From: Elusimicrobiota bacterium
Lineage (GTDB): Bacteria > Elusimicrobiota > Elusimicrobia > UBA1565 > UBA9628
DNA length: 62,670 bases
Direction: 5' to 3'
NCBI GenBank assembly: GCA_016191335.1
Contig: JACPOW010000107.1
Span: forward strand, 1-62,670
Shown here: piece after piece, positions 1 to 62,670 of the stretch
How the letters are laid out: each line of letters opens with the position of its first letter
Numbering within the stretch: position 1 is the stretch's first letter
Translations under genes and position numbers: made by a program
The notes under the pieces: model-generated
What the model was told of the DNA's origin: nothing
What the model saw: only the letters and a program-made list of their open reading frames with translations
Databases searched by the model: none

Positions 1-494
1 GGCACGCGGCCGCGCAGGTCGCGCAGCACGTGCGCGGCGGTGGTGGGGCTCGGCCGTCCCGAGAGGTTCGCCGAGGGCGCGGCGACGGGCTCTCCCAGGG
101 CCCGGATCAGGGCGCGGGCCGCGGGATGGCCGGGGCAGCGCACGGCGACGGTGCGGCCGCCCGCGGTGACCGCGCCGGGGACGCGGGCCGACTTCTCGAG
201 GATGAGGGTCAGCGGCCCGGGCCAGAACGCGTCGATCAGCCTGCGCGCCAGCGGCGTGACCCGCTTGACGACGCCCGCGAGCATGGCCTCGTCGGCGACG
301 TGCACGATCAGCGGGTTGTCGGAGGGGCGGCCCTTGGCCTTGTACACCTTCCGCGCGGCGGCGGCGTCGAAGGCGCGGGCGCCGAGGCCGTACACCGTCT
401 CCGTCGGGAATGCGACCAGGCCGCCCGCGCGCAGGATCCCGGCGGCTTCGGCCAGGCCCTCCGCGCTCGGCTTCAGGACCCGGGTGCGGCTCAC
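1..494 (-). CDS. tsaC: Threonylcarbamoyl-AMP synthase (Sua5/YrdC family), 3' end cut by window edge
   Basis: Family role: makes threonylcarbamoyl-AMP from threonine, bicarbonate and ATP for the t6A37 tRNA modification, in the cytoplasm. About 164 residues are visible and the reading frame leaves the window at base 1. Diagnostic YrdC motifs are readable in order: FPTETVYGLGA, KGRPSDNPLIVHV, WPGPLTLIL, and AVRCPGHP followed by APSANLSG. The start is GTG at 494-492, overlapping the TGA stop of the PAP2 gene upstream in a GTGA junction, so the two genes are probably translationally coupled. Single-domain members are about 200 residues, so only the tail is missing. The family call is very secure. 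Confidence 0.93.
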   Translation of the reverse strand, partial: MSRTRVLKPSAEGLAEAAGILRAGGLVAFPTETVYGLGARAFDAAAARKVYKAKGRPSDNPLIVHVADEAMLAGVVKRVTPLARRLIDAFWPGPLTLILEKSARVPGAVTAGGRTVAVRCPGHPAARALIRALGEPVAAPSANLSGRPSPTTAAHVLRDLRGRV

Positions 495-1153
495 GGCAGG
501 GAGGACTTCACGCTCGCGAGTTCGGCGAGGAAGTCGTCTTCCTTCAGCAGGCGGGCGCACACGCGGGCGCCGAGGTCCTGTCCCGCGGCGACGTCGCTCG
601 GGTGGTGCACGCCGGAGACGAGGCGCAGCTGTCCGGCGTCGCGGCCGTGGGAGCCGAGTATGCCCGCGCGCTCGGGGAACAGGCGGCCCAGCACGCAGGC
701 GTCGAGGACCCCGGCCGCGGCGTGCGTGCTGGGGTAGGAGGTCGAGCCCGACGGCTTCTCGACGCAGGGCTGCACGCGGGGGTCGGCGTTGAAGGGGCGG
801 GGGCGCGAGAACTTCTTCTTGTGGTAGCCGGAGACCTTGGACAGGAACTTCGACGCGCGGTCGACGAAAGGCGCGACGGCCTCCGCCTCGGCCTTGGACA
901 GGATGCCCGAGGCCCCGAACAGCGACCGGAAATCGGGTATGGCCTGCGCCGCGGCGGCCGAGCATTGCTCCGGCGTGCGCGCGGCCTGGAGCTTGAGCAG
1001 CTCCTCGAAATCGCGGGCGTACTCGGGCGAGCCGGGGGCGGGCGGCGCGGCCAGCGCGAAATCCGTCGAGGGGATGTCGCTCCAGCCCGCGAGGGCGGGG
1101 GCCGCGAGCAGCAGGGCGAGGAGGGGGAGCGCGGCGGCGCGGAGGCGGTTCAT
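491..1153 (-). CDS. Secreted PAP2-family acid phosphatase
   Basis: 220 residues. The signal peptide is about residues 1-22 (leucine/alanine core ending ALA). The three PAP2 phosphatase motifs are present: KKKFSRPRP fits K-x6-RP; PSTH replaces the usual PSGH; and RLVSGVHHPSD fits R-x5-H-x3-D. This matches class A non-specific acid phosphatases (PhoN type), periplasmic enzymes that release phosphate from organic monoesters; the actual substrate is unknown. The ATG at 1153 lies 6 bases after a perfect TATAAT, so the message is predicted leaderless. The stop overlaps the tsaC start. Thr for Gly in PSGH is a mild deviation. Confidence 0.85.
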   Translation of the reverse strand: MNRLRAAALPLLALLLAAPALAGWSDIPSTDFALAAPPAPGSPEYARDFEELLKLQAARTPEQCSAAAAQAIPDFRSLFGASGILSKAEAEAVAPFVDRASKFLSKVSGYHKKKFSRPRPFNADPRVQPCVEKPSGSTSYPSTHAAAGVLDACVLGRLFPERAGILGSHGRDAGQLRLVSGVHHPSDVAAGQDLGARVCARLLKEDDFLAELASVKSSLP

Positions 1154-1159
1154 GCGCTC

Positions 1160-1165
1160 ATTATA
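1160..1165 (-). promoter_or_regulatory. -10 hexamer TATAAT for PAP2 phosphatase gene
   Basis: A perfect TATAAT on the minus strand ends 6 bases before the ATG at 1153. Transcription would begin at or beside the start codon. I see no convincing -35. Confidence 0.6.
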
Positions 1166-1712
1166 GCTTGGGCTTGAACGACTTGAGGACGGATTCGAAC
1201 GCGCGGCGGTTCTTGCGGTGCAGGGACTTCGGCGCGTAGTAGGTGAGCAGGTAGAAGCCCTTCGACGCCGGGACCGCGACGAGTTCCTCCTTCATGGGCA
1301 CCTCCTTCGTGTCGCGCGAGCTGGGGGGCACGAACTCGGAGGCGTCCCGGGCGTAGGCCTTGGCCGTGCGGCCCGCGACGGGGAGGTCGGGCCGCCTCTG
1401 GGTCGGGCGCGCGCTCCTGAACACGGGCGGGGCGGCCTGCCTCGCGACGAACGCGTCGAAGCTCGCGAAGTCCGCGTCCCCGGGCGGGTAGTGCCGCAGG
1501 GTGATCAGGGCGGAGACGTCGTTGTCGTCCGAGGGCCCGAGGAGGACCACGCCGCCGCCGGAGTCGGGGCGGCGGCTCCAGCCGGCGGGAAGGGAGTACT
1601 CGAAGGCGTCGCTCATGATCAGGTCCTTGGGGGGCACGGCGGGGGCCTCCCGGGCGGCGGGGGCCGCCCAGGCGGCGGAGGCGAGCAGCAGGGCGGGCAG
1701 CGAAAGCTTCAT
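1161..1712 (-). CDS. Secreted hypothetical protein, PsbP/Mog1-like pattern
   Basis: 183 residues. The signal peptide is about residues 1-18 (LPALLLASAAWAAPAA). The mature part begins with a SDAFEYSLPAGW stretch and ends in FESVLKSFKPKL. That general pattern, YS-P-GW near the start and a final FxxVLxSFKP helix, resembles small PsbP/DUF1795-type lipid- or envelope-associated proteins; this is a resemblance only. The ATG at 1712 overlaps the stop of the HExxH gene upstream (ATGA), so the two are likely made together. No catalytic motif is visible. The longer frame reading upstream from this start is a run-through antisense artefact. Confidence 0.7.
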   Translation of the reverse strand: MKLSLPALLLASAAWAAPAAREAPAVPPKDLIMSDAFEYSLPAGWSRRPDSGGGVVLLGPSDDNDVSALITLRHYPPGDADFASFDAFVARQAAPPVFRSARPTQRRPDLPVAGRTAKAYARDASEFVPPSSRDTKEVPMKEELVAVPASKGFYLLTYYAPKSLHRKNRRAFESVLKSFKPKL

Positions 1713-3556
1713 CGGGTCTCCTGGTCCGGCGCGGGCGGAGGGGGGACGCCCATGCGCTTGGCGGCGGGCACGGTGGGGTTCTGGTCGTCGAGCACGAGCT
1801 TCAGGCGCTCGGCGGTCTGCGCGTTGATCATCTCGAGGCGCCGGCGATACGCGGCGTAGGTGGCGGGGATGTTGGCCTCGTCGCCGCGGTGCACGGCGAG
1901 GGACGCCTTGATGTGCGGCGTGCCCGTCTCCCGCAGGCTCTTCTTCCAATCCTCCTGGGTGGAGATGCGCTCGGCGAAGGCCCCTCCGGCGGCGAGGCGG
2001 TCCTGCTCCGCCTTCGGCAGGGCCGCGCGGCGGGCCAGCTCCGCGTCCAGGTCCTCGGCCATCCCCTGGTGCCATTTGATGGAGCACCAGGCGGTGCCCT
2101 CCAGCGAGCGCAGCTCGGGGTAGTGCCAGGCGTTGATCCCGTCGCGGAAGATCTGGGTCCCTTGGAGCAGGCGCTCGGACTTGTTGGCGGACTCGCGCGC
2201 CAGGATCGAGGTCTTGCGGTCGCGCTCGATCAGGGCGTCGAAGGAAGGGTCGCGCCGGCGCTTCTCGACGATGAACAGCGCCTCCACCTGCATCGTCTCG
2301 AGCTCGTTGTGCTGCCCCGCCATCCAGGGCAGCTTGTTCTCCCGGGCCCAGACCATCTGGCGCTGGTGGTTGGCCTCGTGCACGAACAGCGGGGCGAGCT
2401 GGACCGACAGGCGCCGGAGCAGCTGCGGGTCCTGGGCGAGGTCCTTGACGTCGCGGCCCTCCGCCTTGAGGTACTCCTGCAGGTGCTTCTCGTTGAAGGT
2501 GATCACGCCTCCCTGATGCCAGCCGATCCAGTTCTCCTGCCCCTTGAGCGGCGCGGCGACCCTCAGGTCGAGCTTGTTGGTCCGGTAGAACTCCTCGAGG
2601 TCCCGTCCGGCGAAGGTCCCCTCCGTCTCCTTCATCAGGCCCGTCCTCAGCAGGCCCGCGACCATCTCCCGGCGGCCGTCGATGTCGAAGCGCTGCCCGT
2701 CCCGCGCGGGCGCGGCCGCCCGGAAGGCGGGATCCTTGACGCCCGCCCCGTCGAAGATCCCCCCGAGCCCGGCCAGCATTCCGTCGAGGTCGGCGCCGCG
2801 CGCGTCCTCCAGCGCCTTGCGCTTGGCCGGGTCCTTCCCGACGAGCTTCTCGGCGCGCGCCAGCCCGTCGACGGCCTGACGGGCGTGGTTGACGCGCTCC
2901 CACAGCCGGGAGCTGTCGGAGTTGCCCACGATGCCGGCGATCGCGAGCGCCCGCGCCTCCAGCGCCTTGTACTCGGCCGGGGTCCGCGGGGTCGTCGCGA
3001 GGATCGCGGCGAGCTCGGAGCCGCTCCACTCCTGGAGGCGGTCCATGCGCTCGGGGAAATCGAGCTTCTCCCATTGCGCCTCGGTGACGGGCTTGGCGGC
3101 CAGGACCTTCTTCGCGTTGGGCGGGACGAACTCCCAGGCCCAGGTGGCCTCGCGCAGGGCCTTGATCCGGGTCTTGTCCGCCCAGGGCGCCTCCCTCACG
3201 AACCAGGCTTCGAGGCGCGCGGGGCTGCCGCAGAACTTGCAGTCCGGGCGCTTGTCCAGGCCGAGGCGGATCGCCCGGGGCTGGGACATGCCCATCAGCA
3301 GGTCGCCGATGTCCTTGAGCTCGGCGGCGGAGGCGAACGCCTTGCGGTAGCCCTCCGGGTCCTCGGCCTTCCAGCGGTCCTGCAGGGCCTGGTCCCGGAG
3401 GAACGCCTGGGCGGTCTCGAGCGAGTCCTCCTGCGTGATCAGCAGGAGGGTCCGGTTGTACTCGTCCCGCTGCTGGGCGCGAGCGGGCGCGGGGCCGAGG
3501 AGGAGCAGGCCCGCGAGGGCGAATCGGAGGAACGGCGCCGGGGAGAGGGGGTTCAT
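1709..3556 (-). CDS. Secreted HExxH protein (putative zinc metallopeptidase)
   Basis: 615 residues from ATG 3556, chosen because a clear signal peptide starts there (FALAGLLLLGPAPARAQ). An HEANH motif lies at residues 393-397 in the context LFVHEANHQRQM, with a glutamate-rich helix NELETMQVEALF about 25 residues later, as expected for a gluzincin-type zinc site (HExxH plus downstream Glu). I cannot assign a peptidase family, and HExxH can arise by chance, but the helix context is good. The protein is mostly helical and charged, with a CKFC pair near residue 107. A possible TACACT -10 is about 24 bases upstream. It is co-transcribed with the 183-residue secreted protein downstream. Confidence 0.72.
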   Translation of the reverse strand: MNPLSPAPFLRFALAGLLLLGPAPARAQQRDEYNRTLLLITQEDSLETAQAFLRDQALQDRWKAEDPEGYRKAFASAAELKDIGDLLMGMSQPRAIRLGLDKRPDCKFCGSPARLEAWFVREAPWADKTRIKALREATWAWEFVPPNAKKVLAAKPVTEAQWEKLDFPERMDRLQEWSGSELAAILATTPRTPAEYKALEARALAIAGIVGNSDSSRLWERVNHARQAVDGLARAEKLVGKDPAKRKALEDARGADLDGMLAGLGGIFDGAGVKDPAFRAAAPARDGQRFDIDGRREMVAGLLRTGLMKETEGTFAGRDLEEFYRTNKLDLRVAAPLKGQENWIGWHQGGVITFNEKHLQEYLKAEGRDVKDLAQDPQLLRRLSVQLAPLFVHEANHQRQMVWARENKLPWMAGQHNELETMQVEALFIVEKRRRDPSFDALIERDRKTSILARESANKSERLLQGTQIFRDGINAWHYPELRSLEGTAWCSIKWHQGMAEDLDAELARRAALPKAEQDRLAAGGAFAERISTQEDWKKSLRETGTPHIKASLAVHRGDEANIPATYAAYRRRLEMINAQTAERLKLVLDDQNPTVPAAKRMGVPPPPAPDQETR

Positions 3557-3622
3557 CGAGGGGGCTCCCGTCGACGACAGTGTAACCCCGGGAACACCCG
3601 TGGTCAAGGCCCACCCCCGGCG

Positions 3623-3651
3623 TTGACGCGTCCCGCCGGCGGGGGTATACT
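3623..3651 (+). promoter_or_regulatory. sigma70-type promoter for pap, leaderless
   Basis: TTGACG at 3623-3628, a 17-base spacer, then TATACT at 3646-3651, ending 6 bases before the ATG at 3658. The predicted start of transcription coincides with the start codon. This is one of the clearest promoters in the window. Confidence 0.8.
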
Positions 3652-3657
3652 GCGCTC

Positions 3658-5127
3658 ATGTTCGAGAGCGCCGAGGTCGGCCGGTCGGTGGACAAGAAGG
3701 AGTACGCGAAGCGCGTCGCCGCTCTGCGTTCCCGCATCCTCAAGGCCCAGCACGCGCTCGCCGCCACGAGCCTGCGCCTCGTGGTCCTCGTCGGCGGCGT
3801 GGAGGGCGGCGGCAAGACCGAGGTGGCCCGCCGCTTCCTCGACTGGATGGACCCCCGCGGCCTTCAGGTCGAGGCCTACGGCGAGCCCTCCGACGAGGAG
3901 AACGAGCGCCCCGAATACTGGCGCTACTGGAGCACCTTGCCCCCGGCGGGCCACGGCTCGATCCTCGTCGGCTCCTGGTACACGCGTCCGATCGTGCGCC
4001 GCACCTTCAAGGACATCGGCTCCGGAGCCTTCGACCAGGCGCTCGACCGCGCGATGGCCTTCGAGGCCATGCTCGTGCGCGAGAACACCGTCCTCGTCAA
4101 GCTGTGGCTCCATCTGTCCAAGAAAGGGCAGAAGCGCCGCTTCGAGGAGCTCGAGTCCGACCGCGACACCGCCTGGCGCGTGACGAAGCAGGACTGGGAG
4201 TTCTCGAAGAAATACGACCGCTTCCGCGAGGTCTGCGAGCGGGCGCTGACCAAGACCAGCGTCGCCGAGGCGCCGTGGACCGTGATCGAGGCGACCGACC
4301 GCCGCTACCGCGACCTGGCCGCGGGGGAGGCCGTCGCGGACGCCATCGAGGCCGCCCTGGCGAGGAGCGCGAAGGCCGCGCCGGCGCGCGCGCCGGACCG
4401 CTCGAAGCCGCCCAAGGTCTCCGTCCTCAGCCGCCTCGACCTGGCCCGGACGCTCGAGGACGACCACGCCAAGAAATTCGAGAAGCAGCAGACGCGCGTG
4501 GCGCTCCTGTCGCGCCGCCTGCGGAAGGAAGGGCGCTCCCTGATCTGCGCGTTCGAGGGCGTGGACGCCGCGGGCAAGGGCGGCGCGATCCGCCGCCTGC
4601 TCGGCGCCATCGACGTGCGCAACGCCCGCGTGATGGCCGTCGCCGCGCCGACCGACGAGGAGCGGGCCCACCCCTACCTGTGGCGCTTCTGGCGCAACCT
4701 CCCGCGCCTGGGCCGCGCCACGATCTACGACCGCACCTGGTACGGGCGCGTCCTCGTCGAGCGCGTCGAGGGCTTCTGCGCGCGGGACGACTGGAAGCGC
4801 GCCTACGCCGAGATCGTCGCCTTCGAGGAGGAGCTCGCCGAGTCGGGCGTCATCGTCTGCAAGTTCTGGCTGCAGATCTCGCCGGAGGAGCAGCTCCGCC
4901 GCTTCCAGGACCGCGTGAAGACCCCGTTCAAGCAGTACAAGATCACCGAGGACGACTGGCGCAATCGCGCCAAGTGGGACTCTTATCAGGCCGCCGCCGT
5001 GGAGATGATCGAGAAGACGAGCTCCCCGGACGCGCCGTGGACCTTGATCGAGGCCGAGGACAAGCGCTGGGCGCGCCTGCGCGTGATGAAGGCCGTCGCC
5101 GACCGCCTCGAGGAAGAGCTGGGCTAG
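3658..5127 (+). CDS. pap: Polyphosphate:AMP phosphotransferase (two-domain PPK2)
   Basis: 489 residues, the usual length of class II PPK2 enzymes, which phosphorylate AMP to ADP at the expense of polyphosphate. There are two tandem PPK2 domains. Each has a P-loop: GGVEGGGKTE with Lys53, and GVDAAGKGG with Lys307. Each also has the lid-region pattern (SWYTRP in domain 1, DRTWYGRVL in domain 2). Domain 2 follows the canonical motif more closely, as expected because the C-terminal domain is the active one in this class. The start is supported by the leaderless promoter. The 3' end overlaps the convergent gene by 4 bases. Cytoplasmic. Confidence 0.93.
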   Translation: MFESAEVGRSVDKKEYAKRVAALRSRILKAQHALAATSLRLVVLVGGVEGGGKTEVARRFLDWMDPRGLQVEAYGEPSDEENERPEYWRYWSTLPPAGHGSILVGSWYTRPIVRRTFKDIGSGAFDQALDRAMAFEAMLVRENTVLVKLWLHLSKKGQKRRFEELESDRDTAWRVTKQDWEFSKKYDRFREVCERALTKTSVAEAPWTVIEATDRRYRDLAAGEAVADAIEAALARSAKAAPARAPDRSKPPKVSVLSRLDLARTLEDDHAKKFEKQQTRVALLSRRLRKEGRSLICAFEGVDAAGKGGAIRRLLGAIDVRNARVMAVAAPTDEERAHPYLWRFWRNLPRLGRATIYDRTWYGRVLVERVEGFCARDDWKRAYAEIVAFEEELAESGVIVCKFWLQISPEEQLRRFQDRVKTPFKQYKITEDDWRNRAKWDSYQAAAVEMIEKTSSPDAPWTLIEAEDKRWARLRVMKAVADRLEEELG

Positions 5128-6506
5128 CGCCGGGGTTCGTCGAGCTGGAGGAAGAGCATCCGGCCGGAGTAGTAGACGCCGAGGTCTCCGGGTCCTGCCG
5201 TAAGCTCGACATGAGGCGGCGCCGAGATCGACAGCGAGCGGAAGACCGTGTGCGCGTCGCCGCTCGGCGCCCATGGCTTCCCGTCCACCAGTATGACGGC
5301 TTCGGGCGGCAGGATGAACTCGGACGTGTTCGCGTTGCGCCGGACGAACATGTCGCGGAGGCGTATGCGGTAGCCGGGGCGATCGTCGGACCAGAGCTTG
5401 GCGCGCATCAAGGACGTGGAGTCGGGATAATCGAGCCAAGGTCCCGAGTGGCTGGCCCGGGCGGCCTCGCGGGTGAGGACGAAACGCCGGCCTTGAAGCG
5501 AGCCGTATTCGTCGCTCCACCGCTCGCGCTCGGCTTTCAGCCGCTCGATGTCGAGCCGGGCGGCTTCCACGGCCTCGTCGTATCCCGGGCGCATCGTCAG
5601 CGCGGCCACGCGGCGATCCATCTCCTCGGGGGAGAGGGCCAGGCGAGAGGCCGCGATCTGGGATGGAACGAAGCCGGCTTCGACCGCGCCGCGCCAATCG
5701 CGCTCTTTCTCCGCGTCGAGCCATAGGCAGAGCGCCGCGCCGATGGGATAATGGCGCCACTTCGCCATGTCGGCGATCTTTCCCTGCGTCCTCAGCCGTT
5801 GGGCCAGCAGGCGCCGCACGGATTCCCGGGGCCAGGCCGTCTCGTTCCCGGCGGTCTCGACGAACTCCGCCGTGCCCTCGCTGCGCTCCTCCGAGATCTC
5901 GATCCAGCTGTCCGGGAAAAGACGCCTTCGCCGTTGGCGGATCGCGGCGAAATCGCGCACGCCCTCGGCGTCCCCGTGCTCCAGCCAATCGGCGAGGCGG
6001 CGTCCCTCGAGCCCCGCCAGCGCCACGTCCCGCGGGTCCTCGATGGGATACCGCCCGCCCGAGAGGTTCCTGAACCGGAGGTCCTGGGCGTTATGGAAGC
6101 GCTCGTGGACGAAATACGCGGTCCAATCGTAGGCGTCGAGACCGTCCTCGATCTGCATGGCGGTGACGGTCGACCCGTCGAGGTCGAAGGCCCGCACATA
6201 GGAGAATCTGGGCGTGAAGGACCTGGCGCTGACCGAAACGGACGCGTCCGCCCAAGGGGCGCGTTCGAAACCTTCCGGGTACGCCGTCGTTCCGATGAGG
6301 AGAGCTCCGTCGCCCTTGATGGCGACGAGCAGCGGCTGGCCGAGAGGGTCGTAGCCGGGCCAGGCGCGCGCCGCGGCGGCGGAGGCTCTCTGGATGGACG
6401 CGACGAGGTCGGCCTTCGGCCGCGGGGGGCCCTTCCGGTCGAGGGCGGCATGGACCGACAACGCGACGATCAGGACGGCGAACGAGGCGCCGAGGCGGTC
6501 CGGCAA
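5124..6506 (-). CDS. Exported HExxH protein (putative metallopeptidase)
   Basis: 460 residues if started at TTG 6506, five bases after the nucleoside-transporter stop. This start gives a good N-terminal hydrophobic segment (RLGASFAVLIVALSVHA). No ATG or GTG is suitably placed. An HERFH motif lies at residues 134-138 in the context TAYFVHERFHNAQD, and SEERSEGTAEFVE follows about 70 residues later and could supply the third, glutamate ligand. The C-terminal third is beta-rich and includes a segment reading FILPPEAVILVDGKPW. Family not recognised. Probably co-transcribed with the transporter; converges on pap with a 4-base overlap. Confidence 0.68.
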   Translation of the reverse strand: MPDRLGASFAVLIVALSVHAALDRKGPPRPKADLVASIQRASAAAARAWPGYDPLGQPLLVAIKGDGALLIGTTAYPEGFERAPWADASVSVSARSFTPRFSYVRAFDLDGSTVTAMQIEDGLDAYDWTAYFVHERFHNAQDLRFRNLSGGRYPIEDPRDVALAGLEGRRLADWLEHGDAEGVRDFAAIRQRRRRLFPDSWIEISEERSEGTAEFVETAGNETAWPRESVRRLLAQRLRTQGKIADMAKWRHYPIGAALCLWLDAEKERDWRGAVEAGFVPSQIAASRLALSPEEMDRRVAALTMRPGYDEAVEAARLDIERLKAERERWSDEYGSLQGRRFVLTREAARASHSGPWLDYPDSTSLMRAKLWSDDRPGYRIRLRDMFVRRNANTSEFILPPEAVILVDGKPWAPSGDAHTVFRSLSISAPPHVELTAGPGDLGVYYSGRMLFLQLDEPRR

Positions 6507-6511
6507 GCGGC

Positions 6512-7969
6512 CTACGGGATCAGGATGCCGGCGATGTTCGCGGTCATGAAGGTCGCGATGGCGCCGACGATCATGGCCTTGAGGCCGAGCTTCGCCAGGT
6601 CGTGCCGCCGCGTCGGGGCGATGCCCGAGATGCCGCCGATCTGGATCGCGATCGAGGAGAAGTTCGCGAAGCCCGACAGCGCGTAGCTGACGATGATCAC
6701 CGAGCGGTGCGTCAGCGGCTGGCCGGACTTGAGGATGTCGGTCAGCTGCAGGTAGGCGACGAACTCGTTGAGCACGGTCTTCACGCCGATGAGCTTGCCG
6801 ACGACCCAGCAGTCCTGGACGGGCACGCCCATCAGGAAGGCCAGCGGCCAGCCGAGGATGGCGAGCAGGTTCTCGAGGCTGACCTGCGGGTAGCCGACCC
6901 AGACGCCGGCCTGCTTGAGGATGGCGTTGAGCATCGCGATGAGCGCGATGAAGGCCAACAGCATGGCCGCGACATTGAAGGCCAGGCCCAACCCCTCGGA
7001 GGCGCCGCGCGCCGCCGCGTCGATCACGTTCGCGTCGAGCTTCTCGCGGCCCATCTTGACGTGGCCCAAGGTCTTGGGCACGCCGGTCTCGGGCATCGCG
7101 ATCTTGGCGCACACGAGCGCGGCGGGCGCGGACATGACGGACTGCGCGATCAGGTGGCCGGCGATGTCGGGGAAGTACTGGTGGAGCATGCCCACGTAGG
7201 CCGCGAGCACGCCGCCCGCGGTGTTGGCGAAGCCGCCGACCATGATGGCCAGCAGCTCGGAGTTGGTCATGTCCGCGACGTACGGCTTGACCACGAGCGG
7301 GGCCTCGGTCTGGCCGACGAAGATGTTCGCCGCGGTGGACAGCGTCTCGGCGCCGGAGGTCTTCATCGTCTTGTACATGACGATCGCGAAGATGTCGACG
7401 ACCCACTGCATCAGGCCGATGTGGTAGCCGACGGTCATCAGCGCGGAGACGAAGATGATGGTGGGCAGGACGTTGAAGGCGAAGTTGATCATCGGCGCCT
7501 CGATCTTGCCGGTGATGAAGGACCCGAACAGGAACTTCGTGCCCTCGTTGGTGAAGCCTAAGAGAGCCATGGTCCCGTCGTTGAGACGCTCGAAGAACCA
7601 CAGCCCCGGCGCCGTCTTCAGGACGATGATGCCGAAGAACAGCTGCAGCGCCATGCCCCAGGCGACGAGCTTCCAGTTGATCTTCTTGCGGTCGGTGGAC
7701 ATCAGCCAGCACAGCCCGACCAGGGCGAACAGGCCGAAGAAGGAGGTGGAGCGCTCGAGGACGGTGCTGGGCTGCTCCGCAGCCCTGCGCGCGTCCATCT
7801 GGGCGCGGACCAGGTCGGCCTGCGAGGGCGCGGCGGCGCTGGAAACGGCGACGGCGTCCTTGGCGACGGAGGCGGAGAAGACGGTGGTGCCGAGCGCGCC
7901 GAACAAGCCGCACGCCGCGAACATGGCCCAAACGCGTCCGAGACGGCGCACGGCGGGGGGGATGGTCAT
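6512..7969 (-). CDS. nupC: Concentrative nucleoside transporter (CNT/NupC family)
   Basis: 485 residues, integral inner-membrane protein. The CNT signatures GQTEAPLVVKPY and LNEFVAYLQL are intact; the Glu in each belongs to the nucleoside/cation site of this family. Family members import nucleosides with H+ or Na+. An N-terminal extension of about 100 residues holds an extra hydrophobic segment and an Ala/Ser-rich stretch before the core, making it longer than E. coli NupC (about 400). The ATG at 7969 lies 6 bases after a TACAAT hexamer. The HExxH gene follows 5 bases after the stop. Confidence 0.9.
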   Translation of the reverse strand: MTIPPAVRRLGRVWAMFAACGLFGALGTTVFSASVAKDAVAVSSAAAPSQADLVRAQMDARRAAEQPSTVLERSTSFFGLFALVGLCWLMSTDRKKINWKLVAWGMALQLFFGIIVLKTAPGLWFFERLNDGTMALLGFTNEGTKFLFGSFITGKIEAPMINFAFNVLPTIIFVSALMTVGYHIGLMQWVVDIFAIVMYKTMKTSGAETLSTAANIFVGQTEAPLVVKPYVADMTNSELLAIMVGGFANTAGGVLAAYVGMLHQYFPDIAGHLIAQSVMSAPAALVCAKIAMPETGVPKTLGHVKMGREKLDANVIDAAARGASEGLGLAFNVAAMLLAFIALIAMLNAILKQAGVWVGYPQVSLENLLAILGWPLAFLMGVPVQDCWVVGKLIGVKTVLNEFVAYLQLTDILKSGQPLTHRSVIIVSYALSGFANFSSIAIQIGGISGIAPTRRHDLAKLGLKAMIVGAIATFMTANIAGILIP

Positions 7970-7975
7970 GTAGGA

Positions 7976-7981
7976 ATTGTA
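7976..7981 (-). promoter_or_regulatory. -10 hexamer TACAAT for nupC
   Basis: Minus-strand TACAAT ending 6 bases before the ATG at 7969. It sits 20 bases from the divergent -10 of the MFS gene, so the two promoters are interleaved back to back. Confidence 0.55.
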
Positions 7982-8001
7982 GCAAAGGCCCGGAACTTTT
8001 C

Positions 8002-8007
8002 TATGAT
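8002..8007 (+). promoter_or_regulatory. -10 hexamer TATGAT for MFS transporter gene
   Basis: TATGAT ends 7 bases before the ATG at 8015. It also overlaps the upstream in-frame ATG at 8003, which argues that 8015 is the true start. Confidence 0.55.
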
Positions 8008-8014
8008 GCTCCCC

Positions 8015-9247
8015 ATGAACGACGCCGCCTCCCGGAAGAACGCGATCGCCGCCGTGCTCCTCGCCGCCCTCGGCTACTTCGTCGACATCTACGACCTGAT
8101 CCTGTTCAGCATCGTGCGCGTCGCGAGCCTCCGGGACATCGGCGTCGCCCCCGAGGCGATGATGGACACCGGCCTGCTCCTGATCAACATGCAGATGGCC
8201 GGCATGCTGCTCGGCGGCCTGCTGTGGGGCATCCTCGGCGACAAGAAGGGCCGCCTCTCGGTCCTGTTCGGCTCGATCGCGATGTACTCGGTCGCCAACA
8301 TCGCCAACGGCTTCGTGCACAGCGTCCCGGCGTACGCCGCCTGGCGCTTCATCGCCGGCGTCGGCCTTGCGGGCGAACTCGGCGCGGGCATCACCCTCGT
8401 CTGTGAGCTGATGCCCAAGGAGACGCGAGGCTACGGCACGATGATCGTCGCCGGCGTCGGCATCGCGGGCGGCGTCGTCGCCGGCCTCGTCGGGGACTGG
8501 TTCGGCTGGCGCAACGCCTACTTCATCGGCGGCGCGATGGGCCTCGCCCTGCTGACCCTGCGGGTCGGCGTCTACGAGTCCGGGATCTTCGACAAGGTGA
8601 TGAAGGCCAAGGACGTTCGCCGCGGCGACTTCTTCATGCTGTTCTCGACCCCGGACCGCGTGCGGCGCTACCTGTCCTGCATCGCGCTCGGCATCCCGGT
8701 CTGGTTCGTCATCGGCATCCTCGCCACCTTCGCGCCGGAGTTCGGCAAGGCGCTCGAGATGCCCGTGCTGCCGACCGGCTCCCGCGCGGTGATGTGGCTG
8801 TACGCGGGCTGCGCGCTGGGCGACTTCGCGAGCGGCGGCCTGAGCCAGGTCCTGCGCAGCCGCAAGAAGGCCGCGCTCGTCTTCGTCGGGGCGACCGCGG
8901 TCACCTGCGCGGTCTACCTGAACCTGCGCGGCGCGGCGCTGACCCCGTTCTACATCACCTGCGGCGCTCTCGGCTTCTTCTCCGGCTACTGGGCGGTGTT
9001 CGTGACCATCGCCTCGGAGCAGTTCGGCACCAACATCCGCGCCACCGCCACCACGACCGTCCCCAATTTCGTGCGCGGCTCCCTCGTCGGCGTCTCGGCG
9101 CTGTTCCAGTTGCTCAAGCCCGGCCAAGGCATCATCGGCTCGGCGGCGCTCGTCGGCACCCTCTGCTTCGCCCTCGCGCTCCTGTCCCTCCTCGGCCTGC
9201 GCGAGACCTTCGGCAAGGACCTCGACTACCTCGAACCCCACATGTAA
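8015..9247 (+). CDS. MFS transporter (metabolite:H+ symporter type)
   Basis: 410 residues from ATG 8015; a second in-frame ATG at 8003 lies inside the predicted -10 element and was rejected. Twelve hydrophobic segments are readable. The MFS loop motif between TM2 and TM3 appears as GILGDKKGRLSVL, matching GxxaDrxGRk. The N-terminal pattern GYFVDIYDLILFSIV and the later RFIAGVGLAGELGAG resemble the sugar/dicarboxylate:H+ symporter subgroup. Substrate unknown; being divergent from a nucleoside transporter hints at coordinated uptake, but this is inference. The last 22 bases overlap the convergent ATP-grasp/MFS gene. Confidence 0.85.
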   Translation: MNDAASRKNAIAAVLLAALGYFVDIYDLILFSIVRVASLRDIGVAPEAMMDTGLLLINMQMAGMLLGGLLWGILGDKKGRLSVLFGSIAMYSVANIANGFVHSVPAYAAWRFIAGVGLAGELGAGITLVCELMPKETRGYGTMIVAGVGIAGGVVAGLVGDWFGWRNAYFIGGAMGLALLTLRVGVYESGIFDKVMKAKDVRRGDFFMLFSTPDRVRRYLSCIALGIPVWFVIGILATFAPEFGKALEMPVLPTGSRAVMWLYAGCALGDFASGGLSQVLRSRKKAALVFVGATAVTCAVYLNLRGAALTPFYITCGALGFFSGYWAVFVTIASEQFGTNIRATATTTVPNFVRGSLVGVSALFQLLKPGQGIIGSAALVGTLCFALALLSLLGLRETFGKDLDYLEPHM

Positions 9248-12200
9248 GGCGGGGTCAGGCGGGCGAACGCGGTCGTGCCGAACAGGGCGAACAGGCCGCC
9301 CCAGAGCAGGAAGCCGGCGACGTGGGTCACGTAGATCAGGGAGCGGATGGCGCCGACGGTGACGTCCTTCTTGTCGCTCGGGATGTTCGACTTCATGATG
9401 GTGTCGAGGTGGTTCGACGCCAGCTGCGCGGTGAAGCCGATCGCGAGGAGCGCGACGGAGATGGGGAACATCGGCCAGATGAAGGTGCCGAGCGTGGCCG
9501 TGCTCAGGAACGCCCAGGTGCCGAGCAGGGCCGCCGCGGCCCAGGGAAGGACGCGGGCCGCGCTGCGCGCGTACATCGAGCGCTCGCCGGCCTTGCGCTC
9601 GGCCTCGGGCAAGGCGGAGACCTTCTTCTCGATGCGGGCGGCGAGGCGGTCCATGACCACCGCGCCGACCAGGGCGCCGGCGCCGTACACGGCGGTCAGC
9701 GAGCCGGCGACCGCGGCCGCGTGCTGCGGGTCGGGCGCGGAGTAGGCGCCGAAGGCGGTCGCGATGATGTAGTACATCATGTACAGGAAGCTGTTGACGA
9801 GGGCGAAGCCGAACAGCGGCTTGTAGATGCCCGCGTCCTTGAAGACGGTCTTGAAGCCCTCGTTCCAGCGGCTCGGCTTATGGGCGTCGGCGGTGGCTTT
9901 CGGAAGCTTGAGGGCCAGCGCCAGCAGGGCCGCGATCCCGAAGGCGATCGGGGCGGGGTAGATCACCGCGCCGAAGCCGAAGGCGGCGACCGCGAGCGCC
10001 ATCGCCGAGCCGATGAAGACGGTCCCGTACTCGATGAAGTCGCGGAAGGAGCCGAAGCGGCTCGAGGACGCTTCGGAGCCCTTGAACCAGGCGACCTGCA
10101 GGCTGTGCTCGGCGACGCGGCCGATCGAGTGGAAGAAGTAGTCGAGGCTGAACAGCGGGATCAGCGCGGCGAGGGCGATCGTCCCGGTGGCCGGGTTGAA
10201 GAGAAGCGCGAGCGTCGTCCAGATCGCGACGCGCGCGAGCAGGACGATGCGGTACGAGGCGCGTATGCCGAGGCGCTTGATGATGCTCCCGCCGAAGTAG
10301 CTGCCGAGCGTGTAGGCCCCGTAGCTGACGCTGGTGAGCGCGGCGAGCGCGAGGAAGCCCTGGGACAGGGGCTGGGTCATCTGCGAGACGGCGAGCGAGG
10401 TGGACTCGACGACGGTGGAGACGAGCAGGAAGGTGGAGAGGAAGCCGAGCACGACCTTCGAGTAGAGCGCGGGACCGGGTTCCACCGCGGGCGGGACGGG
10501 CGCCGGAGCGATCTCGGCCTTAGGCAGCGGCGACAGATCGTCTGCGGTCGGCTGCTGATAATCCCCGCGGGCGCGGACGATCTCGCCGTTGTCACGCTTG
10601 ATCCTCAGGACCATGCGCCGCGAGGCGATGAGCGCGGAGCGGATCGCGTCGCGCCAGGTCTTGCCCTTGCCGATGACCTCGGCCCACTCCTCGTAGGCGT
10701 TGCCTTTGGCCGCGACGATCCTGTCGCCCTGCTCGACGAACACGCGGGCGAGCTCCACGCCGGGCACCTTGCGAGCGGCCTCGAGCCCTTCGATCGCTTC
10801 GAGCGTGCCGTTGCGGCTGGAGGCGAGGAAGGTGTAATGAATGACGCCGTCGGGCGCGTGTCCGGGGTCGACCGGTAGGCCGAGCGTAGCTCGGAAGCCC
10901 TGCTCGACGAGGCTCATGCCGGTCAGGCTCTTGACCGCCTGCCAGATCGCGACGCCGCCCATGAACGGGTTGATCTCGATGACGCGCGGGCCGTCGGGGG
11001 TGGAGAAGAGGTCGAGGCGCGCGTTGCCGTCCCGCAGGCCGAGGGCCTTGAGGGCGCGCTCGGAGGCGGCGATGAGCTCGGCGTGGTCCGCGACGGCGGT
11101 CTGTCCGGGGAACACGAGGATGCCTCCGGCGAGCTCGCCCTTCTGCCCGAGGCCCTTCGTGTCGGAGACGATCGCGAAGGCGGCCTTGCCGTCCTGCATG
11201 ACGACCTCGACCGAGGTCTCCTCGGTGCCGGGGTTCTTCTCGAGCATGCGCTCCATCATGAGGCCCGGGTGCGTGCTGAAGGTGGTCTGCTTGGCCTCGG
11301 GGCGGGCGACGAAGTCGCGCACCGCCGCGTCCATCTTGAGGTAGGCGGCGGCGGCCTCGTTCTCGGACTTGATGTTGAGGTCGAGGAAGCGGGAGTTCTC
11401 GCCGCGGCTGGTCTTAATCATGACCTTGTACTTGCCTTCCTCGGAGATCTCGTGGTACGCGCGGCGCGCCTCTTTCTCGCTGCCGATCACCGCGTACGCG
11501 ACGTGCTGGCGCGCGTCCGCGTTGAGGCGCTTGCGCGCCTCGGGCTTGTTGTCGGCCGCGGCGACGACGTCGCCCGCGATGCCCTTGGCGCCGAGCCTGT
11601 CGGTGATCTTGCCGGTCAGGCTTGCGTACAGGCTCATGAAGCCGACGACCGCGTGCGCCTTCGCGCCCTCGGGATGCGCGGCGACGGCCTCCGCGATCTT
11701 GCCCATGGTCTTCCCGTCGCGGGTGTTGATCGGGGCGGCGATGAAGTTGGAATCGGGGATCGTGGCGATCGAGTTCTTGCGGTTGGCGGGATCGTCCACG
11801 AGCACAAGGTTGAGGCCCAGCTCCTTGGCGACGCGCAGCGCCTCCTCCATGATGAACGGGCGCGATCCCTTGGTTCCGACCATGATGACGGTCTTGCCGC
11901 GGACGGACGCCTCGGCGAGAGCCGCCGACTCCGAGAGGCGTTCGGCGGGGGCGGACGGGACCGCGGCCGCGGCGGCCGGAGCGGCGGCGACGGGGGCAGC
12001 CGGGGCGACACCCTGCGCGGCGGCGGCGTTCGGGATGGACGCGGGCGCGAGAGGCGCGGGCGCGGAGCCGGCCTGCAGCGAGGCGGCGGACAACGTCCCG
12101 AGCGAGGGGGAGAGGAGCGCGGACGGAGCGCTCGACAGCGGGGAGACGATCGCCGCGCCCGCGGCCGACGCGGAAACTCCCGAGACGGGAGCGACGACGC

Positions 12201-12291
12201 GCGCGGTCTGCGCCCAGGCCGGCCAGGGCGCGATGACGACGACGAACGAAACGACGAGGGACATCGCGGAGCGAAGCGCGCGTGATTTCAT
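9226..12291 (-). CDS. ATP-grasp ligase fused to MFS transporter, with signal-type leader
   Basis: 1021 residues. Order of parts: signal-like segment 1-28 (SLVVSFVVVIAPWPAWAQ); Ala/Pro/Ser-rich spacer about 29-120; ATP-grasp module about 130-570; MFS module about 605-1021. In the ATP-grasp part KVMIKTSRGENSR is the nucleotide-binding strand, GTEETSVEVV the second signature and VIEINPFMGG (near 437) the metal-binding Glu/Asn. A region reading GLEAARKVPGVE follows, as in L-amino acid ligases of the BacD/carnosine-synthase group. The C-terminal part has about 11-12 hydrophobic segments of MFS type. Inference: makes an ATP-dependent amide or dipeptide and exports it. An ATP enzyme behind a signal peptide is odd; the leader may act as an uncleaved anchor. 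ATG 12291 lies 8 bases after TAACAT. Confidence 0.82.
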   Translation of the reverse strand: MKSRALRSAMSLVVSFVVVIAPWPAWAQTARVVAPVSGVSASAAGAAIVSPLSSAPSALLSPSLGTLSAASLQAGSAPAPLAPASIPNAAAAQGVAPAAPVAAAPAAAAAVPSAPAERLSESAALAEASVRGKTVIMVGTKGSRPFIMEEALRVAKELGLNLVLVDDPANRKNSIATIPDSNFIAAPINTRDGKTMGKIAEAVAAHPEGAKAHAVVGFMSLYASLTGKITDRLGAKGIAGDVVAAADNKPEARKRLNADARQHVAYAVIGSEKEARRAYHEISEEGKYKVMIKTSRGENSRFLDLNIKSENEAAAAYLKMDAAVRDFVARPEAKQTTFSTHPGLMMERMLEKNPGTEETSVEVVMQDGKAAFAIVSDTKGLGQKGELAGGILVFPGQTAVADHAELIAASERALKALGLRDGNARLDLFSTPDGPRVIEINPFMGGVAIWQAVKSLTGMSLVEQGFRATLGLPVDPGHAPDGVIHYTFLASSRNGTLEAIEGLEAARKVPGVELARVFVEQGDRIVAAKGNAYEEWAEVIGKGKTWRDAIRSALIASRRMVLRIKRDNGEIVRARGDYQQPTADDLSPLPKAEIAPAPVPPAVEPGPALYSKVVLGFLSTFLLVSTVVESTSLAVSQMTQPLSQGFLALAALTSVSYGAYTLGSYFGGSIIKRLGIRASYRIVLLARVAIWTTLALLFNPATGTIALAALIPLFSLDYFFHSIGRVAEHSLQVAWFKGSEASSSRFGSFRDFIEYGTVFIGSAMALAVAAFGFGAVIYPAPIAFGIAALLALALKLPKATADAHKPSRWNEGFKTVFKDAGIYKPLFGFALVNSFLYMMYYIIATAFGAYSAPDPQHAAAVAGSLTAVYGAGALVGAVVMDRLAARIEKKVSALPEAERKAGERSMYARSAARVLPWAAAALLGTWAFLSTATLGTFIWPMFPISVALLAIGFTAQLASNHLDTIMKSNIPSDKKDVTVGAIRSLIYVTHVAGFLLWGGLFALFGTTAFARLTPPYMWGSR

Positions 12292-12299
12292 TGCTGGTG

Positions 12300-12305
12300 A
12301 TGTTA
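12300..12305 (-). promoter_or_regulatory. -10-like hexamer TAACAT for ATP-grasp/MFS gene
   Basis: Minus-strand TAACAT ending 8 bases before the ATG at 12291. No Shine-Dalgarno sequence fits in this short space. Confidence 0.4.
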
Positions 12306-12429
12306 CCACGCGACAACCGCCCGCGTTGCTAGATTTGGTCCCACTATCAGGAGGCAATCGAACTACGCTTCCGGTGGGACCTTGGACTCCGGGCCGTGGG
12401 CCCATAGTCCCCGCTCCAGGAGAAAATGA

Positions 12430-12435
12430 TACGAT
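12430..12435 (+). promoter_or_regulatory. -10-like hexamer TACGAT for nitrilase-like gene
   Basis: TACGAT ends 6 bases before the ATG at 12442. I see no good -35, so this is moderate evidence. Confidence 0.45.
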
Positions 12436-12441
12436 CGCGCC

Positions 12442-13269
12442 ATGAAAAATCCGATCTTCGCGGCGCTGTTCGTCCTCCTCTTATCGGCGCCCGCGCGCGC
12501 GGCGATACCCGAGACCTTGACCGTCCGCGCCGTCTCCTGGGAGCCGTCCCTGAAGTCCGCGACCGACAAGGACTGGAGCGCGCGCGTCCTGGCCGAGGTG
12601 TCCGCCGCCGCCAAGGCCGGAGCCGACGCCGTCGTCTTCCCGGAGGGCTTCTCGGACGGGCGCGACGTCCCCGGCGTCCTCGACGCCGCGAAGGCCGCCG
12701 CCGGAGAGGACCGCCTCGTGGTCCTCGGCTACGCGCCGCACCGCAATCCCGGCGAGGACTTCGCCTACGGCCGCGCCTACATCCTGTCCGCCGGGGCCTG
12801 GCAGATCATGGACAAGCTCGACCCGACGCCCGCCGAGCGCGCCGCGAAGGTCCCGCTCAAGCCCGGCGTGCGCCTGCCCCTGTTCCGTTTCCGTGGAGGA
12901 ACGGTCTCCGTCCTGTCGGCCAGCTCGCTCGCGAAGCCCGAGATCGCGGCCTCTCTGAAGAAGCGCGGCGTGCAGCTCGTTCTCGTCGCGGCGCCCGCCG
13001 AGGACGAGGAGGGAGCGGCGCGGTTGTCGCGCTCCGCCGCCGCGCGCGCGGTCGAGCTCGGCGCCGCGGTCGTGACCGCGCCTCCGTCTCCCGCGGCCCC
13101 GGCCCTGCACCTTCCCGCGCAGAAGGGCTTCGGGCTCAAGCCGCCGCCGCCCTCCGGCCGGGACTTCCGCCTCCCGTGGAAGAAGCTCCTCGACCTGCGC
13201 GTCGTCCCCGAGGGCTCCGACGAGCCCCGCCCCTTCCTGGAATCGACCCACTACCAGGTCGAGATCTAG
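12442..13269 (+). CDS. Secreted nitrilase-superfamily protein lacking the catalytic cysteine
   Basis: 275 residues. Signal peptide 1-20 (FAALFVLLLSAPARA). The carbon-nitrogen hydrolase layout is recognisable: ADAVVFPEGF carries the catalytic Glu, MDKLDPTPAE resembles the Lys region, and SVLSASSLAKPEI sits where the nucleophile strand (usually CYDxRFPE) should be, but has Ser in place of Cys. Amidase chemistry of this superfamily depends on that Cys, so this is either a pseudo-enzyme or a diverged activity. Family assignment is by motif order, not by search. It stands alone between the ATP-grasp/MFS gene (divergent) and a small secreted protein. Confidence 0.65.
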   Translation: MKNPIFAALFVLLLSAPARAAIPETLTVRAVSWEPSLKSATDKDWSARVLAEVSAAAKAGADAVVFPEGFSDGRDVPGVLDAAKAAAGEDRLVVLGYAPHRNPGEDFAYGRAYILSAGAWQIMDKLDPTPAERAAKVPLKPGVRLPLFRFRGGTVSVLSASSLAKPEIAASLKKRGVQLVLVAAPAEDEEGAARLSRSAAARAVELGAAVVTAPPSPAAPALHLPAQKGFGLKPPPPSGRDFRLPWKKLLDLRVVPEGSDEPRPFLESTHYQVEI

Positions 13270-13316
13270 CCTTATAAAGGAAGTCGGGACGAAATAGCCG
13301 CGAAACACGCCGCGGG

Positions 13317-13322
13317 TACACT
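13317..13322 (+). promoter_or_regulatory. -10 hexamer TACACT for small secreted protein gene
   Basis: TACACT ends 5 bases before the ATG at 13328, the same geometry as other leaderless promoters in the window. Confidence 0.5.
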
Positions 13323-13327
13323 GCGGC

Positions 13328-13876
13328 ATGGGAATCAGAGCGCTTTTCGCCGTGATGCTGTTGGCCGCTCCGGCCTTCGCCGGCGAACGAATATCCGTCC
13401 GCGACGCGGGAGGCTTCGACCCCTCGGGGCGGACCATCGAGTTCCCCGACCGCTTCGGCTGGACGGCCTACGAGGCCGAGTTCGATTTCTCGCTCGACGA
13501 GGACGGGGCCCTGTCCGACGCCTCGCGCCTGAACATCGTCATCGTCCGGCGCGGGGGGAAGAAGTGGAAATACTCCTGCCGCGCCTCGAAGGAGGACCTC
13601 TCCGCGCGCGTGGTGCCGCTCGGGGGCCGGACCTCGGTGATCGCCGAATGCCGGGTGAAGCCGCGGTCCTTCGCGAAGGCCGTCGACCTCGACGCCGAGG
13701 ACGTCGGCGCTCCCGTGTTCGTCTTCGAGGCGGTGCTCGAAGGCGGCCGCGCCCGCGCGGGAGGCCAGCGCGGCCTGCGCTTCCGCCCGGACGCCCCGGT
13801 GGCGTCTTTGGACCTGAGCCCCTACGCCGCGTCGCCCGACGCCGCGGGCCTGGCCGTGATCTTCCGCGCCGAGTAG
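13328..13876 (+). CDS. Secreted hypothetical protein
   Basis: 182 residues with a signal peptide at 1-18 (FAVMLLAAPAFAGE). The mature part looks all-beta, with alternating hydrophobic strands and several Asp/Glu-Asp pairs (FSLDEDGALSD, DLDAEDVGAPVF). One cysteine pair is possible (YSCR and AECR). No family recognised and no catalytic motif. It is a single-gene unit with its own leaderless-type promoter. Confidence 0.65.
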   Translation: MGIRALFAVMLLAAPAFAGERISVRDAGGFDPSGRTIEFPDRFGWTAYEAEFDFSLDEDGALSDASRLNIVIVRRGGKKWKYSCRASKEDLSARVVPLGGRTSVIAECRVKPRSFAKAVDLDAEDVGAPVFVFEAVLEGGRARAGGQRGLRFRPDAPVASLDLSPYAASPDAAGLAVIFRAE

Positions 13877-13908
13877 GTCGCGTCGGTCCGGATTACAAAA
13901 AACAGCGG

Positions 13909-13985
13909 TCCTGAAAGGGAAACCCCACCCCTCGGGCCTAAATGGCCGTAGGCCTCTTGTCTGGGCCCCGCTTACCCGTCGGCCC
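13909..13985 (+). other. Structured-looking leader segment upstream of the lon-like gene; possible degenerate c-di-GMP-I (GEMM) riboswitch
   Basis: The intergenic stretch contains GAAAGGGAAACC, then CCTCGGGCCTAAATGGCC, GTAGGCC and CCCCGCTTACCCG. These resemble pieces of the GEMM-I aptamer in the right order, but the GGGACGCAAAGCC core is not visible. The TATAAT at 14010 lies downstream, so the element would need a second promoter (a poor TACAAA at about 13895). Weak evidence. Confidence 0.2.
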
Positions 13986-14009
13986 CAACCCTCGAATCGA
14001 TCCATCCTC

Positions 14010-14049
14010 TATAATTCAGCAACGCCACTGGTTGTTCCATTTAGAGGAG
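14010..14049 (+). promoter_or_regulatory. TATAAT promoter plus Shine-Dalgarno for lon-like gene
   Basis: TATAAT at 14010-14015 gives a leader of about 35 bases. AGAGGAG at 14043-14049 is placed 6 bases before ATG 14056. The site fixes this start and excludes the longer frame from 13942. Confidence 0.7.
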
Positions 14050-14055
14050 CCGAAC

Positions 14056-17000
14056 ATGATCATCGAGAAAGCCGCCGCGAGAAAGTCCCTGGCCGTGACC
14101 TTGGCCCTGGCCCTTTTCGCTTCCGCGCCGGTGAACGCCTGGTCCCAGACGCAGGCCGCCGCGTCTCGAGCCGCCGGCGGAGCCGGCGTGATCGGCGCCG
14201 CGGGCACGATCGGCTCGGTGACCCCGAACATGTCGGCCGTGACGGCCGCGATCGCGCTCCCGAACCTCTCGCTGAACTCGCCGGCCCCGACGCTGGCTCC
14301 CGCCGTCAAGGCGCTGGCCGCGGCCCCCGTCGCCGCGCCGCAGGCCGCGGTCCCCGTCGCCCAGCCTCTCGCGCTCGAGGCTCACCCGGTCATCGGCGTC
14401 CTCAACGCCCTGCAGGCCAAGGGCGTCCAGCTTCCCGACACCCTGTCCACCCGCGAGGACGCGGCGAAGCTCATCGCCGCGGCCCAGGCCATGCCCGAGG
14501 GCACGGCCAAGCAGAACATGATCGCGATGGCCGCGGCGATCAACGCGGCGAACAACACCGGCTCGTCGGCCCAGCTCGGCCAGATCTTCGACGCGGAGCG
14601 CGCCCGCGCCGAAGCCCCCGTCGAGGCCCCGGTCCAGGCGACCGGCTGGCGCTCGGCCGTCGCCCGCCTGCTGCCCGCCTCCCTCGCGAAGATGGTCGTC
14701 AAGAAGACTCCTCCCGCTCCGGCTCCCGCCGCCCAGCCCGCCAACCCCGCCGACTTCGCCGTGAAGATCGCGGACCTGCACTACGCGCCTTCGGCGGCGC
14801 AGCTGCCCGAGAACACCGCCAAGATCCCCGTCTCCGACAAGCAGGTCGTCGGCCAGGATGCCGGCCTCAAGGCGATCAAGTTCGGCCTGCAGATGCCCGG
14901 CCGCCACTACAACCTCTTCGTCGCCGGCCCGGACGGGTCCGGCCGCGAGACCGCGCTGCGCCACATGCTCCCCGAGGTGGCCGGCAAGATGGCGACCCCC
15001 GGCGACCGCGTGGCCGCGACGAATTTCGTCAACAAGGAAGTCCCCGCCGTTCTCAACCTCGAGGCGGGCCGCGGCCCGGCGTTCGTGAAGGGCGTGCGCA
15101 AGTTCGTGGCGACCCTCAAGGCCGTGCTGCCCGAGCAGCTCGAGTCCGGCCAGATCGGCGAGGCCAAGAAGCAGGCCGTCGCGCAGGTCCAGGCCGCCGC
15201 CGCCGAGCGCGAGGAGGCCTTCAAGGCCGAGGTCGCGGCGATCACCCTCGCCGGCGGCGTCTTCACCGTCGAGTTCTTCGCCAAGCCGTCCGGCGAGGGC
15301 CGCATGATGGTCGGTCTGAAGCTGATGCGCAACGGCCAGGCCGTCGATCCCTCCCGCGTCGACGCGGACATCGCCTCCGGCGCCTACACCCGCGCTCAGT
15401 TCGAGCAGGCGAGCAAGGAGCGCGACCAGAAGTTCCCCGAGGTCATGGAGAAGTTCAAGGCCATGATGGAGCAGAACAACAAGGAGATGGAAGCCGTCCA
15501 GGAGCAGCTCGCCGAGCTCGAGTCCAAGGCCGTCTCCTCGATCGTCTCCCAGGTCGCCCAGCCGCTGATGGCGCTGGTCATGCCCGAGACCAAGGTCACC
15601 CCCGAGATGGCCGCGCTCCAGGAGAAGATCGAGGCGTGGTCCGCAGACTTCGAGAAGCGCGTCTCCGCCGTGGACGTCGAGGGCTTCGGCATCGCCTTCA
15701 TCCAGAACGGCAACAAGCTCATGGTCGCCTACACGCACGGCGGCGAGGCGCTCAGCAAGGAGAAGGTCGCCGCCCTCATGGAGAAGGGCCTGACCCCGGC
15801 CAAGTTCAAGCAGATCCAGGAAGCCCTGACCGCCGCCGTCGAGCCCCTGCTCAAGGAGTTCAAGGCGAAGAACCAGGAGTTCGGGCAGGCCCAGCAGGAG
15901 CTGGCGAAGAACCAGCCCAAGGCGGCCCCGACGCAGGAGCAGATGCGGGCGGTCGCCTACGTGAAGATGCTGATGCAGTTCTCGGCGTCGAACTACCGGA
16001 TCTTCATGGGCAAGATCGGCGCGTCCTCCGACGAGGACGGCATCAAGGACGCCCCGGGCCAGAAGCCGATGGACGCCGAGGACTTCTTCGAGGCCAGCGT
16101 CCTCTCCAGCAACGGCTCGACGAAGGGCGCGCCGGTGGTCTGGGTCAAGAACCCGACGCTCGACAAGGTCTTCGGCAAGGCCGACGACAACCGCCGCACG
16201 ATGATCATCCCCGGAGTCGGCCTCGTCAAGGGCGGCGCCCCGGGCGGCCCGACTTTGATCGGCGGCGCCATCCAGCAGGCCGAAGGCGGCTTCCTGGTGA
16301 TGGATTTCATGGACGTGCTGCGCGCCCCGGGCCTGTACCAGGCCCTGATGGCGGCCGCGAAGACCGGCGAGGCGTCCATGGTCGAGGGCGGCCTGCAGAG
16401 CCTGATGAACGGCAAGAACGAGGCGTACCACGTCCCGAGCAAGGTCAAGATCGTCCTGATCGGCTCGCCGAGCCTGCGCATGATGGTCGAGCGCCAGGAC
16501 CCCGACTTCGCGATGAACTTCCAGGCGTCGGCCGACTTCGAGTCCACGCTCAAGGTGAGCGAGGAGTCGGTGGCCGGCTACGTGCAGTTCTTCAAGAAGG
16601 CCGTGATGTCGCTCGCCGCGGAGCTCAAGCAGGACGTGACGAACCTGACGCAGGACGCGATGAGCGCGCTGGTCGAGCCGGGCGCGCGCATGGCCGACTC
16701 CAATAAGAAGCTGACCGCGCAGTTCGGCGCCCTGTACGGCGTCGTCCGCGAGGCGACCTACTGGGCGCACGAGGCGGGCCGCACCGAGGTCCGCCGCGAG
16801 GACGTGGACACCGCGCTGCAGACCAAGCAGGACCGCGAGGAGGTCTATCGCCGCCATCTCCTGCAGGTCTACAAGGACAACGTGTTCGTCGTCGAGACGA
16901 CCGGCAAAAAGGTCGGCCAGATCAACGGCCTGGCCGTGATGGGCACCTTCGGCGTGCCGATGCGCATCACCGTGGTGCCGTCCGCCGCGGCGGGCATGGG

Positions 17001-17565
17001 CGGGATCATCTCCGTGGACCGCAACGCGGGCCCGAACCAGACCGGCTCGTCCTTCAACAAGGCGCTCGGCGTGGTCGAGGGCTTCCTGCAGAACCTGTTC
17101 GCGACGAAGCGCCCCTTCCCGGCGCGGCTGTCCATCTCCTACGAGCAGAACTACGGCGGCATCGACGGCGACTCGGCGACCTCGACGGAGATCTACTCGA
17201 TCCTGTCGGCGCTGTCGGGCGTGCCGATCGGCCAGAACTTCGCGGTGACCGGCTCGGCCGACCAGTTCGGCAACGTGCAGGCCATCGGCGGCGTGAACCA
17301 CAAGATCGAGGGCTTCTACGAGCTCGCGAAGGCGCGCGGCCTGACGGGCGACCAGGGCATCGTGATCCCGCAGGCGAACGTGGCCGACCTCCAGCTCTCG
17401 CTCGAGGTGGTGGAGGCCGTGAAGGCCGGCAAGTTCCACATCTACGCGGTGAGCCACGTCAGCCAGGGCCTCGAGATCCTGACCGGCGTCGCCTACTCGG
17501 AGATCCTCGCCAAGGCGCGGGCGAACCTGGCGCAGATGGGCAAGCCGGAAGCCAAGAAGAACTGA
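14056..17565 (+). CDS. Lon-family (AAA_32 type) ATP-dependent protease with export leader
   Basis: 1169 residues. Residues 1-31 form a signal-type leader (SLAVTLALALFASAPVNAWSQ); 32 to about 115 are Ala/Pro-rich. The AAA part has VAGPDGSGRETA (near 289-300) as Walker A with Arg in place of Lys, which I recall as usual in the YcbZ-like Lon-related group. A long coiled region (about 360-640) rich in Glu/Lys/Gln is inserted. The protease domain is intact: GDSATS gives Ser1040 and NHKIEGF gives Lys1083, spaced 43 as in E. coli Lon (Ser679/Lys722). Known relatives are cytoplasmic, so the leader is unexpected. Followed by a strong hairpin; single-gene unit. Confidence 0.88.
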   Translation: MIIEKAAARKSLAVTLALALFASAPVNAWSQTQAAASRAAGGAGVIGAAGTIGSVTPNMSAVTAAIALPNLSLNSPAPTLAPAVKALAAAPVAAPQAAVPVAQPLALEAHPVIGVLNALQAKGVQLPDTLSTREDAAKLIAAAQAMPEGTAKQNMIAMAAAINAANNTGSSAQLGQIFDAERARAEAPVEAPVQATGWRSAVARLLPASLAKMVVKKTPPAPAPAAQPANPADFAVKIADLHYAPSAAQLPENTAKIPVSDKQVVGQDAGLKAIKFGLQMPGRHYNLFVAGPDGSGRETALRHMLPEVAGKMATPGDRVAATNFVNKEVPAVLNLEAGRGPAFVKGVRKFVATLKAVLPEQLESGQIGEAKKQAVAQVQAAAAEREEAFKAEVAAITLAGGVFTVEFFAKPSGEGRMMVGLKLMRNGQAVDPSRVDADIASGAYTRAQFEQASKERDQKFPEVMEKFKAMMEQNNKEMEAVQEQLAELESKAVSSIVSQVAQPLMALVMPETKVTPEMAALQEKIEAWSADFEKRVSAVDVEGFGIAFIQNGNKLMVAYTHGGEALSKEKVAALMEKGLTPAKFKQIQEALTAAVEPLLKEFKAKNQEFGQAQQELAKNQPKAAPTQEQMRAVAYVKMLMQFSASNYRIFMGKIGASSDEDGIKDAPGQKPMDAEDFFEASVLSSNGSTKGAPVVWVKNPTLDKVFGKADDNRRTMIIPGVGLVKGGAPGGPTLIGGAIQQAEGGFLVMDFMDVLRAPGLYQALMAAAKTGEASMVEGGLQSLMNGKNEAYHVPSKVKIVLIGSPSLRMMVERQDPDFAMNFQASADFESTLKVSEESVAGYVQFFKKAVMSLAAELKQDVTNLTQDAMSALVEPGARMADSNKKLTAQFGALYGVVREATYWAHEAGRTEVRREDVDTALQTKQDREEVYRRHLLQVYKDNVFVVETTGKKVGQINGLAVMGTFGVPMRITVVPSAAAGMGGIISVDRNAGPNQTGSSFNKALGVVEGFLQNLFATKRPFPARLSISYEQNYGGIDGDSATSTEIYSILSALSGVPIGQNFAVTGSADQFGNVQAIGGVNHKIEGFYELAKARGLTGDQGIVIPQANVADLQLSLEVVEAVKAGKFHIYAVSHVSQGLEILTGVAYSEILAKARANLAQMGKPEAKKN

Positions 17566-17593
17566 TCCGTCGCGTCGATCGGACGCCGTGAAG

Positions 17594-17622
17594 GGGGCCC
17601 CCGGCGGATCGCCGGGGGCCCC
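17594..17622 (+). terminator. GC-rich hairpin after lon-like gene
   Basis: Perfect 13-base-pair stem (GGGGCCCCCGGCG and its complement) with a 3-base loop, 29 bases after the stop. There is no long T-run after it, so it may act as a Rho-aided or processing stem rather than a classic intrinsic terminator. Confidence 0.6.
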
Positions 17623-17641
17623 TCCGCTTTCGGCCCGGCCC

Positions 17642-17670
17642 TTGAGCCCGAATTCCCGAATTGTTACAAT
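17642..17670 (+). promoter_or_regulatory. Promoter for lipid A acyltransferase gene
   Basis: TTGAGC at 17642-17647, 17-base spacer, TACAAT at 17665-17670. The predicted leader is about 36 bases, unlike the leaderless genes. Confidence 0.6.
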
Positions 17671-17712
17671 AGTGATGGCAGGATGAAAGCCGCGAATAAA
17701 ATGTAGAGAGTC

Positions 17713-18642
17713 ATGAATCCGGTCCTCTCATTCTGTCTTCGAGTCTTTCTCGGGGCCCTGGGAGCCGCGGTCTCCGTCCTTCCGCGATCCTGGGAGCTGA
17801 CCCTCGGTCCCGCCCTGGGGCGGCTGGGCCTCCGCCTCGACCGGCGCCGCCGCAAGATCGCCCACGACAACATCCGGCGCTGCCTTCCCGAGCTCGGCCC
17901 CGCCGGCTGGGACCGTCTCCTGCGCGAGAACTTCGAGCACTACGGCGTCCTGTTCTTCGAGCTCCTCCACATGTATTCGCCGCTGCCGGGGCATTACCGG
18001 AGCTACGCCCGGCGCACGGCGGTCCTCGAGGGCATCGAACATTGGCAGCGCGCCCACGCGAAGGGAAAGGGCGTGCTGTTCGTCTCGGCCCACCTCGGCA
18101 ACTGGGAGCTGATGGCGGCGGTGGGCGCGATGGGCGGGGTCCCCTTGACCATCGTGACCCGCCACCTGAAGCCGGAGTGGCTCCACCTCAAGATGCTCGA
18201 GGCGCGGCGCTCGGTGGATTTCGGCTGCTTCTTCGACAACGAGAACCCGGCGCGGAAGATCCTCGGGGCTCTCCGGAAGGGCGAGTCGGTCGGCTTCGTG
18301 ATGGATCAGTACGCGCCGCCGCCCACCGGGGCGCGCGTGCCGTTCTTCGGCATCGAGGTGGACACCCTTGCCGCCGTGGGCACCTTCGCCGAGCGCTCCG
18401 GGGCCGCCATCATCCCGGTCTATCAGCGCCGCGGCGCCGACGGCGTGGTCCGCGTCGTCATCGAGCCGGAGCTGGAGCTCGGCGAGGCGCGCCGGGACCC
18501 CGCGGCCTCGACGGCGCTTCTGGCGCTGCGCACCGAGGAGTGGATCCGGCGCGAGCCGGCCCAGTGGCTCTGGGCGCACCGCCGCTTCAAGGGCGTGGTC
18601 TGGGCCGACGAGGCTCAGTACACCGTGTCCCAGTCGCGGTAG
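17713..18642 (+). CDS. LpxL/HtrB-type lysophospholipid (lipid A) acyltransferase
   Basis: 309 residues, typical family length. It has an N-terminal membrane-associating segment. The catalytic H-x4-E motif is SAHLGNWELM. Other readable blocks are RRKIAHDNIRRCLPE near the start, GFVMDQYAPP in the middle and AQWLWAHRRFK at the C-terminus, all characteristic of Kdo2-lipid A secondary acyltransferases. Acts at the cytoplasmic face of the inner membrane, adding acyl chains to lipid A; the exact acceptor is not determined. Supports an LPS-bearing, didermic cell. The 3' end overlaps the convergent OmpA-like gene by 28 bases. Confidence 0.88.
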   Translation: MNPVLSFCLRVFLGALGAAVSVLPRSWELTLGPALGRLGLRLDRRRRKIAHDNIRRCLPELGPAGWDRLLRENFEHYGVLFFELLHMYSPLPGHYRSYARRTAVLEGIEHWQRAHAKGKGVLFVSAHLGNWELMAAVGAMGGVPLTIVTRHLKPEWLHLKMLEARRSVDFGCFFDNENPARKILGALRKGESVGFVMDQYAPPPTGARVPFFGIEVDTLAAVGTFAERSGAAIIPVYQRRGADGVVRVVIEPELELGEARRDPAASTALLALRTEEWIRREPAQWLWAHRRFKGVVWADEAQYTVSQSR

Positions 18643-19139
18643 GTCACGCGGAACTCGACGCGGCGGTTCTTGGCGCGGCCCTCGTCGGTCGAGTTGTCGG
18701 CGAGCGGACGGGAGTAGCCCATGCCCTTGAACCGGATCGAGGGCGGGGGGACTCCTTCCTTCACGAGGAAGGCCTTCACCGCGCGCGCGCGGCGCTCGCT
18801 GAGATCGAGGTTGTACTCCGCGGTGCCCACGCTGTCGGTGTGGGCGAGGCAGATGACCTTCAGCCGCGGGTTCTTGATCAGCAGCTGGGCGACGAGCTCC
18901 AAAGTCGGGTCGGACTCGGGCGTGATCTCGTCCTTGTCGAACTCGAACTGGATCTTCGGGAGGTCTCCGCGCTCCACCTTCTCCTGGATGTCGGCCAGCG
19001 CCTCGCGGGCGCGGCGCTCCTCGTCCTCGCTGTCGTGCCCGTAGGCCTTGCGGTCTTCCTCGCCGACGAAGATCGTGGGGGGGCCGGACCGGCACGCGCA
19101 GAGCAGGGCGACGGCGGCGGCGACGAGTAGTTTCTTCAC
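18615..19139 (-). CDS. OmpA/Pal-like peptidoglycan-binding lipoprotein
   Basis: 174 residues, started at GTG 19139 because a leaderless TACACT lies 6 bases upstream and a lipoprotein signal begins there (MKKLLVAAAVALLCAC; lipobox LCAC). The C-terminal OmpA domain is complete: IQFEFDKDEI, then HTDSVGTAEYNLDLSERRA with the peptidoglycan-contacting Asp/Arg, and AKNRRVEFR at the end. Anchored by lipid in the outer membrane, it ties that membrane to the cell wall. A charged helix (residues 30-60) links the lipid anchor to the domain. No Tol genes are nearby. Confidence 0.9.
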   Translation of the reverse strand: MKKLLVAAAVALLCACRSGPPTIFVGEEDRKAYGHDSEDEERRAREALADIQEKVERGDLPKIQFEFDKDEITPESDPTLELVAQLLIKNPRLKVICLAHTDSVGTAEYNLDLSERRARAVKAFLVKEGVPPPSIRFKGMGYSRPLADNSTDEGRAKNRRVEFRVTYRDWDTVY

Positions 19140-19145
19140 GAGCCT

Positions 19146-19151
19146 AGTGTA
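19146..19151 (-). promoter_or_regulatory. -10 hexamer TACACT for OmpA-like gene
   Basis: Minus-strand TACACT ending 6 bases before GTG 19139. Confidence 0.55.
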
Positions 19152-19199
19152 CCCGGGCTCCGGACCCCGCGCAAGGACGGAAATATTAAAAGAGAGTGG

Positions 19200-19205
19200 T
19201 ATAAT
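19200..19205 (+). promoter_or_regulatory. -10 hexamer TATAAT for tRNA-Pro
   Basis: Perfect TATAAT 16 bases before the first base of the tRNA, giving a short 5' precursor. Confidence 0.6.
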
Positions 19206-19221
19206 CGGTCCGCGGTCTCGG

Positions 19222-19294
19222 CGGGGCGTAGCTCAATTGGCAGAGCGCGTGGTTTGGGACCACGAGGTTCCCGGTTCGAGACCGGGCGCCCCGA
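19222..19294 (+). tRNA. tRNA-Pro(UGG)
   Basis: A full cloverleaf is readable by hand: a 7-bp acceptor stem CGGGGCG/CGCCCCG, D-arm with GCTCAATTGGCAGAGC, anticodon stem CGTGG/CCACG around loop TTTGGGA (anticodon TGG at 19255-19257), T-stem CCCGG/CCGGG with loop TTCGAGA, and discriminator A. CCA is not encoded, so it must be added after transcription. Reads all four or most Pro codons by wobble. Confidence 0.95.
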
Positions 19295-19356
19295 GACCGC
19301 CCCGTCATCCCCCCGGTATTGACGGCGCGGCGCAATCCGTTATCCTTTCTGGGCGC

Positions 19357-19836
19357 ATGAGATACGCCCTGTCCCTGAGCCTGCTCTTGATGGCCTCTGC
19401 CTCGTCGGCCGCCCGCCGCGCGGACCCCGTCGAGTCGGGCTTCAAGCAGGCCGACCAATTGATCGAGGTCGGGGAGTACGTTCGGGCGCGCGACGCGCTC
19501 GACGACGTCCACGCCGCGCTCAAGGCCGACGACCCCCGCCAGGTGCGCTACCACGAGCGGACCGGCGCCGCCTGGCTGCGCGCGGGCAAGATCGCCGAGG
19601 CGCGGATCGCCTTCACGGCGGCGCTCAAAGCGGCCCAGCGCCTGAAGGTCTCCGACGAGCACGCCGGAAAGGCCTACACCGGCATGGGGCTGTGCCTGCG
19701 CCGCGAGAGCAACGACCGCTACGCCCTCAAGTTCTTCCGCAAGGCGCTCGAGAACAAGCTCGACGAGGGGACCCGCATGTTCGTGGACGACCAGATCCGC
19801 GAGATCGAGGGCTCCCCGCCCGTGCCGGCCCGCTAG
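19357..19836 (+). CDS. Secreted TPR-repeat protein
   Basis: 159 residues. Signal peptide 1-18 (YALSLSLLLMASASSAA). The rest is helical with tetratricopeptide-like periodicity: ADQLIEVGEYVRARDALDDV, GAAWLRAGKIAEARIAFTAAL and GLCLRRESNDRYALKFFRKAL, roughly three repeats. Likely a periplasmic scaffold or partner-binding protein; no partner is evident. A TATCCT ends 10 bases before the ATG, so a very short leader is possible. It ends 4 bases into the convergent HExxH gene. Confidence 0.78.
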   Translation: MRYALSLSLLLMASASSAARRADPVESGFKQADQLIEVGEYVRARDALDDVHAALKADDPRQVRYHERTGAAWLRAGKIAEARIAFTAALKAAQRLKVSDEHAGKAYTGMGLCLRRESNDRYALKFFRKALENKLDEGTRMFVDDQIREIEGSPPVPAR

Positions 19837-21335
19837 GGCGCGGCCGCGAAGCGCTTGTCGGCCTGCTCCGCGAGGCTCACCATGCGCGCGGCCGCCGCGC
19901 GGGCCTTCTCCACGTCGGGCGCGTCGCCCTTGAGCGCGGACAGGTAGGTCTCGAGCTCCGCGGCGAGGCTCTTCACGAGCGGGCGCAGCGCGGCGGCGTG
20001 GCGGCGCGCGGCCGCGAGCGCGGGGGGCTCCGGCTCGTCCTTGAAGAGCCGGGCCCATAACGAGCGCTTCGCCGGCGGGGGGCCGTCGAGGACGGGCAGG
20101 GCGAGGATCGCGTGAGGCAGGTTGATCGCCTCCCAATGGCCGCCGCCTACGGCGGGCCACGTCTCGCCGGTCAGGCGGTAGGATTTGAGCGAGCCGCTCG
20201 CGAGGAGGCGCTGAAGCTGGAAGAGGTTGATCTCGGCGCTGCGCAGGATGTCCATGAACTGATGCGCGTCGGAGCGGGCGCCCGAGACGGCCGAGGCGTC
20301 GCCGCGGCGGGCCCGGATGATCTCGTGAAGCAAGGTCTTGGCGTGGGTGCTGAGCTCCTCCAGGGACATGTAGTCGTCGTAGGAGGTCGCGTTCGGCGCG
20401 ATCGAGCGGCCCGGATAGGCGACCAAGGAGGGGTGGAAGACGCTGAGGTCGCCGCGGCGCAGGCGCTTGGTGAAGAGGGCGTGCCGGGATTCGTGCAGGA
20501 TCGCCTCGAAGGAGTCGCCGCGCCCGAAGTCGGGAAGATAGAGGACCCGGTCCGTCGAGTTGTAGGCGGCGACCGCGCCGTTCGTCTTGGCGGGGGCGTA
20601 CTCCATCGTCGAGTCGTAGGTGTTCTTCATGTCCCAGGCGAGGCGGTTGAGCTTGTGGCCCTTCTCCTCGGGGACGATCTTCAGGACGGGCTTGCCGGCG
20701 CGCTCGCCGAGCTCGACCGAGATGCCCGCGCTCCTCGCCAGCCCCGCCGCCGCGTCCACCAGGGTCCGGACCTCGGCCGCGCCCGACTTGGCGTAGGGCG
20801 CGTTCAGCGCCGAGCGGTAGCGGAAAACATCGGTCTCGGCGAAACGGAACGGCGCGCCGGGCCGGAGATACTCCGCGGACTTGTAGCCGGCGACGGAGGA
20901 TTCCCCGAACAGGCGCTTCGTGAGGTCGATCAGCTCCCCGAGAGGCGCCTTCCCGGCCGCCGCGGCCTCGTCCCCGGCGGCGCGGCGGGCCTCGGCGAGC
21001 GGCGCCGCCGCGGGCTTCGGCTCCAGGGGGCGGACGGGGGCGATGACGGAGGCGATGACGGAGGCGGGCAGCACGGAGGGCGCGAGCGGCGCCGCCGCCA
21101 ACGCGGGGGTCGGGGCGAGCGCCGACGGCACGAGGCCGGACGGGGTCAGGGCGAGCGCGGGAGCGGCGAGGCTGAGGGTGACGAGCTGGGGCGCGCCGCC
21201 GGGCAGGGAGGAGCCGAGCGAGCCGGTCTGCGGGGCGGCGTTGACGCTCCCGGCCTCGACGACGCCGGCGCGCGTCTGCGCCCGCGCCCGGGGCGCGGCC
21301 GTCAGGAGGAGGACGGCGAGGAAGAGGGGGCTCAG
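19833..21335 (-). CDS. Exported HExxH protein with Ala/Pro-rich spacer; probable CTG start
   Basis: About 500 residues. HESRH at residues 281-285 in ILHESRHALFTK, followed by MSLEELSTHAKTLLHE about 40 residues later, is a convincing gluzincin-like zinc site (two His plus downstream Glu). The N-terminus is a signal peptide (SPLFLAVLLLTAAPRARAQ) followed by a spacer of about 130 Ala/Pro/Ser-rich residues, as in the ATP-grasp, Lon and TIKI-like proteins here. No ATG, GTG or TTG fits the signal. CTG at 21335 lies 6 bases after TATACT and overlaps the stop of the gene upstream (CTGA). The alternative is ATG 21410, which gives an arginine-rich 25-residue n-region. Confidence 0.72.
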   Translation of the reverse strand: MSPLFLAVLLLTAAPRARAQTRAGVVEAGSVNAAPQTGSLGSSLPGGAPQLVTLSLAAPALALTPSGLVPSALAPTPALAAAPLAPSVLPASVIASVIAPVRPLEPKPAAAPLAEARRAAGDEAAAAGKAPLGELIDLTKRLFGESSVAGYKSAEYLRPGAPFRFAETDVFRYRSALNAPYAKSGAAEVRTLVDAAAGLARSAGISVELGERAGKPVLKIVPEEKGHKLNRLAWDMKNTYDSTMEYAPAKTNGAVAAYNSTDRVLYLPDFGRGDSFEAILHESRHALFTKRLRRGDLSVFHPSLVAYPGRSIAPNATSYDDYMSLEELSTHAKTLLHEIIRARRGDASAVSGARSDAHQFMDILRSAEINLFQLQRLLASGSLKSYRLTGETWPAVGGGHWEAINLPHAILALPVLDGPPPAKRSLWARLFKDEPEPPALAAARRHAAALRPLVKSLAAELETYLSALKGDAPDVEKARAAAARMVSLAEQADKRFAAAP

Positions 21336-21796
21336 ACCCCCAGTATAGCCCCGTCCCCGTCGAGCCGCCAGGGGCTTCGCGCCAGGGTCAGCGCCGCGGG
21401 CGAGGAGCAAGCCTCGAGCTCCGCGCGGGTGTACAGGGCGATGCCGCGGCCCCCCGGCTCGGTGAACAAGGTGACGTGGGCCGGAGGCGGCGGGATGCCC
21501 AGCCCGGCGCAGTACGCCTCGAGCCCTTCGACCTCGACGAGCTCGATGAGGGATCGCCGCGCCTCCCGGCGCGCGAGGCGGTACAGCCCGGACGGCCGGA
21601 CCTTGAACTCGAGGCCGCGGGCCGCGGCGCCGAGAGCGGCCGGATCGAGCTTCAGGCGGGACCCGGCCAAGGTGACGTGCAGCTCGCTCTTGCGGACGAA
21701 GCGCTCGCCGCGATGGTCGAGGAGCTCGGGCAGGCGGTCCGCTCCCGGAAGGGGGAGGATCGCGGTGCGCCCCTTCGCGTCGACGAGAGGTTTCAG
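21332..21796 (-). CDS. 2H phosphoesterase-like protein (2'-5' RNA ligase fold), CTG start
   Basis: 154 residues. Two HxTx motifs about 80 residues apart, ELHVTLAG and PAHVTLFT, are the signature of the 2H phosphoesterase superfamily (RNA ligase/cyclic phosphodiesterase types); the His/Thr pairs form the active site. No ATG, GTG or TTG exists in frame before the first motif. The CTG at 21796 overlaps the TGA of the SPFH gene upstream (CTGA) and is the best start. Substrate unknown. Third gene in the SPFH operon. Confidence 0.7.
   Translation of the reverse strand: MKPLVDAKGRTAILPLPGADRLPELLDHRGERFVRKSELHVTLAGSRLKLDPAALGAAARGLEFKVRPSGLYRLARREARRSLIELVEVEGLEAYCAGLGIPPPPAHVTLFTEPGGRGIALYTRAELEACSSPAALTLARSPWRLDGDGAILGV
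21342..21347 (-). promoter_or_regulatory. TATACT -10 element before the CTG-start HExxH gene
   Basis: Minus-strand TATACT inside the last codons of the 2H gene, ending 6 bases before CTG 21335. It could drive the HExxH gene separately from the SPFH operon. Confidence 0.45.
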
Positions 21797-22707
21797 GCGG
21801 CGGGCGCCGGCGGCTCCGTCCGGGCGGCGACGAGCTGGGCGAGCATGCCCGAGCCGGGCGGGACCATCGTGATCTGCGCGCCGCTCTCGAGGACGCGCTG
21901 GACCTCGAGGATCTCGAACATGGCCTGCAGGATGTCCGGCGCCGCCGAGATCGTCTTGAGCGCCTGGCCGACGATCTTCGGGCGCAGGGCCGCGGCCTCG
22001 GCGAAGGCGATCGCGGCCTGGCGCTGCGCCGTGCTGGCGATGATGTTGACCTGGTTCTCGCCGTCCTGCTTGATCGCGGCGGTGACCTGGCGCAGGCGGT
22101 TCACGACCTTCTCCTCGATCTGCTTGATCATGCGCGGGTCGCGCAGGTGGATCTTGCGGATGTAGACCGAGCCGAGCTTGTAGCCCCACTCATGGCTCTT
22201 TGGGGAGACCTCCTCGCGCACGACCTGGCTCATCTGGTGGCGGTTGCCGAGCATGGCGGCCAGCTTCATGTTCGAGAGCGACCGCACCGTGGCGTTGCTC
22301 ACGTTGGCCGCCAGCGAGCCGCGCGGATCCGCGTTCTTGAACAGGAAGGCCACCGGGTCCGACACGTACATCTCGTACCAGATGCCGATGCCGATCGGAG
22401 CGCCTTCCTCGGAGTTGACGGGCTCGCTGCGGCGGTAGACCTGGTCCATGCGCATGTCGATGGGATAGCAGGTGCCGATCCAATTGACGATGAGCGCGGC
22501 GGGGCCCATCCGCAGCCAGAGGAAGTGGATGCCGGGCTCGGTGATCGTCTCCAGGACGTTGCCGAACAGCACGAAGACCTTCGCGGTCCCCTCGTGGACG
22601 ATCGTGTAGAAGCCGAGCAGGCGCAGCACGCCGAGCAGGACGGGCACGGCGATCCAGAGGCCGAAGAAGGTGACGGCGGCGGCGAGGAAGAACGGGCTGG
22701 AGATCAT
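21793..22707 (-). CDS. SPFH/band-7 membrane protein (HflC/stomatin-like), second of pair
   Basis: 304 residues. N-terminal membrane segments (FFLAAAVTFFGLWIAVPVLLGVL), then an SPFH domain beginning FYTIVHEGTAKVFVLFG, and a helical C-terminal part with AIKQDGENQVNIIASTAQRQAAI typical of band-7 oligomerisation helices. Such proteins form large membrane microdomain rings and often regulate proteases; here no FtsH gene is adjacent. The ATG lies one base after the upstream gene's TGA (TGACATG). The stop overlaps the 2H gene start. Confidence 0.8.
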   Translation of the reverse strand: MISSPFFLAAAVTFFGLWIAVPVLLGVLRLLGFYTIVHEGTAKVFVLFGNVLETITEPGIHFLWLRMGPAALIVNWIGTCYPIDMRMDQVYRRSEPVNSEEGAPIGIGIWYEMYVSDPVAFLFKNADPRGSLAANVSNATVRSLSNMKLAAMLGNRHQMSQVVREEVSPKSHEWGYKLGSVYIRKIHLRDPRMIKQIEEKVVNRLRQVTAAIKQDGENQVNIIASTAQRQAAIAFAEAAALRPKIVGQALKTISAAPDILQAMFEILEVQRVLESGAQITMVPPGSGMLAQLVAARTEPPAPAA

Positions 22708-22708
22708 G

Positions 22709-23719
22709 TCAGCGGCCCTCCCAGTGCTGGCGGTTCTCGAGGACGAGCTGCTTCGCGCGGCCGAAGAGCCCGAGGCGGACGTTGCGCAGATAGGCGATCA
22801 GCGAGCCGGACCCGCCGATCGCCTTGAGGTCGGTCAGCTGCTTGGCGAGCGCCAGCAGCGGCTCCACCTCGGCCTGGGCGTTGAGCGTCTCGATCTCCAC
22901 GGCGCGCTTGGACTGGACGATCTTCTGGTCGGCGGAGGCCTGGGCCAGGCTGATCTCGGAGGACACGTGGTTGTGCGCGGTGTTGATGGCGGCCAGGGCG
23001 GACTCGACCTCGGCGGGCGGGTCGATGCCGGTGATGAGCGACGCGTCGAGGATGATGCCGTAGCGGGAGGTCGAGGACTTGCAGTCCTGGTCCATCGCGT
23101 CGTTGAGCGCGCGGAGGTTCTTGCGGATGTCGTTGATCGAGACGCCGCTGAGCTCGCTGAGGCCCGTGGCCTGGGTCAGCGCGGCGCCCTCGAGCTTGGG
23201 CGCCTCGAAGGTGGCGATCTTCTCGCGCAGGACCGAGACGAAGTAGCCCATCACGTGCACGATCGGGTTCTTGATGCCGAACAGGTAGGCGTACAGGTTG
23301 CGCTCGGAGACGCGGTAGCGGATCTGCCCGGTCAGCCCGGTGTTGAGCTGGTCCATCGTGATCGCCTCCAGGATGGTGCCGCCTTTGTTGGCGGACGGCG
23401 TCTCGGGGTCGGAGGCGATGATGATGCTCTCGGTCGCGATCGAGACCTGGTACACTCGCTCCCAGGGCCACTTGAAGTAGGGGCCGCCCGGGGGGATGAC
23501 CCGGAGCTGCGGATAGTTGTAGCGCGTCTGCTCGTCCGCGTTGAGCGTGGCCTTGAGCTCGGGATCGTCCAAGGTCCTCACGCCGTCCAGGCGCTGGGCG
23601 CGGCCGAAGCTGGTTTTGACCGCGCGTTCGTTCTGGTCGACCGTGTAGAGGCCGGCCACGAGGTAATTGAGCAGGAACCACGCCACGAAACCGAACGCCG
23701 CGCCGAGTAGAAAGCCCAT
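22709..23719 (-). CDS. SPFH/band-7 membrane protein (HflK-like), first of pair
   Basis: 336 residues. One N-terminal TM (GFVAWFLLNYLVAGLYTV), then YTVDQNERAVKTSFGRAQR, the standard SPFH opening. The middle includes TGQIRYRVSERNLYAYLFG, and the C-terminal helix is rich in Ala/Gln/Glu (QASADQKIVQSKRAVEIETL). Pairs of unequal SPFH proteins encoded side by side resemble HflK/HflC, which form a membrane cage; this one likely pairs with the product downstream. Start ATG 23719 has a GGAG motif 5-8 bases upstream. Confidence 0.82.
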   Translation of the reverse strand: MGFLLGAAFGFVAWFLLNYLVAGLYTVDQNERAVKTSFGRAQRLDGVRTLDDPELKATLNADEQTRYNYPQLRVIPPGGPYFKWPWERVYQVSIATESIIIASDPETPSANKGGTILEAITMDQLNTGLTGQIRYRVSERNLYAYLFGIKNPIVHVMGYFVSVLREKIATFEAPKLEGAALTQATGLSELSGVSINDIRKNLRALNDAMDQDCKSSTSRYGIILDASLITGIDPPAEVESALAAINTAHNHVSSEISLAQASADQKIVQSKRAVEIETLNAQAEVEPLLALAKQLTDLKAIGGSGSLIAYLRNVRLGLFGRAKQLVLENRQHWEGR

Positions 23720-23778
23720 GGGTCTCCTGGAAGCCGAGACGGCTTGAGACCGCAGTTTAGCGCCCTAGGGAAGGGGCG

Positions 23779-24072
23779 TCAACTGTCTTCGCGCAGGGTC
23801 TTCCAGCCGACGGCCTCGAGGCTGGCGGCGTAGTGCGTCAGGAAATCCCGCGCGTCGTGCAGGCGGAGGCCGCGCTCGACGATGTTGACCGTCACGGCGT
23901 GCCGCTCCTCCCAGTGAGCGGCCCGGGAGGGGCGCGTCCGCCGGAAGCCCTCGGCGACGGCTTCCTCGGGAAGCTCGGTGGTCCCCAGATAGGTTTCCCG
24001 GAGGGAATCGTTGATCGCCTCGTACACCGCGACGAGGGGGGGCCCGCTGTCCGGTCTGGAAAGGTCGGACAT
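23779..24072 (-). CDS. Small hypothetical protein, 97 aa
   Basis: 97 residues, no signal peptide or membrane segment, charged and helical (EAINDSLRETYLGTTELPEEAVAEGFRR). A -35/-10 pair (TTGACG, 16 bases, TATACT) ends 6 bases before the ATG, which strongly supports a real gene and this start. No family recognised. Cytoplasmic. It precedes the SPFH operon by 60 bases, but that operon has its own Shine-Dalgarno. Confidence 0.68.
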   Translation of the reverse strand: MSDLSRPDSGPPLVAVYEAINDSLRETYLGTTELPEEAVAEGFRRTRPSRAAHWEERHAVTVNIVERGLRLHDARDFLTHYAASLEAVGWKTLREDS

Positions 24073-24078
24073 GTGCTC

Positions 24079-24106
24079 AGTATATCCCCTCTCCGGCCGG
24101 CGTCAA
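24079..24106 (-). promoter_or_regulatory. Leaderless promoter for 97-aa protein gene
   Basis: Minus strand: TTGACG (24106-24101), 16-base spacer, TATACT (24084-24079), then 6 bases to ATG 24072. High-quality match. Confidence 0.72.
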
Positions 24107-24208
24107 CCAAACTTCGGGTGAACTTCGCGGCCGGGGGGCGTGTGACCGTTCCGGCCTGGCGAAATCCGCCCGAACCCGCTATCCTCGCGGAGGTTCAGGA
24201 GGTCACGC

Positions 24209-24559
24209 ATGAAACTCGCCTTGCTCGCGCTCACCGTCTCGTTGGTCGTCGCGCCGCCTCTTCGGGGCCAGGAGCAGGCCCAGGGGGGGCCGCCCGCGGA
24301 GACGCCCTCGGGCACCCAGCCGGCCGATCCCGGGGAGCGCCCCGCGATCCCGGGGGACAAGGACGACAAGGGCAACAAGGGCGGCAAGGATCGCCGGGGT
24401 CCCCGTCGCGAGGAGCGCCGGGGCGAGCGCCGCGAGCACCAGAACAACGGGGTCCGCGACCACGGCCGGGGAGAGGGCCGCGACGGCCGCGGTCAGGGCG
24501 GCGAGCGTCGGCAGTCTCACGGCGGCGCCCAGCGCCGGGGCAACGGCCGGGGCCGCTGA
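24209..24559 (+). CDS. Secreted low-complexity Gly/Arg/Lys-rich protein
   Basis: 116 residues. Signal peptide 1-20 (LALLALTVSLVVAPPLRGQ). The mature part is a disordered, strongly basic stretch of GDKDDKGNKGGKD, RREERRGERRE and GRGEGRDGRGQGG repeats, with an estimated pI above 10. The frame is supported by AGGAGG placed 6-7 bases before the ATG and by the signal peptide. Function unknown; it might bind nucleic acid or anionic cell-surface polymer, which is inference only. Confidence 0.6.
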   Translation: MKLALLALTVSLVVAPPLRGQEQAQGGPPAETPSGTQPADPGERPAIPGDKDDKGNKGGKDRRGPRREERRGERREHQNNGVRDHGRGEGRDGRGQGGERRQSHGGAQRRGNGRGR

Positions 24560-24622
24560 CGCGGTCGCGGCGGGCCGGCCGGCCGACGGCTCCCGGCGGG
24601 CCCGCGCGACGGGCGGCAGCGG

Positions 24623-24994
24623 CTACTTCTTCTTGGCGTAGTCGACGAAGCCTTGGAAGTCGACGACCACCACCGGCTCGTCGCCGAGCACCCAGGCGTC
24701 GTGGCCCGGCGGGATGTTCATGACGTCGCCGGGCTTCGAGACGAATTCGGTCCCGTCGTCCATGACGACCTGCATCCGCCCCGCGACCTGATACTGGAAA
24801 TGCGGCGCCTCGCAGCTTTGCGTCTTGGCGATCGGCTTGACGTGGGCCGACCACTTCCAGCCCGGCTGAAAGACGGCGCGTCCCACCGTCCGGCCGGCGA
24901 TGTTCACGAGCTCGAGCCGGCCCCTCTCGAATCCCCGGACCTCGTCCGGCTTGTCGAGGCTCTTCACCGTCACCCTTTCCAGGACCTTCGTCAT
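24623..24994 (-). CDS. Cupin-domain protein
   Basis: 123 residues, one cupin barrel. Motif 1 is degenerate (GWKWSAHVKPIAKTQSCEAPHFQYQVAG) and motif 2 reads PGDVMNIPPGHDAWVLGDEP with the conserved PG-(x)5-IPxGHDAWV. This is the pattern of small stand-alone cupins often annotated near stress or aromatic metabolism genes; substrate unknown. GGAGGG lies 6-11 bases before the ATG. Cytoplasmic. The gene upstream (secreted 123-aa protein) ends 35 bases before. Confidence 0.82.
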   Translation of the reverse strand: MTKVLERVTVKSLDKPDEVRGFERGRLELVNIAGRTVGRAVFQPGWKWSAHVKPIAKTQSCEAPHFQYQVAGRMQVVMDDGTEFVSKPGDVMNIPPGHDAWVLGDEPVVVVDFQGFVDYAKKK

Positions 24995-25029
24995 GTCGTT
25001 CCCTCCTGTTCGCGGTTATGTCGCGGCCG

Positions 25030-25401
25030 CTACCGGACCGCGCCCGTCACATCGAGCTGGCAGCTCTCTCCGGGCATGAGGCTCCAGACGAGCCGCGCCC
25101 GCGCGACGCTCACGGTCCGCCCGGGCGGCACCAGGGCGGCGCCCTGCGTCTGGACCGCCGGACGCGACATCGAGTTCGCCACGGTGAAGCTGAACCGGAC
25201 CAGGCCGTCGATCCGGATCATGCCGGTCCCGTTGTTCTTCACGTAGCCCTCGACGGTCGTCTCGTCGACGGCCTCGCACCCGGTCTGGTACGGCCCCGTC
25301 CCGGGAGGGGAGAACTGCGCCTTGCTGCGCTCCAGGACGACGCCCGACACGAGAGCGGCGCCGAGCGCCGCGACGGCGAACCAGCCGGATCTCCTCTTCA
25401 T
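25030..25401 (-). CDS. Secreted hypothetical protein, 123 aa
   Basis: 123 residues with a signal peptide or N-terminal anchor (WFAVAALGAALVSGVVL). The mature part has two cysteines (TGCEAV and ESCQLDV) that could form a disulphide, and an Ig-like beta pattern (GYVKNNGTGMIRIDGLVRFSF), similar to FxLYD/DUF-type extracytoplasmic beta-sandwiches. A TATACT about 35 bases upstream and GGAGGG before the ATG indicate a leadered message. No enzyme motif. Confidence 0.62.
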   Translation of the reverse strand: MKRRSGWFAVAALGAALVSGVVLERSKAQFSPPGTGPYQTGCEAVDETTVEGYVKNNGTGMIRIDGLVRFSFTVANSMSRPAVQTQGAALVPPGRTVSVARARLVWSLMPGESCQLDVTGAVR

Positions 25402-25501
25402 AGAACCCTCCGCGCACGCGGGCCGCTGACGATCCGCAGTATATCGCGGCGCTCCGGGAGGAGCTAGAGAGGAAAGTTCACGGTTTTGTGTCGGCGGGCG
25501 G

Positions 25502-25894
25502 CTACGGGCGGCGCTTGGGGAGCGGCTTGCGCGTGGAGAAGCCTTCGTCGACGGGGTGGTAGTGGGCGACGCGTTTCTCTCCGAGCTTCCAGCACAGGTA
25601 GGCCTCGCGGCCGTCGACCTTCGCGGGGAAGTCCACGAGAGCCGGCTCCACGCCCTTGGGCAGGGCGCCCAGCGCGACGATCTTCTGCATCCAATCGTTG
25701 ATCCCCGAGGCGAGGAACTGGAGCTGGGAGCGCTCGATGGCCGAGGCGGCCTCGTCGCCGTCGGCCCGCGCCAGGCGCTCGCGCAGGCTCCGGGACTTCA
25801 TCTCCGCCTGCGCGGCGAGGCCGGCGACGGCCGAGAATATCCTCTCGAGCTCGGGGATGAGGGCGTCGGCCTCCTCCGGGGTGAAGTACTTCAC
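25502..25894 (-). CDS. DUF2203 family protein
   Basis: 130 residues from GTG 25894, which overlaps the kinase stop (GTGA). Begins KYFTPEEADALIPELERIF, the hallmark of DUF2203, and continues with a helical hairpin and a conserved tail containing VDFPAKVDGREAYLCWKLGE and HYHPVDEGF. Cytoplasmic; function of the family unknown. It is the last gene of the long minus-strand run that starts at sdhC. Confidence 0.85.
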   Translation of the reverse strand: MKYFTPEEADALIPELERIFSAVAGLAAQAEMKSRSLRERLARADGDEAASAIERSQLQFLASGINDWMQKIVALGALPKGVEPALVDFPAKVDGREAYLCWKLGEKRVAHYHPVDEGFSTRKPLPKRRP

Positions 25895-27375
25895 GCGGCG
25901 GCCGTCCTCTCGAGGAGCTCGAGGAATTCCATCGCGCTGCCCATGCGCTCCTGCGGGTCCGGGGCCAGGACCGAGGTCACGAACAGGTCGAGCTCGCGGG
26001 GCAGGCCCGGGACCAGGGAGCTCGGCGCCGGGAAGCGCCGCGCGCGCTTCTGCTCGATGAGCTCCTCGACGCCGCCCGCGGCGAAGGGCAAGGTGCCGGT
26101 CGTCATCTCGTAGAGGCAGACGCCCATCGCGTAGACGTCCGAGGCGCGCACGCTCTTGCCGTAGTGCTGCTCCGGCGGCATGTAGCGCAGGGTCCCCGAG
26201 GCGTCGAGGTGGCCGGGCCCCGTGCTCGTCATCGTGCGCGTGGACTCGAGCGCGATGCCGAAATCCATCACGCGGGCGATGCCGTTGTCGTCGATCATGA
26301 TGTTCGCCGGCTTGAGGTCCCGGTGCAGGACGTGGTTCTTGTGCGCGTGCTCGATGGCCGGGCAGACGTGGGAGAAGATCTTCAGGCATTCCTTGAGGGG
26401 CAGGCGCGGCCTCTCAGTCAGGACCTGGGCCAAGGTCCGGCCCTTGACGAACTCGAAGACCAGGTAGACGTCCTCGCCGTTCTCCATGCAGTCGTGGATC
26501 TGGACGATGTAGGGATGCGTGAGCTTGGCGACGGTCTTGGCCTCGTGGAGGAACTGCTTGCGCAGGGAGTCGTCGAGCTTGAGGTCCGGCAGCATCCGCT
26601 TCAGCGCCACCTTGCGTCCCAAGGTGAGGTCCTGGCCCTCGTAGACCTCGCCCATCCCGCCGGCGGTGATCAGGGGGCCGAGGGCGTACTTGTCCGTCAG
26701 AGACACCCTCGGCTCGGTGCCCTCCGCCTTGGGGCGGGCCTTCCAGACCGCGAAGGCGATCAGGCCGGCCGCCGACAGGATCAGCAGCCCGGCGAGCGGA
26801 AGGAGCGAGCGGGGGCGCGGCCCCGCCTCCGTCGCGGGAGCCTCGGCGGCCGCGATGGGTTCGGCGGGAGCGGCGTGCAGCGCGGGCGGGGCGGCCGGCG
26901 CGGGGGCGATGGGGCGCGCCTCGGGCATCCGGGAAAGCATGACCGGGGTGTCGTGGCCCGGCCCCAGCAGCGGCCGCTCGCCGAGCGGGTGGTCCGGCGG
27001 CAACTCCGGCGGCCCCGCCTCGGGTCCGCTCGCTTCCGCGGCCGCGAAATAAAGCTGGTCGACCATCTGCGCGGCTTCCTTGAGCCGGCCCGAGACGGCG
27101 ATCTTCTGGACGCGGTGCGCCTTCTCCCTGTTCAGATACCGCTCCGGCCGCCCGCTGGCCATCGCGAAATGCATGAGCCGGTCCATGCGCACCTTGATGT
27201 TCTCCGGCGTGGTGGGGGAAGCCTTCACATCGGCGGCGAGCTCCCGCGCCGCGGCGTCGGTCCGCTCGACCGGGGGGCGCTGGGCGCGGACGGGGGCCGC
27301 GAGGCACGCGACTGATAGGAAGGTCAGCGCGACCGCGCGGATCAGGGAAGGAGAAGATTCAGAGTTTGTCGCCAA
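25891..27375 (-). CDS. Membrane Ser/Thr protein kinase with exported N-terminal domain
   Basis: 494 residues. Residues 1-31 form a signal peptide, then an extracytoplasmic helical and Pro-rich region, one TM at about 191-212 (LLPLAGLLILSAAGLIAFAVW), and a C-terminal kinase domain about 230-490. Kinase motifs: GGMGEVYEG loop, VALKR (Lys259), HRDLKPANIM (Asp353), DFGIA and PPEQ for APE. The order is reversed relative to PknB-type kinases, which have the kinase first and the sensor outside at the C-terminus. Likely a type I receptor kinase. The start overlaps the DUF2079 gene by 17 bases. Confidence 0.9.
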   Translation of the reverse strand: MATNSESSPSLIRAVALTFLSVACLAAPVRAQRPPVERTDAAARELAADVKASPTTPENIKVRMDRLMHFAMASGRPERYLNREKAHRVQKIAVSGRLKEAAQMVDQLYFAAAEASGPEAGPPELPPDHPLGERPLLGPGHDTPVMLSRMPEARPIAPAPAAPPALHAAPAEPIAAAEAPATEAGPRPRSLLPLAGLLILSAAGLIAFAVWKARPKAEGTEPRVSLTDKYALGPLITAGGMGEVYEGQDLTLGRKVALKRMLPDLKLDDSLRKQFLHEAKTVAKLTHPYIVQIHDCMENGEDVYLVFEFVKGRTLAQVLTERPRLPLKECLKIFSHVCPAIEHAHKNHVLHRDLKPANIMIDDNGIARVMDFGIALESTRTMTSTGPGHLDASGTLRYMPPEQHYGKSVRASDVYAMGVCLYEMTTGTLPFAAGGVEELIEQKRARRFPAPSSLVPGLPRELDLFVTSVLAPDPQERMGSAMEFLELLERTAAA

Positions 27376-28957
27376 GGAGAACAGCGGGTTGTGCGCCGAA
27401 ACGCGCGCCTTTGCGCTGGAATAGTATAAGGTCCTTTTCCTGGAAAATCACTTGGAATTCCTCGCGGCGCAGGAATCCCATGATTCTCTCCACGGAAGAT
27501 GGGTCTGAAATCTGCATCCAGTAGGTGCTGAGAAGCACTTGATCCGGCATGTAAAGGTCCCGTTCGAAAATGTCGTTGGGGAGGTTGTTCGGAAGATACT
27601 TGATATAGCGCCGCAACGCGAAATGCGGCGTCAGATAGCCTTCGCACCACAGTTTTGAATCCGGGGGAATAAGCGGGATGATTTTCGGAACGGAGGTTCT
27701 CCAGCTGGCGGGCATCAGCTTGGTATGGTAGGCGCCCCCGGACATGAACCCGATCGCGCTGATCAATAGGATGTATGCGGCGAGCAGCCCGCTCTTGTGC
27801 TCCCCCACGCGCTTCCATGCCACGGTCGCGCCGACCACGGTAGCGAACAGCAGGGGGCCGAGCATGAAGCCGCTGTAATAGCCCAGCAAGCGATGGTAGT
27901 TGAATTGCCCGCTAGCCAATTGATGGGGCAGCCAAGTGCAGTACGCCGGCAGGATCGCGGCGCCTGACAGCAGCGGGAATAATCCCACATAGAGCAGATT
28001 ATGCAGCAACGGCATCAGGTTCGCGGGCGGATAAACGAGGGCCGCCGGGAATATCCACGGCCTGTGGAGGAGATTCGAGATCACTTCCTGGGCGCTGTTG
28101 CCCAAGGCGGGAAAGATGAAAGCCACTCCCGGAGTGAACCGATCGGCGGGGAGCGCGCTTCTGTGCCGCATGATCACCGCGAGCTCGAAGAAGGAAAGGA
28201 GCACGCTGGCGGCGACGAGCGCGCCGCCCAATCTGACCCTCTTCTCTCTGCAAAACATGAAATAGAGTCCGACGCCGCAGAGCACGGCCGTGGCTTCCTC
28301 CTTGGCCGTCAGGATCAAAGCAAGAGAGGCGATGGCCAAGATGGGCCTCTTGGTGTCGAGGAAATACACCGCCCAGACGAACAAAGGAGTGGCGAAGACC
28401 GAGTCTTCCAGGATCGTGCTCATCAGATCCTGAAATCGCGGATGAGAGATAGCCAAAAGGGCGAGGAGCCATGGAAGCAGACGGCTGTCCGTGCGGTGCT
28501 TCGCGATCATATACACGCCCAGCGCGGTCGAGCCGAGAGCCAGGCCGTGAAGCATGATGAACGTGTTGAGATTGTTCCATAGCAACAGGAATGGAGACAG
28601 CAGCGCGGCCGTGAGCGAGAAATGTCCCGACAGCGTCGGCATGCCGTACATGCTGCTGTAGTATCCGAAGCCGTGGATCGTGTTCCAGGCGTAATGGACC
28701 ACATGCGCGGAATCGGAGGTAAGCTGGAAATTCTGATGCTGCGCCATCTTGAGGATCACGATCCAGGCGGGGAATGCCGCTCCCCAGATCGCGATGGCCC
28801 AATAGAACTCCTTCCGAGGATCCAGCGCCTGAAAATATCGGGAAAGTTTGAGCGGCTTCTTGATGAGAACTAGGCCGGCCGCGACGCCGGAGGCTATTCC
28901 AAGCAGCAGCATGAGCCAGTTCGCGGCGTTAAAGACGAATTCAGGCCAGGTCGTCAT
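27359..28957 (-). CDS. DUF2079 polytopic membrane protein
   Basis: 532 residues with 10 or more TM segments. The family-typical N-terminal part reads LTSDSAHVVHYAWNTIHG and GHFSLTAALLSPFLLLW; the C-terminal periplasmic tail is soluble (residues about 420-532). DUF2079 resembles GT-C membrane glycosyltransferases in topology, but its reaction is not established. GC content and codon choice are clearly lower than in its neighbours (many TTG, AAA, ATA and GAT codons), suggesting recent acquisition. ATGA overlap with the RF-like gene upstream. Confidence 0.82.
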   Translation of the reverse strand: MTTWPEFVFNAANWLMLLLGIASGVAAGLVLIKKPLKLSRYFQALDPRKEFYWAIAIWGAAFPAWIVILKMAQHQNFQLTSDSAHVVHYAWNTIHGFGYYSSMYGMPTLSGHFSLTAALLSPFLLLWNNLNTFIMLHGLALGSTALGVYMIAKHRTDSRLLPWLLALLAISHPRFQDLMSTILEDSVFATPLFVWAVYFLDTKRPILAIASLALILTAKEEATAVLCGVGLYFMFCREKRVRLGGALVAASVLLSFFELAVIMRHRSALPADRFTPGVAFIFPALGNSAQEVISNLLHRPWIFPAALVYPPANLMPLLHNLLYVGLFPLLSGAAILPAYCTWLPHQLASGQFNYHRLLGYYSGFMLGPLLFATVVGATVAWKRVGEHKSGLLAAYILLISAIGFMSGGAYHTKLMPASWRTSVPKIIPLIPPDSKLWCEGYLTPHFALRRYIKYLPNNLPNDIFERDLYMPDQVLLSTYWMQISDPSSVERIMGFLRREEFQVIFQEKDLILFQRKGARFGAQPAVLLGDKL

Positions 28958-29340
28958 GAAAGGGGCTCCGGAGTGTGTTTCGGGCTGTCGCCCGTGCGCG
29001 CGTGTTTTCCGGATTTACGCTTTCGAAGGCGGCGGAATTCGGCGAGGCGCTCGGAGGTCTCGGGGGAGATCTTCATCTCGATCCGGTCCACGAGCTCGCG
29101 CAGGGCGAGGAAGCGGTTGAGGCTGCGCTTGCGCTCGCGCTGGCAGGCCACGCGGACATCAAGCGGAGGATAGCACAGCTGGACGCGGTTGGAGGTCTTG
29201 TTGACCTTCTGCCCGCCCTTGCCTCCGCCGCGCGAGAACGACTCCGAAACGAGGCGGAGGTCGATCCTGAGGCGCAGGATGCGGGCCTTGAGCTCTTCCA
29301 GCTTCCCTGGCGCGACCCCAAAATCCTCGTTTAGGCGCAC
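28954..29340 (-). CDS. RF-1-domain ribosome rescue factor (peptidyl-tRNA hydrolase, ArfB/MTRFR-like)
   Basis: 128 residues from GTG 29340. Contains the release-factor catalytic motif in SRGGGKGGQKVNKTSNRVQL (GGQ). No stop-codon recognition domain. A basic C-terminal tail (RRLRKRKSGKHAR) matches factors that insert a tail into the empty mRNA channel and free stalled ribosomes. This could be ArfB or the smaller MTRFR-type; length favours the latter. It starts 11 bases after sdhB, an unusual partner. Confidence 0.85.
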   Translation of the reverse strand: MRLNEDFGVAPGKLEELKARILRLRIDLRLVSESFSRGGGKGGQKVNKTSNRVQLCYPPLDVRVACQRERKRSLNRFLALRELVDRIEMKISPETSERLAEFRRLRKRKSGKHARTGDSPKHTPEPLS

Positions 29341-29351
29341 GCTCGCAGCGT

Positions 29352-30098
29352 TTACTCAGTCAACAATGTTGCTCGGAGAAATTCCCGATTGAGGCGAGCA
29401 ATATTGCTGAGTTTGATGCCCTTGGGGCAGGCGGCCTCGCACTCGTACTCGTTCGTGCAGTGGCCGAAGCCTTCCTTGTCCATGGCCTCGCGCATGGCGA
29501 GCACGCGCTTCTCGCGCTCGGGCTGCCCCTGGGGGAGCAGCGCGTACTGGCTGACCTTGGCCGCGACGAAGAGCATCGCCGAGGCGTTCGGGCAGGCGGC
29601 CACGCAGGCGCCGCAGCCGATGCAGGAGGCGGCGTCCATGGCCTTCTCGGCCATGTCGTGCGGGATGAGGATCGCGTTGGCCTCTCCGGCGCCGCCGGTG
29701 TGGGTGGACACGAAGCCGCCGGCGGCCTGGATGCGGTCGAAGGCGGAGCGGTCCACGACGAGATCCTTGACGAGGGGGAATCCCTTCGCGCGGAAGGGCT
29801 CGACGGTGACGACGTCCCCGTCCTTGTAGCGCCGCATGTGGAGCTGGCAGGTCGTGGCTTCCTTGTCGGGGCCGTGCGCCTGGCCGTCGATCATGAGGTT
29901 GCACATGCCGCAGATGCCCTCGCGGCAGTCGCTGTCGAAGGCGAGGGGATCCTCGCCCTTGGCGATGAGCTGCTCGTTGAGGGTATCGAGCATCTCGAGG
30001 AAGGACATCTCGGGCACGACGCCGGAGACGGTGTATTCCACGAGCGCGCCCGGGGCCGCCGCGTTCTTCTGACGCCAGACCTTCAGAGTGATGTTCAT
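29352..30098 (-). CDS. sdhB: Succinate dehydrogenase/fumarate reductase iron-sulfur subunit
   Basis: 248 residues. [2Fe-2S] site in [16 protein letters not shown]; [4Fe-4S] in [12 protein letters not shown]; [3Fe-4S] in [15 protein letters not shown]. Passes electrons from the flavoprotein to the quinone-binding membrane subunit on the cytoplasmic face of the inner membrane. Follows sdhA immediately (one base between stop and ATG). The operon order C-A-B and the single large cytochrome subunit match the class B/b558 type found in Bacteroidetes, epsilonproteobacteria and relatives. Confidence 0.96.
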
Positions 30099-30099
30099 G

Positions 30100-32009
<1,910 letters not shown>

Positions 32010-32013
<4 letters not shown>

Positions 32014-32744
32014 TTGGAGCCTCCTTCGACCGGCGCGCAGCAGGCCAGGTCGGCCTTATGGAAAAAGCCGAAGTAAACGGGCAGCGACGCGAAGCCCACG
32101 AAGATCAGGACCGCGAACGCGAGGCCGAGCCTCTTCAGCGCCGGCGTGTAGCGCGGATGGTTGACGCCGAAGGTCTGCAGGGCGCTCTGCACGCCGTGGG
32201 ACAGATGGAAGCCCACGCCGCCGACGGCGAGCACGTAGAACAGCGCGTACCAGGGGTTGGCGAACCAGCCGAGCACGTGGGCGAAGAGGCTCTCCTCCTG
32301 GCCCGCGACCTGGCCCTTGAGGCCGCCGACGTCGTACTTGAAGGTCGCGACGTGGACGATGATGAAGGCGAGGATGAGCAGCCCCGTGACCGCCATCGTG
32401 CGGGAGCCGGGCGTGCGCGCGCCCTTTCCCTTATAGACCTGGTAGCCCTCGGGACGGGCGGCCCGGTTGGCGAGCGTGGCCCGGATGGAGAGGACGATGT
32501 GCAGGAGGAACAGCGCCAGGAGGCCGAGCTCCGCGACCGGGAGCAGCGGGTTGTGCACCAGCGCCTCGGCGTAATGGTCGAAGGCCGGGCCGCCGACGAA
32601 CATCAGCAGGTTCCCGGCGAGGTGGGTGACGAGGAAGCCGCACAGGAGTATCCCCGCCGCGGCGACCATGATTTTTTTGCCGATCGAGGACTCAAGGAAC
32701 TCGAATATCCGGCACGAACGCTTCGAGGCGCAGTTGGCTTCCAT
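32010..32744 (-). CDS. sdhC: Succinate dehydrogenase cytochrome b558 membrane subunit
   Basis: 244 residues with five hydrophobic helices (for example [25 protein letters not shown]). His residues in [21 protein letters not shown] and FHLSHGV are placed as haem ligands in the single-subunit b558 family. Longer at the N-terminus than usual (about 20 residues with two Cys). The ATG lies 7 bases after TAGAAT, predicted leaderless. First gene of a run that continues through sdhA, sdhB, RF-like, DUF2079, kinase and DUF2203. Confidence 0.92.
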
Positions 32745-32751
32745 AGGCCCG

Positions 32752-32757
32752 ATTCTA
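32752..32757 (-). promoter_or_regulatory. -10 hexamer TAGAAT for sdhCAB operon
   Basis: Minus-strand TAGAAT, preceded by TGA (TGATAGAAT), ending 7 bases before ATG 32744. Confidence 0.55.
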
Positions 32758-32861
32758 TCACGGCATTGATGGTCGTTAGTTGATTTAGGTCAAACAATGG
32801 GGGAGGAGGCCGGACTTGTAATTATGGTTGTTTGGGCCTTGTCGCGGCGCGGTTTTCGATT

Positions 32862-32867
32862 TAGACT
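32862..32867 (+). promoter_or_regulatory. -10 hexamer TAGACT for pseudopilin-like gene
   Basis: TAGACT ends 6 bases before ATG 32874. Confidence 0.5.
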
Positions 32868-32873
32868 CCCTCC

Positions 32874-33827
32874 ATGAGACTCCTCCTTCTCCTCGCCCTG
32901 TCGTCCTGCGCTTCCGCCGCCTTCGCCCAGGCCGCGCCCTGGCCCGACGGCTACTGGGAGCGGCAATACGGGTACGGCCAGCCGTGGTCGGTCCTGTACA
33001 TGGTCAACCTGAAGGTGGACGCCCCGGCCGAGGCCCGGGAGAAGGCCGTCAAGCTCCTCGAGCAGTCGGGCGGGCGCCCGGCGCAGAGCGGGGGCTACGG
33101 CGGCTACGGCCGGTCCGGACCGTACCAGCAGCTCAGCTATTTCGTCCCGGTGGAGAAGGCCGAGAAGGCCGCCAAGCGCCTGTTCTCTCTCGGCGACCTC
33201 CAGCAGTTCTCGACGCAGAAGGCTGGCGCGGCGACCCAGCTCCCGGAGATCCGCGAGAAGATCGCCGCGCTCGAGGGCGAGCGCAAGGCGGGGGCCGCGG
33301 AGCTCGAGAACCTCCCGATCGCCCGCACCTTGCTGGCCGCGCAGCTGGCGAAGCTGACCCAGGCGCGGGATTCGCTCGAGGCCGGCGCGGGGACCGCTCT
33401 GGTCAACGTGACCTTGGGCGACGCGTCCTCGCCCGACGCCCAGAGGATGATCCACGCCAAGCGGGCCGTCCCGGTCGCGCCGACGCCGAGCAACGAGGGC
33501 CAGGCCAAGGGCTCCCTCGGCGCGCTGCGCTCCGCGCTGTCCATCTACTACGGGGACCTGGAAGGGCGCTACCCGTCGTCGTTCGCGGACCTAACGGCCG
33601 GGGGGAAGTACCTGACCGCGGTCCCCCGCATCCGCGTCCACAACCACGCGGAGACCGACACGGTGACCGTCTACAAGGGCGTCAAGGACCTGGATTCCCT
33701 CAAGGCGAAGCTAAAGGACACGGGCGGCTGGGCCTACGTGGCGGACCCGAATTCGCCCCTGCTCGGCAACGTCGTCGTCGACTGCAAGCACGTCGATTCG
33801 CGCGGCCGTCCCTGGGCCGATTACTGA
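32874..33827 (+). CDS. Secreted protein with DUF4349-like part and C-terminal pseudopilin-like domain
   Basis: 317 residues. Signal peptide 1-19 (LLLLLALSSCASAAFAQ). Residues about 35-180 have a beta-alpha-beta plus coiled-coil pattern like DUF4349 (VNLKVDAPAEAREKAVKLLEQ; later IREKIAALEGERKA). The last about 105 residues, from GSLGALRSALSIYYGDLEGRYP to VVVDCKHVDSRGRPW, follow the C-terminal body of type II secretion/type IV pseudopilins of this bacterial group. The N-terminal prepilin cleavage site and hydrophobic helix are absent, so it cannot be assembled as a normal pilin. Function unknown. Confidence 0.68.
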   Translation: MRLLLLLALSSCASAAFAQAAPWPDGYWERQYGYGQPWSVLYMVNLKVDAPAEAREKAVKLLEQSGGRPAQSGGYGGYGRSGPYQQLSYFVPVEKAEKAAKRLFSLGDLQQFSTQKAGAATQLPEIREKIAALEGERKAGAAELENLPIARTLLAAQLAKLTQARDSLEAGAGTALVNVTLGDASSPDAQRMIHAKRAVPVAPTPSNEGQAKGSLGALRSALSIYYGDLEGRYPSSFADLTAGGKYLTAVPRIRVHNHAETDTVTVYKGVKDLDSLKAKLKDTGGWAYVADPNSPLLGNVVVDCKHVDSRGRPWADY

Positions 33828-33905
33828 GCGCGGGCGGTCCTAGCAAGGATCCCGAAAACACAAAACCATGACACGGCGTATGTGGGAATACCGCGGGCCG
33901 CTGAT

Positions 33906-33942
33906 TACACTACCGGCCAGACGCAAAAGACGGCGGGAGGAG
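33906..33942 (+). promoter_or_regulatory. Promoter and Shine-Dalgarno of the oxygenase/carrier-protein cluster
   Basis: TACACT at 33906-33911 gives a leader of about 27 bases; GGGAGGAG at about 33935-33942 precedes ATG 33945. Confidence 0.55.
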
Positions 33943-33944
33943 TC

Positions 33945-34808
33945 ATGGCAGAGGCGTACGCGGCGGTCCTCGAGAAGCTGACGAAGAGCTCGATCGAGCA
34001 CGACTACGACCCGCGCCGGCGCTTCGCATGGCCGGACGGCCTCGACGCGGACGAATGGCTGATGCCGCCCGAGCTCATGTCCGTCCACGACACGCCGCTG
34101 GCGGGCTCCCTCGACCGGCGGACCCTCAAGGCCCTGAGCAAGTGGGAGCTGGTGAATTTCTTCAGCCTGACCCTTCACGGCGAGCGCGAGCTGCTCATGG
34201 TGATCAGCCGACACATCCACACGGACGGGTTCGAGGCTCCGTCCGACTTCTTCCATCGCTTCATCGAGGAAGAGAACAACCACATCTGGTTCTTCTCGGA
34301 ATTCTGCCGGCGCTACGGGAAGATCTATCCCGATTCCACCGTCAGCGTCGCGTCGGAGGACCTCCGCCCCGGGCTCGGGATCCTCCTGTCGTTCCTGCGC
34401 ATCCTCATATTCGAGGAGATCGGCGATCATTTCAACATCCGCATGGGCTCGGACGCGAGGCTGCCCTCGATCGTCCGCGCCCTGAACAGGGCTCACCACG
34501 GCGACGAGTCGCGGCACATCGCGGCCGGCCGGCAGATCGCCCGGCGCCTCCACGCGCTGCTCGGACGCCTGAGCCCGGAGGAGGAGTCGGCTTTCCTGGA
34601 GCAGCTCAAGGAGTACGTCTCCTTCACCCTCCAGTCGTTCTACAACCCCCAGATGTACTCGGACGCGGGTATCCGGGACGCTTACGGGTTCCGACGGGAG
34701 CTTCTCCTGCAGCCCGGCCGGAGGAAGCAGCACGGGGTGTTCCTCGGACGCTCGCTGGCTTTCCTGCGGAGCAGCGGCATGGTCCTGCGGCCGGACGCGT
34801 TGTATTAG
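33945..34808 (+). CDS. AurF-like diiron N-oxygenase family protein
   Basis: 287 residues, helical. Ligands of the AurF/CmlI-type carboxylate-bridged diiron site are readable: Glu80 or Glu82 (HGERELL), Glu110-x2-His113 (EENNH), Glu157 or Glu158 (FEEIGDH), then His184-x3-Glu188-x2-His191 (HGDESRH). Characterised members oxidise amines to hydroxylamines, nitroso or nitro compounds, or hydroxylate carrier-bound substrates. The two genes that follow encode a carrier protein and an amino acid ligase, so the substrate may be an aminoacyl thioester on the carrier; this is inference. First gene of a three-gene operon. Confidence 0.85.
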   Translation: MAEAYAAVLEKLTKSSIEHDYDPRRRFAWPDGLDADEWLMPPELMSVHDTPLAGSLDRRTLKALSKWELVNFFSLTLHGERELLMVISRHIHTDGFEAPSDFFHRFIEEENNHIWFFSEFCRRYGKIYPDSTVSVASEDLRPGLGILLSFLRILIFEEIGDHFNIRMGSDARLPSIVRALNRAHHGDESRHIAAGRQIARRLHALLGRLSPEEESAFLEQLKEYVSFTLQSFYNPQMYSDAGIRDAYGFRRELLLQPGRRKQHGVFLGRSLAFLRSSGMVLRPDALY

Positions 34809-34819
34809 AAGGAGGACTC

Positions 34820-35089
34820 ATGGATAACGAGCGGATCGGAGAAGTGCGGAGGTGGCTGCTGCGGGAGAGGCCCGACATCAAGGAGATCGGCCTGGACACC
34901 GACCTGATCGACGACCGCGTCCTGGATTCGGTCACGTTCATCAATTTCGTCTATTTCATGCAGGAGCTCACCGGCAGGCGGATCCCGCTGGCGTCGGGGA
35001 CGGCCGTGAATTCGCTCCGCACTCTGCGGCGGATCCAGACTAACTTCCTGGAGGGGGCGAACAATGAGACGATCAAAGTCGGCGTATAG
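34820..35089 (+). CDS. Acyl/aminoacyl carrier protein
   Basis: 89 residues, start at ATG 34820 with AGGAGG 5-10 bases upstream. It has the four-helix carrier layout, and VLDSVTFINFVYFMQE contains the phosphopantetheine-attachment Ser37 in a DSVTF context. Not the housekeeping AcpP: the sequence is divergent and basic at the N-terminus. No phosphopantetheinyl transferase is in the window. Its 3' end overlaps the ligase gene by 26 bases, implying tight coupling and direct partnership. Confidence 0.85.
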   Translation: MDNERIGEVRRWLLRERPDIKEIGLDTDLIDDRVLDSVTFINFVYFMQELTGRRIPLASGTAVNSLRTLRRIQTNFLEGANNETIKVGV

Positions 35090-35957
35090 CGTCGATCAGG
35101 GCCTGGCGACGCTGGGGCCGGAGATGGTGCGCATCCGTGCGTTGCTCGACGCCCGGTTCCTGGAGTGGGCGCAGGCCTGCCAGGCGGCGCCGATGCTGTT
35201 CCCGCCCCTGATGCGGGTCAAGGACCTGAGCCGCTTCGACTACTTCAAGAATTTCCCGCATCTGGCGGCGCCCGTCGCGAGGATCGCCCCGTCGAAGCTC
35301 GAGGCCGAGTACGCCCTCAAAGAGGGGGTCGAGGAGATCCCGGCGGAGCACATGACCCCGAGCGCGTACGTCCTGCCCTCGGCGGCGTGCTACAACATCT
35401 ATCTGCACCTCCAGGATGAGCGGCTCGACGCGCCGGCCTACGTCACGACGATCGCGAGCTGCTTCCGCAACGAGACGGAATACGACGGGCTGAGGCGGCT
35501 GTGGGGCTTCTCGATGAGGGAGATCGCGTGCGTCGGACCCATGGACGCGGTCCAGGCTCACCTTGGCTCGTTCAAGGCGAGGATCTCGGATTTCCTGCGC
35601 GGCCTGGGCCTGCCGCACGAGATCAAGGCCGCCAGCGACCCCTTCTTTCAGCCGACGAACCCGAGGGCCCAGATGCAGGTCCTGTTCCCGACGAAGGAGG
35701 AGTTCGTCTACGGAGGGTCGCTGGCGTTCGGCTCGATGAATTTCCACCGGAACTTCTTCGGCGACCGCTGCCGCATACGCACGGCCGACGACAAGCCCGC
35801 CTACACGGGCTGCGTCGCGTTCGGCATCGAACGCTGGCTCCACGCCCTCGTGGACCATTTCAAGACGCCCGAGGCGGCGATCCGGGCCCTCTCGATCGCC
35901 CGGCCGGCCGACGGATCGCGCCGGCGGGGCGAAGCGGCGAGGTCTCTCGCGATGTGA
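35064..35957 (+). CDS. SerRS-like amino acid:[carrier protein] ligase
   Basis: 297 residues. A class II aminoacyl-tRNA synthetase catalytic core without a tRNA-binding arm. Motif 2 reads ASCFRNETEYDGLRRLWGF; motif 3 reads TGCVAFGIERW. Cys109 (AACYNIY), Glu153 (MREIA) and Cys250 (TGCVAF) are spaced like the zinc ligands of atypical SerRS and of bacterial amino acid:[carrier protein] ligases, which activate glycine or alanine with ATP and load it on a carrier protein. The carrier gene just upstream makes this assignment strong. GGAGGG precedes ATG 35064. The C-terminal 25 residues are poorly conserved in character. Confidence 0.85.
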   Translation: MRRSKSAYSVDQGLATLGPEMVRIRALLDARFLEWAQACQAAPMLFPPLMRVKDLSRFDYFKNFPHLAAPVARIAPSKLEAEYALKEGVEEIPAEHMTPSAYVLPSAACYNIYLHLQDERLDAPAYVTTIASCFRNETEYDGLRRLWGFSMREIACVGPMDAVQAHLGSFKARISDFLRGLGLPHEIKAASDPFFQPTNPRAQMQVLFPTKEEFVYGGSLAFGSMNFHRNFFGDRCRIRTADDKPAYTGCVAFGIERWLHALVDHFKTPEAAIRALSIARPADGSRRRGEAARSLAM

Positions 35958-35982
35958 TCTCCACCCCGGCCCGGACGGGGGC

Positions 35983-36855
35983 TCACGGCCCCGTCGGGAC
36001 GACGAGGCGCATGGCGGGGTTGCCGAACATCTTGGCCCCGGCCTCGACGCTGCGCAGCACGACGGCGCCGATTCCGATGAAGCAGCCGTCGCCGAGGGTG
36101 ACCTTCTGCATGATCGAGCAGTTCGGAGCGAGCCACGCGTTCCTGCCGATCGTGACCGAGCCGCTGATCTCCGCGCAGGCGGTGATCATCGTGCCCGCCC
36201 CGATGTGGCAGTTGTGCCCGATGTGGACGTGGTCGTCGGTCTTCACGTAATCCTCGACGACCGTGTCGCCGAGGGCGCCGCGGCAGGCCGTGTTGACGCT
36301 CCCGATCTCCACGTGATCGCCGATGCGCAGCCCGCCCAGCTGGATCATCTTGATCGGGCGGCCGTCCTCGTCGCGCTCGAACCCGAAGCCGGCCTCGCCG
36401 ACGATCGCCCCCGATTTGATCTCGCAGTGCCGGCCGATGACCGTCCCGGACTTGATGACGGCGCCGCTGCCGATGCGCGTCCCCTCGCCGATCCTCACGC
36501 CGTTCTCGATGACCGCCCCGCGCCCGACCTGGACGGTCGGATGGAGGTCCGGCGGAGTGGAATCCTCGAGGAATCCGGGGGATTCCCGGAGGAGGTGCTG
36601 CGCGCGGATGAAGTCGAGCCGCGGCTTCGGGGACCTGATCACGGTGAGGCCCCGGATGGGCAGGGACGCGGTCGCGAAGACCGTGCCGGTCGAATCCGGC
36701 CCGGGCGCGCGGTCCCGCACGAAGGCCAGCGAATGCGCGTCGAGCGAATCGAGGCCGCCCACAGCCCGGATCTCCCTGTCGGGCCCGATCAAGGTCAGGC
36801 CCAACTCCCGGCACAGTCGCTCGGCCTGGACCGGCTGCTTGAGTCTCTTGTTCAT
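35983..36855 (-). CDS. LpxD-like hexapeptide-repeat acyltransferase
   Basis: 290 residues. A short N-terminal domain, then left-handed beta-helix repeats (VQVGRGAVIENGVRIGEGTRIG and so on). The block GEAGFGFERDEDGRPIKMIQLGG is typical of LpxD, and HVHIGHNCHIG carries the likely catalytic His. It is about 50 residues shorter than standard LpxD, and the usual IDRG motif is replaced by TACRG, so it may acylate another amino sugar. Cytoplasmic. A TATCAT at 36883-36878 and AGGAGGG before ATG 36855 mark a leadered message. Convergent with the oxygenase/carrier cluster. Confidence 0.78.
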   Translation of the reverse strand: MNKRLKQPVQAERLCRELGLTLIGPDREIRAVGGLDSLDAHSLAFVRDRAPGPDSTGTVFATASLPIRGLTVIRSPKPRLDFIRAQHLLRESPGFLEDSTPPDLHPTVQVGRGAVIENGVRIGEGTRIGSGAVIKSGTVIGRHCEIKSGAIVGEAGFGFERDEDGRPIKMIQLGGLRIGDHVEIGSVNTACRGALGDTVVEDYVKTDDHVHIGHNCHIGAGTMITACAEISGSVTIGRNAWLAPNCSIMQKVTLGDGCFIGIGAVVLRSVEAGAKMFGNPAMRLVVPTGP

Positions 36856-36859
36856 GTCT

Positions 36860-36883
36860 CCCTCCTGGGTGGACTGAATGATA
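36860..36883 (-). promoter_or_regulatory. -10 element and Shine-Dalgarno of LpxD-like gene
   Basis: Minus-strand TATCAT at 36883-36878, and AGGAGGG at 36866-36860, five bases before the ATG. Confidence 0.5.
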
Positions 36884-36979
36884 GCGGGAGGGCCGGCGCC
36901 GCGCCATGCGGGGCGTGTGAATTTAACTTTGAGGCGCGATGTCCGTCCCGGCGCGCTTTACACGCTTCGCGCGATACGG

Positions 36980-36985
36980 TATCTT
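36980..36985 (+). promoter_or_regulatory. -10 hexamer TATCTT for solute-binding protein gene
   Basis: TATCTT ends 6 bases before ATG 36992. Confidence 0.45.
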
Positions 36986-36991
36986 GGCGGC

Positions 36992-38716
36992 ATGATCACC
37001 GCCCTTCTGCTGGCCGCCGCCGTCGCCGCCTCCGCCGAGCCGGTCAAGAACCCGGACACCTTCACCAACCTCGAGATCGGCGAGGTCGGCAGCCTCGACC
37101 CGGTCTTCCCGTACGACGGGTCGAGCCAGTCCGTGATCCAGAACGTCTACGAGACCTTGATCGCGTTCAAGGGCTCCTCTCTCTCCGAATTCGAGCCGCG
37201 CCTCGCGGAGAAGGTCCCTTCCCTTAAGAACAAGCTGATCTCGCCGGACGGGCGGACCTACCGCTTCCCGATCCGCAAGGGCGTCCGCTTCCATGACCTG
37301 TCCGAGGTGACCCCCGAGGACGTCCGCTACTCTCTGATGCGCTTCATGATCACGGACCGCTCCGGCGGGCCCTCGGCGCTGCTGCTCGAGCCGATCGCGG
37401 GCGTGCCGTCGACGCGGAACTCCTCCGGCACGATCACCATCGATTACGCCGCGCTCGAGAAAGCGGTGCGCGTCGACGGCAACGACGTGGTGGTCACCTT
37501 GCCGCGCCCCTTCGGACCCTTCCTCGGGATCATGGCCCGCTGGTCGTACGTCATGTCCAAGCCTTGGGCGATCGCGCACGGGGAATGGGACGGGACGGAG
37601 AAGACCTGGAAGGACTTCAACGATCCGCCGAAAGAAAGATCGTATTTTCACGAGCACATGAACGGCGCGGGCCCCTTCAAGCTCGTCCGCTGGGACAAGA
37701 CGGCACGCTACGTCCTCCTCGCGCGCCACGACGCCTACTTCCGCGGCCCGGCGAAGCTCAAGCAGGTCCTGGTCAAGGCCGTGCCCGAGCTCAACACGCG
37801 CAAGCTCATGCTCCAGGCCGGCGACGCGGACCTCATCGAGACGCCGCGCCCGTACGCGTCCCAGATCGCCGGCATCCCCGGCGCGTCTTTGCTCGACGGC
37901 CTCCTGCGCCTTCAGACCGACCCGGCGCTGTTCTTCACGGTGAAGATCAACCCCGTCGCCAACCCCGACGTCGGCTCCGGCAAGCTCGATGGCGAGGGCA
38001 TCCCGCCCGACTTCTTCGCCGACGCCGACGTGCGCCGGGGCTTCTCCTACGCCTTCGACTACGACGCGATCATGCGCGACACCTTCAAGGGGACGGCCGC
38101 TCGCGCCCTCGGGCCCATCCCGCCGAGCGTCCCCGGCAGCGACCCGAATCAGCCGCGCTACACCCACGACCTCAAGAAGGCCGAGGCCTGCCTGCGCAAG
38201 GCGCACGGCGGGCGCGTCTGGGAGAAGGGGTTCCGCTTCACGCTCACCTACAACACCGGCTCCGAGAACCGCGAGGCGGCGGCCCAGATCCTCAAGAAGA
38301 ACATCGAGAAGCTGAACCCCAAGTTCCGCGTGGACCTCCGCGGCGTGGACTGGGCGAGCTTCCTCGACAAGGCCCAGCGCCGGCTGATGCCGCTGTTCGC
38401 GCGCGGCTGGCTCGCCGACTATCCCGACGCGCACAACTTCATCTACGCCTTCTACCACTCGCAGGGGCGCTACCCGTCGGCGCAGGGCTACGCGAACCCG
38501 GAACTCGACGCGCTGATCGAGAAGGCCGCCGGCGAGCCGTCGGGCGCCAAGCGCGCCGCGCTCTACAAGAAGATCCTCGCCAAGGGCTTCGACGAGGCGC
38601 CCGCGATCTTCACCGTGCACCCCGCCGGGGTCTACGGCGTGCGGGGCTGGGTGAAGGGCTTCGTCGACAACCCCGTGAACCTCGGGATCTACTACTACCC
38701 GATCGAGAAGCGGTGA
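36992..38716 (+). CDS. ABC-transporter solute-binding protein, peptide/oligopeptide class (SBP_bac_5)
   Basis: 574 residues. Signal peptide 1-16. The family-5 binding-protein fold is recognisable from LDPVFPYDGSSQSVIQNVYETLI, FRFPIRKGVRFHD-type and VTPEDVRYSL segments, GAGPFKLVRWDK in the first lobe, and ADVRRGFSYAFDYDAIMRDTF near the middle. Members capture peptides, nickel or sugars in the periplasm for an ABC importer; no permease or ATPase gene is nearby, so ligand and partner are unknown. Its stop overlaps the nth start (GTGA). Confidence 0.88.
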   Translation: MITALLLAAAVAASAEPVKNPDTFTNLEIGEVGSLDPVFPYDGSSQSVIQNVYETLIAFKGSSLSEFEPRLAEKVPSLKNKLISPDGRTYRFPIRKGVRFHDLSEVTPEDVRYSLMRFMITDRSGGPSALLLEPIAGVPSTRNSSGTITIDYAALEKAVRVDGNDVVVTLPRPFGPFLGIMARWSYVMSKPWAIAHGEWDGTEKTWKDFNDPPKERSYFHEHMNGAGPFKLVRWDKTARYVLLARHDAYFRGPAKLKQVLVKAVPELNTRKLMLQAGDADLIETPRPYASQIAGIPGASLLDGLLRLQTDPALFFTVKINPVANPDVGSGKLDGEGIPPDFFADADVRRGFSYAFDYDAIMRDTFKGTAARALGPIPPSVPGSDPNQPRYTHDLKKAEACLRKAHGGRVWEKGFRFTLTYNTGSENREAAAQILKKNIEKLNPKFRVDLRGVDWASFLDKAQRRLMPLFARGWLADYPDAHNFIYAFYHSQGRYPSAQGYANPELDALIEKAAGEPSGAKRAALYKKILAKGFDEAPAIFTVHPAGVYGVRGWVKGFVDNPVNLGIYYYPIEKR

Positions 38717-39357
38717 GCGTCAAGAGCGAGCGCGCGCAGAAGCTCCTCAAGGGCCTGCGCAAGCTCTATCCGGACGCGCACTGCGAGCTCGACTACACGA
38801 CGCCGCACGAGCTCGTCTTCGCGGTCATTCTCTCGGCGCAGTGCACCGACGTGCGCGTCAACGCGACGACGAAGACCCTGTTCAAGCGCTACAAGACCGT
38901 CGACGACTACGCCAAGGCCGATCCGGCCGAGCTCGAGGCGATCGTCCGTTCCTGCGGCTTCTACCGGATGAAGGCGAAGTCGATCGTCGAGACCGCCCGG
39001 GCCATCCGCGACGAGCACGGCGGGAAGGTCCCGGACACGATGGAGGGGCTCCTCGCCCTGCGCGGCGTCGCGCGCAAGACGGCGAACGTGGTGCTCGGCG
39101 AGGTCTACGGCAAGCCCGAGGGCGTCGTCGTCGACACGCACATGAAGCGCCTCGCCTTCCGCTTCGGGCTCACCGACGAGGAGGACCCGGTCAAGGTCGA
39201 GCGCGACCTGGCGGGCATCGTCCCGCGCAAGGACTGGGTGTTCTGGTCCCACTCCGTGATCTGGCACGGCCGGCGCGTGTGCAAGGCTCAGAACCCGCAG
39301 TGCTCCTCGTGCTCCCTGCGCCCCGACTGCCCCCAGCGCGGCGTCGACTCCGAGTAG
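38713..39357 (+). CDS. nth: Endonuclease III (DNA glycosylase/AP lyase)
   Basis: 214 residues from GTG 38713, overlapping the preceding stop. The helix-hairpin-helix LLALRGVARKTANVVLGEVYG carries the catalytic Lys (RKTAN), and VVVDTHMKRL carries the catalytic Asp. Four Cys in C-x6-C-x2-C-x5-C (CKAQNPQCSSCSLRPDC) hold the [4Fe-4S] cluster. Removes oxidised pyrimidines and nicks the abasic site in base-excision repair. Full length. Confidence 0.95.
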   Translation: MSVKSERAQKLLKGLRKLYPDAHCELDYTTPHELVFAVILSAQCTDVRVNATTKTLFKRYKTVDDYAKADPAELEAIVRSCGFYRMKAKSIVETARAIRDEHGGKVPDTMEGLLALRGVARKTANVVLGEVYGKPEGVVVDTHMKRLAFRFGLTDEEDPVKVERDLAGIVPRKDWVFWSHSVIWHGRRVCKAQNPQCSSCSLRPDCPQRGVDSE

Positions 39358-39382
39358 CCGTCGGGCCCCATCCGCGGCATAG

Positions 39383-39391
39383 TTATCCACA
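39383..39391 (+). other. DnaA-box consensus TTATCCACA upstream of HNH gene
   Basis: A perfect 9-base DnaA box directly before an 18-base palindrome. Single box; may be chance or a regulatory DnaA site. Confidence 0.35.
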
Positions 39392-39392
39392 A

Positions 39393-39410
39393 ACTTGGTA
39401 CGTACCAAGT
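39393..39410. repeat. Perfect 18-bp palindrome (ACTTGGTAC / GTACCAAGT)
   Basis: An uninterrupted 9+9 inverted repeat ending 9 bases before the HNH endonuclease ATG. Likely an operator for autoregulation or the enzyme's own recognition site; which of these is not shown by sequence. Confidence 0.6.
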
Positions 39411-39419
39411 CGCGGGCCC

Positions 39420-40433
39420 ATGCAACTTTTTCAGGGGGTCAATCGTCTGCTTAGTGTGGATGACCCTAAGACCCTGACGGACGAGCAATTGCTCACGAGG
39501 CTGGAATGCTTCGTCGAAGAGGAACGATTGCGTCTGCATTCGTTTCTCGCATGGCTTGCGGAAGCCGACATGCGGAAGGTTCCCGAGGCGACCGGCTATT
39601 CTTCCACCTTCGACTATTGCGTTCGGCGCCTGAAGCTCAGCGAGGACGAGGCCTACCGGCGGATCCACGCGGCACGCGCGACGGTCAAGCGGCCGGAATT
39701 GCTGTCGGCGCTTGCGGACGGCAAGCTGTCGTTGTCCGCGATCTCGAAGCTCGCTCCTTTCGTGCACCGCCAGGACGCGGCTGAAATCATTTCGAGAGCA
39801 GAGGGAAAAACGGCCAGGGAAATCCACGAAATGCTGTCTTCTTTGATGCCGGGATCCGCGAAAAGGGACGTCGTGCGCGTCGTCGCGATCCATGTTGCTG
39901 GGGCACCGGCGCCCGTGCTTCGCGCCGATTTCAGCTTTCAAGCGTCCTTGGAGCTTCGCGACGCCATCGATCGGGCTCGACAACTGCTGTCCCATAAATG
40001 TCCGGGCGGAGAGCTCGAAAAAATTCTGTTGGAGGTGACGCGTGATTATCTTCTCCGGCACGATCCTCAAAGGGGGCTTCCGGGACGCGTCGCTCCGTTG
40101 AAAGGGAGTTCATCGATCCCCGCTGCATCGCGACGCGCCGTTTGGGCTCGTGATAGGGCGCGCTGCAGTTATCTCAGCACGACGGGAGTAAGGTGCTTGT
40201 CCAGGCGGTTTTTGGAGGTCGACCATGTGAAGCCGCGGTCGATGGGCGGCGACGACACGGTCGCGAACCTGAGATTGCTGTGCCGCGCCCACAATGATTC
40301 CGAGAGGAGGCGGATCTTGGGAGAGGGGACGGCTATTTCTTCGCTTCCGCCGGGAGGGACGCCAAGAAATCCCGGATCGCCTTCGGGTAGAGCGGTCCAG
40401 AGTCGAGGAAGCCCTCGTTGTGCGAGCCCTTGA
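39420..40433 (+). CDS. HNH endonuclease-domain protein (13E12/DUF222-like layout)
   Basis: 337 residues. The helical N-terminal region (about 1-220) carries repeats such as ATGYSSTFDYCVRRLKLSEDEAYRRI; the C-terminal HNH domain reads LEVDHVKPRSMGGDDTVANLRLLCRAHN with the DH...N...H metal site, and an upstream Cys pair. Codon use is less GC-rich than in neighbours, suggesting mobility. The last 101 bases lie opposite the end of the convergent hydrolase gene, and that tail (Pro/Gly/Ser-rich) is probably not functional protein. The start is next to an 18-bp palindrome; no clear Shine-Dalgarno. Confidence 0.8.
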   Translation: MQLFQGVNRLLSVDDPKTLTDEQLLTRLECFVEEERLRLHSFLAWLAEADMRKVPEATGYSSTFDYCVRRLKLSEDEAYRRIHAARATVKRPELLSALADGKLSLSAISKLAPFVHRQDAAEIISRAEGKTAREIHEMLSSLMPGSAKRDVVRVVAIHVAGAPAPVLRADFSFQASLELRDAIDRARQLLSHKCPGGELEKILLEVTRDYLLRHDPQRGLPGRVAPLKGSSSIPAASRRAVWARDRARCSYLSTTGVRCLSRRFLEVDHVKPRSMGGDDTVANLRLLCRAHNDSERRRILGEGTAISSLPPGGTPRNPGSPSGRAVQSRGSPRCASP

Positions 40434-41157
40434 GGTCGACGAGCCGCTTCTTCGCCGCGCCGGAGGCGCCCAGGTTTTTCAGCGCCATCTCGTAGGGGAT
40501 GATGTCGTCCTGCTGGCTGTGGAGGAAGAGCGTGGGGATCGTCGCGCGCGGCAGGCGGGACAGGTTGTCGAACTTCAGGCTGAGGAGCCGGACGGGGAAC
40601 CAGGGCAGGACGCGGCGGCTCATGTCCGCGACCGAGGTGAAGCCGCTGTCCGCGATGAGGCCCGCGGCGGGCACGCGCGTGGCGAGCTCGATGGCGGGAG
40701 CGCAGCCCAGCGACTCGCCGTACAGCACGAGGTGCGAGGCGGGGACCGTCCTGACCGCGTTGAGCCAGGCCCAGCCCGCGAGCGCGTCGCGGTACAGGCC
40801 CGGCTCGTCCGGGGCCCCGGCGCTCTCGCCGTAGCCGCGCCAGTCGAGCCAGAGCTGGGCGGCGCCCGCGTCGTGGAACAGGCGCATCTTGTCGGTGCGG
40901 TGCGAGAGGTTGCCGCCGTTGCCGTGCAGGCAGAGCATGACGGGGGAGTCCGCGGACGGCCCGGGGATCCACCAGGCCCGGAGCCTCACGCCGTCGGAGG
41001 CGGTCAAGGTCGTCGTCTCGTAGGCCAGGCCGACGGTGCCGGGGTGCGCGAGCATCTCCCGGGAGGGGACGAACACCATCGCGCGCTCGAAGCGGCGCAG
41101 GCCGAGGTAGAGCGCCGCCGCGATGAGCAGCGGCCACAGCAGGAAGGCGGGCTTCAC
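40333..41157 (-). CDS. Membrane-anchored alpha/beta hydrolase (BEM46/ABHD13-like)
   Basis: 274 residues from GTG 41157, overlapping the YjbQ stop (GTGA). N-terminal TM anchor ([17 protein letters not shown]). Oxyanion-hole region LCLHGNGGN, nucleophile elbow [11 protein letters not shown], acid HSQQDDIIP, and His in LKGSHNEGF form a complete Ser-Asp-His triad. Resembles the YfhR/BEM46 group; substrate unknown, probably a lipid or thioester. Last gene of the amidase operon. Confidence 0.88.
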
Positions 41158-41564
41158 GCGCCCATCACCTTGACGACGACGCGCTTGCGCCGGCGGCCGT
41201 CGAACTCGGCGTAGAACACCTGCTCCCAGGGGCCGAGGTCGAGGGCGCCTTCGGTGACCGGCAGGATCGCCTGGTGGCCGAGCAAGGTCCGCTTGAGATG
41301 GGCGTCGCCGTTGTCCTCGCCGGTCCGGTGGTGGCGGTAGTCGGCGACCGGCGCCAGGCGCTCGAGCCAGTCCATCAGGTCCTGCTTGAGGCCGCTCTCC
41401 TCGTCGTTGACCCAGATGCCGGCGGTGATGTGCATCGCGGAGACGAGGCACATCCCTTCCGCGATCTTCGACTTCGCGACGATCGCGGCGAGGCGTTCGG
41501 TGATGTTGACCAGCGCCCGGCGCTCGGGCGTCTCGAAGAACAGGTATTCGGTGTGGGCCTTCAC
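41154..41564 (-). CDS. YjbQ/UPF0047 family protein
   Basis: 136 residues, typical length, from GTG 41564 (4 bases after the thioredoxin-like gene). Contains [43 protein letters not shown] and [14 protein letters not shown], the three conserved blocks of this family, whose E. coli member has weak thiamine-phosphate synthase activity. The conserved His/Asp/Glu suggest metal binding. Cytoplasmic; physiological role uncertain. Confidence 0.9.
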
Positions 41565-41568
41565 GGCG

Positions 41569-42045
41569 TCACTTCCACTTGATGGTGCAGCCGATCGCGT
41601 GCGTCTCGGGGACGCGCACCGGGCGGCTCGCGACGAGGTCGTCGAGCGCGTCGCGCAGGCCGGCCACGGCGCCCGTGTACGCCAGCTTCAGGTCCCGGTC
41701 GAAGACGAAGATCTGCGGCGTGTGGGTCGCGCCGTAGGCCTTGGCGGCCATCTGGGAGGCGTCGCGCAGGTAGACGAAGGGGAACTTCTTCTCGGCCGCC
41801 CGGGCGACCATGTTCTCGAAGGAATCCTCGGGGTAGGCGTCGGCGTTGTTGGAGTTGATCGCCGCCATGCCGACGCCCAGCGGCCGGTAATGGTGGAAGA
41901 CCGCGACGAGCTCGTCCTCGGCCTTCATCACGTAGGGGCAGTGGTTGCAGGAGAAGACGATGATCGTCGCCTTGGCGCCCTTGACGGAGTCGAGCGTGTG
42001 GGTCGCGCCGTCCACGCCCTTGAGGCTGAAGCCGGGGGCCTTCAT
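41569..42045 (-). CDS. Thioredoxin-fold AhpC/TSA-type redox protein
   Basis: 158 residues. Begins [25 protein letters not shown], a peroxiredoxin/ResA-like opening, and has the redox motif [10 protein letters not shown] (CxxC) at about residues 33-36, followed by the cis-Pro region [10 protein letters not shown]. It lacks a signal peptide, so it is cytoplasmic. This SCNHCPYV subgroup is widespread and usually annotated as a thioredoxin family protein. ATGA overlap with the GAF/PAS gene upstream. Confidence 0.88.
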
Positions 42046-42926
42046 GCCTTCTTCTGGAAGGAAGTGATGTCCTGGAAGGTGACGCCGGCGCCGACCACCT
42101 GGCCGTGCGGGTCCTGGATGAGCAAGGTCGAGTAGCCCAAGACCCGGCTCTCGCCCTTGAGCTTCCACCAGAGGTCCTGGCGCTTGACCGTCTCCTTCTT
42201 GACCAAGGTGTCCATGAGGATCTCGGCCATCTCCGGGATCATGATCAAGGTCGCGTCCACCGGCTGGTTCATCGGCAGGTCCTCGGGGAGGCCGAGGATC
42301 TTCTTGGCGGCCGGGTTGCACAGCATCACGCGGCCGTGGATGTCCACCGCGACGAAGCCGCCGCCGAGGTTCTCGAGGATGCTGGCGTTGTGGGCGGTGA
42401 CCTTGTCGACCGTCGATTCCAGGCGGATCGCGCGCAGCGCGATGGCGCAGGCCGAGGTGGCGGCCAGGACGAGGGACAGGTCCGCCTCGGTGAAGGGCCC
42501 GCCGCGCTTGTTGATCATCTCGAAGACGCCGATCAGCTCCATGCGGTCGAGGAGCGGGACCGCGAGGACGTGGCTGGTCTTGAAGCCGGTCTCGGCGTCG
42601 AGCTGCTTCAGGAAGCGGGGGTCGGAGTAGGCGTCGACGGTCAGCACGGGCTCGCGGTACTTCGCCACCCAGCCGCACAGGCCCTTGCCCGACTCGACCC
42701 GCCGCGACTCGACGCGGTGGCCGGCGGCGCCGAGCGCGGCCCGCGCGATGAGCTGCTGCGGCTTGGGCAGGAAGACGAAGTAGGTCGCGGCCTCGCAGTC
42801 GAGGGCCGCGGAGAGCTTGTCGAGGACCCGCGCCCAGACCTGGTCCTCCTCGGCCTCCTTCGCCGTGGACAGGAAATGGAGGATGTCGACGAGGGCGGGC
42901 AGGGCTCCGGCGCCGGGCGTGATCAT
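42042..42926 (-). CDS. GAF-PAS sensory protein without output domain
   Basis: 294 residues. GAF domain about 15-160 (VESGKGLCGWVAKYREPVLTVDAY; LAVPLLDRMELIGVFEMINKRGG), then PAS about 175-290 (ILENLGGGFVAVDIHGRVMLCNPAAKKILG; GAGVTFQDITSFQKK). No kinase, GGDEF or helix-turn-helix follows, so it must act through a partner. Located between amidase and thioredoxin-like genes with ATGA overlaps on both sides. Confidence 0.85.
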   Translation of the reverse strand: MITPGAGALPALVDILHFLSTAKEAEEDQVWARVLDKLSAALDCEAATYFVFLPKPQQLIARAALGAAGHRVESRRVESGKGLCGWVAKYREPVLTVDAYSDPRFLKQLDAETGFKTSHVLAVPLLDRMELIGVFEMINKRGGPFTEADLSLVLAATSACAIALRAIRLESTVDKVTAHNASILENLGGGFVAVDIHGRVMLCNPAAKKILGLPEDLPMNQPVDATLIMIPEMAEILMDTLVKKETVKRQDLWWKLKGESRVLGYSTLLIQDPHGQVVGAGVTFQDITSFQKKA

Positions 42927-44734
42927 GGCTTTCTCCTCGCGTTCCGGAGGAATCTCTCGAGGCCCTCGACCAGCGACCGGGCGAGCTCGTCGCGGAAGGC
43001 GGCGTCGTTGAGCAGGGCCTCCTGCTCGGGGAAGATCATGTAGGCGTTCTCGACGAGGACGGCCGGCATCGCGCTCTGCCGGGCGACGAGCAGGTTCCCC
43101 CAGCGCAGGCCCTCGTCGGGGAGCTTGATACGCGCGCGGAAGGCCTCGTGCACGGCGCGGCCGAGCTCGAGGCTCTGGGGGTGGTAGTAGAAGACGGTGA
43201 AGCCGCGCGGCTTGCCGAAGGGGTTCTCGCCGTCCGGCAGGGCGTTGTTGTGGAGGCTCACGAAGAGGTCGGCGCCGCGCTCGACGGCCTGCTTCGGCCG
43301 GTCCACGAGGGAGACCTCGTGCAGGGGGTCGCTGCGCGTCATCAGCACCGTCGCGCCCGCCCGCTCCAGGCGCGCCTTCGCGGCCTGCGCGATCGCGTAG
43401 TTGGCGTCCATCTCGCGCGTGCCGAGGGGGCCGGTCGCGCCGGTCGCCGACGGCATGTGCCCGGGGTCGAGCATGACCGTGATGCCCGAGAACGGCTTGT
43501 ACTCCGAGATCTTCGGGGTGCGCCGGAGCTCGAGGCGCAGCGAGCCGCCGTCGTAGGACGGCCACCAGCCCCACAGGACCTCGCTCGGCTTGAGAAGGAT
43601 GGTCACGGCGACGACGTCGGTGGCCTCCTGGCGCCAGCGGACCTCCTGGACGAAGTCGGGGGCCTCGTTGACGGCCCAGTTCGTGTGGCCGGTCGCGTTG
43701 TACAGGCGCACGGTCAGCGCGTCGAGCCGGGCCGAGGGCTCCACGTCGAAGGCGACCTTCTCCGACACGCCGATCTTCACGGAGGCGCCGCGGTCGGTCC
43801 TGGCGACGCCGATCGTGCCGCTCACGGCGCGGGGAGGCGTGCCGGAGGAGAGGTCGACGTCCTTGGCCTCGACCCACCCGGACAGGGTCTCGGAGAGGCG
43901 AACGCGCAGGGAGCTGTTCTCGCGGCCGGTCACCATCAGCCGGGTGCCGGCCAGCGGGAAGGAGAGGAAGCCGTTGGCGGGGCCGGTCTTGACGCTGACG
44001 AAGCCCGCGGTGCTGGCCTTCACCGTGGCGATCAGGGAATCGCGCGCGGAGGCGGAGACCCGCGCGGTCCCCGTGAGCTTGACCGACGACCAGCCCTTGC
44101 CGAGCTCGTATTCGACGGGCCCGGACTCGATCTCCTCGCCGAGCGCGATCTGCCTCGTCGCTTCGTAGATCCCGAGCGCGGCGTTGGCGACGCGCATGTC
44201 CTGCCACGGGCCCTTGCCCAGCCGGAAGCGCGCCGGCTTGCCGGGCGTCCCCTTCATGCGGACCGTCAGCCAGTCTCCGGCGCGCAGGTCGAGGTCGGCC
44301 TTGGGCGACAGGGAGGCGGGGTCGATGGCGAGCTTGCCCGGGAGCGGCTGGGCGGGGACGGGCACGAGGATGCGCCTCTCGGCCGTCGCCGTCGTCGTCG
44401 ACGACAAGGCCAGCTCGGCTCGGAAGGTGAAGGTCCCGGGAGCGATCGGCAGCCAGGCGAGGAAGCCGCCGTCGCGGTGGACGGCGACGGTGACGCCGTT
44501 GATGGTGAAGGGGGCCGTCGCCGGGGCCACCGAGCCGAGGATGAACTCGGATTCGGCCGCGAGGGGCATGTTCTCCGGAGGCCAGATGAAGACGATCGGC
44601 TCGGTCGAGCGCGCCGGATACAGGGGAGCCGCGGCCGAGACGCGGGGCTCCTCGGGCGCGGCGGCGGGCCGGGGGCGGGCGGAGGCGGGCAGGGCCAGGA
44701 CCAGGAATGACGCGGCCGCGAGCGCTCTTTTCAT
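42923..44734 (-). CDS. N-acetylmuramoyl-L-alanine amidase (Amidase_3)
   Basis: 603 residues. Signal peptide 1-19. Large beta-rich N-terminal region (about 20-390) with SH3-like and AMIN-like segments, then the Amidase_3 domain: VMLDPGHMPS, EMDANY, SLHNNALPDG and VLVENAYM supply the zinc ligands and catalytic Glu. Cleaves the amide between MurNAc and the stem peptide in the periplasm. TAGAAT ends 7 bases before ATG 44734; leaderless prediction. Leads a five-gene operon (amidase, GAF-PAS, Trx-like, YjbQ, hydrolase). Confidence 0.9.
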   Translation of the reverse strand: MKRALAAASFLVLALPASARPRPAAAPEEPRVSAAAPLYPARSTEPIVFIWPPENMPLAAESEFILGSVAPATAPFTINGVTVAVHRDGGFLAWLPIAPGTFTFRAELALSSTTTATAERRILVPVPAQPLPGKLAIDPASLSPKADLDLRAGDWLTVRMKGTPGKPARFRLGKGPWQDMRVANAALGIYEATRQIALGEEIESGPVEYELGKGWSSVKLTGTARVSASARDSLIATVKASTAGFVSVKTGPANGFLSFPLAGTRLMVTGRENSSLRVRLSETLSGWVEAKDVDLSSGTPPRAVSGTIGVARTDRGASVKIGVSEKVAFDVEPSARLDALTVRLYNATGHTNWAVNEAPDFVQEVRWRQEATDVVAVTILLKPSEVLWGWWPSYDGGSLRLELRRTPKISEYKPFSGITVMLDPGHMPSATGATGPLGTREMDANYAIAQAAKARLERAGATVLMTRSDPLHEVSLVDRPKQAVERGADLFVSLHNNALPDGENPFGKPRGFTVFYYHPQSLELGRAVHEAFRARIKLPDEGLRWGNLLVARQSAMPAVLVENAYMIFPEQEALLNDAAFRDELARSLVEGLERFLRNARRKP

Positions 44735-44741
44735 GGCCGGG

Positions 44742-44747
44742 ATTCTA
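44742..44747 (-). promoter_or_regulatory. -10 hexamer TAGAAT for amidase operon
   Basis: Minus-strand TAGAAT ending 7 bases before ATG 44734, identical in sequence and spacing to the sdhC promoter. Confidence 0.55.
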
Positions 44748-44759
44748 CCAACTTTGCGT

Positions 44760-46439
44760 CTAGTCCAGAGTGTTGGGAGGCTGGCTGGCCCAGAACGCGC
44801 GGCCCCCGAGGGCGTCGCGCAGGGACTTGCGGAAGACCGGCCGTCCGATCAGCGGCAGGCCGACCAGGCGCGGGCTCTCCATCAGGTGGTCGGTGCCCGC
44901 GATCACGTGCACCGTCGCCCCGGTCGCGTCGGCGTCCGCCGCGGCCTTCGCGACGGCGGCGTTCAGGTCGCCGTTGCGCACGACGATGGCCGCCTGCCAC
45001 AGCTCGCGGTAGGAGCGCCAGGCCGTCAGCGCCGCGCGCGCCATCTCCCGGTAGTAGCGCCAGCCGCGCAGCTCGCCGTGGGCGAGGTGGTTCATCGCGA
45101 GCTGATCCATGTGGTGCTGCAGGAGCGGGTGCTTGGAGTCGTCGTAGTGGACGGTGTTCTCCCAGCCGCGCACCTCGACGAAGGCGCTCGGGACGCCCTT
45201 CTCCGCCAGGGCGTCGGGGTCGAGGCCGCGGTCGGCGAGGTACTTGAGCGCCGGCCAGCCCCGCAGGGCCCAGCCGGTGTAGCCCTCGACGAGCACGATG
45301 ACGGGCTTGCCGGGGCGGGCGTCCTCCACGAGGCGTCTCATGTTGGCGCCGATCAGCGCGCCGTCGGTGTGGCGCTCGCCGTAGAAATGGACGCGCGCGT
45401 CCTCCCGCTTCGCCGCGCCCGGGAGCTCGAAGCCCTTGGCGTAAGAGCTCTTCTTCTCGCCGAGGACCTTGCGGATCAGGGCGTCGAGCGGAGGGAAGCC
45501 GTGGCCCGGCGACTTCTCGATCGGCTGCCAGCCGAAGATGCTGCCGGGGACCGCGACGGAGGCGTAGTCGTTCGGATCCTCGGGGCGTACCTCCTTCGGC
45601 GTGGAGGGGGCGAGCGCCGCCGCCGCGGGGGCCGGCGCGGGCGCGACGGATTCCTCGACCTGGGACGCGAAGAGCTTGGCGTCGGCGACGACCGCCTCGA
45701 GCGTGCCCTTCGACGCGGCGATGCCCATCTCCTGGTCGAAGACCTGCCAGACCGCCAGCGCGCGGCTCAGGCTGTCGATGAGCGGCTTGTCCGCGGGGAT
45801 GAGGGCCCGGGCGAAGCGCACGACCGCCGACTCGATCTCCTTGACGGCCGCGGCGGCGGCGGGCGTCGGGGCGGGCGCGCCCGAGCCGCGGGCCGCGTCG
45901 AGCATGCCGACGAAGTCGGCCCCGCTCATGGTCCGCGCCTTCAGGCCTTTCGCGGCGCCCAGGTCGTCGGCCCGCGCGGCGAGCGCCTGCGAGGCGCCGA
46001 CGGCGAAGGCGAGCTCCTCGGGCGAGGCGGCCGCGGCGGCGGCGGACGGCGCGGAGAGTACGGCGCCGGTCAGCAGCGCCTCGATGTCGCGTCCCGCCGT
46101 CAGGGCGGCGGCGCCGGAGGCCGGGTTCTCGGCGAGGCTCGCGACGGCTTTCGTGATCCCGGCGTTGAGAGCCGCGACCTTCACCGGCAGCGGGGCGTAG
46201 GCGGCGGGGCGGACCGCCTGCATGGCGGATGGCGTGGCGAGGGGCGAAGCCAGCGGCGCGGCGGTCAGCGACAGCGGCGCGGAGAGGGAGAGCGCCGGCG
46301 CCGGGGCGAGCCCCGGAACGGGGGCGCCGAGCTGAAGGGGAATGACCGCCGCCGGCGCGGAGACAGGCGCGGCGACGCGGGTCTGAGCCCAGGCGGGTGC
46401 GGCCAGCAGGAGCGCGGCGAGGAGCGTCCGGACCTTCAT
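44760..46439 (-). CDS. Exported TIKI/TraB/ChaN-like protein with Ala/Pro-rich spacer
   Basis: 559 residues. Signal peptide 1-18 (LLAALLLAAPAWAQ), then an Ala/Pro/Leu-rich region to about 290. The C-terminal part contains VHFYGERHTDGALIG near 351 and VHVIAGTDHLMES, matching the GxxH/E and late His motifs of the TIKI/TraB/EreA/ChaN fold (metal-dependent protease or haem-binding relatives). Which activity applies is not clear. ATG 46439 overlaps the stop of the HExxH barrel gene by one base (TGATG), so they are co-expressed. Confidence 0.7.
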   Translation of the reverse strand: MKVRTLLAALLLAAPAWAQTRVAAPVSAPAAVIPLQLGAPVPGLAPAPALSLSAPLSLTAAPLASPLATPSAMQAVRPAAYAPLPVKVAALNAGITKAVASLAENPASGAAALTAGRDIEALLTGAVLSAPSAAAAAASPEELAFAVGASQALAARADDLGAAKGLKARTMSGADFVGMLDAARGSGAPAPTPAAAAAVKEIESAVVRFARALIPADKPLIDSLSRALAVWQVFDQEMGIAASKGTLEAVVADAKLFASQVEESVAPAPAPAAAALAPSTPKEVRPEDPNDYASVAVPGSIFGWQPIEKSPGHGFPPLDALIRKVLGEKKSSYAKGFELPGAAKREDARVHFYGERHTDGALIGANMRRLVEDARPGKPVIVLVEGYTGWALRGWPALKYLADRGLDPDALAEKGVPSAFVEVRGWENTVHYDDSKHPLLQHHMDQLAMNHLAHGELRGWRYYREMARAALTAWRSYRELWQAAIVVRNGDLNAAVAKAAADADATGATVHVIAGTDHLMESPRLVGLPLIGRPVFRKSLRDALGGRAFWASQPPNTLD

Positions 46440-47959
46440 CAGAAGCTGCCCGAGAGGCCGATGGTGTAGAACGTCCCGGCGCCGTGGGATTGGCCGAGCA
46501 TCGCGCCGGTGGTCTTCCGGCCGACCTCCGCGAAGGCGGAGACGGCGCCGAACTTCTTCTCCGCGCCGACGCTGAGGGCGCCGCCGAGGCTCTTCGGGCC
46601 CTGCTCGGCCGCGGCGCGCTCGAGGCGCGCGCGGACGCCCGCGCCGACGTCGTCGGACCAGCGCACGGCCGCGGCGGGCTGGCCCTCGCCGGTCGAAGCG
46701 GTGGTCTCGATCATGTCGCCCTTCTTGCCGCGGGAGAGGACCGTCATCGAGTAGCGCGCCCCGACCTCGGAGAGCCAGAAGCCGGTGCCCGCCATCCAGG
46801 TCCGGCCGCCGAGCTCGACGCCGGGGACCTTCTGGGTGCGCTCGCCGCCGATCACGTAGCGGCCGAGGTAGCCGTAGGCCGAGTATAGGCCCATCGGGTC
46901 GAGCATGTTCCACACCGCGCCGCGCACGATGTCGCCGTGCACGGCGTCGCCGCCGCGGCCGGAGCGCTCGCCGTAGAGCCGGGCGTAGCTGGTCATGTCG
47001 TTGGCGCCGTCGAGGGCGCCGGCCTGCGACGGCTTGGGGGCGGTCAGGCCGTAGGCGGTCATGTCGACCTTGCGGAAGAACATCAGCGGCCACTGCGACC
47101 AGTCGGCCTCGCCGCGCTCGAAGAGGGAGGAGCGCAGCGCGGCGGCGGCGGCCTGGGTGGCCATGATGCCGCCCGCGTTGAAGGCCTGGCGTCCCGCCGC
47201 GGACATCCGCGACCAGTCCCCGGAAGCGACCTCGGTGATGCGTCCGAAGGCATAGTTCCCGTCCGCCTTCGCCCAGGACACGTTCTTCGCCCCGGCGAGC
47301 CAGGCCGCCTCGAAGTGGCCCAGCTCGTGGCCCGCCAAGGTGGTGGTCCAGGCGACGCCGAGGTCGAGCGGCGCCTTCGCGATGCGCGCCGCGATGCCGG
47401 CCCCGCCGGAGCCGGCGCCGGCCTTGTCGAGAAGGGCGTCGGTGCCGCGGCCGTACAGCCCGTACAAGGTCTCGAGGTTGCGCCCGGTGGCCTCGGCGCG
47501 GGGCGCCGAGCCCCAGCGCAAGGTCAGGTCGAGCGGGCGATGGCCGGCGGCGTCGAAATCGGGAGCGGCGCCGAGGGACGCCGACAGGGCCCGGCCGCGC
47601 TCGGCGGCCTCCTTGACGGCTGCGGCGTCGTCGCGGTAAGCGGGCGCGGGGACGCCGGCCGTGGAAGGCGAGGAAAGCAGGGCGGCGACCGCGTTCTTGG
47701 CCTCGACGCCGCGCGCGCGGCACCACGCCGACAGCTTCTCGCGCGATGAGACGTCGTCCTTCAGGAACGCGTCGACCTTGGCGTTCTGCTCCGCGGTCAG
47801 GATCCGGGGCTCCTTCTCCTCCTCGCGGTAGCGCCAGCCGGAACCGTCGGCGGTCAGCCCGAGGCTTTCGACGACCGCCGGATCGGGGGCGACGGTCTGA
47901 GCGTGAGCGGTCAGCGAGACCGCGAGGAGCGCCGTCAGAAGGCAGCCTTGGATTCTCAT
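46439..47959 (-). CDS. Exported HExxH protein with C-terminal outer-membrane-type barrel
   Basis: 506 residues. Signal peptide 1-20. HELGH at residues 211-215 in TTTLAGHELGHFEAAWLAGA, a good zinc-peptidase helix. From about residue 350 the sequence alternates hydrophobic and polar residues (RTWMAGTGFWLSEVGARYSMTVL and later) and ends TFYTIGLSGSF with a terminal Phe, the usual signal of outer-membrane barrels. A peptidase domain plus barrel in one chain is unusual. TATCCT ends 6 bases before ATG 47959. Confidence 0.7.
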   Translation of the reverse strand: MRIQGCLLTALLAVSLTAHAQTVAPDPAVVESLGLTADGSGWRYREEEKEPRILTAEQNAKVDAFLKDDVSSREKLSAWCRARGVEAKNAVAALLSSPSTAGVPAPAYRDDAAAVKEAAERGRALSASLGAAPDFDAAGHRPLDLTLRWGSAPRAEATGRNLETLYGLYGRGTDALLDKAGAGSGGAGIAARIAKAPLDLGVAWTTTLAGHELGHFEAAWLAGAKNVSWAKADGNYAFGRITEVASGDWSRMSAAGRQAFNAGGIMATQAAAAALRSSLFERGEADWSQWPLMFFRKVDMTAYGLTAPKPSQAGALDGANDMTSYARLYGERSGRGGDAVHGDIVRGAVWNMLDPMGLYSAYGYLGRYVIGGERTQKVPGVELGGRTWMAGTGFWLSEVGARYSMTVLSRGKKGDMIETTASTGEGQPAAAVRWSDDVGAGVRARLERAAAEQGPKSLGGALSVGAEKKFGAVSAFAEVGRKTTGAMLGQSHGAGTFYTIGLSGSF

Positions 47960-47965
47960 GATTTA

Positions 47966-47971
47966 AGGATA
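47966..47971 (-). promoter_or_regulatory. -10 hexamer TATCCT for HExxH-barrel/TIKI-like operon
   Basis: Minus-strand TATCCT ending 6 bases before ATG 47959. Confidence 0.5.
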
Positions 47972-48049
47972 GGCCGCGGCGGACCCGCGCGCATGGGGCG
48001 GCGTGCCCCCGGCGCGAGGGGCCGAAGGGCCCAGGCGCGGCCTGAGCCT

Positions 48050-48165
48050 TAAGTTGTCATGTTACAATTATATGTAATCTATATAACAATTCACGGAGTT
48101 ATCCACATATCCACAGGGCAAAGAGATACGGTTAAATGATTGTTTTTTAATCACTATTCGTCAGA
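48050..48165. other. AT-rich intergenic block with two DnaA-box-like sites
   Basis: In a 70 percent GC window this block is mostly A/T. It holds TTATCCACA (48099-48107, perfect DnaA box) directly followed by ATATCCACA (48107-48115, one mismatch), AT-rich stretches on both sides and a T6 run at about 48143-48148. It could be an origin-like or DnaA-regulated region, or simply the murC 3' terminator area. No gene is visible inside it. Confidence 0.4.
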
Positions 48166-48177
48166 GCGCGGCGGCGG

Positions 48178-49533
48178 CTATGACTTCAGCGCTTTGAGGA
48201 TGTCGCGGGCGAAGTCCGACAGGGAGGGATCGCGCGCGCCCATCACGATGACGAGGTCGCCCTCGCGCGCCTCGGCGGCGATGAGGCCGGCGATCGCGGC
48301 GCGGTCCGGGACGTGGAAGGCGTGAAGGCCCTTGGCCTTCAGCGGGGCGACGACGTCGTTCGAGGAGATGTCCTTGCTCGCCGTGCCGCCGACGTAGTAG
48401 AGGTCGGGCAGCCAGAGGCGGTCGTCGGGGCGCAGGCCCTCGGCGAAGGCCGCGATGAGCTCGTTCTTGAGGTGGCGCGTCGGGGCGAAGCCGTGGGGCT
48501 GGTAGACGGCCAAGGTCCGCCGGCCGCGCAGGCGGGCGGCGACCAAGGTCGCCGCGATCTTCGCCGGATTATGCGCGAAGTCGTCGACGACTTCGACGCC
48601 GCGCGCGGTCCCCAGGCTCTGGAAGCGGCGCGCCACGCCCTGGAAGGAGGCGAGTCCCCGGGCGCAGTCGGCGAGCGGGACGCCCTCGTTGACGCAGGCG
48701 GCGATCGCGGCGAGCGCGTTCTCCGCGTTGTGCCGGCCGGGGACGGGGAGCGTGAACGGAACGTCCTTCACGCGGAAGCGCGAGCCGCCGGCGCTCAATT
48801 CGAGGCCCTCGGCGCGCACGGAGCCCGACGACAGGCCGAAGGTCGCGTCGGCGCGGATGCCGTCGAGGGCGCGGTCGTCGGCGTTCACGAGCGCCGTCGC
48901 GACATGGGCCCGGAACTTGAGGAAGATCTCCCGCAGCGCGGAGACCTCGAGGTGGTCCTTGGTCAGGTTGAGGAAGACCCCTACGGCGGGCTTGTAGTTG
49001 ACGAGCGAGCCGTCGCTCTCGTCGGCCTCGACGACGAGGATGTCCGACTTCCCGCGGAAGGCGTTCCCGGTGAGCCCGCGCGCCTGGAGCGCGATGAGCG
49101 CGCCGCCGGTGATGACCGAGGGCCCGCGCCCGGCCGCCTCGAGGATCTCGAAGATCATCGCGACGACGGTGGACTTCCCGCTCGTGCCGGTGACCGCGAT
49201 GGTGCGCATCTCCGCGACGTGGCGGGCCAGGAACTCGGAGCGGTGCATCAGCGGCACGCCCAGGGCCTTGGCCGCGGCGATCTCGGGGTTGGAGTCCTCG
49301 ATGGCCGTGGACAGCACCACGAGCTCCGTTCCGGAGGTGAGCGCGCTGCCGTCCTGAGGGAACAGGCGCACGCCCAGGGCCTCGAGCCTGGACTTCAGCC
49401 CCGCGCCCCGTCCGCGGTCGAAGTCCCGGTCGGAGCCGGTCGCCGGGCCGCCGTCCATGGCGTGGATCTGCGCCAGCGCGCTCATGCCCGCGCCCCCGAT
49501 GCCGACGAAGTGGATCAGGGGCTTCTTCGCCAT
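48178..49533 (-). CDS. murC: UDP-N-acetylmuramate--L-alanine ligase
   Basis: 451 residues. N-terminal Rossmann part IHFVGIGGAGMSALA; ATP-binding loop VTGTSGKSTVVAM; EADESDGSLVNYKPAVGVFLNL and TKDHLE in the central domain; DDFAHNPAKI and YQPHGFAPTRHL in the C-terminal domain. These are MurC features; the loop reads SGKST rather than the usual HGKTT, so Mpl-like or divergent MurC cannot be wholly excluded. Adds L-Ala to UDP-MurNAc in peptidoglycan precursor synthesis. Its ATG touches the stop of the gene upstream (TAGATG). Confidence 0.88.
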   Translation of the reverse strand: MAKKPLIHFVGIGGAGMSALAQIHAMDGGPATGSDRDFDRGRGAGLKSRLEALGVRLFPQDGSALTSGTELVVLSTAIEDSNPEIAAAKALGVPLMHRSEFLARHVAEMRTIAVTGTSGKSTVVAMIFEILEAAGRGPSVITGGALIALQARGLTGNAFRGKSDILVVEADESDGSLVNYKPAVGVFLNLTKDHLEVSALREIFLKFRAHVATALVNADDRALDGIRADATFGLSSGSVRAEGLELSAGGSRFRVKDVPFTLPVPGRHNAENALAAIAACVNEGVPLADCARGLASFQGVARRFQSLGTARGVEVVDDFAHNPAKIAATLVAARLRGRRTLAVYQPHGFAPTRHLKNELIAAFAEGLRPDDRLWLPDLYYVGGTASKDISSNDVVAPLKAKGLHAFHVPDRAAIAGLIAAEAREGDLVIVMGARDPSLSDFARDILKALKS

Positions 49534-51507
49534 CTAGAAATAGGAGCCGAAGAAGATGCGGCGCCGACGGGGGCGGGCGAAGGAGAGGTCGCTGACCGCG
49601 TCGCCGGACTCGATGGCGGTCAGCGGCGAGCCGAAGCGCTCGAGGAAGGTCGTGCGCAGCACGCGCCCGGAGGACTTGCGGCTCTCGATGAGCCCGTCGC
49701 CTCCCGTGAAGATCATGACGTGCGTGATGCGCTCGCTCGTCTCGTCGTCGGTCAGGAAGATCAGGTCCCCGGCCTGCAGCGCGGCGCTGCGCGTCGGCTT
49801 GGCGTGGAGCTTCTGCTCGTGGGAGTCGCGCGGCACGTCGCGGCCGTGGATGCGGTACGCGAGGCTGACGAGCCCCGAGCAGTCCACGCCGACCTTCGGG
49901 TCCGCCTGGACGCCGGAGCGGCCGCCCCAGTAGTAGCTGGTGCCGAGGAACAGCTCGGCGGTGCGGATGATCTCGGCGCGCGAGGCGGCGGTCGGCTCGG
50001 CGGGCGCCTGGTACAGCGAGGCGGACGGTATCTCGGCCAAGGTCCCGTCGAGGAGGCGCACGACCGTCGCCGTGCCGCTGTCCGAGACGAAGGACAGCCG
50101 CGTGCCGACGGACAGGGTCAGCAGGTCGTCGCCGCGCTGCAGCAGGGCCTGGCGCACGCGGACGACCGGGCCGGACCTGGGCGGGGGCGCGGACGCCAGG
50201 GCGTCCGCCTTCATCCAGCCGGGGTAGCCCTGCCAGTCGCCGGAGTGCAGGAAGCTCTCCTGCTCCTCGGCGCGCACGCGGACCCACTCGCCCTTGGCCT
50301 CGAGCACGGTCACGACCTCGCCGTACAGGATCTGCGAGAGATGAGCCTCGTCGTCGAGCTTGACGCCGCTGCGGCGCACCGGCTTGGTCCACAGGTCCGC
50401 GACCGGCGCGCCCACGGTGAACTCGCGGGGGAAGGTCGGGCCGATCAGGTAGGCCAGGCCGCGCTTGCGCCCGCGCCAGACCTTGTGGAACGCGGCCCGC
50501 GGATAGACGCGGCGCACGCCGTCCTTGCCCTTGCCGGCGGGATCGTAGGCGATGACGTCGCCCTCGGCGGTGAAGCCGCCGATGACCATGACGTGGCCGC
50601 GCGTCTTCTTGATCGGGGCGTTGGGCAGCTCGCCCTCGGAGAAGGTCACGCTGACGATCACCGGGCGGCCGTGGGCGACCTCGGCCTCGGCGTCGGCCAG
50701 CGACTCGAGGCGGGCGACGCGCCCCTCGAGCCCCAGCGAGCCGGCGTAGGCGACGTTCGCGGGCCAGTTGCCGAACAGCTGGGAGCCGCGGTCCTGGGCG
50801 GCGAGGGCGACGGCCTCGAGGTCCAGCCGGCGGCCCCAGTGCTCGAGGACCATCGCCAGCGAGGTCGGCGAGCAGATGTCGTGCTTGTACTTCTCCTGCG
50901 CGTCGCCCTGGGAGCGCGGGGCGAGCCCGAGGTCCCTGACCCACGGCCCCGGCGCGAACGCGGACGGCGCGGACGGAGCCTCGGCGTCGGACACGGCGAC
51001 CGCGACCGAGCGCAGGCGCACGGGCTTCCTGCCGGCCTTGAACTTCAGGCGATAGCGGAACGCCGTCGCCTTCTGCTTGAGCTTGAGGGTGTCCACGTCC
51101 ACGGACCCGGGGCCGTCCCCGGCGGGGGCCGCCGCGGGCGAGGCCCAGCCGGAGCCGTTCATCGTGCCCAGCGAGAACCACTCCGTCCAGCCCGACTCGA
51201 GCCGTACCTTGACGCTCATCTCCGCCTCGCCGCCGGCGGGGACCTCGGCGATGAAGGAGCCCACGAGGTCGTCGAACGGCGCCGGCGCCTCGAGGTCCCG
51301 CGACTCGAGGGTCGCCGTCGCGGCCTTGGTCCGGTACAGGCCCTCGGCGAAAGGCAGGCGCTCGAGCCCCACGGCGCGGGACCCGGCGGTGTCGAGCGGA
51401 GTGCGATGGAGGACGTTATGGTTCATGGCGTGGGCGGAGGACGCGGACAGGAGAATGAAAAAGCCGAGCGACCAGAGCGGCCGCCCGGCTTTTTCATTCG
51501 ACGCCAA
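49534..51507 (-). CDS. Secreted C39-like / SH3 / NlpC-P60 peptidase
   Basis: 657 residues from TTG 51507, chosen because it gives a signal peptide (LWSLGFFILLSASSAHA). C39-type cysteine peptidase domain with Cys212 in HDICSPTSLAMVLEHWG and a His in TRGHVMVIGGF; two SH3-like segments (about 385-500); NlpC/P60 domain with Cys543 in VGVDCSGLVSLAY and His596 in RITHVMIF. Such enzymes cut peptidoglycan stem peptides. Two peptidase domains in one protein is uncommon. The first 19 codons contain a perfect 14-bp inverted repeat that looks like the terminator of the ferredoxin gene upstream; an ATG within it belongs to another frame. Confidence 0.85.
   Translation of the reverse strand: MASNEKAGRPLWSLGFFILLSASSAHAMNHNVLHRTPLDTAGSRAVGLERLPFAEGLYRTKAATATLESRDLEAPAPFDDLVGSFIAEVPAGGEAEMSVKVRLESGWTEWFSLGTMNGSGWASPAAAPAGDGPGSVDVDTLKLKQKATAFRYRLKFKAGRKPVRLRSVAVAVSDAEAPSAPSAFAPGPWVRDLGLAPRSQGDAQEKYKHDICSPTSLAMVLEHWGRRLDLEAVALAAQDRGSQLFGNWPANVAYAGSLGLEGRVARLESLADAEAEVAHGRPVIVSVTFSEGELPNAPIKKTRGHVMVIGGFTAEGDVIAYDPAGKGKDGVRRVYPRAAFHKVWRGRKRGLAYLIGPTFPREFTVGAPVADLWTKPVRRSGVKLDDEAHLSQILYGEVVTVLEAKGEWVRVRAEEQESFLHSGDWQGYPGWMKADALASAPPPRSGPVVRVRQALLQRGDDLLTLSVGTRLSFVSDSGTATVVRLLDGTLAEIPSASLYQAPAEPTAASRAEIIRTAELFLGTSYYWGGRSGVQADPKVGVDCSGLVSLAYRIHGRDVPRDSHEQKLHAKPTRSAALQAGDLIFLTDDETSERITHVMIFTGGDGLIESRKSSGRVLRTTFLERFGSPLTAIESGDAVSDLSFARPRRRRIFFGSYF
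51453..51499 (-). terminator. Perfect 14-bp inverted repeat with T-run, inside the peptidase signal-peptide codons
   Basis: GAATGAAAAAGCCG and its exact complement flank a 19-base loop. On the minus strand the 3' arm reads CGGCTTTTTC, an intrinsic-terminator form for the ferredoxin gene. It lies within codons 3-19 of the next gene, so it could attenuate read-through expression of the peptidase and murC. Confidence 0.65.
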
Positions 51508-51508
51508 C

Positions 51509-51823
51509 TTACTTGACGAGCTTGTTGGTGGGCTTGTGGGGAGGATCGTTGGGGGCGCGGGGCGTCACCTTCGGGTGGTCCTTGAAGGTCGGCGCGAGCT
51601 CGGCGTTGATCTTCGCCCAGGCGGGATCCTCGTCGGCCGAGCCCTTGATCGCGCCGATCGGGCACTCGGGGAGGCAGACGCCGCAGTCGATGCAGACCTC
51701 GGGGTTGATGATCATGAACTTCTCGTTCTTGTAGTCGCCGGGGTGGATGCACTCGACGGGACAGACATCGACGCACGCGGCGTAGACTTCGCCCAAACAG
51801 CCTTCGACGATGATATGAGTCAT
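51509..51823 (-). CDS. 7Fe (3Fe-4S/4Fe-4S) ferredoxin
   Basis: 104 residues from ATG 51823 with GGGAGA upstream. CLGEVYAACVDVCPVECI has the C-x7-C-x3-C spacing of the [3Fe-4S] site in FdxA-type ferredoxins, and CIDCGVCLPECPIGAI is the second cluster. The C-terminal extension (DPAWAKINAELAPTFKDHP) is also typical of the FdxA group. Soluble electron carrier; partner not identified. Divergent from the outer-membrane protein gene. Confidence 0.92.
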   Translation of the reverse strand: MTHIIVEGCLGEVYAACVDVCPVECIHPGDYKNEKFMIINPEVCIDCGVCLPECPIGAIKGSADEDPAWAKINAELAPTFKDHPKVTPRAPNDPPHKPTNKLVK

Positions 51824-51869
51824 TTGAGGTTCTCCCTTGCGCCGCATGGCGCGTCACGGCAAAACGCGT

Positions 51870-51875
51870 TATACT
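51870..51875 (+). promoter_or_regulatory. -10 hexamer TATACT for outer-membrane protein gene
   Basis: TATACT ends 8 bases before GTG 51884, supporting this unusual start. Confidence 0.5.
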
Positions 51876-51883
51876 TACTCTGC

Positions 51884-53329
51884 GTGGTCCATCGTACATC
51901 TTCGTCCATTTGTTGTCAAATTTTCCTCGGCTTTCTGCTGTCGGCGGCCGCGGCGCCGGCGCGCGCGGAGGTGGCCGTCTCGACGCCGTCGGCGCTAAGC
52001 CCCGGCGTGGCGCGGGCGATCGAGAAGCTCGCCAAGGTGAAGCTGTTCGGCGCCGCTTCCCTTAATTGGCGCAACGTCGGCCCGCGCGAGCCCGGTTTCG
52101 AGACCCAGATCCAGAACCAGGTCTACCTCGCGGACATGTACCTCGGGGCCGAGGGCCCGGTGACCGAGGACGTCCCGGTCCGGATCGAGTGGAACCTCCC
52201 GACCGCCGGGCGGGGCTCGCCGCGCCTGAGCCAGGCCTACGTGGAGTACGACGGGGTGCGGCGCATCAAGTTCCAGTTCGGCAAGTTCATGGTCCCGTTC
52301 GGGCGCTACAACGAGCTGTACCGGCCCGACCAGTATCTCGCGGTGACGCGACCGCTCCTGTACGCGTCGCCCGACAGCCTCGACCTCGTCGTGCGCCCCA
52401 ATTCGCCGCGGCCGCCGGTCAGCTACGGGTACGCCGACATCGGCCTGCGCTGGAGCTGGTATCCGGTCCGGGTCCATCCGCTCGTGCCCAGCGAGGTCAC
52501 CTTGTTCGTCGTCAACGGCCTCAGCGAGCAGAAGAACCGCCTGCGCACCTTCCCCAACCCCTCGAACCTCGGCATCCCCGGCCCGGGCACCGCCGGGGTG
52601 TCGCCCGATTTCGGCCACGAGAACAACAACCTCGCCGACAACAACAACGCCAAGTCCCTCGGAGGACGCGTCGTGTTCGCCCTCGGCGACCTGCGCCTGC
52701 CCTGGCCCGTGCCCGAGCGGGCCTCGGACCTCTCGGGCACCCACCTCGGCCTGTCGGGCATGGGCGGCAACTACGACCTCGAGGGCTACCTGAACTACGA
52801 GATGTGGAGCGCGGACTGGGCCTTCGACTACCGCGGCATCAACCTGTCCGGCGAGGTGATGTACAGCAAGAACCATTTCCTGACGCCGATGCTGTCGCCC
52901 TCGTCCACGGCTTCGTCGCCGGTGCTCCTGTCGACCGGGAGCCACTCGCGCCAGGTCGAGCATCTCTACGGCTATTTCATCCAGGCGTCCTTCCCGCTGA
53001 TGCGCCGTCCGCCGTACGGCCGGCGCCTCACCGGCCTGCTCGTCTACAACGAGCTGTACCGGCGCGGGCCGCTGCTGGACTTCCTCCTGAACTTCAACGA
53101 CGGGACCACGACCTTCGACTCGATGACGGCTTACCGCGCCGCGGCGCCCTTCGTCACGCGCCGGATCCGGAAATACACGGCCGGCGCCCATTGGCAGCTG
53201 GCCGAGCACTTCGCGGCGAAGTTCGAGTACTCGTATTGGGTGATGGGCAAGTCCACGGTCCGCAGCGCGACCTCCCTCGGCCTCAACGACATCTACCAGG
53301 GAGCGTTCTCCTTGGTCATGGGGTTCTAG
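51884..53329 (+). CDS. Outer-membrane beta-barrel protein (porin-like)
   Basis: 481 residues from GTG 51884. Signal peptide about 1-27 (IFLGFLLSAAAAPARAE). The rest is a chain of amphipathic strands (RIKFQFGKFMVPFGRYNELYRP; WYPVRVHPLVPSEVTLFVVNG) with aromatic girdles and ends IYQGAFSLVMGF with terminal Phe. The FGKF-VPFGRYNE block recalls phosphate-selective porins OprP/O. The Asn-rich ENNNLADNNNAK is a likely surface or periplasmic loop. The hydrolase gene follows after 2 bases. Confidence 0.82.
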   Translation: MVHRTSSSICCQIFLGFLLSAAAAPARAEVAVSTPSALSPGVARAIEKLAKVKLFGAASLNWRNVGPREPGFETQIQNQVYLADMYLGAEGPVTEDVPVRIEWNLPTAGRGSPRLSQAYVEYDGVRRIKFQFGKFMVPFGRYNELYRPDQYLAVTRPLLYASPDSLDLVVRPNSPRPPVSYGYADIGLRWSWYPVRVHPLVPSEVTLFVVNGLSEQKNRLRTFPNPSNLGIPGPGTAGVSPDFGHENNNLADNNNAKSLGGRVVFALGDLRLPWPVPERASDLSGTHLGLSGMGGNYDLEGYLNYEMWSADWAFDYRGINLSGEVMYSKNHFLTPMLSPSSTASSPVLLSTGSHSRQVEHLYGYFIQASFPLMRRPPYGRRLTGLLVYNELYRRGPLLDFLLNFNDGTTTFDSMTAYRAAAPFVTRRIRKYTAGAHWQLAEHFAAKFEYSYWVMGKSTVRSATSLGLNDIYQGAFSLVMGF

Positions 53330-53331
53330 CC

Positions 53332-54255
53332 GTGCCGAGGACCGCCGCCGCGCTCGCCCTGCTGCTGGCCGCGCCGGCCGGGGCCGCGGGCCTCGCGGCG
53401 CCGGGCAAGGACTTCAAGGTCTCGGTCGTCGAGGTCAGCACCGCGCCCGGCCGCACCGACTACCTCCTCAAGTTCCCGTCGGCGGCGAAGAGCCCGTGGC
53501 CGGCCAACGACACGGTCTGGGCGCACCTGTCCGTGCCGGACGCGGCCAAGCGCAAGAACGGGGCGGCGGTGCTGGTGCTTCCCGTGATGGCCGCGCCGAA
53601 CGTCTGGATCGAGACGCGGTTCGTGGACCGCTTCGTCGCGGACGGCCTCGTCGTCATGTGGATCGAGATGCCCACGCAGTTCCACCGCCGGCCGCATCCG
53701 TCCATGCCGAGCGGCCAGGTCTTCCTCGCGCGCACGACCGGCCAGCTCGCGCGGAACTTCCGCCAGTCGGTCTCCGACGCGCGGCGTGCCTTCGGCGTGC
53801 TCGCCGCCCGCCCCGAGGTGGACCCCCGGCGGGTGGCCCTGTTCGGCATCAGCCTGGGCGCCATCGTGGGCTCGGTGACCTGGTCCGTGGACCCCCGGCC
53901 GGCGGCCGGCGTGTTCGTGATGGGGGGGGCCGATTTCCCGGGCATCGCGCTCAACGGCTCCCTGAGCGGGCCTTTCGTCAGGAAGATGGGCCTCCAGGCG
54001 GGGGATCTGAGGGCGGCCTGGACCGGCCTCGACCCCCTGGACTACAAGGCGTCGAACGCGGGCAAGAAGGCGCTCCTGATCAACGTGAACTCGGACACGG
54101 TCATACCGCGGGCCAACGCGTTGAGGCTCAAGGAGGCCTTTCCCGACTCCCGCCAGGTCTGGCTGCCCCTGGGGCATTACACCGCGATCGTGCATCTCCT
54201 GTGGCTGCCGGGCTCGGTGTCCCGGCGCCTCCAGGAGGCACTTTTAACGCGGTAA
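53332..54255 (+). CDS. Secreted alpha/beta hydrolase
   Basis: 307 residues from GTG 53332, two bases after the porin-like stop. Signal peptide 1-19. Nucleophile elbow LFGISLGAIVGS (GxSxG), an acid in LLINVNSDTVIPR and a His in LGHYTAIVHLL complete a triad. AAVLVLPVMAAP is the oxyanion-hole strand. Dienelactone-hydrolase/acetyl-xylan-esterase-like shape; substrate unknown. Co-transcribed with the outer-membrane protein, so it may process what that protein admits (inference). Confidence 0.82.
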   Translation: MPRTAAALALLLAAPAGAAGLAAPGKDFKVSVVEVSTAPGRTDYLLKFPSAAKSPWPANDTVWAHLSVPDAAKRKNGAAVLVLPVMAAPNVWIETRFVDRFVADGLVVMWIEMPTQFHRRPHPSMPSGQVFLARTTGQLARNFRQSVSDARRAFGVLAARPEVDPRRVALFGISLGAIVGSVTWSVDPRPAAGVFVMGGADFPGIALNGSLSGPFVRKMGLQAGDLRAAWTGLDPLDYKASNAGKKALLINVNSDTVIPRANALRLKEAFPDSRQVWLPLGHYTAIVHLLWLPGSVSRRLQEALLTR

Positions 54256-54282
54256 AAATACGATTAAAAGGCCCGGCAAGCC

Positions 54283-54311
54283 TTGACAGCCCAACTTGGC
54301 GGGCTTACACT
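54283..54311 (+). promoter_or_regulatory. Near-consensus sigma70 promoter for small lipoprotein pair
   Basis: TTGACA at 54283-54288, exactly 17 bases, TACACT at 54306-54311. The leader is about 30 bases with GGGAGA before ATG 54348. The strongest promoter match in the window. Confidence 0.8.
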
Positions 54312-54347
54312 GTTGTCATACGCCGCAATCGTTTTGGGAGAATTGAC

Positions 54348-54521
54348 ATGAAAAGCTTATCGTTGATCGTCCTCGCCGCGGTGTCCTTCGGCGCTTTGGC
54401 CCTGTCCGGCTGCAGCGGCTGCATGCCGCAGGAGGAGGCGAAGAAGGCGGCGGCTCCGCCGGTGACCTGCGGGCGCGGAACGGTGGCTCAGGGGACCCAG
54501 TGCGTCGGGACGGTCAAATGA
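54348..54521 (+). CDS. Small lipoprotein with C-terminal CGxGT-QCVG motif (first of pair)
   Basis: 57 residues. Lipoprotein signal with lipobox LSGC, then SGCMPQEEAKKAAAPP and a tail VTCGRGTVAQGTQCVGTVK. The two tail cysteines can pair in a small disulphide loop. A strong promoter and a good Shine-Dalgarno indicate high expression. Paralogous to the next gene. No known family recalled. Confidence 0.75.
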   Translation: MKSLSLIVLAAVSFGALALSGCSGCMPQEEAKKAAAPPVTCGRGTVAQGTQCVGTVK

Positions 54522-54532
54522 TCCGGAGGCAT

Positions 54533-54763
54533 ATGAAAAATCTACACAGACTCTTCGCCGTGATCCTCGGCCTCGGGATGCTGGGCGCCGCCGCTTGCAG
54601 CGGCTGCTCGCAGCAGCCGGACACCTCGTCCACGAGCCAGGTGTCCCAGCCCCTGTCCTACAAGTGCGGACAGGGGACCCATCGCGAGGGGAACCAGTGC
54701 GTCGGCGACAATGTGTCCAGCAAGCCCGCCGCCACCCCCCTCAGGACCTCCGGGAACAACTGA
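54533..54763 (+). CDS. Small lipoprotein with C-terminal CGxGT-QCVG motif (second of pair)
   Basis: 76 residues from ATG 54533, chosen because GGAGG lies 3-7 bases upstream; an in-frame ATG at 54518 overlaps the previous stop and is a less likely start. Lipobox AAAC, then a Ser/Gln/Thr linker and KCGQGTHREGNQCVGDN. Same cysteine pattern as the gene before it, so the two arose by duplication. The pair ends at a strong terminator. Confidence 0.75.
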   Translation: MKNLHRLFAVILGLGMLGAAACSGCSQQPDTSSTSQVSQPLSYKCGQGTHREGNQCVGDNVSSKPAATPLRTSGNN

Positions 54764-54779
54764 CCTGCGCCGGGTGAAA

Positions 54780-54813
54780 AAAGGCCCGCCCTCTCGTTCG
54801 AGGGCGGGCCTTT
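54780..54813. terminator. Bidirectional intrinsic terminator
   Basis: 14-bp perfect stem (AAAGGCCCGCCCTC and its complement) with a 6-base loop, flanked by A-run on the left and TTTCTTT on the right. Ends both the lipoprotein pair and the convergent 305-residue gene. Confidence 0.85.
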
Positions 54814-54823
54814 CTTTCGCGGG

Positions 54824-55741
54824 CTAGCGGCCGCCGAGGGGGCGGAACCCGTTGGGCTGCTCCGGGGCCTTCTCGCCGTCCTTCGTGTCGAGCGGCACGG
54901 GCGCGTTTTGGTTCTTCATGGCCTTCTTCATCTCGTCGGAGCTCATGAGGTCGGCCATGACCTTGTTCTTGTCCGGGGGAGGGGCGTCGCCGCCGTCGAG
55001 GAAGCCGGTGAGGCTCGCGGGAAGGCCGACCGCCTTGATCACGGCCGTCCCGAGGTTCTTGACCACGTTGTCGTTCTGGAAGAGCCCGCCGACCGCCGCC
55101 GTCAGGCCGGGAGGCGCCTCCTTGATCCCCGAGATGAGGGCGTCCCGGATCCCGGGATCGCTCCCGTACTTCTTCACGAGCTTGCTGAAATCGTTCGACT
55201 TCGCCAGGCCGTAGGCGAACTTCAGCGGGTCCTTGTCCTTCCAGTACGCGTCGCGCAGGGCGCGCAGTTCGGGGGACGCCGCCCAGTCCCTTCCGTATTG
55301 GGTGATGGAGGGGTGCTTCTTCTCCATGCGCCGGACGAAGGCGTCCACGAATTTCTCGTTCTTGAGCGCGGCCTCCTTGAAGCTCAGCGCGGCCGACGCC
55401 TTCGGGTCGGAGGGGTTCGCGGTCGAGCCGGAGGCGCTCGTCGGCTTGGGCGTCGAGGCCCCGGGGCCGACGACGCGCATGCCCGCGTCTCCCTTGACCA
55501 TCCCCAGGCTGGTCTGCTGGACCGGCTCGGGGGCCGCCGGAGCGGGGGCCGGGAACGAAGGCGGCGCGGCGGACTGGGAGGGGTCCGGCGTGGTGCTCAT
55601 GTCGAACCCGGAGGTGTCGAGGCCGGCGTTGCGGTTGGACATGAGGTGCCAGCCCGTCACCCCGATGGCCGAGCCGCCGACGGCGATCAAGACCAGGATG
55701 ACGCCGAGGCGGCTCGTCTTATGCGGGTGCTCCTCGCTCAT
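54824..55741 (-). CDS. Single-pass membrane protein of unknown function
   Basis: 305 residues. Cytoplasmic N-terminus of about 11 residues, one TM (LGVILVLIAVGGSAIGVTGWHL), a Pro/Ser/Thr-rich linker to about 115, then a helical periplasmic domain (KNEKFVDAFVRRMEKKHPS; LAKSNDFSKLVKKYG). No motif or family recognised. The promoter is excellent (TTGACA, 17 bases, CATAAT) and ends 6 bases before the ATG, so the gene and start are well supported. Confidence 0.75.
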   Translation of the reverse strand: MSEEHPHKTSRLGVILVLIAVGGSAIGVTGWHLMSNRNAGLDTSGFDMSTTPDPSQSAAPPSFPAPAPAAPEPVQQTSLGMVKGDAGMRVVGPGASTPKPTSASGSTANPSDPKASAALSFKEAALKNEKFVDAFVRRMEKKHPSITQYGRDWAASPELRALRDAYWKDKDPLKFAYGLAKSNDFSKLVKKYGSDPGIRDALISGIKEAPPGLTAAVGGLFQNDNVVKNLGTAVIKAVGLPASLTGFLDGGDAPPPDKNKVMADLMSSDEMKKAMKNQNAPVPLDTKDGEKAPEQPNGFRPLGGR

Positions 55742-55747
55742 GGCTTC

Positions 55748-55776
55748 ATTATGGTGTGGGCGGGCCGTCCTGTCAA
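55748..55776 (-). promoter_or_regulatory. Leaderless sigma70 promoter for 305-aa membrane protein
   Basis: Minus strand: perfect TTGACA (55776-55771), 17-base spacer, CATAAT (55753-55748), 6 bases to ATG 55741. Confidence 0.78.
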
Positions 55777-55811
55777 GGCGTCCGATACTTAATTCCGTAA
55801 TGGCTAACGGC

Positions 55812-55817
55812 TATAAT
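55812..55817 (+). promoter_or_regulatory. -10 hexamer TATAAT for barrel-LysM gene
   Basis: Perfect TATAAT ending 7 bases before ATG 55825. Confidence 0.6.
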
Positions 55818-55824
55818 CGCCGGG

Positions 55825-57165
55825 ATGACGAGAAGGGCTTTGGCGCTCCTCCTCGCCCTCGCGCTGGCCGCTCCGGACGCCGGAGCCGTCGCTTACAACG
55901 ACGTCCTGCCGGGCGCGCGGGCGATGGGCATGGGAACCGCGTATTCGGCGATCGCCGACGACGCGTTCGGCCTGTTTTACAACCCCGCGGGCTCGGCGAA
56001 CACGCCGTACACGCAGGGCGCGGGCACCATCGGCCGGATGCTCTCTCCCCGCGGCCCCTTGTCCTTCGCCACCGGCGCCTACATGCGCCCTTACGAGCCG
56101 ATCAACACCGCCACCATCGGCGCCGCCTATCACCTCGAACGACAGCGCAACGGCGGCGACATCGACGCGATGCTCTTCAACTACAGCCAGGAGTACCGGG
56201 TCCGCCAGATCCCGTTCTCGAAGCCGCTCAAGATCGGCGCCAACGCCAAGATCGTCAACTCCGACGCGGGCAACGGCGGCAAGTTCGGCCTCGGGTTCGA
56301 CGTCGGCGCGATCGCCCGCACGAACATGGGCCTCTCCGCGGGCATCGTGCTCAGCGACTTCGTCACCTCTCTGGCGTATCCCCGCCCGGCGATCACGCTC
56401 GCGACGGCGTACGCCTGGGGCCGGCGCCTCACCTTGGCCGGGGATTTCCGCGTGCGCGGGGGCCTGGCCGAGTTCTATCCCGGCATCGAAGCGACCTTCC
56501 ATCAGGGCCTGCTGCGCGTCCGGGGCGGCAAGGGCCTGACCCTCGACGGCGTGAGCACTTTGGCCTTCGGCCTCGGGCTGAACTTCTCGCCGATGATCCT
56601 CGACATCGCGATGTCCCTTCCGCCCGCGGGCCTCAACCGGTCCGGCGGCGGCTACCAGGCGACCTTCAGCTACCGCTTCGGCGCCCCGTCCTTCACCGGG
56701 CAGTTCGTCGGACAGGCCGCCGCGCAGGCGGAGACCCTTCGCAGCGACCTCTCCAACCTCGAGCAGAAGCAGAAGACGATGTCCCAGCAGGCCGGCACGG
56801 CGGAGAGCAACAAGGCCGCGGCGGAGAGCCAGCTGCGCGTGCTCGAGAAGCGCGTGGCCGAGGCGCAGGACGAGTACCGCGCCCTGCTCAAGCGCAACGA
56901 CGAGCTCGACTACCGCGCCGCCGAGAAGGCCGCCGGGCTCCTGGGCCGTCCGAAGCCCGTCGCGATCAAGGTCCGCGCGAAGCCCGCCCCGCCGGCCTGG
57001 CCGAAGCGCCACGTGGTCAAGGCCGGCGACACTTTGCGCACCATGGCCAAGCAGTACTACGGCGACCCCAATCTCTGGGAGAGGATCTACGACGCGAACC
57101 GCGAGAAGGTCGAGCGCGGGCTGCCCGCCGAGGGGGCCTCGCTGCTGATCCCCGCGCCGAACTGA
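55825..57165 (+). CDS. Outer-membrane barrel fused to coiled coil and LysM domain
   Basis: 446 residues. Signal peptide 1-22. Residues about 22-290 form a PorV/FadL-like barrel (opening LPGARAMGMGTAYSAIADDAFGLFYNPAG), about 300-370 a coiled coil (LRSDLSNLEQKQKTMSQQ), and about 395-446 a LysM repeat (HVVKAGDTLRTMAKQYYGDPNLWERIY) that binds peptidoglycan. One chain would thus link outer membrane and cell wall. Followed one base later by the receiver/propeller gene. Confidence 0.85.
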   Translation: MTRRALALLLALALAAPDAGAVAYNDVLPGARAMGMGTAYSAIADDAFGLFYNPAGSANTPYTQGAGTIGRMLSPRGPLSFATGAYMRPYEPINTATIGAAYHLERQRNGGDIDAMLFNYSQEYRVRQIPFSKPLKIGANAKIVNSDAGNGGKFGLGFDVGAIARTNMGLSAGIVLSDFVTSLAYPRPAITLATAYAWGRRLTLAGDFRVRGGLAEFYPGIEATFHQGLLRVRGGKGLTLDGVSTLAFGLGLNFSPMILDIAMSLPPAGLNRSGGGYQATFSYRFGAPSFTGQFVGQAAAQAETLRSDLSNLEQKQKTMSQQAGTAESNKAAAESQLRVLEKRVAEAQDEYRALLKRNDELDYRAAEKAAGLLGRPKPVAIKVRAKPAPPAWPKRHVVKAGDTLRTMAKQYYGDPNLWERIYDANREKVERGLPAEGASLLIPAPN

Positions 57166-57166
57166 C

Positions 57167-58318
57167 ATGGCCGCCATCGGATTGCTGGCGAAGGAAGCCG
57201 CCGACCGGGAGCTCCTCGGGCTCATGCTCGGAGAGCTCGGCCACCGGGCCGAGGGCGCCGGCCGCCTCGAGGAGGCCCTCGAGTTCGCGCGGGAGCGCCG
57301 GACGAAGGCCTTCCTGCTCGTCGACGGCGGCGGCGCCGACGCCGAGAGCCTGACGCGGGAGCTGATCCGCGCCTTCCCGCTCATGCCGGTCGTCGTCGCG
57401 CTGAAGGTGCGCGACGCGAGCCGCGCCGTCGCGCTGATGCGCGTGGGCGCCGCGGAGGTCGTGGCCCCGCCGTGGACCCCGGAGGACCTCAAGGCCTCGG
57501 TCTCCAAGGGGCTGCGCTTCCAGGGCACGGCCCTCTCGGTCGCGAGCTCCGCGCCCCTGAGCCGCTCCCCGATCTGGTACGCGCTGGCCGTGGGCCTGTT
57601 CCTGGCGGCGGGGCTCGGCGTCGCCTCGCTCAAGCGCGCCGAGGCGAACCGCGCGGCCGCCGCCGCGCGCGTCGACCGCTGGGAGCTCCCGGTCCGCCAT
57701 CCCGCGGGCCTCGCCTTCGACGGCAAGTCGCTGTGGCTCGTCGAGTGGTTCACCCAATCCTTCTACGCGCTCTCCCCCGACGACACCGCCGTCCGGATCG
57801 TCCGCCACCTGACCGCGGAGACCCCGGTCGCGGCGGCCTTCACCGCGGAGGCGATGTGGACGGTCTCCGCCGACGGCACCGTCATCCGCCGCATGCGCGA
57901 CGACAAGATGACCCCTCTCGCCCGCTACGCGAAGGCCGCGCCGAACTGCGCCGGCCTCGCCTTCGACGGCCTCTACCTCTGGACTCTCGACGCCCGCGCC
58001 AAGGTCCTGCGCAAGCACCTCGTCGACCGCGAGCTCAGCGTCCTCGCGACCTACCGGTGGCGGGGCTCGAAGCCCGCCGGCCTGGTCTTCGACGGCCGCT
58101 CGCTCTGGACCCTCGACGCCGCCGACCGCCGGCTCGCGCGGTACGCCCTGGACCGCCCGGAGGAGCCCGTGGACGGCATCCCGCTTCCCGAATACGCCGA
58201 GGGCGACTACATCCCGACCGGCGTCTCCTGGGACGGCGCGCGGTTCTGGACGGTGGGCGAGGCGAAGGACGGGCGTTCCCCGGCGCGCCTGGTCCGGCAT
58301 AAAGAGGAAGCGCGATGA
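57167..58318 (+). CDS. Receiver-like domain, TM and beta-propeller fusion
   Basis: 383 residues. Residues 1-120 follow a response-regulator receiver fold (IGLLAKEAADRELLGLMLGELGH; LLVDGGGAD in place of the phospho-Asp strand; VALKVRDAS in place of the Lys strand), but the acidic pocket is not intact. TM at about 137-155 (IWYALAVGLFLAAGLGVASL). The C-terminal part is a repeat propeller with GLAFDGKSLWLVEW, GLAFDGLYLWTLDA and GLVFDGRSLWTLDA. A receiver in the cytoplasm and a propeller outside is an unfamiliar order. ATGA overlap with the next gene. Confidence 0.75.
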   Translation: MAAIGLLAKEAADRELLGLMLGELGHRAEGAGRLEEALEFARERRTKAFLLVDGGGADAESLTRELIRAFPLMPVVVALKVRDASRAVALMRVGAAEVVAPPWTPEDLKASVSKGLRFQGTALSVASSAPLSRSPIWYALAVGLFLAAGLGVASLKRAEANRAAAAARVDRWELPVRHPAGLAFDGKSLWLVEWFTQSFYALSPDDTAVRIVRHLTAETPVAAAFTAEAMWTVSADGTVIRRMRDDKMTPLARYAKAAPNCAGLAFDGLYLWTLDARAKVLRKHLVDRELSVLATYRWRGSKPAGLVFDGRSLWTLDAADRRLARYALDRPEEPVDGIPLPEYAEGDYIPTGVSWDGARFWTVGEAKDGRSPARLVRHKEEAR

Positions 58319-58626
58319 CCCGCGCCCCCTATCTCGTGCCCGCGCTGCTGCGCTTCCCGGGCTCCTCCGCGCGCCAGGACTCCTGGGGCCGCCTCCTTAA
58401 GATAACGGCCGGCGGCGCGGAGCTGTCCACCGCGGCCCGCCTCGCGAAGGGCGAGGTCCTGCTGGCGCAGTTCGAGCTGGGGGGAGAGCGGCTCCTGATG
58501 CGCGCGCGCGTCCATCACGCGGGCGACGACGACGACGGGCAGCGCCTGGCGGAGCTCGTCTGGGTGGACATGGTGGAGCGCCGCCGGCTGGCGCGCGCGC
58601 TCCTCGAAGTCCTCGCGAAGTCCTAG
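58315..58626 (+). CDS. PilZ-like small protein
   Basis: 103 residues from ATG 58315 overlapping the previous stop. Core strands ITAGGAELSTAARLAKGEVLLAQFEL and RVHHAGDDDDGQRLAELVWVDMVERRR resemble a PilZ barrel, but the N-terminal RxxxR of c-di-GMP binders is missing, so it may be a non-binding PilZ. Third gene of the barrel-LysM operon; gcvT starts 59 bases later with its own promoter. Confidence 0.6.
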   Translation: MTRAPYLVPALLRFPGSSARQDSWGRLLKITAGGAELSTAARLAKGEVLLAQFELGGERLLMRARVHHAGDDDDGQRLAELVWVDMVERRRLARALLEVLAKS

Positions 58627-58673
58627 CGCCCTCCCGCCCGGCCGCCGTTGTTGTCGGCCTTTTGCCTAAATGC

Positions 58674-58679
58674 TACTTT
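58674..58679 (+). promoter_or_regulatory. -10-like hexamer TACTTT for gcvTHP
   Basis: TACTTT ends 6 bases before ATG 58686. No glycine riboswitch is visible in the 59-base space upstream. Confidence 0.4.
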
Positions 58680-58685
58680 AGGCAT

Positions 58686-59804
58686 ATGTCCACCTCGGCG
58701 GTCGCGCGTCGCACGGCGCTGTACGAAAGCCACAAGAATCTGGGCGGTAAGATCGTCGATTTCCACGGGTGGGAATTGCCGGTCCAGTACGAATCGATCA
58801 TGAAGGAGCACGAGGCCACGCGCCATCGCTGCGGCCTGTTCGACGTCTCCCACATGGGCCAGGTGTTCGCGACGGGCCCCGGAGCCCTCGCCTTCCTCCA
58901 GAAGGTCAACGCCAACGACATCTCCCGCATCGGCCCGGGCAAGGCGATCTACTCCCACCTGCCCAACGAGAAGGGCGGGGTCGTCGACGACGTCATCGTC
59001 TCCTGCCTCGCCAAGGACCGCTACCTGATCGTCGTCAACGCGGCCACCGCCGACAAGGATTTCGCCTGGTTCCAGAAGCACGCGAAGGGCTTCGACGTGA
59101 AGCTCGAGAACAAGTCCGACCTCTACGGCATGATCGCGGTGCAAGGCCCCAAGGCGGCCGAGATCGCGGCGATGATCGCGCCGAAGATGGCCGCGCTGCC
59201 CCGGTTCGGCGCCCTCGAGCTCGAATTGTACGGCCAGCCCTCGTTCATCACCCGCACCGGCTACACCGGCGAGGACGGCTGCGAGTTCATCGTGCCCAAT
59301 GAGATCGTCGTCCGCGTCTGGGAAGACCTGCTCGCGCAGGGACGCTCTCTCGGCGCGGCGCCCTGCGGCCTCGGCGCGCGCGACGTGCTCCGCCTCGAGG
59401 CGGGCTATCTCCTGTACGGGCAGGACCTCGACGACGACCTCAGCACCTTCGAGGCCAACTACGGCTGGGTGGTGAAGCTCGACAAGGGGGACTTCATCGG
59501 CAAGGCCGCCTTGGTCAAGCAGAAGGCCGAGGGCATCAAGAGGAAGCTCACCGGCGTGAAGCTTCTCGAGCGCGGCGTTCCTCGCGCGGGCGCCCCGGTC
59601 ATGCTTGAAGGCAAAGAGATCGGGAAGTTCTGCTCGGCCACCTACTCGCCGAGCCTGCAGGCGGGGATAGGAACGGGCTACCTCGATAGACCGGACCTCG
59701 CTCCGGGCACCAAATGCAGCGTCGTATTGCACGGCCGGGAGATCCCCGCCGAGATCGTGAAGACGCCGTTTTACATCTCACCCAACCTCAAAAAGGGAGC
59801 CTGA
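58686..59804 (+). CDS. gcvT: Glycine cleavage system aminomethyltransferase (T protein)
   Basis: 372 residues. Typical T-protein blocks: GWELPVQYESIMKEHEATRHRCGLFDVSHMGQ near the N-terminus, LQKVNANDISRIGPGKAIYS, TRTGYTGEDGCEFIVPN and GLGARDVLRLEAGYLLYGQDL (Asp of the folate site). Transfers the aminomethyl carbon from lipoylated GcvH to tetrahydrofolate. Start at ATG 58686 rather than 58662 because of the -10 spacing and family N-terminus. gcvH follows after 4 bases. Confidence 0.96.
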   Translation: MSTSAVARRTALYESHKNLGGKIVDFHGWELPVQYESIMKEHEATRHRCGLFDVSHMGQVFATGPGALAFLQKVNANDISRIGPGKAIYSHLPNEKGGVVDDVIVSCLAKDRYLIVVNAATADKDFAWFQKHAKGFDVKLENKSDLYGMIAVQGPKAAEIAAMIAPKMAALPRFGALELELYGQPSFITRTGYTGEDGCEFIVPNEIVVRVWEDLLAQGRSLGAAPCGLGARDVLRLEAGYLLYGQDLDDDLSTFEANYGWVVKLDKGDFIGKAALVKQKAEGIKRKLTGVKLLERGVPRAGAPVMLEGKEIGKFCSATYSPSLQAGIGTGYLDRPDLAPGTKCSVVLHGREIPAEIVKTPFYISPNLKKGA

Positions 59805-59808
59805 ATTT

Positions 59809-60210
59809 ATGCTCGACCCGAAGAAATTGAAGTACATGAAGTCCCACGAGTGGCTGGACCTGCAGGGCGACGCGGGCACGGTCGGCATCTCCGACCATGC
59901 GCAGAAGGAGATCACGGACGTGGTCTTCGTCGAGCCCCCGAAGGTCGGCCGCAAGGTCAAGCAGGGCGAGGCGTGCTGCGTCGTCGAGTCGGTGAAGGCC
60001 GCCTTCGACATCTACGCCCCCGTCTCCGGCGAGGTCACCGCGGTGAACGCCGACGTGGTGAAGGACCCCTCCCTCGTCAACGCCGAGGCCTTCGGCAAGG
60101 GCTGGCTGTTCAAGCTCAAGGCGTCCGCTCCCGACGAGGCGGCGAAGCTCATGACCGAGGCGGCGTACGAGGAGTTCCTGAAAGCCGAGGCCGCCCATGG
60201 AAGCCACTAA
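59809..60210 (+). CDS. gcvH: Glycine cleavage system lipoyl carrier (H protein)
   Basis: 133 residues. Lipoyl domain with the attachment Lys in [18 protein letters not shown] and the family tail [16 protein letters not shown] lies before ATG 59809. Carries the aminomethyl group between GcvP and GcvT. The last 14 bases overlap the gcvP start, implying coupled translation in T-H-P order. Confidence 0.95.
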
Positions 60211-62670
60211 GGAGAGAGCCACGAAGACCTCCCTTCCTCCCGCCGACGATTTCTCCCGCCGCCACATCGGCTCCGGCGCCGCCGACCAGGCGGCGATGCT
60301 CGCCGCGCTCGGCCGCCCGTCGCTCGACGCCCTGATCGACGCGGTCGTGCCTCCGGCGATACGCCTCAAGAAGGCCCTCGACCTTCCGGCCGCCGCGTCC
60401 GAGGCCGAGGCTTTGAAGGAACTGCGGGCGCTGGCCGCCCGCAACCAGGTGTGGCGCTCGTACCTCGGGCAGGGCTACCACGACACCGTGACGCCGCCGG
60501 TGATCCTCCGCGAGATACTGGAGAACGCGGGCTGGTACACCGCCTACACCCCCTATCAGCCCGAGATCGCGCAGGGGCGTCTCGAGGCGTTGCTGAATTT
60601 TCAGACGTTAATAATCGATCTGACAGGCCTGCCCGTCGCCAACGCGTCGTTGCTCGACGAAGGCACCGCCGCGGCGGAGGCCATGGCGATATGTCTTCAC
60701 GCCAGCGAGGACCCCGCGGGCAGGGTGTTCTTCGTCTCGAGCGAGTGCCATCCCCAGACCATCGAAGTCGTCAAAACCCGCGCCACGCCGCTAGGCGTGA
60801 CCGTGCTGGTCGGAGACGAGTCCCAGATATCCGGCAAGAAGCTGTTGGGCGCGTTGGTCCAGTACCCCGACACCCGCGGAGCGGTCAAGGATTGGTCCAA
60901 GTTCGCGGACGCCGTTCACGCCGCCGGGGGCCAGTTGGTCGTGGCGGCGGATCTGTTGGCCTTGACCCTGTTCAAGGCCCCGGGCGAGTTCGGCGCGGAC
61001 ATCGCGGTCGGCTCCACCCAGCGCTTCGGCGTGCCTCTCGGGTTCGGCGGGCCGCACGCGGCGTATCTTTCCGTGAAAGAAGCGTTCCAGCGGCGCATCC
61101 CGGGGCGCATCATCGGGGTGTCGAAGGACTCGCACGGGAAGCCGGCGCTGCGGCTGGCCCTGCAGACGCGGGAGCAGCACATCCGGCGCGAGAAGGCGAC
61201 GAGCAACGTGTGCACGGCGCAGGTGCTTCTCGCCGTGATCGCGGGCATGTATGCCGTGTACCACGGACCGGAAGGGCTCACCCGCATCGCCCTTCGTGTG
61301 CGCGCGTTGGCGCAGAAATTAAGAAACGGATTGAACGAATTGGGCGTGGATACGGGTACCGACATAGTGTTCGATACCATACATGCTCGCGTCGCCTCCG
61401 GCGACGCGGGGAAAATAAGAACGGCGGCGGAAGCGAAGAAGATCAACCTTCGTTTTTACGGCAACGGAGTGGTGATCTCTTTGGACGAGGCCACAACGGA
61501 AACGGATGTGGCCGACATATTGACCGCCTTCGGCGGTCGAACGGCGACGGATGGACCGAGCGTCGAGATACCCGCCAACCTTAAGAGAACCTCCAAGTTC
61601 TTGACCCACAAAGTTTTTTCCGAACACCGTTCGGAAACCGAGATGTTGAGGTACTTGCGCAAGCTCGAGGGGAAGGACCTGTCGCTTGTGCACTCGATGA
61701 TCCCTCTCGGTTCGTGCACCATGAAGCTCAACGCGGCTTCTGAAATGCTTCCCGTCACTTGGCCCGAGTTCGGAAAGATGCACCCCTTCGTTCCCGCCGA
61801 TCAAGCCGCGGGATATCGAGAGATGACCTCTCAGCTCGAGAAGTGGCTCGCGGAGATCACCGGCTTCGCCGCCGTCAGCCTTCAACCCAATGCCGGTTCT
61901 CAGGGCGAGTACGCCGGTCTGTTGGCCATCCGCGCGGCGCAGAACGCCCGCGGCCAGGCGCACCGCAAGACCTGCCTGATCCCGGTCTCCGCGCACGGCA
62001 CCAACCCGGCGTCGGCGGCGATGGCGGGGATGAGCATCGTCACCGTCGCGTGCCTCGAGGACGGCGACATCGACCTGGCCGACCTCAAGAAGAAGGCGGA
62101 CGAGCACGCGAAGGACCTGGCGTGCCTGATGGTCACCTACCCCTCGACCCACGGCGTCTTCGAGGAAGGCATCAAGGAAGTCTGCTCGATCGTCCACGGT
62201 CATGGCGGGTTCGTGTACATGGACGGCGCGAACATGAACGCGCAGGTCGGCCTGTGCCGCCCCGGCGACATCGGCGCGGACGTCTGCCACCTGAACCTGC
62301 ACAAGACCTTCTGCATCCCTCACGGCGGCGGCGGGCCCGGCATGGGCCCGATCGGCGTGGTCAAGGAGCTCGCGCCCTTCCTGCCCGGCTCGAAGGACGT
62401 GTCTGCCGTTTCGTCGGCGCCGTTCGGCTCGGCCTCGATCCTGCCCATCTCGTGGATGTACATAAGAATGATGGGCCCCGACGGTTTGGCCAACGCGACG
62501 AAGAACGCGATACTCAACGCGAACTACATCGCCAAGCGCCTCGACGCCCACTTCCCCGTCCTTTATAAGGGGAGGAACGGCCTGGTGGCGCACGAGTGCA
62601 TCGTCGATCCCCGCGCGCTCACGGCCGCGGCGGACGTGGTCGTGGCTGATCTCGCGACACGCCGGATGGC
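60197..62670 (+). CDS. gcvP: Glycine dehydrogenase (decarboxylating), single-chain P protein, 3' end beyond window
   Basis: About 824 residues visible, open at the right edge. Start ATG 60197 inside the end of gcvH. P1-type half: [52 protein letters not shown]2-type half: [41 protein letters not shown], and the PLP Lys in [18 protein letters not shown]. Decarboxylates glycine on PLP and passes methylamine to GcvH. Both halves are in one chain (separate gcvPA/gcvPB is the alternative in many bacteria). Codon usage between about 60600 and 61800 is visibly less GC-biased than at either end. Confidence 0.95.

What the first reader, a model, noticed from the sequence alone, without database searches (positions are those of the whole stretch)
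33945..35957. Compact cluster: AurF-like diiron oxygenase, carrier protein, SerRS-like amino acid:[carrier protein] ligase
Seen: three overlapping or adjacent plus-strand genes. The oxygenase has the HxxxExxH and ExxH ligand sets, the carrier has a DS attachment site (Ser37), and the ligase has Cys109/Glu153/Cys250 zinc ligands plus motifs 2 and 3 without a tRNA-binding arm. Known: aa:[CP] ligases homologous to class II SerRS load small amino acids on carrier proteins, and AurF-family enzymes oxidise amines. Inference: a minimal pathway that loads an amino acid (Gly or Ala class) on the carrier and N-oxidises it there, giving a hydroxylamine, oxime or nitro thioester. I do not recall this exact three-gene set as characterised. 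No release enzyme or PPTase is in the window.
Basis: partly seen in the sequence, partly recalled or inferred. Interest (0 to 1): 0.9.

Follow-up and report, generated by a model that had tools for sequence, protein, structure and literature searches.

The report
Carrier-bound glycine N-oxidation gene cassette
An Elusimicrobiota bacterium carries three adjacent genes resembling a carrier-protein ligase, a small carrier protein and a di-iron oxygenase, which likely load glycine onto the carrier and would then oxidise its nitrogen there; the same trio recurs in many other bacteria, and here it lies beside an extra acyltransferase-like gene that may pass the product on to a sugar.

The parts
33945..34808 (+). 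AurF-family di-iron oxygenase (P0001), predicted N-oxygenase acting on the carrier-bound amino acid
34820..35089 (+). Stand-alone carrier protein, attachment site Asp36-Ser37 (P0002)
   Evidence: weak NCBIfam acyl carrier hits; serine conserved in 79 of 79 homologues found in 82 loci
35064..35957 (+). SerRS-like amino acid:[carrier protein] ligase, Zn ligands Cys109/Glu153/Cys250 (P0003), predicted glycine loader
35983..36855 (-). LpxD-like hexapeptide acyltransferase ('LpxD2'), extra to the housekeeping LpxD; candidate acceptor-side enzyme
   Evidence: NCBIfam LpxD 177.1 bits, below the cut-off 242.5, while the genome's other copy passes with 252.7; beside the trio in 3 of 3 readable Elusimicrobiota trio loci

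Best explanation
The window holds a three-gene cassette whose SerRS-like ligase likely loads glycine on the adjacent carrier, whose AurF-like oxygenase is predicted to oxidise the bound amine to a nitronate, and whose neighbouring LpxD-like enzyme would transfer that acyl group to an amino sugar. Shown by sequence and comparison: the families, the metal and zinc ligand residues, the attachment serine, the folds (as models), the conservation of the trio across phyla, and the association of the LpxD-like gene and a PPTase with the trio in Elusimicrobiota. Inferred: glycine as substrate, oxidation on the carrier, the nitronate level of oxidation, and the transfer step. The window lacks the cassette PPTase, so a PPTase elsewhere in the genome would have to prime the carrier.
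For: Trio: an AurF homologue is upstream of the ligase in 76 of 80 fetched loci, in Elusimicrobiota, Acidobacteriota, Actinomycetota and Pseudomonadota (labels); a carrier was found in 79 of 82. AurF and ligase distance matrices correlate (rho 0.42, n 77, 0 of 1000 permutations as high). Glycine: the nearest solved ligase is the Bradyrhizobium glycine:[carrier protein] ligase by sequence and fold. N-oxidation: PMC12154687 (passages) lists for the N-oxygenase Dob3 E137, H140, E198, H225, E229, H232 and calls H225 typical of N-oxygenases; here E110, H113, E157, H184, E188, H191 have the same spacing within each motif (3; 27, 4, 3). Nitronate: a nitronate monooxygenase gene lies with its midpoint within 1.8 kb of the ligase's in 41 of 82 loci, and a Methyltransf_2-type gene within 8 kb in 11, six loci having both (Pfam checked in two representatives of each). 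Passages in PMC9967187 and PMC11035981 describe glycine-derived nitronates made by a di-iron oxygenase, then O-methylated or denitrified. Transfer: the LpxD-like gene is next to the trio in 3 of 3 readable phylum loci, at two different chromosomal sites, with a PPTase between in 2. Seven of 19 genus genomes have only 31-165 bp between the hits that flank this site. Four of the six other LpxD2 loci directly follow a carrier gene of another loading cassette. [quoted passage not shown] Oxygen: COX1 was found in 4 of 4 trio genomes.
Against: No biochemistry. Ligase identity to the solved enzyme is only about 28% and the NCBIfam equivalog score is far below cut-off (128.7 against 357). The amino-acid pocket was not compared, so alanine or another small residue is open. 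No profile match to NMO, methyltransferase or NRPS genes in the window, L008, L009, L114 or L117, so nitronate is inferred from relatives. The first carboxylate ligand is not fixed: position 80 or 82. LpxD2 is convergent with the trio, not co-transcribed with it, and lacks the C-terminal extension of the housekeeping LpxD. LpxD2 occurs without the trio in five genomes, two of its nine loci show no carrier match beside it (one of them cut by a contig end), and the fourth trio genome, G008 (about 70% complete), gave no LpxD2 match. Three of 82 loci lack a carrier by my profile and four of 80 lack the oxygenase. The distance correlation also reflects shared organism history.
Confidence: 0.45

Rival explanations
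1. The trio makes a carrier-bound glycine nitronate that is denitrified to nitrite and a glyoxylyl thioester by a nitronate monooxygenase encoded elsewhere in the genome, so the cassette is a nitrite or C2 source and LpxD2 is a bystander.
For: NMO lies by the ligase in 41 of 82 loci; denitrification of a nitronate intermediate by NMO is reported second-hand (PMC11035981, passage).
Against: No NMO profile match in the window or four related loci; the genome has only three weak Pfam NMO hits on other contigs (27, 24.6 and 23 bits; one counted over the cut-off at 30.9 with its neighbours in the frame). LpxD2 is with the trio at two sites.
Confidence: 0.15
2. The oxygenase stops at hydroxylamine or oxime, giving N-hydroxyglycyl- or oximinoacetyl-carrier as the building block.
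For: The akazaoxime paper proposes that a glycine amine becomes an aldoxime through a di-iron oxygenase (PMC9967187, passage). AurF-type enzymes are listed as giving nitroso, nitro and nitronate products (PMC12154687, passage).
Against: The frequent NMO and methyltransferase company in relatives points to the nitronate level. That company is absent in this phylum's loci, so the rival stays open.
Confidence: 0.2
3. The oxygenase attacks carbon (hydroxylation or desaturation) of a carrier-bound amino acid, perhaps one other than glycine, such as alanine.
Confidence: 0.1
4. LpxD2 belongs to a neighbouring unrelated unit (lipid A or another polysaccharide) and its place beside the trio is incidental.
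For: Convergent orientation; LpxD2 occurs without the trio in five genomes; it lacks the C-terminal extension seen in the housekeeping LpxD.
Against: Association at two chromosomal sites, with a PPTase between LpxD2 and the ligase in two genomes; seven genus members have only 31-165 bp at the site; four of six other LpxD2 loci follow a carrier gene.
Confidence: 0.35

Closest known systems
Glycine-derived nitronate pathway of enteromycin and related cassettes (He & Ryan, Nat Chem 2021; paper not held; abstract recalled; title and passages seen through PMC9967187, PMC11035981 and PMC12154687)
   Same: Glycine-derived nitronate made by a di-iron oxygenase; relatives of our trio carry NMO or methyltransferase genes, the two published fates.
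   Different: The akazaoxime paper proposes glycine loading on an NRPS (PMC9967187); here a SerRS-like ligase and a stand-alone carrier. No NMO, methyltransferase or NRPS match in the Elusimicrobiota loci; an LpxD-like acyltransferase gene instead. Whether He & Ryan's cassettes hold this ligase I could not check, and no enteromycin enzyme was compared by sequence.
Class II aaRS-like amino acid:[carrier protein] ligases (Bradyrhizobium Bll0957, PDB 3mey/4h2w)
   Same: Class II core, Cys-Glu-Cys zinc residues, adjacent carrier, best fold match. A 2010 note proposes that such systems ligate a modified amino acid to a surface sugar (PMC2922099), which resembles the transfer step proposed here.
AurF and CmlI arylamine N-oxygenases
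   Same: Pfam family, fold, ExxH and HxxxExxH motifs.
   Different: 12-16% identity; predicted to act on a carrier-bound aliphatic amine.
HamC / PvfB N-oxygenases of fragin, valdiazen and pyrazine N-oxide pathways (recalled; PvfB seen in a reference list)
   Same: N-oxygenase of this superfamily working in an amino-acid carrier pathway (recalled).
   Different: NRPS-loaded valine rather than a SerRS-like ligase (recalled); not compared here by sequence.
LpxD, UDP-3-O-acylglucosamine N-acyltransferase
   Same: Hexapeptide helix and the HIGHNC segment, as in the housekeeping copy.
   Different: Below the LpxD cut-off, no C-terminal extension, extra copy in the genome, sits with a dedicated carrier.

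Membership tests
Class II aaRS-like aa:[carrier protein] ligases | class II synthetase core | tested here: met
Class II aaRS-like aa:[carrier protein] ligases | Cys-Glu-Cys zinc ligand residues | tested here: met
   C109, E153, C250 in 82 of 82; they align with Cys, Glu, Cys of the Bll0957 chain
Class II aaRS-like aa:[carrier protein] ligases | no tRNA-binding N-terminal domain; carrier gene adjacent | tested here: met
   297 aa; model residues 6-280 align with chain residues 25-310; carrier found in 79 of 82 loci
Class II aaRS-like aa:[carrier protein] ligases | NCBIfam equivalog NF005479 score | tested here: not met
   128.7 bits against 357: a relative, not that equivalog
Class II aaRS-like aa:[carrier protein] ligases | glycine activation and loading | not testable with these tools
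   needs a loading assay
AurF-type di-iron N-oxygenases | Pfam AurF over the gathering score | tested here: met
   102.6 against 29.6 bits
AurF-type di-iron N-oxygenases | metal ligands plus the N-oxygenase histidine | tested here: met
   E110, H113, E157, H184, E188, H191 in 78 of 78 loci and 98 of 100 proteins; a carboxylate at 80 or 82 in all 178 rows, sets partly overlapping; mapped by motif spacing to Dob3 numbers in PMC12154687, not by coordinates
AurF-type di-iron N-oxygenases | fold | tested here: met
AurF-type di-iron N-oxygenases | oxidation at nitrogen | not testable with these tools
   needs an assay
Glycine nitronate pathway (enteromycin type) | carrier protein plus AurF-superfamily di-iron oxygenase | tested here: met
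Glycine nitronate pathway (enteromycin type) | nitronate O-methyltransferase or nitronate monooxygenase in the cluster | tested here: not met
   no profile match in the window, L008, L009, L114, L117; in relatives NMO in 41 and methyltransferase-family genes in 11 of 82 loci
LpxD | NCBIfam LpxD cut-off | tested here: not met
   177.1 against 242.5; the housekeeping copy scores 252.7
LpxD | HIGHNC segment of the hexapeptide helix (its histidine as catalytic base is recalled) | tested here: met
   alignment
LpxD | C-terminal helical extension (its role in carrier binding is recalled) | tested here: not met
   LpxD2 ends after the helix where the housekeeping copy runs on

The most novel reading that the evidence does not exclude
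Some Elusimicrobiota decorate a surface amino sugar with an N-oxidised glycine: glycine is loaded by a SerRS-like ligase on a dedicated carrier, turned there into a nitroacetyl (nitronate) thioester by an AurF-like oxygenase, and moved to the sugar amine by a dedicated LpxD-like acyltransferase. That would be a pathway for aliphatic nitro groups on a glycan with no NRPS or PKS.
Probability: 0.22. Interest if true: 0.82.

Novelty: new variant of a known kind. Interest (0 to 1): 0.6.

Why it matters
It ties three separately studied enzyme families into one recurrent minimal cassette and gives this clade of SerRS-like carrier ligases a likely job: feeding a di-iron N-oxygenase. It suggests that carrier-bound amino acid N-oxidation is spread over at least four phyla, in varied settings (monooxygenase, methyltransferase, NRPS, deiminase, acyltransferase). 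In Elusimicrobiota it points to an unrecognised acyl group, perhaps on a glycan. The steps can be tested with small proteins.

Tried and rejected
Rejected: a tRNA synthetase role (the nearest solved relatives are carrier ligases, and the genome has two much stronger PF00587 genes elsewhere, 131.7 and 108.1 bits against 42.7). Rejected: a coincidental trio. Rejected: LpxD2 as the genome's only LpxD. Weakened: NMO-dependent denitrification in this genome.

Led nowhere: a sequence profile against the PDB did not align the first carboxylate to AurF. My first ligand count was shifted by one residue because the alignment was trimmed; I redid it untrimmed. Eight literature searches listed no paper on this oxygenase-carrier-SerRS-like-ligase trio, but most lists were capped (for example 20 of 107, 12 of 195), and He & Ryan 2021 is not held, so prior description cannot be excluded. 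Pocket comparison for glycine specificity was not done. No model coordinates were available, so no ligand distances were measured. The content of the 0.9-5.5 kb gaps in five genus members was not read.

Rows dropped: L001-L005 from the neighbourhood counts (two other synthetases, duplicates of the own locus and of G008); P0223 from the oxygenase set; L009 from the distance correlation (same genome as L007). The 82 loci are the 80 plus L006 and L007, so one genome (L007 and L009) is in them twice. One search kept the best 80 of 279 relatives, so counts are biased to closer relatives. Gene calls in those loci were mechanical.

Full report
Observation. Pfam places the first in AurF (102.6 bits, cut-off 29.6) and the third in tRNA-synt_2b (41.5, cut-off 29.3); the carrier has no Pfam hit and weak NCBIfam carrier hits. 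The ligase matches the solved aa:[acyl-carrier-protein] ligase at E 4.5e-24. The phylum is inferred from same-genus genomes whose contigs match named Elusimicrobiota records.

Residues. Over 78 oxygenases of the loci, E110, H113, E157, H184, E188 and H191 are present in 78; in a second, partly overlapping set (query plus 99 of the 100 hits), in 98 of 100. A carboxylate lies at 80, at 82 or at both, never at neither, in all 178 rows; the window protein has both. The spacing within motifs (E-3-H; E-27-H-4-E-3-H) equals that of the Dob3 residues listed in PMC12154687, where the extra histidine is called typical of N-oxygenases of this family (passages). Ligase Cys109, Glu153 and Cys250 are kept in 82 of 82. 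The carrier serine is kept in 79 of 79 found among 82 loci; 67 carriers lie upstream of the ligase, three more do if over-long ligase frames are allowed for, and nine lie downstream; L016, L017 and L043 gave none.

Distribution. One scan of species genomes gave 279 relatives, of which 80 were kept. An AurF homologue lies upstream of the ligase in 76 of 80; L026, L028, L032 and L043 lack it. Distances of oxygenase and ligase correlate (rho 0.42, n 77, 0 of 1000 permutations, best permutation 0.13), with the caveat of common organism history. The ligase tree puts the five Elusimicrobiota rows (four genomes) together (100/100), next to Acidobacteriota, Burkholderiales and Chloroflexota rows (90/80), then Streptomyces rows (89/91). 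In the phylum it is rare: 4 of 340 genomes.

What relatives say about the chemistry. Using profiles made from neighbour clusters, a nitronate monooxygenase lies by the ligase (midpoints 0.2-1.7 kb apart) in 41 of 82 loci; a methyltransferase-family gene within 8 kb in 11, six of which also have the monooxygenase; a PAD_porph gene in 10; NRPS-type genes in 33. Pfam was checked in two representatives of the first two clusters (NMO; Methyltransf_2). [quoted passage not shown] I could not read that paper; its abstract I only recall. The presence of both fates among relatives is the main reason to place the product at the nitronate level.

The module in Elusimicrobiota. The gene 35983-36855 (-) is LpxD-like but scores 177.1 bits against the LpxD cut-off of 242.5, while another copy in the genome passes with 252.7. 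It lies beside the trio in G000, G016 and G036; in the fourth trio genome, G008, the contig ends at the ligase and no LpxD2 match was found elsewhere. In G036 (L009) a PPTase (PF01648) lies between it and the ligase, and in G016 a 63% identical one; the window has 25 bp there and no PPTase profile match. The genome's PPTase-family hits are on other contigs, and the G036 PPTase found no match (E 1e-5) around two of them. In the genus, the trio sits between sdhC and a solute-binding protein gene. Of 19 genomes, the gap between the flanking hits is 31-165 bp in seven and 0.9-5.5 kb without trio in five; two hold the module; five could not be judged. In G036 the module is elsewhere, with no sdhC or solute-binding-protein match in 20 kb. 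So trio, PPTase and LpxD2 look like one unit at two sites. No monooxygenase, methyltransferase, NRPS, condensation or deiminase profile matched in the window, L008, L009, L114 or L117.

LpxD2 elsewhere. At E 1e-50 it is in 8 of 340 phylum genomes, nine loci. Three are beside the trio. Four directly follow a carrier gene, in three of them as the end of a full cassette of AMP-forming ligase, asparagine-synthase-like amidotransferase, NadE-like protein and carrier; in the fourth the contig starts inside the NadE-like gene. One follows an epimerase-family gene at a contig end, one follows a gene I did not identify. This suggests an acyltransferase fed by a neighbouring carrier and acting on a sugar. 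A 2010 note made a similar proposal for SerRS-like carrier ligases of other bacteria: a modified amino acid joined to the amino group of a surface sugar (PMC2922099, passage). Against it here: LpxD2 lacks the C-terminal extension of the housekeeping LpxD and is convergent with the trio.

Mechanism. Most likely: the ligase adenylates glycine and loads the carrier; the oxygenase takes the amine to the nitronate; LpxD2 passes the acyl group to an amino sugar. The first two steps rest on family, residues and company, the third is a comparative inference. Oxygen use is plausible: COX1 was found in 4 of 4 trio genomes.

Novelty. Each enzyme family is known and a glycine nitronate pathway is published. 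New here, as far as the capped searches go, are the SerRS-like loader as the near-constant partner of this oxygenase clade, its presence in Elusimicrobiota, and the LpxD-like and PPTase partners. I rate it a new variant of a known kind, interest 0.6.

Noticed in passing
window 34182-34190 (oxygenase residues 80-82) and homologues: The first carboxylate of the di-iron site seems to slide between two positions: 80 only, 82 only, or both, never neither, in 178 rows.
   Followed up: partly
L115 4519-10276, L116 4710-10423, L126 3312-9001: A second carrier-loading cassette in related Elusimicrobiota: AMP-forming ligase (nearest to the exosortase-A-associated type, below its cut-off), asparagine-synthase-like amidotransferase, NadE-like protein, carrier, LpxD2.
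   Followed up: partly
L073 7882-8853 and 35 other loci (profile C4): A conserved ~323-aa protein upstream of the oxygenase in many Actinomycetota; the one representative scanned has no Pfam hit.
   Followed up: no
L031 6445-7548 and similar loci: A second di-iron protein (ribonucleotide-reductase small-chain type) upstream of the trio in a group of Actinomycetota.
   Followed up: no
L035, L036, L042 and others: Trio flanked by a lone condensation domain and a PAD_porph gene in 10 loci.
   Followed up: no
L026, L028, L043: Ligase relatives without any oxygenase homologue found in the locus.
   Followed up: no
L058 9992-11679: Two ligase genes in tandem in Nonomuraea soli.
   Followed up: no
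window 32874-33827: A DUF4349-like gene (20.6 bits, below cut-off) lies between sdhC and the trio in this genome; in G008 and G016 the oxygenase is next to sdhC.
   Followed up: partly
window 58662-62668: Three genes that read like glycine cleavage GcvT, GcvH and GcvP by eye (recalled, not scanned), 23 kb from the trio.
   Followed up: no
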